From Candidatus Atribacteria bacterium (GTDB lineage: Bacteria > Atribacterota > JALVIU01), in NCBI GenBank assembly GCA_027028665.1, contig JALVIU010000307.1, positions 1-8,711 on the forward strand: DNA of 8,711 bases. The letters are read 5' to 3'. How positions within the stretch are numbered: position 1 is the stretch's first letter; every line of letters starts with the position of its first letter. The translations under genes were made by a program, and so were the position numbers. Under the pieces are notes generated by a model. That model was given only the letters and a program-made list of their open reading frames with translations. It searched no databases and was not told the origin of the DNA. Below, one piece after another: positions 1 to 8,711 of this stretch.

Positions 1-81
1 CCATAAAGTCTCTTCTTTTAGCTGAACCTCAATCTTTTTATCCTTATCCTCAAAAATCACTAACTGATTTTCATTCTTCAT
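1..81 (-). CDS. RhuM-family protein, N-terminal fragment (runs off left edge)
   Basis: Only the first 27 codons are inside the window, read leftward from an ATG at 79-81. The peptide starts MKNENQLVIFED and continues with KKIEVQLKEETLW. This resembles the opening of RhuM-family ('virulence RhuM') proteins, which typically begin with a short hydrophobic strand, then a 'DVQL..ETVWLTQ' segment leading into a DNA-binding-like N-terminal domain. RhuM proteins are known mainly from genomic islands and from type I restriction-modification loci; their biochemical role is not established. A GGAG Shine-Dalgarno lies at 91-94 on the minus strand, 9 nt before the ATG, supporting this start. The gene lies downstream of and in the same direction as the AOR gene but is probably unrelated in function. 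The identification rests on a short stretch and could be wrong; the rest of the gene is outside the window. Confidence 0.55.
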   Translation of the reverse strand, partial: MKNENQLVIFEDKDKKIEVQLKEETLW

Positions 82-107
82 CTCTATTTTCTCCAAATTT
101 TCAAGTA

Positions 108-209
108 TTAATTATTTAATTTCTCTCCTTTTAATTGCTCTAAAAACTTTTCTTTTAACTTTTAAAATCTTTCCTCAAAATTAAAGTCATCATTTCCCTT
201 TTTGGGCAT
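108..209 (-). pseudogene. Possible broken remnant of a small or truncated gene
   Basis: Read leftward from an ATG at 207-209, one frame gives MPKKGNDDFNFEERF, then a TAA at 162-164, then KLKEKFLEQLKGEKLNN and a second TAA at 108-110. Both halves look protein-like, the second as a charged amphipathic helix, and they lie in the same frame separated by one stop. The first half recalls the openings of type I restriction HsdM proteins (MPKK..., then a FEE[KR] motif), which would fit the RhuM gene next to it. The match is short, the first 20 bases overlap the end of the AOR gene in another frame, and AT-rich DNA can produce lysine-rich reading by chance. This is a weak, speculative call. Confidence 0.22.
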
Positions 210-2088
210 TTTCCAGTGTCCATAATAAACCCAACTTCTCCAGTTTTTCTCTCTTAGGTACTCCTTCTTCGTCCCATCCCCTTGCCTCATAATATTCAGA
301 GAGCATGGTTTCATAATCTTTTATCTTTACCTCTTCCATATCTTTGTATTTTCCAAATTCTGGAACCTTCTTTATTCTTTCAGGAATCATGTCATCTTTT
401 TTCCTTATCCCTTCTCTAACATTAAACATACGTTGTAGATTTATTACCCTTTCCCCTATCTCTAAGAGTTCTTTGCCATTTATTTCCCATCCAAGTGAAG
501 ATATTATATCTGCCATATCATCTGGGGTGAGACCTCCATATAGGTAGAATTTACATATACCGATTATATCTGGTATCACTCCAAAGTCATGGAGAATCTT
601 TGCCTGATACCCTTTTCCTTTTTCTGAGAATCGATCTACCTTGTGGGGATCTGTTAAACCATAAGGGATAAGTCCCAAATCCATCTTATGTGTATCATAT
701 GCTACTGTTTCTAATGGGTGTATATGGTTCATACCGGTATTTCCCACTCCGTATCCCAATGCCAAACTTTTTCCTGCACGAGGATCATGGGCAGGTCCCT
801 CTAAGCCTTTTACATGTATAGCATATTCTTCTGTTTTATCTCCAAGCTTCAAAGAAGCAGCCCTTACCCCATCTGCCAAGAGATTTCCTATGCCTTCTCT
901 CTTTGCAATCTTATGGATAAGGGGTATTGCAGCATCCATATTACCCCATGTAAGCTCTAATCCTTCAAGGTCCTCTTTTGTTAGGATCCCATTTTCATAA
1001 CACTCCATAGCAAATGCGATAGTTGCACCAGTAGATATAGTATCAAGTCCATACTTATTACATAGATATGTTGCATGTACAGCAGCATCTGTATCTTCGT
1101 TGAATATAAAGGATGTAAATGCAGTAATAGATTCATATTCCGCCCCAGAATGTACAGGTGTTTTCCATTTTCTCTCTTTTACCTCTACTATCCTTTCACA
1201 AAAGAGGATACATCCTTTATAACATCCATTGGCCTTTACAAGGTTTTCTTCTTTGAAATGTTCATATATCTTATCAGCCTTTCCCCAGGAGTTGGATCTC
1301 CAATTTTTTGTAGGCCAGTCTCCTACCTCATCACAGGTTCCCATGCCTCCAACTGTTCCGTTTTCTCTGGTGGATATATTATCTGGATTTGAAAGGAGTT
1401 TCTGGGCATATTTCCTTATAGTTTGATAGAACTTCTTTTTGTCCTTTATGGGGATCTCTCCGCTCCCTTTTACAGCTATGGCATATAGATTTTTTGAGCC
1501 CAATACAGCACCTGCACCTGATCTCCCTGCAGCACGAGAGCCGTCCCCAAACATAACCGATGCGTAATACACAAGGTTTTCACCAGCAGGTCCTATATTT
1601 GCAATTTCAAACTCTTTCCCCAGCTTTTCCTTAAGCAGAGAGGTTTTTTCATAACTCGAGAGACCTATTAACTCATCTGCAGGTTCTATGTGAATCTCAT
1701 CATCTTCTATTACTATATATGTGGGTTTCTTTGCCCTTCCCTCTATGATTAATACATCATATCCTGCTTTTTTAAGGGCAAGGCCCCAATCACTTCCACT
1801 TCTTGATTCTGCCCATATACCTGTAAGGGGGGATTTAAAGCAAAGGTCTATGCTTCCTGAACCAGGGGCATTAGTCCCGGTAAGGATACCTGTAGTAAAT
1901 AGTATCTTGTTTTGAGGACTTAAGGGATTTGTATTTTTCCCCAGTTCTTCATATAGGGTCTTTGCACCAAAACCCACCCCTCCCAGATACATTTTTACAT
2001 CTGCTTCAGAAAGGGGTTCACTCTTGGCATAAGAGGTGGTAAGATTAATGCGGAGGATCTTCCCACTATATCCATATAGATTAGCCAT
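190..2088 (-). CDS. Aldehyde:ferredoxin oxidoreductase (AOR) family protein
   Basis: A 632-residue cytoplasmic enzyme, full length for the AOR family, whose members oxidise aldehydes or carry out related low-potential reactions. They use a tungsten (or molybdenum) bis-pterin and one [4Fe-4S] cluster, usually with ferredoxin as partner. The N-terminal domain is clear: YGYSGKILRINLT at 5-17, GGVGFGAKTLYEE at 36-48, then the SGS.D...SPLTG pterin region near 77-90 and GRSGAGAVLGSKNLYAIAVKG at 188-208. Cluster cysteines are visible as C289, C293, C297 and a distant C512 (GICKF). The first three are spaced C-x3-C-x3-C rather than the C-x2-C-x3-C of the Pyrococcus enzyme. The second pterin motif is near DPRAG at 435-439, followed by GYGVGNTGMNHIHPLE at 445-460. 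The ATG at 2086-2088 has an AGGAG site 8 nt upstream. No MoaD-like gene or ferredoxin partner is adjacent. The substrate cannot be read from sequence; BamB-like aromatic enzymes belong to the same family. Confidence 0.93.
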   Translation of the reverse strand: MANLYGYSGKILRINLTTSYAKSEPLSEADVKMYLGGVGFGAKTLYEELGKNTNPLSPQNKILFTTGILTGTNAPGSGSIDLCFKSPLTGIWAESRSGSDWGLALKKAGYDVLIIEGRAKKPTYIVIEDDEIHIEPADELIGLSSYEKTSLLKEKLGKEFEIANIGPAGENLVYYASVMFGDGSRAAGRSGAGAVLGSKNLYAIAVKGSGEIPIKDKKKFYQTIRKYAQKLLSNPDNISTRENGTVGGMGTCDEVGDWPTKNWRSNSWGKADKIYEHFKEENLVKANGCYKGCILFCERIVEVKERKWKTPVHSGAEYESITAFTSFIFNEDTDAAVHATYLCNKYGLDTISTGATIAFAMECYENGILTKEDLEGLELTWGNMDAAIPLIHKIAKREGIGNLLADGVRAASLKLGDKTEEYAIHVKGLEGPAHDPRAGKSLALGYGVGNTGMNHIHPLETVAYDTHKMDLGLIPYGLTDPHKVDRFSEKGKGYQAKILHDFGVIPDIIGICKFYLYGGLTPDDMADIISSLGWEINGKELLEIGERVINLQRMFNVREGIRKKDDMIPERIKKVPEFGKYKDMEEVKIKDYETMLSEYYEARGWDEEGVPKREKLEKLGLLWTLENAQKGK

Positions 2089-2096
2089 ACTATCAA

Positions 2097-2101
2097 CTCC
2101 T
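2097..2101 (-). promoter_or_regulatory. Ribosome binding site of the AOR gene
   Basis: AGGAG on the minus strand, followed by TTGATAGT and then the ATG at 2088. The 8-nt spacing is ideal and fixes the AOR start. Confidence 0.8.
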
Positions 2102-2116
2102 ATTTTTTGTTAATTT

Positions 2117-2145
2117 ATTATAATTTTTATCTTCAAAATTGTCAA
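2117..2145 (-). promoter_or_regulatory. Perfect-consensus sigma-70 promoter for the AOR gene
   Basis: On the minus strand, TTGACA (2140-2145) and TATAAT (2117-2122) are separated by exactly 17 bp, so both boxes match the consensus in all six positions. Transcription would begin near 2110, giving a leader of about 22 nt that contains the AGGAG site. A promoter this strong usually needs repression, which fits the palindrome lying over its -35 box. Confidence 0.85.
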
Positions 2146-2156
2146 ATTTCGAAGAT
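2129..2156. promoter_or_regulatory. 28-bp near-perfect palindrome, candidate operator
   Basis: The left arm ATCTTCAAAATT (2129-2140) and right arm AATTTCGAAGAT (2145-2156) are inverted repeats matching at 11 of 12 positions around a 4-bp centre, GTCA. The -35 box of the AOR promoter (2140-2145) sits at the centre and the left arm covers part of its spacer. A dimeric repressor bound here would block AOR transcription. The site lies about 30 bp upstream of the nearest good rightward -35 box, so it could also influence the rightward operon. The regulator is unknown; no classical HTH repressor gene is seen in the window. There is no adjoining T-run, so a terminator is unlikely. Confidence 0.65.
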
Positions 2157-2185
2157 AAGTTGACACTGCCCATTGAATGTATATC

Positions 2186-2215
2186 TTGACATTTTTCTTT
2201 TTTAGATGATATACT
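2186..2215 (+). promoter_or_regulatory. Rightward sigma-70 promoter for the Mut7-C/archease-XDH operon
   Basis: TTGACA (2186-2191) and TATACT (2210-2215) are 18 bp apart, with 6/6 and 5/6 consensus matches. The start point would be near 2222, which is downstream of the first possible ATG at 2206. A second TTGACA at 2160-2165 has a weaker TATCTT at 2182-2187 (16-bp spacer) and could make a slightly longer transcript that does include 2206. The two possible promoters overlap. Confidence 0.65.
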
Positions 2216-3114
2216 TTTATAAAACTTTTACGAAAGAGGTGTTTGCTACAGATACAAAGCCTAAATTTTTGGTTTTTGGTATTCTAAAGCTTGTAAATTA
2301 TCTTAGAACCCTTGGTTTTGATACTATTTATCTAAGAAAAGATTATCAGAAAGCAATCAGGATTGCAAAGGAGGAGGGTAGGATCCTTGTTTCTCAGATA
2401 AATAATCTCCCTAAGCTCCCCTGGATCTTATACCTTACAGAAAAGAAAAATGACCTTCGATTAAAAGAAATTTTTCAAAAACTCCATTTAACAGTAAATG
2501 AAGAGGATATTTATACAAGATGTGGTGCTTGTAATGCCCCATTGGAAAATCTTTCAGTAGAAGATGCAGAAAAAATTTTGCCTTTTGATATAAAAAAATG
2601 TGCTTACCTCTTTAAAAGATGCCCCAAATGTGGTAAAATTTATTGGAAGGGCGAACATTATTTGACACTGAAAAATAAATTGTTAAAATTAGGTATTATG
2701 GAAAGGGGTAAATATTCCCTGTTTGATCATACAGCAGACCTGGGTATAGAGGCAGAGGCCCCATCTTTAGAGGGAATATTTGAAACCCTTGGAACTGCTT
2801 TATTTTCTGAACTTATAGAAGGTGAAATAGAGGAAAAGGGTAAATATACTATTGATGTTACTTCCTCTTCATTAGAGGGACTTTTGGTACGATTTTTAAA
2901 TGAACTTTTATATAAATTTGAAGTAGAAGAATTACTATGTAAGAGCTTTTCTTGTATTTTATTAGATAAAAGGATTTTATGTAACTGTTTTGGAGGGAAG
3001 TTTAATCCGAGAAGACATATTCAAAAAAGAGAGATTAAGGCTGCAACTTATCATAATCTTTGTTTAAAGAAGAAACAAAATAAATGGGTTGCAAGAGTAA
3101 TTCTGGATATCTAA
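2206..3114 (+). CDS. Mut7-C (PIN-like, degenerate) – archease fusion protein
   Basis: This 302-residue protein joins two complete domains. Residues about 20-160 match the Mut7-C family: KFLVFGILKLVNYLRTLGFDT (20-40), IAKEEGRILVS (53-63) and a zinc ribbon with C106, C109, C139 and C142 (RCGAC, RCPKCGKIYW). Mut7-C is a PIN-like nuclease fold. Here the usual FLxD acidic residue reads FLVF and the usual TRD reads SQI, so nuclease activity is doubtful. Residues about 165-302 are a whole archease, the cofactor that activates RtcB RNA ligase: DHTADLG at 174-180, LLVRFLNELLY at 226-236, KAATYHNL at 278-285 and a terminal D301. Known archease metal-site positions appear intact. The start is uncertain: 2206 lacks a Shine-Dalgarno and overlaps a -10 box; GTG at 2239 is an alternative. 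Met165 (2698) could give archease alone, but its upstream AGG is weak. No rtcB gene is visible. The stop overlaps the ribosome site of the next gene, indicating an operon. Confidence 0.85.
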   Translation: MIYFYKTFTKEVFATDTKPKFLVFGILKLVNYLRTLGFDTIYLRKDYQKAIRIAKEEGRILVSQINNLPKLPWILYLTEKKNDLRLKEIFQKLHLTVNEEDIYTRCGACNAPLENLSVEDAEKILPFDIKKCAYLFKRCPKCGKIYWKGEHYLTLKNKLLKLGIMERGKYSLFDHTADLGIEAEAPSLEGIFETLGTALFSELIEGEIEEKGKYTIDVTSSSLEGLLVRFLNELLYKFEVEELLCKSFSCILLDKRILCNCFGGKFNPRRHIQKREIKAATYHNLCLKKKQNKWVARVILDI

Positions 3115-3119
3115 GGAGG
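3113..3119 (+). promoter_or_regulatory. Strong ribosome binding site overlapping the upstream stop codon
   Basis: AAGGAGG at 3113-3119 begins inside the TAA stop of the Mut7-C/archease gene and lies 4 nt before the ATG at 3124. It fixes the start of the molybdopterin subunit and suggests termination-reinitiation coupling between the two genes. Confidence 0.7.
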
Positions 3120-3123
3120 CGTT

Positions 3124-5454
3124 ATGGAATATAAGTTCATTGGGAAAGAATTTAAGAGGGTAGATGCCTTATCCAAGCTAACAGGACGGGCAAGATTTTT
3201 AGCAGATATTATTTTGCCCCATATGTATTATGGTATTTTTTTAAGAGCCAGCATTGCTCATGGCGAGATCCTGGATATAGAAACAGAAGATGCAAAGAAT
3301 GTGGAAGGGGTAAAGGCTATAGTTCTTGGGAGGGATTTTCCCCATAATTATGGACATCTTATCAAGGATAGACCAATATTTGCATTTGATAAGGTGAGAT
3401 ATTATGGAGAAGCAATTGGTGGTGTAATTGCAAAGACCGAAGAGGCAGCACGTGTGGCAGCAGATAAGGTAAAGGTATCTTATAAACCATTACCAATAAT
3501 AACACACCCAAAGGAGTCTTTGAATAATAAAGAGGTAATTATAAGAGAAGTAAGCCCAACACCTGATATGGTGTATAGGCCTGTTAAAGGTACAAATATC
3601 TTTCATTATGATGTAGTGAAAAGAGGAGATGTAGAAAAGGGGTTTGAAGAAGCAGATATTATAGTGGAAAGTGAATTTAATATAGCCCCTATAAATCATG
3701 TTCAAATTGAGCCTCATGGAGCTATTGCCCTATGGGATGAGGATGGTTCCCTTACTGTATGGTCCTCTACTCAGGCTCCTTTTACTGTGAGGTATTTCCT
3801 CTCAGATATATTTGAACTTCCACTCAATAAGGTAAGGGTGATAGCTTACTATGTAGGTGGAGGATTTGGAGGAAAGTCAGATGTAGGGATTGAGCCCATG
3901 GTTGCACTCCTGGCAAAGAGTGTACCAGGTCATCCTGTAAAGGTAATACTTTCCAGAGAAGAGGTATTTCATGGGAGTTTTCTGAGGGGTAATTTCTGGG
4001 GAAGAGTTAAAACAGGAGTCAAAAAGGATGGTAAGATTGTCTCAGAAAAGGTAGAATTTGCCATGGGTGGAGGTGGATCCGGAGAATTTGGAGGTACTGT
4101 AGTAGATGGTGCCTTCAAATCTGCAGTAGGTCCATATGAGATAGAAAATGTTCATGCTGTAGGTTATGGAGTTTATACAAATCTACCGCCAACAGGTGCC
4201 TTCAGGGGTTATGGTCACCCTGAGACCCACTGGATGATAGAAAGACAGAGGGATATAATTGCACGAAAGCTTGGAATTGATCCTGTGGTACTTAGAAAGA
4301 AAAATATTTTAAAGCCAGGAAGTATAAATATTATAGGACAGAAGATAGAAGAACACAATGGAAATTTGGAGAAGTGTTTAGACCTTGTAGTAGAAGAACT
4401 TGATTGGCCAAATAACATTGGACATATAGATAAGAAAAATAAAAAGGCATATGGAAAGGGTTTTGCACTCTTGCAAAAATCCCCTGTAATGCCTACAAAT
4501 GCAGCATCTTCTGCTATTTTGAAATTAAATGATGATGGAACAGTTAACCTCACAGTAGGGACCCAGGAGATAGGACAGGGGATAGATACAGCACTTACTC
4601 AGATTGCAGCAGAGGCTCTGGGTATTTCCCCTGAAAAGATAAAGCTTGTTCCTTACAGAGATACGGATCTCTATCCTTATGAATGGCAAACTGTTGCAAG
4701 TAGAGGCGTATGGTCTGTAGGAAATGCTATTATAATGGCAGCGGATGAGGTAAAACATAAGATGAGAAAGGTAGCAAAAGAGATATTTAGTGTAGATGAA
4801 GAAGATATAGTAGTAGAGGATGGGCTTGTATTTCCGCAGGGAGAGAAGGAAAAGGCCATCACCTATAAGGACCTTGCTATAGGATATACACTCCCTGAGG
4901 GAAGTGGAATAGGGGGACCGATAGTTGGAGCAGGCTACTTTATACCAGAAGGGCTTGTGTATCCTGATCCTGAAACAGGACAGGGAAATTCTGCTGCCGA
5001 GTGGACCTTTGGAGCCCAGGGAGTTGAGATAGAGGTAGATCTTATTACCGGAAAGGTAAAGATATTAAAGGCTGTTACAGCGATAGATGCAGGCACTATT
5101 ATAAATCCAGAAAATGCACGTGGACAGGTGGTAGGTGCAATGGCAATGGCTTTGAGTATAGCCCAGAGAGAGGCCATTGTGATATCTAAAGAGGGAAAGA
5201 TCAGGAATGATAGTCTTACAGATTACAAGATCTCTACCATAAGGGATGTGCCTTCTGAATATAAGGTATTTTTTGTAGAAACAGAGGAAGAGACTGGTCC
5301 ATTTGGAGCAAGATCCCTTGCAGAACATGGAATGGTAGCTATGGCACCTGCTCTTGCAAATGCACTTTATAACGCTTTAGGGGTAGAATTCTTTAAGTTG
5401 CCCATTACCTTTGAGGATATTGCTTTGGCGATAGATGAGAAAAAAATAGTTTAG
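3124..5454 (+). CDS. Xanthine-dehydrogenase-family molybdopterin-binding subunit
   Basis: A 776-residue large subunit of a molybdenum hydroxylase, close in length to E. coli XdhA. It would hold the molybdopterin cofactor and hydroxylate an aldehyde, purine or other heterocycle with oxygen from water, passing electrons to the FeS and FAD subunits. It has no signal peptide. Recognisable motifs are the N-terminal KLTGRARFLADI (18-29), STQAPF (215-220), GGGFGGK (245-251), AFRGYGHPE (359-367), VGTQEIGQG (478-486) and GPFGARSLAEHG (725-736). E734 corresponds to the catalytic Glu1261 of the bovine enzyme and Q217 to Gln767. By gap-free alignment between motifs, bovine purine-binding Glu802 is Ser252 here and Arg880 is Gly329, while Phe914 is Tyr363, still aromatic. 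Xanthine is therefore an unlikely substrate, though this relies on recalled bovine numbering. The AAGGAGG site before the ATG supports the start. Confidence 0.93.
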   Translation: MEYKFIGKEFKRVDALSKLTGRARFLADIILPHMYYGIFLRASIAHGEILDIETEDAKNVEGVKAIVLGRDFPHNYGHLIKDRPIFAFDKVRYYGEAIGGVIAKTEEAARVAADKVKVSYKPLPIITHPKESLNNKEVIIREVSPTPDMVYRPVKGTNIFHYDVVKRGDVEKGFEEADIIVESEFNIAPINHVQIEPHGAIALWDEDGSLTVWSSTQAPFTVRYFLSDIFELPLNKVRVIAYYVGGGFGGKSDVGIEPMVALLAKSVPGHPVKVILSREEVFHGSFLRGNFWGRVKTGVKKDGKIVSEKVEFAMGGGGSGEFGGTVVDGAFKSAVGPYEIENVHAVGYGVYTNLPPTGAFRGYGHPETHWMIERQRDIIARKLGIDPVVLRKKNILKPGSINIIGQKIEEHNGNLEKCLDLVVEELDWPNNIGHIDKKNKKAYGKGFALLQKSPVMPTNAASSAILKLNDDGTVNLTVGTQEIGQGIDTALTQIAAEALGISPEKIKLVPYRDTDLYPYEWQTVASRGVWSVGNAIIMAADEVKHKMRKVAKEIFSVDEEDIVVEDGLVFPQGEKEKAITYKDLAIGYTLPEGSGIGGPIVGAGYFIPEGLVYPDPETGQGNSAAEWTFGAQGVEIEVDLITGKVKILKAVTAIDAGTIINPENARGQVVGAMAMALSIAQREAIVISKEGKIRNDSLTDYKISTIRDVPSEYKVFFVETEEETGPFGARSLAEHGMVAMAPALANALYNALGVEFFKLPITFEDIALAIDEKKIV

Positions 5455-5463
5455 GGGGAAAAG

Positions 5464-6318
5464 ATGCTTATACCTTTCGAATATATAAAGTTTGATAGTA
5501 TAAAAGATGCATCTGTCTTTTTGAAAGAACATGGTGATGATGCTCATATTCTTGCAGGGGGTACAGATGTAATTGTAAAGATCCGGGCAAGAAAACTAAA
5601 ACCAAAATATCTTGTAGACATAAAGGGAATAGAAGGACTTAAAGGTATAGAAAAGGATAGAGATAAGATCGTGATAGGCGCACTTACAACAGCCAATGAA
5701 GTTGCAAAAAATACTCATATAAAAGAGTATTTTCCTGTCTTAAAAGATGGCGCATGGACCCTTGGGGACTATGAGATTCGAAATAGGGCAACAATTGGTG
5801 GAAATATATGTAACGGTTCCCCTAGTGCAGATACGGTAATTCCACTTCTGGTATATGATGCAAAAGTAATCATAGCCTCAGATGAAGGCGAGAGAGTAGA
5901 GGCACTGGATAAGTTTTTCAAAGGACCAGGAAAGGTGAATTTAGGGCCAGGTGAAATACTTAAAAATATAATATTAAATATCCCTGATTATCCTGTGAAA
6001 GGTAAATTTTTTAGAGTAAGTAGGGTAGAAGGAATGGACCTTGCCTCCCTTAATATGGCTATATTGGTTGCAAATCCGGATAGTATTTCAGATAGAAAGG
6101 TAAGGATATCTATCGGGGCTGTTGCCCCTGTTCCTCTTAGAGTTTATGAGCTTGAAGAATTTTTATCTGGAAAAGAGTTTACAAAAGAGATATTTGATAA
6201 GGCAAAGGAGATCTTACTTAATAATTTGAATCCAAGGGAAGGGAGCCTAAGGGCAACTCCTTATTATAAAAAGAGAATGGCAGTACATTACCTTTCATGG
6301 TTATTTGAAGAAATCTAA
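5464..6318 (+). CDS. Xanthine-dehydrogenase-family FAD-binding subunit
   Basis: A 284-residue medium subunit, close to E. coli XdhB and CoxM in size. It binds FAD and hands electrons from the FeS subunit to the final acceptor. The two FAD-binding loops of the family are present: ILAGGTDVIVKIR (29-41) and IRNRATIGGNICNGSPSADT (105-124). A C-terminal CO-dehydrogenase flavoprotein-like domain covers roughly 175-280 (VRISIGAVAPVPLRVYELEEF near 203-223). The extra [4Fe-4S] insertion that marks 4-hydroxybenzoyl-CoA reductase beta subunits is absent: there is no cysteine cluster and the length is too short. The gene begins 9 nt after the large-subunit stop, whose TAG is part of the ribosome site TAGGGGGAAAAG. 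Confidence 0.93.
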   Translation: MLIPFEYIKFDSIKDASVFLKEHGDDAHILAGGTDVIVKIRARKLKPKYLVDIKGIEGLKGIEKDRDKIVIGALTTANEVAKNTHIKEYFPVLKDGAWTLGDYEIRNRATIGGNICNGSPSADTVIPLLVYDAKVIIASDEGERVEALDKFFKGPGKVNLGPGEILKNIILNIPDYPVKGKFFRVSRVEGMDLASLNMAILVANPDSISDRKVRISIGAVAPVPLRVYELEEFLSGKEFTKEIFDKAKEILLNNLNPREGSLRATPYYKKRMAVHYLSWLFEEI

Positions 6319-6329
6319 AGGGGTGAAAT

Positions 6330-6800
6330 ATGAAAAAGATAATAAAACTAAGAGTAAACGGGGAAGACTATGAAATTTTGGTAGAGCCTTATTGGACTTT
6401 ACTTAAGGTCTTAAGGGATGTCCTAGGGTTTACAGGCCCCAAAGAGGGTTGTGGTATTGGGGAATGCGGGGCATGTACTGTATATATAGATGACAAGCCT
6501 GTAAAATCCTGTCTTGTTTTAGGGGTAGAAGTAAATGGTGCAAATATTACCACTATTGAAGGCCTATCACAGAATAAAAAAATATCAGGGATACAAAAGG
6601 CCTTCATAGACGAAGGTGCTGTACAGTGTGGATTTTGTACACCAGGTATGGTAATGGCCATAAATGCACTTTATACTAATGTCTCTGATCCGGGAGAAGA
6701 TGATATAAAAGAGGCTTTAAAAGGACACTTATGTAGATGTACAGGATATGAAACTATTGTAAAAGCTGCAAAGAGGGCAAAAGAATACTATAAAAGATGA
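6330..6800 (+). CDS. Xanthine-dehydrogenase-family [2Fe-2S] subunit
   Basis: A 156-residue small subunit of the same hydroxylase, matching E. coli XdhC and CoxS in length. It carries two [2Fe-2S] clusters that link the molybdenum site with FAD. All eight ligands are present: C41, C46, C49 and C61 in the plant-ferredoxin-like N-terminal domain (GCGIGECGACTVYID), and C100, C103, C135 and C137 in the helical C-terminal domain (QCGFCTPGM and HLCRCTGYE). No Tat signal is seen, so the complex should be cytoplasmic. The ribosome site AAAGGGGTGA lies just before the ATG, 11 nt after the FAD-subunit stop. Its TGA overlaps the ATG of the next gene (ATGA, 6797-6800), so the downstream protein is translationally coupled to the hydroxylase. 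Confidence 0.95.
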   Translation: MKKIIKLRVNGEDYEILVEPYWTLLKVLRDVLGFTGPKEGCGIGECGACTVYIDDKPVKSCLVLGVEVNGANITTIEGLSQNKKISGIQKAFIDEGAVQCGFCTPGMVMAINALYTNVSDPGEDDIKEALKGHLCRCTGYETIVKAAKRAKEYYKR

Positions 6801-8161
6801 CAAAAAAGAGTTCAATAGAGATACTTGTAAATTTTAGCCAGTTAAAAAATGAAGAAGAGGAGCTTTTCTCTCAAGGAGAGAAGCTCCTTAAATCCTTAAT
6901 AAAAGAGTCTAAAGCCTTTTTTCCTTCAAATCTGTCAAAAACTTTTAAAGTAAATATGACTAATATAGATGAGTCTCCTGAAAAGCTTGACCTATCTAAA
7001 TATAAGGGTTTCATATTGGATCCTTTAACTCTCTCCCTTGTGAAGAATAAAATAAGTAATGTAGAGAATCTAAATGTGTTACTTTTTAATCATTCTAATG
7101 CGAATATGGTAGATTTGCTCGTTCCTATACATGGAATATTTGGAATAGATGTAGGTACTATTTTGGAAGAGAAGTTTAGCTTTTTTGAAACTTTTATGCG
7201 ATTTGTATTTTTTCTTCTTAAGGCCCAGGGTGTTTATAAAGAAGAAGACTTTACTTATACTATCTACCCGGATAAGACAAATATCTATCTTAAAACAAAT
7301 GTTGGGTCGGGGTTTTTAATTGAACTAAAGAATATATTCAGGAATATAAAAAGGAATGTCGCCCTTTTGGATAAGGTAAGAGAAAATTACAAACTGTATA
7401 CATATAAACTTCGAGAAAAAAATGTGATAAAGGATAAAAAGAGAAGACAGGAGGAAATTTTAAAAAGCCTATTAGAGTATAGTGTTGTACAAGATGTAAG
7501 TATCTTTTCTTTGCCCTCTGTATTATTTGTGTATAAATCTTCCATTGAAAGGGATATTTTTAGAAAGTGGTTTTTTAATGAATTCCTTTCCAATATAGAT
7601 TTACATCTTCCGTATGTTAATTTTTCTGCCTTTTCTTCAGAGGATAGTAGAGATTTATTTGGTTTTATACCGGTAAATTTAGAAGAGAATGATATAAAAT
7701 GGGGTATGTTATTTGAAAATCAAGGCAGTATAGTAATATTAGATGAACTCCCCGAGACAGAAGAGTTCTTTGAAAGACTCTCTTTTTATGTAAAGACCAA
7801 AAAGCTTGTTCCATATGGAAGAAGGGTAGAGGTACCTGCGCCTTTCGTTCTTATTTCTTTTATAGATAGAAATAGATTTATAAAATACAGGAAATACCTA
7901 TCCTTCCCCTATATTTGGGACTTACCTCACCCTTTACCCAATGATAATATCTTGACATTTGTATCCAATACAATGTTTATGTATAATAGGGAGTATCCTT
8001 TAAAAATTACCTATGAGGCCCTCTCCTTTTTAAAGATGATGCTAAATTTACATGGGGAAGAGGTTGTGGTTTCCATATTGGGTACGTTGTTTTTCCATTT
8101 GGACCCATCTTTTATCTTGACTAAAAGAGGATTACAAGATTTTTTCATTCATTTTATATGA
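6797..8161 (+). CDS. Unrecognised protein with a degenerate sigma-54-activator-like AAA+ domain
   Basis: A 454-residue protein. Residues 1-230 match no family I recognise; about 190-225 is strongly charged and helical, possibly coiled-coil. Residues about 238-450 align by eye to the AAA+ domain of sigma-54 activators such as NtrC. LPSVLFV (239-245) matches the strand before Walker A, DLFG (286-289) the conserved ELFG, LFENQGSIVILDELPE (305-320) the 'FE.A.GGTLFLDEI' Walker B with D316 and E317, then LVPYGRRVEVPAPFVLISF (337-355) and YRKYL (364-368) the FREDL arginine-finger segment. Key features are lost: Walker A reads YKSSIERD (246-253) without the glycines or lysine, GAFTGA is replaced near 291-297, the second arginine finger is missing, and no Fis-type HTH follows. 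ATP hydrolysis and sigma-54 activation look impossible. A 4-nt overlap with the FeS subunit ties it to the hydroxylase; regulator, scaffold or assembly factor are all possible. The remote homology is inferred. Confidence 0.6.
   Translation: MTKKSSIEILVNFSQLKNEEEELFSQGEKLLKSLIKESKAFFPSNLSKTFKVNMTNIDESPEKLDLSKYKGFILDPLTLSLVKNKISNVENLNVLLFNHSNANMVDLLVPIHGIFGIDVGTILEEKFSFFETFMRFVFFLLKAQGVYKEEDFTYTIYPDKTNIYLKTNVGSGFLIELKNIFRNIKRNVALLDKVRENYKLYTYKLREKNVIKDKKRRQEEILKSLLEYSVVQDVSIFSLPSVLFVYKSSIERDIFRKWFFNEFLSNIDLHLPYVNFSAFSSEDSRDLFGFIPVNLEENDIKWGMLFENQGSIVILDELPETEEFFERLSFYVKTKKLVPYGRRVEVPAPFVLISFIDRNRFIKYRKYLSFPYIWDLPHPLPNDNILTFVSNTMFMYNREYPLKITYEALSFLKMMLNLHGEEVVVSILGTLFFHLDPSFILTKRGLQDFFIHFI
6858..6888 (+). 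other. Long RNA stem-loop inside the start of the 454-residue gene
   Basis: AGGAGCTTTTCTCT (6858-6871) pairs with GGAGAGAAGCTCCT (6875-6888) in a 14-bp stem with two G-U pairs (6866/6880 and 6871/6875) and a CAA loop. It begins about 60 nt after the ATG of the downstream gene and just after the last XDH cistron. No T-run follows, so it is not an ordinary intrinsic terminator. It could slow ribosomes, guide RNA processing or protect the 3' end of the XDH message. Confidence 0.55.
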
Positions 8162-8190
8162 AATTTTTTTAAAAATCCTTTGAAAAACCC

Positions 8191-8218
8191 TTGTATAATT
8201 TTATTTCTATGTTATAAT
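8191..8218 (+). promoter_or_regulatory. Extended -10 promoter for the LivG-type gene
   Basis: TGTTATAAT at 8210-8218 is a perfect extended -10 element. A poor -35 (TTGTAT, 8191-8196) lies 16 bp upstream, which is usual for extended -10 promoters. Transcription would start near 8225, giving a leader of about 40 nt. A second TATAAT at 8194-8199 has no matching -35. The whole gap 8162-8263 is very AT-rich, and no GC-rich terminator hairpin is visible after the preceding gene. Confidence 0.6.
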
Positions 8219-8263
8219 TTTAAAAAACTCTTTTCCTCCATAAAATTCTACTTGAGGTAAAAA

Positions 8264-8711
8264 ATGGGTACTTTATTAGAAGTGAATCACCTTACAAAAC
8301 TTTTTGGTGGACTAAAAGCTGTCTCTAATTATTCTTTAGAATTGAGAAAAGGCGAACTTATTGGTATAATTGGGCCAAATGGTGCTGGAAAAACAACTAT
8401 ATTTAATCTTTTAACAGGGGTATATTTGCCTACTTCTGGAGAAATTCTTTTAGAAGGAAAGAGTATCATAGGGCTAAGACCAGACCAAATTGTAAAGCAG
8501 GGTATTTCCAGAACATTTCAAAATATACGATTATTTAAGGAACTTTCTGTTATACAAAACGTAAAAATAGCCCATCATCTATACACTAAGTATACATTTT
8601 GGGATGCAATATTTAGTACACCTTCCTTCTTAAAAGAAGAGAAAGAGCTCCAGGAACAAGCCCTTGAATATCTAAAGATTTTTGGTATGGAAAAGGATAA
8701 AGAAAAGATTG
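8264..8711 (+). CDS. livG: Branched-chain amino-acid ABC transporter ATP-binding protein, LivG type (runs off right edge)
   Basis: The first 149 codons of a cytoplasmic ATPase that would power uptake of branched-chain amino acids or related substrates with LivHM-type permeases and a LivF partner. It opens MGTLLEVNHLTKLFGGLKAV, where the FGGLKAV segment is typical of LivG. Walker A is GPNGAGKTT at 37-45, and the Q-loop is SRTFQNIRLF at 82-91 with Q86. The segment at about 105-130 (LYTKYTFWDAIFSTPSFLKEE) matches the insertion LivG proteins carry after the Q-loop. The ABC signature, Walker B and H-loop lie beyond the window. A GAGG site (8254-8257) 6 nt before the ATG supports the start. It has its own promoter and appears separate from the XDH operon. 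No permease genes are visible, so the substrate is inferred from family only. Confidence 0.93.
   Translation, partial: MGTLLEVNHLTKLFGGLKAVSNYSLELRKGELIGIIGPNGAGKTTIFNLLTGVYLPTSGEILLEGKSIIGLRPDQIVKQGISRTFQNIRLFKELSVIQNVKIAHHLYTKYTFWDAIFSTPSFLKEEKELQEQALEYLKIFGMEKDKEKI

What the first reader, a model, noticed from the sequence alone, without database searches (positions are those of the whole stretch)
2206..3114. Fusion of a Mut7-C PIN-like/zinc-ribbon domain to a full-length archease
Residues about 20-160 form a whole Mut7-C domain and about 165-302 a whole archease, in one frame with no stop between. Archease is the activator of the RNA ligase RtcB, and Mut7-C is a nuclease-like RNA-associated fold. 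A single protein combining them would put RNA recognition or cutting next to the ligase activator, suggesting an RNA-repair or tRNA-processing adaptor. I do not know of this architecture as a described one, but cannot search. No rtcB gene is in the window.
Basis: partly seen in the sequence, partly recalled or inferred. Interest (0 to 1): 0.75.

Follow-up and report, generated by a model that had tools for sequence, protein, structure and literature searches.

The report
Mut7-C fused to RNA-ligase activator archease
One gene in an uncultured bacterium joins an RNA-binding-type protein module that has lost its presumed cutting residues to archease, the helper that switches on the RNA-repair ligase RtcB; the join is real in the sequence but so far known from this single genome, so what the join does is unproven.

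Summary
Window 2206-3114 (+) is one open frame of 302 aa: Mut7-C (Pfam 8e-27, residues 26-157) followed directly by a complete archease (5e-36, residues 170-302). The last Mut7-C codon is followed at once by archease's usual start Met (M165), in frame, with no linker.

The archease half keeps every residue shown elsewhere to be needed for RtcB activation, including the free C-terminal Asp-Ile. It is the only archease found in the genome. The genome has an rtcB start (on another contig, interrupted by an intein). In all 40 other archease-bearing genomes of the phylum archease is a separate gene just upstream of rtcB; only here is it moved and fused.

The Mut7-C half belongs to a paralogue shared with one related family, where it stands alone. 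That paralogue has lost both conserved acidic residues of the presumed nuclease site but keeps its Cys4 zinc site, so binding, not cutting, is likely. No other Mut7-C-archease fusion appeared in about 340 archease-bearing genomes. Archaea do fuse archease to unrelated N-terminal partners (adenylate kinase, HAD hydrolase, cytochrome b5), so a functional link is plausible, not shown. Verdict: real, apparently undescribed architecture in one genome; moderate interest.

The parts
2206..3114 (+). Fused ORF, Mut7-C + archease, 302 aa (P0001)
   Evidence: single open frame, two Pfam domains well over cut-off
2206..2697 (+). Mut7-C half (residues 1-164); Pfam match 26-157; Cys4 zinc site C106, C109, C139, C142; W147-x-G149-x-H151; presumed acidic site lost (F24, I65)
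   Evidence: AlphaFold2 model with pLDDT mostly above 90 over residues 20-160; best structural match MUT-7 C-terminal domain 8q66, Z 9.3, 137 residues; profile match to 8q66 E 3e-5
2698..3111 (+). Archease half (residues 165-302) with H175, D178, K278, D301, I302 (C-terminus)
   Evidence: residue roles from PMC3973293 and PMC10944509
2698..2700 (+). ATG (M165) that lines up with the start of stand-alone archeases; possible internal start, weak ribosome-binding match (-3.8 kcal/mol)
2662..2689 (+). Promoter-like match TTGACA-16-TAAAAT inside the Mut7-C part, ending 8 nt before ATG 2698 (consensus match only; most of it codes for conserved residues)
2186..2215 (+). Promoter-like match TTGACA-18-TATACT, overlapping ATG 2206 (consensus match only)
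2127..2158 (.). Near-perfect 14-bp inverted repeat between the divergent AOR-type gene and the fusion gene; possible operator
3124..6800 (+). Three molybdenum hydroxylase (xanthine dehydrogenase type) subunit genes starting 9 bp after the fusion gene; likely co-transcribed, no evident RNA link
190..2088 (-). Divergent aldehyde:ferredoxin oxidoreductase gene

Best explanation
This is a lineage-specific gene fusion that makes a two-domain RtcB activator. The C-terminal half is a working archease: it docks its metal-binding tip, which includes its own C-terminal carboxylate, into RtcB and promotes loading of the ligase with GMP. The N-terminal half is a Mut7-C module without its presumed nuclease residues. 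It probably holds RNA, so that RNA and activator reach RtcB together. Only about ten residues separate the end of Mut7-C from the archease tip, so the RNA-holding arm would sit at the mouth of the ligase active site. Because archease and RNA exclude each other there, it could hand RNA over as archease leaves. Shown: the fusion in the DNA, both folds or families, the retained archease residues, the lost Mut7-C acids, the presence of an rtcB start. Inferred: RtcB activation by this protein, RNA binding, and the handover.
For: Both domains far over cut-off in one frame. All archease residues known to be needed are kept: H175, D178, K278, D301, I302. Only archease found in the genome, and an rtcB start is present. 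Mut7-C half modelled with high confidence and closest to MUT-7 C-terminal domain 8q66, a domain reported to contribute to RNA binding (PMC11347159); it is basic, pI 9.5, net +12. The acidic pair D24/D65 of canonical relatives is lost. Archease and RNA compete for the RtcB site (PMC10944509).
Against: Seen in one genome only, so there is no conservation of the fusion to argue for function. Archease is fused to plainly unrelated partners elsewhere, so partner identity may mean little. The fused gene sits with molybdenum hydroxylase genes, away from rtcB. Stand-alone Mut7-C relatives in family f5 lie between an aminotransferase and a uvrD-type gene, not near rtcB. No RNA binding was tested. A weak internal start could release a free archease.
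Confidence: 0.43

Rival explanations
1. Incidental fusion. The protein is made as one chain and its archease half activates RtcB, but the Mut7-C half does its own separate job; the join arose when archease moved next to a Mut7-C gene and a stop codon was lost. Archease tolerates N-terminal partners because only its C-terminus must be free.
For: Real archease fusions with unrelated partners in Thermoplasmatota: adenylate kinase-archease, HAD hydrolase-archease, cytochrome b5-archease, always with archease last. C-terminal carboxylate is a metal ligand (PMC3973293, PMC10944509). Mut7-C ends and archease starts at adjacent codons, with no evolved linker.
Against: Both partners belong to RNA-linked families, which is a better match than adenylate kinase or cytochrome b5. 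The mere absence of a linker is neutral.
Confidence: 0.28
2. Mostly separate products. ATG 2698 is still used as archease's own start (internal ribosome entry or internal promoter), so the cell makes free archease, and the read-through fusion is minor.
For: M165 lines up with the start of stand-alone archeases. Weak ribosome-binding match of -3.8 kcal/mol at 2698, against -0.1 for ATG 2206 and -1.7 for GTG 2239. Promoter-like match 2662-2689 just upstream. Relatives have separate genes.
Against: -3.8 is ordinary: 10 of 26 internal in-frame ATGs score -4 or better, median -2.7. The promoter-like stretch lies over codons for conserved residues and is a consensus match only. The lack of any stop means ribosomes entering upstream must make the fusion.
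Confidence: 0.18
3. One reading: an active RNA-cutting domain joined to the ligase activator, a cut-and-reseal adaptor.
For: Mut7-C is named an RNase family in Pfam, and a 2006 analysis reported the same pattern of conserved catalytic residues as PIN RNases (PMC1779556).
Against: Conserved acids D24 (14 of 15 canonical relatives) and D65 (12 of 15) are F and I here, and Y and V or L in all nine nearest relatives. A 2024 structural study found MUT7-C only distantly related to PIN and assigned RNA binding, not cutting (PMC11347159).
Confidence: 0.06
4. Artefact of assembly or binning: the contig joins two genes that are separate in the living cell, or the contig belongs to another organism.
For: Fragmented metagenome-assembled genome (413 contigs, about 90% complete; the window is a whole contig of 8711 bp) with no close relative held. 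Fusion seen once.
Against: The Mut7-C half groups with same-phylum family f5 at 100/99 support, which supports the binning. Similarity to relatives runs to the last Mut7-C codon and resumes from M165 in the same frame, so a single-base indel cannot create the join; an exact loss of a stop codon would be needed. No second archease and no archease next to rtcB were found.
Confidence: 0.05

Closest known systems
Archease (Pfam PF01951; Pyrococcus horikoshii and human archease, activators of RtcB)
   Same: Full-length domain, 136 of 136 profile positions; all five residues or ends shown to be needed for activation are present; C-terminus free
   Different: Carries a 164-residue N-terminal Mut7-C domain; not next to rtcB, unlike 40 of 40 other archease genes of its phylum; long branch in the archease tree
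Mut7-C (Pfam PF01927), stand-alone prokaryotic form and the C-terminal domain of animal MUT-7/EXD3
   Same: Same fold by model (8q66 best, Z 9.3) and sequence; Cys4 zinc site and W-x-G-x-H kept
   Different: Lacks both conserved acidic residues; belongs to a divergent paralogue shared with family f5; joined to archease rather than to a DEDDy exonuclease (animals) or a ubiquitin-like domain (bacteria)
Archease fusions in Thermoplasmatota (adenylate kinase-, HAD hydrolase- and cytochrome b5-archease)
   Same: Archease as the C-terminal domain behind an unrelated N-terminal partner
   Different: Partner there has no RNA link; different lineage
Archease-rtcB operon ('tRNA splicing operon', PMC3973293)
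   Same: Same activator; this genome also has an rtcB start
   Different: Archease is unlinked from rtcB here and sits at the head of a molybdenum hydroxylase gene cluster

Membership tests
Archease (PF01951) | Whole-domain profile match over the curated cut-off | tested here: met
   124.5 bits against cut-off 25, profile 1-136 of 136; PDB archease 4n2p at E 4e-19
Archease (PF01951) | Metal-binding Asp pair and free C-terminal residue, plus His and Lys needed for RtcB activation (P. horikoshii D12, D141, I142, H9, K117) | tested here: met
   D178, D301, I302, H175, K278 (roles from PMC3973293, and PMC10944509)
Archease (PF01951) | Stimulates GMP loading of RtcB | not testable with these tools
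   Needs purified protein
Archease (PF01951) | A cognate RtcB in the genome | tested here: met
   rtcB 5' end with intein on C289 and a second RtcB-like fragment on C196; the full canonical gene is cut by a contig end
Mut7-C (PF01927) | Profile match over cut-off and Cys4 zinc site | tested here: met
   94.5 bits against cut-off 23.3; C106, C109, C139, C142 invariant
Mut7-C (PF01927) | Fold of MUT7-C | tested here: met
   AlphaFold2 model with pLDDT mostly above 90; 8q66_A Z 9.3, rmsd 2.9, 137 residues, best of the list; profile hit to 8q66 E 3e-5
Catalytic Mut7-C/PIN-like RNase | Conserved acidic residues (positions of D24 and D65 in canonical members) | tested here: not met
   F24 and I65 here; Y and V/L in nine f5 relatives; D in 14 of 15 and 12 of 15 canonical rows
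MUT7-C RNA-binding module | Binds RNA | not testable with these tools
   Only basic charge (pI 9.5) and literature on animal proteins (PMC11347159)
Archease-rtcB operon | archease directly next to rtcB | tested here: not met
   40 of 40 other archease genomes of the phylum linked, this one not; gene upstream of rtcB here is not archease

The most novel reading that the evidence does not exclude
A dedicated RtcB activator with its own RNA-holding arm: a Mut7-C domain without nuclease residues tethered to archease delivers RNA ends to the ligase at the moment of its activation, a built-in substrate handover that is normally left to separate proteins.
Probability: 0.25. Interest if true: 0.6.

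Novelty: new variant of a known kind. Interest (0 to 1): 0.38.

Why it matters
Archease and prokaryotic Mut7-C are both widespread; archease acts on RtcB, while the job of bacterial and archaeal Mut7-C is stated to be unknown (PMC11347159). A natural fusion is a rare hint that some Mut7-C proteins work in RtcB-type RNA repair, and it makes that testable: add Mut7-C to RtcB-archease assays. The survey also shows a simple rule that fits the known chemistry: in the fusions seen here archease is the last domain, as its C-terminal carboxylate is a metal ligand. The hint is weakened because archease also fuses to unrelated partners and this fusion is known from one genome.

Tried and rejected
Frameshift or sequencing-error origin of the join: rejected as likely, since the frame is right on both sides up to the adjacent codons. 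Active nuclease: rejected on lost acids. Conservation of the fusion in relatives: looked for and not found; the genome has no held relative closer than phylum level. Other fusions: of about 340 archease-bearing genomes in seven sets, all but one of the open frames of 240 aa or more were fetched and scanned with both HMMs and held no Mut7-C; the one not fetched (G151) has the same frame length as two scanned ones. Several of those long frames are only open non-coding stretches upstream of the real start. Viral contigs and plasmids: nothing with both domains. The phages collection was not searched. A joint alignment of single-domain relatives for one model of the whole protein failed, because archease rows aligned to the wrong half; so the archease half of the model is unreliable (pLDDT mostly 32-63) and the domain-domain geometry was not predicted. 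A separate archease model was queued but had not finished. Foldseek alone gave no significant match; the second look did. Vertical origin of the archease half could not be settled: long branch, no starred placement. Papers naming both archease and Mut7-C: none in the library held. No tRNA or Rfam family in the window.

Full report
What is there. The window is a whole 8711-bp contig (G000:C307) of a 413-contig, roughly 90% complete metagenome-assembled genome with no held relative closer than phylum level. Positions 2206-3114 on the + strand are one open frame of 302 codons. Pfam places Mut7-C at residues 26-157 and a complete archease at 170-302, both far over their cut-offs; phmmer finds solved archeases from residue 153 or 169 onward.

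The join. The last residues of the Mut7-C half (TLKNKLLKLGI) match stand-alone relatives (TLKEKLKKLGI) to the end of the domain, and the next codon is ATG, the codon that lines up with the start of stand-alone archeases. There is no linker and no stop. Since similarity is in frame on both sides up to neighbouring codons, one missing or extra base cannot have made the join; it needs exact loss of the stop codon. That makes a sequencing artefact unlikely, though one assembly is all there is.

The archease half. Residues shown by mutation in Pyrococcus horikoshii archease to be needed for RtcB activation (D12, D141, the last residue I142, H9, K117; PMC3973293), and the human metal and phosphate ligands (D51, D178, the carboxylate of I179, K156; PMC10944509), all have counterparts here: D178, D301, I302, H175, K278. 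It is the only archease found in the genome. An rtcB gene begins on contig C289, carries an intein after GGVGYDIN and is cut by the contig end; a second, short RtcB-like fragment is on C196.

Gene order. In all 40 other archease-bearing genomes of the phylum, archease is a stand-alone gene with rtcB directly downstream on the same strand (165-543 bp between the domain matches). In this genome the gene upstream of rtcB is not archease. So archease left its usual place and was joined to Mut7-C at the head of a molybdenum hydroxylase gene cluster, 9 bp before the first subunit gene.

The Mut7-C half. It groups with a set of Mut7-C proteins from family f5 of the same phylum (support 100/99), apart from the canonical Mut7-C, of which this genome has its own copy on C139 that groups with the f5 canonical copy. 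The f5 relatives are 150-172 aa and stand alone, nearly always between an aspartate aminotransferase and a uvrD-type helicase gene; in this genome the best aminotransferase match has other neighbours. The special set shares loss of both conserved acids (positions 24 and 65: D in 14 and 12 of 15 canonical rows; Y and V/L in nine f5 rows; F and I here), while all four zinc cysteines and the W-G-H residues are invariant. The model of this half is confident (pLDDT mostly above 90, residues 20-160) and its best structural match is the C. elegans MUT-7 C-terminal domain, Z 9.3 over 137 residues, which a profile search also finds (E 3e-5). A 2024 study assigns RNA binding, not cutting, to MUT7-C and says its bacterial role is unknown (PMC11347159); a 2006 analysis had reported shared PIN catalytic residues (PMC1779556). 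The half is basic (pI 9.5). Cutting is therefore unlikely, RNA binding likely but untested.

Is it unique? No other Mut7-C-archease fusion was found among about 340 archease-bearing genomes in this phylum and others, nor in plasmids or viral contigs, and no paper in the held library names both archease and Mut7-C. But archease has other N-terminal partners: adenylate kinase, a HAD hydrolase and a cytochrome b5 domain in Thermoplasmatota. In all of them archease is last, as expected if its C-terminal carboxylate must stay free. This makes the fusion more believable and at the same time weakens partner identity as evidence of function.

How it probably works. The archease half docks into RtcB and helps load GMP; its tip starts about ten residues after Mut7-C ends, so the Mut7-C arm would lie close to the ligase's active-site mouth, where archease and RNA exclude each other (PMC10944509). 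An RNA-holding arm there could hand over RNA when archease leaves. The steps shown are the fusion, the domain identities, the kept and lost residues and the gene order. RtcB activation by this protein, RNA binding and handover are inferred.

Expression caveats. ATG 2206 has no ribosome-binding sequence, and the next in-frame start, GTG 2239, is weak; the internal ATG 2698 is weak but not worse than typical internal ATGs. A promoter-like match precedes 2698. So a separate archease product cannot be excluded.

Verdict. The finding is real, and the architecture appears undescribed in what could be searched; it is a singleton. It is a new variant of a known kind, of moderate interest, with a testable hint that some bacterial Mut7-C proteins belong to RtcB RNA repair.

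Noticed in passing
L083:2-1057 (G000 contig C289), also G013, G019, G023, G045 of family f5: rtcB genes interrupted by an intein starting at GGVGYDIN|C, the place of the metal-binding cysteine; single frames of about 1000 aa in f5 members.
   Followed up: partly
L098, L088, L091 (Thermoplasmatota): Archease fused behind a cytochrome b5-like domain, adenylate kinase and a HAD hydrolase respectively; archease is always the C-terminal domain.
   Followed up: partly
L014-L024 (family f5): A divergent Mut7-C paralogue without its acidic site, in most members between an aspartate aminotransferase and a uvrD-type helicase gene.
   Followed up: partly
window 6797-8161 (+): 454-aa ORF after the molybdenum hydroxylase genes with no Pfam match; the stretch GMLFENQGSIVILDELPE looks like a degenerate sigma-54 activator-type ATPase (by eye only).
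   Followed up: no
window 2127-2158: 14-bp inverted repeat (93%) between divergent promoters of the AOR-type gene and the fusion gene; the minus-strand promoter-like match is a perfect TTGACA-17-TATAAT.
   Followed up: partly
L084:1-561 (G000 contig C196): Second, short RtcB-like gene fragment, divergent from the canonical RtcB, next to gatC/gatA genes.
   Followed up: no
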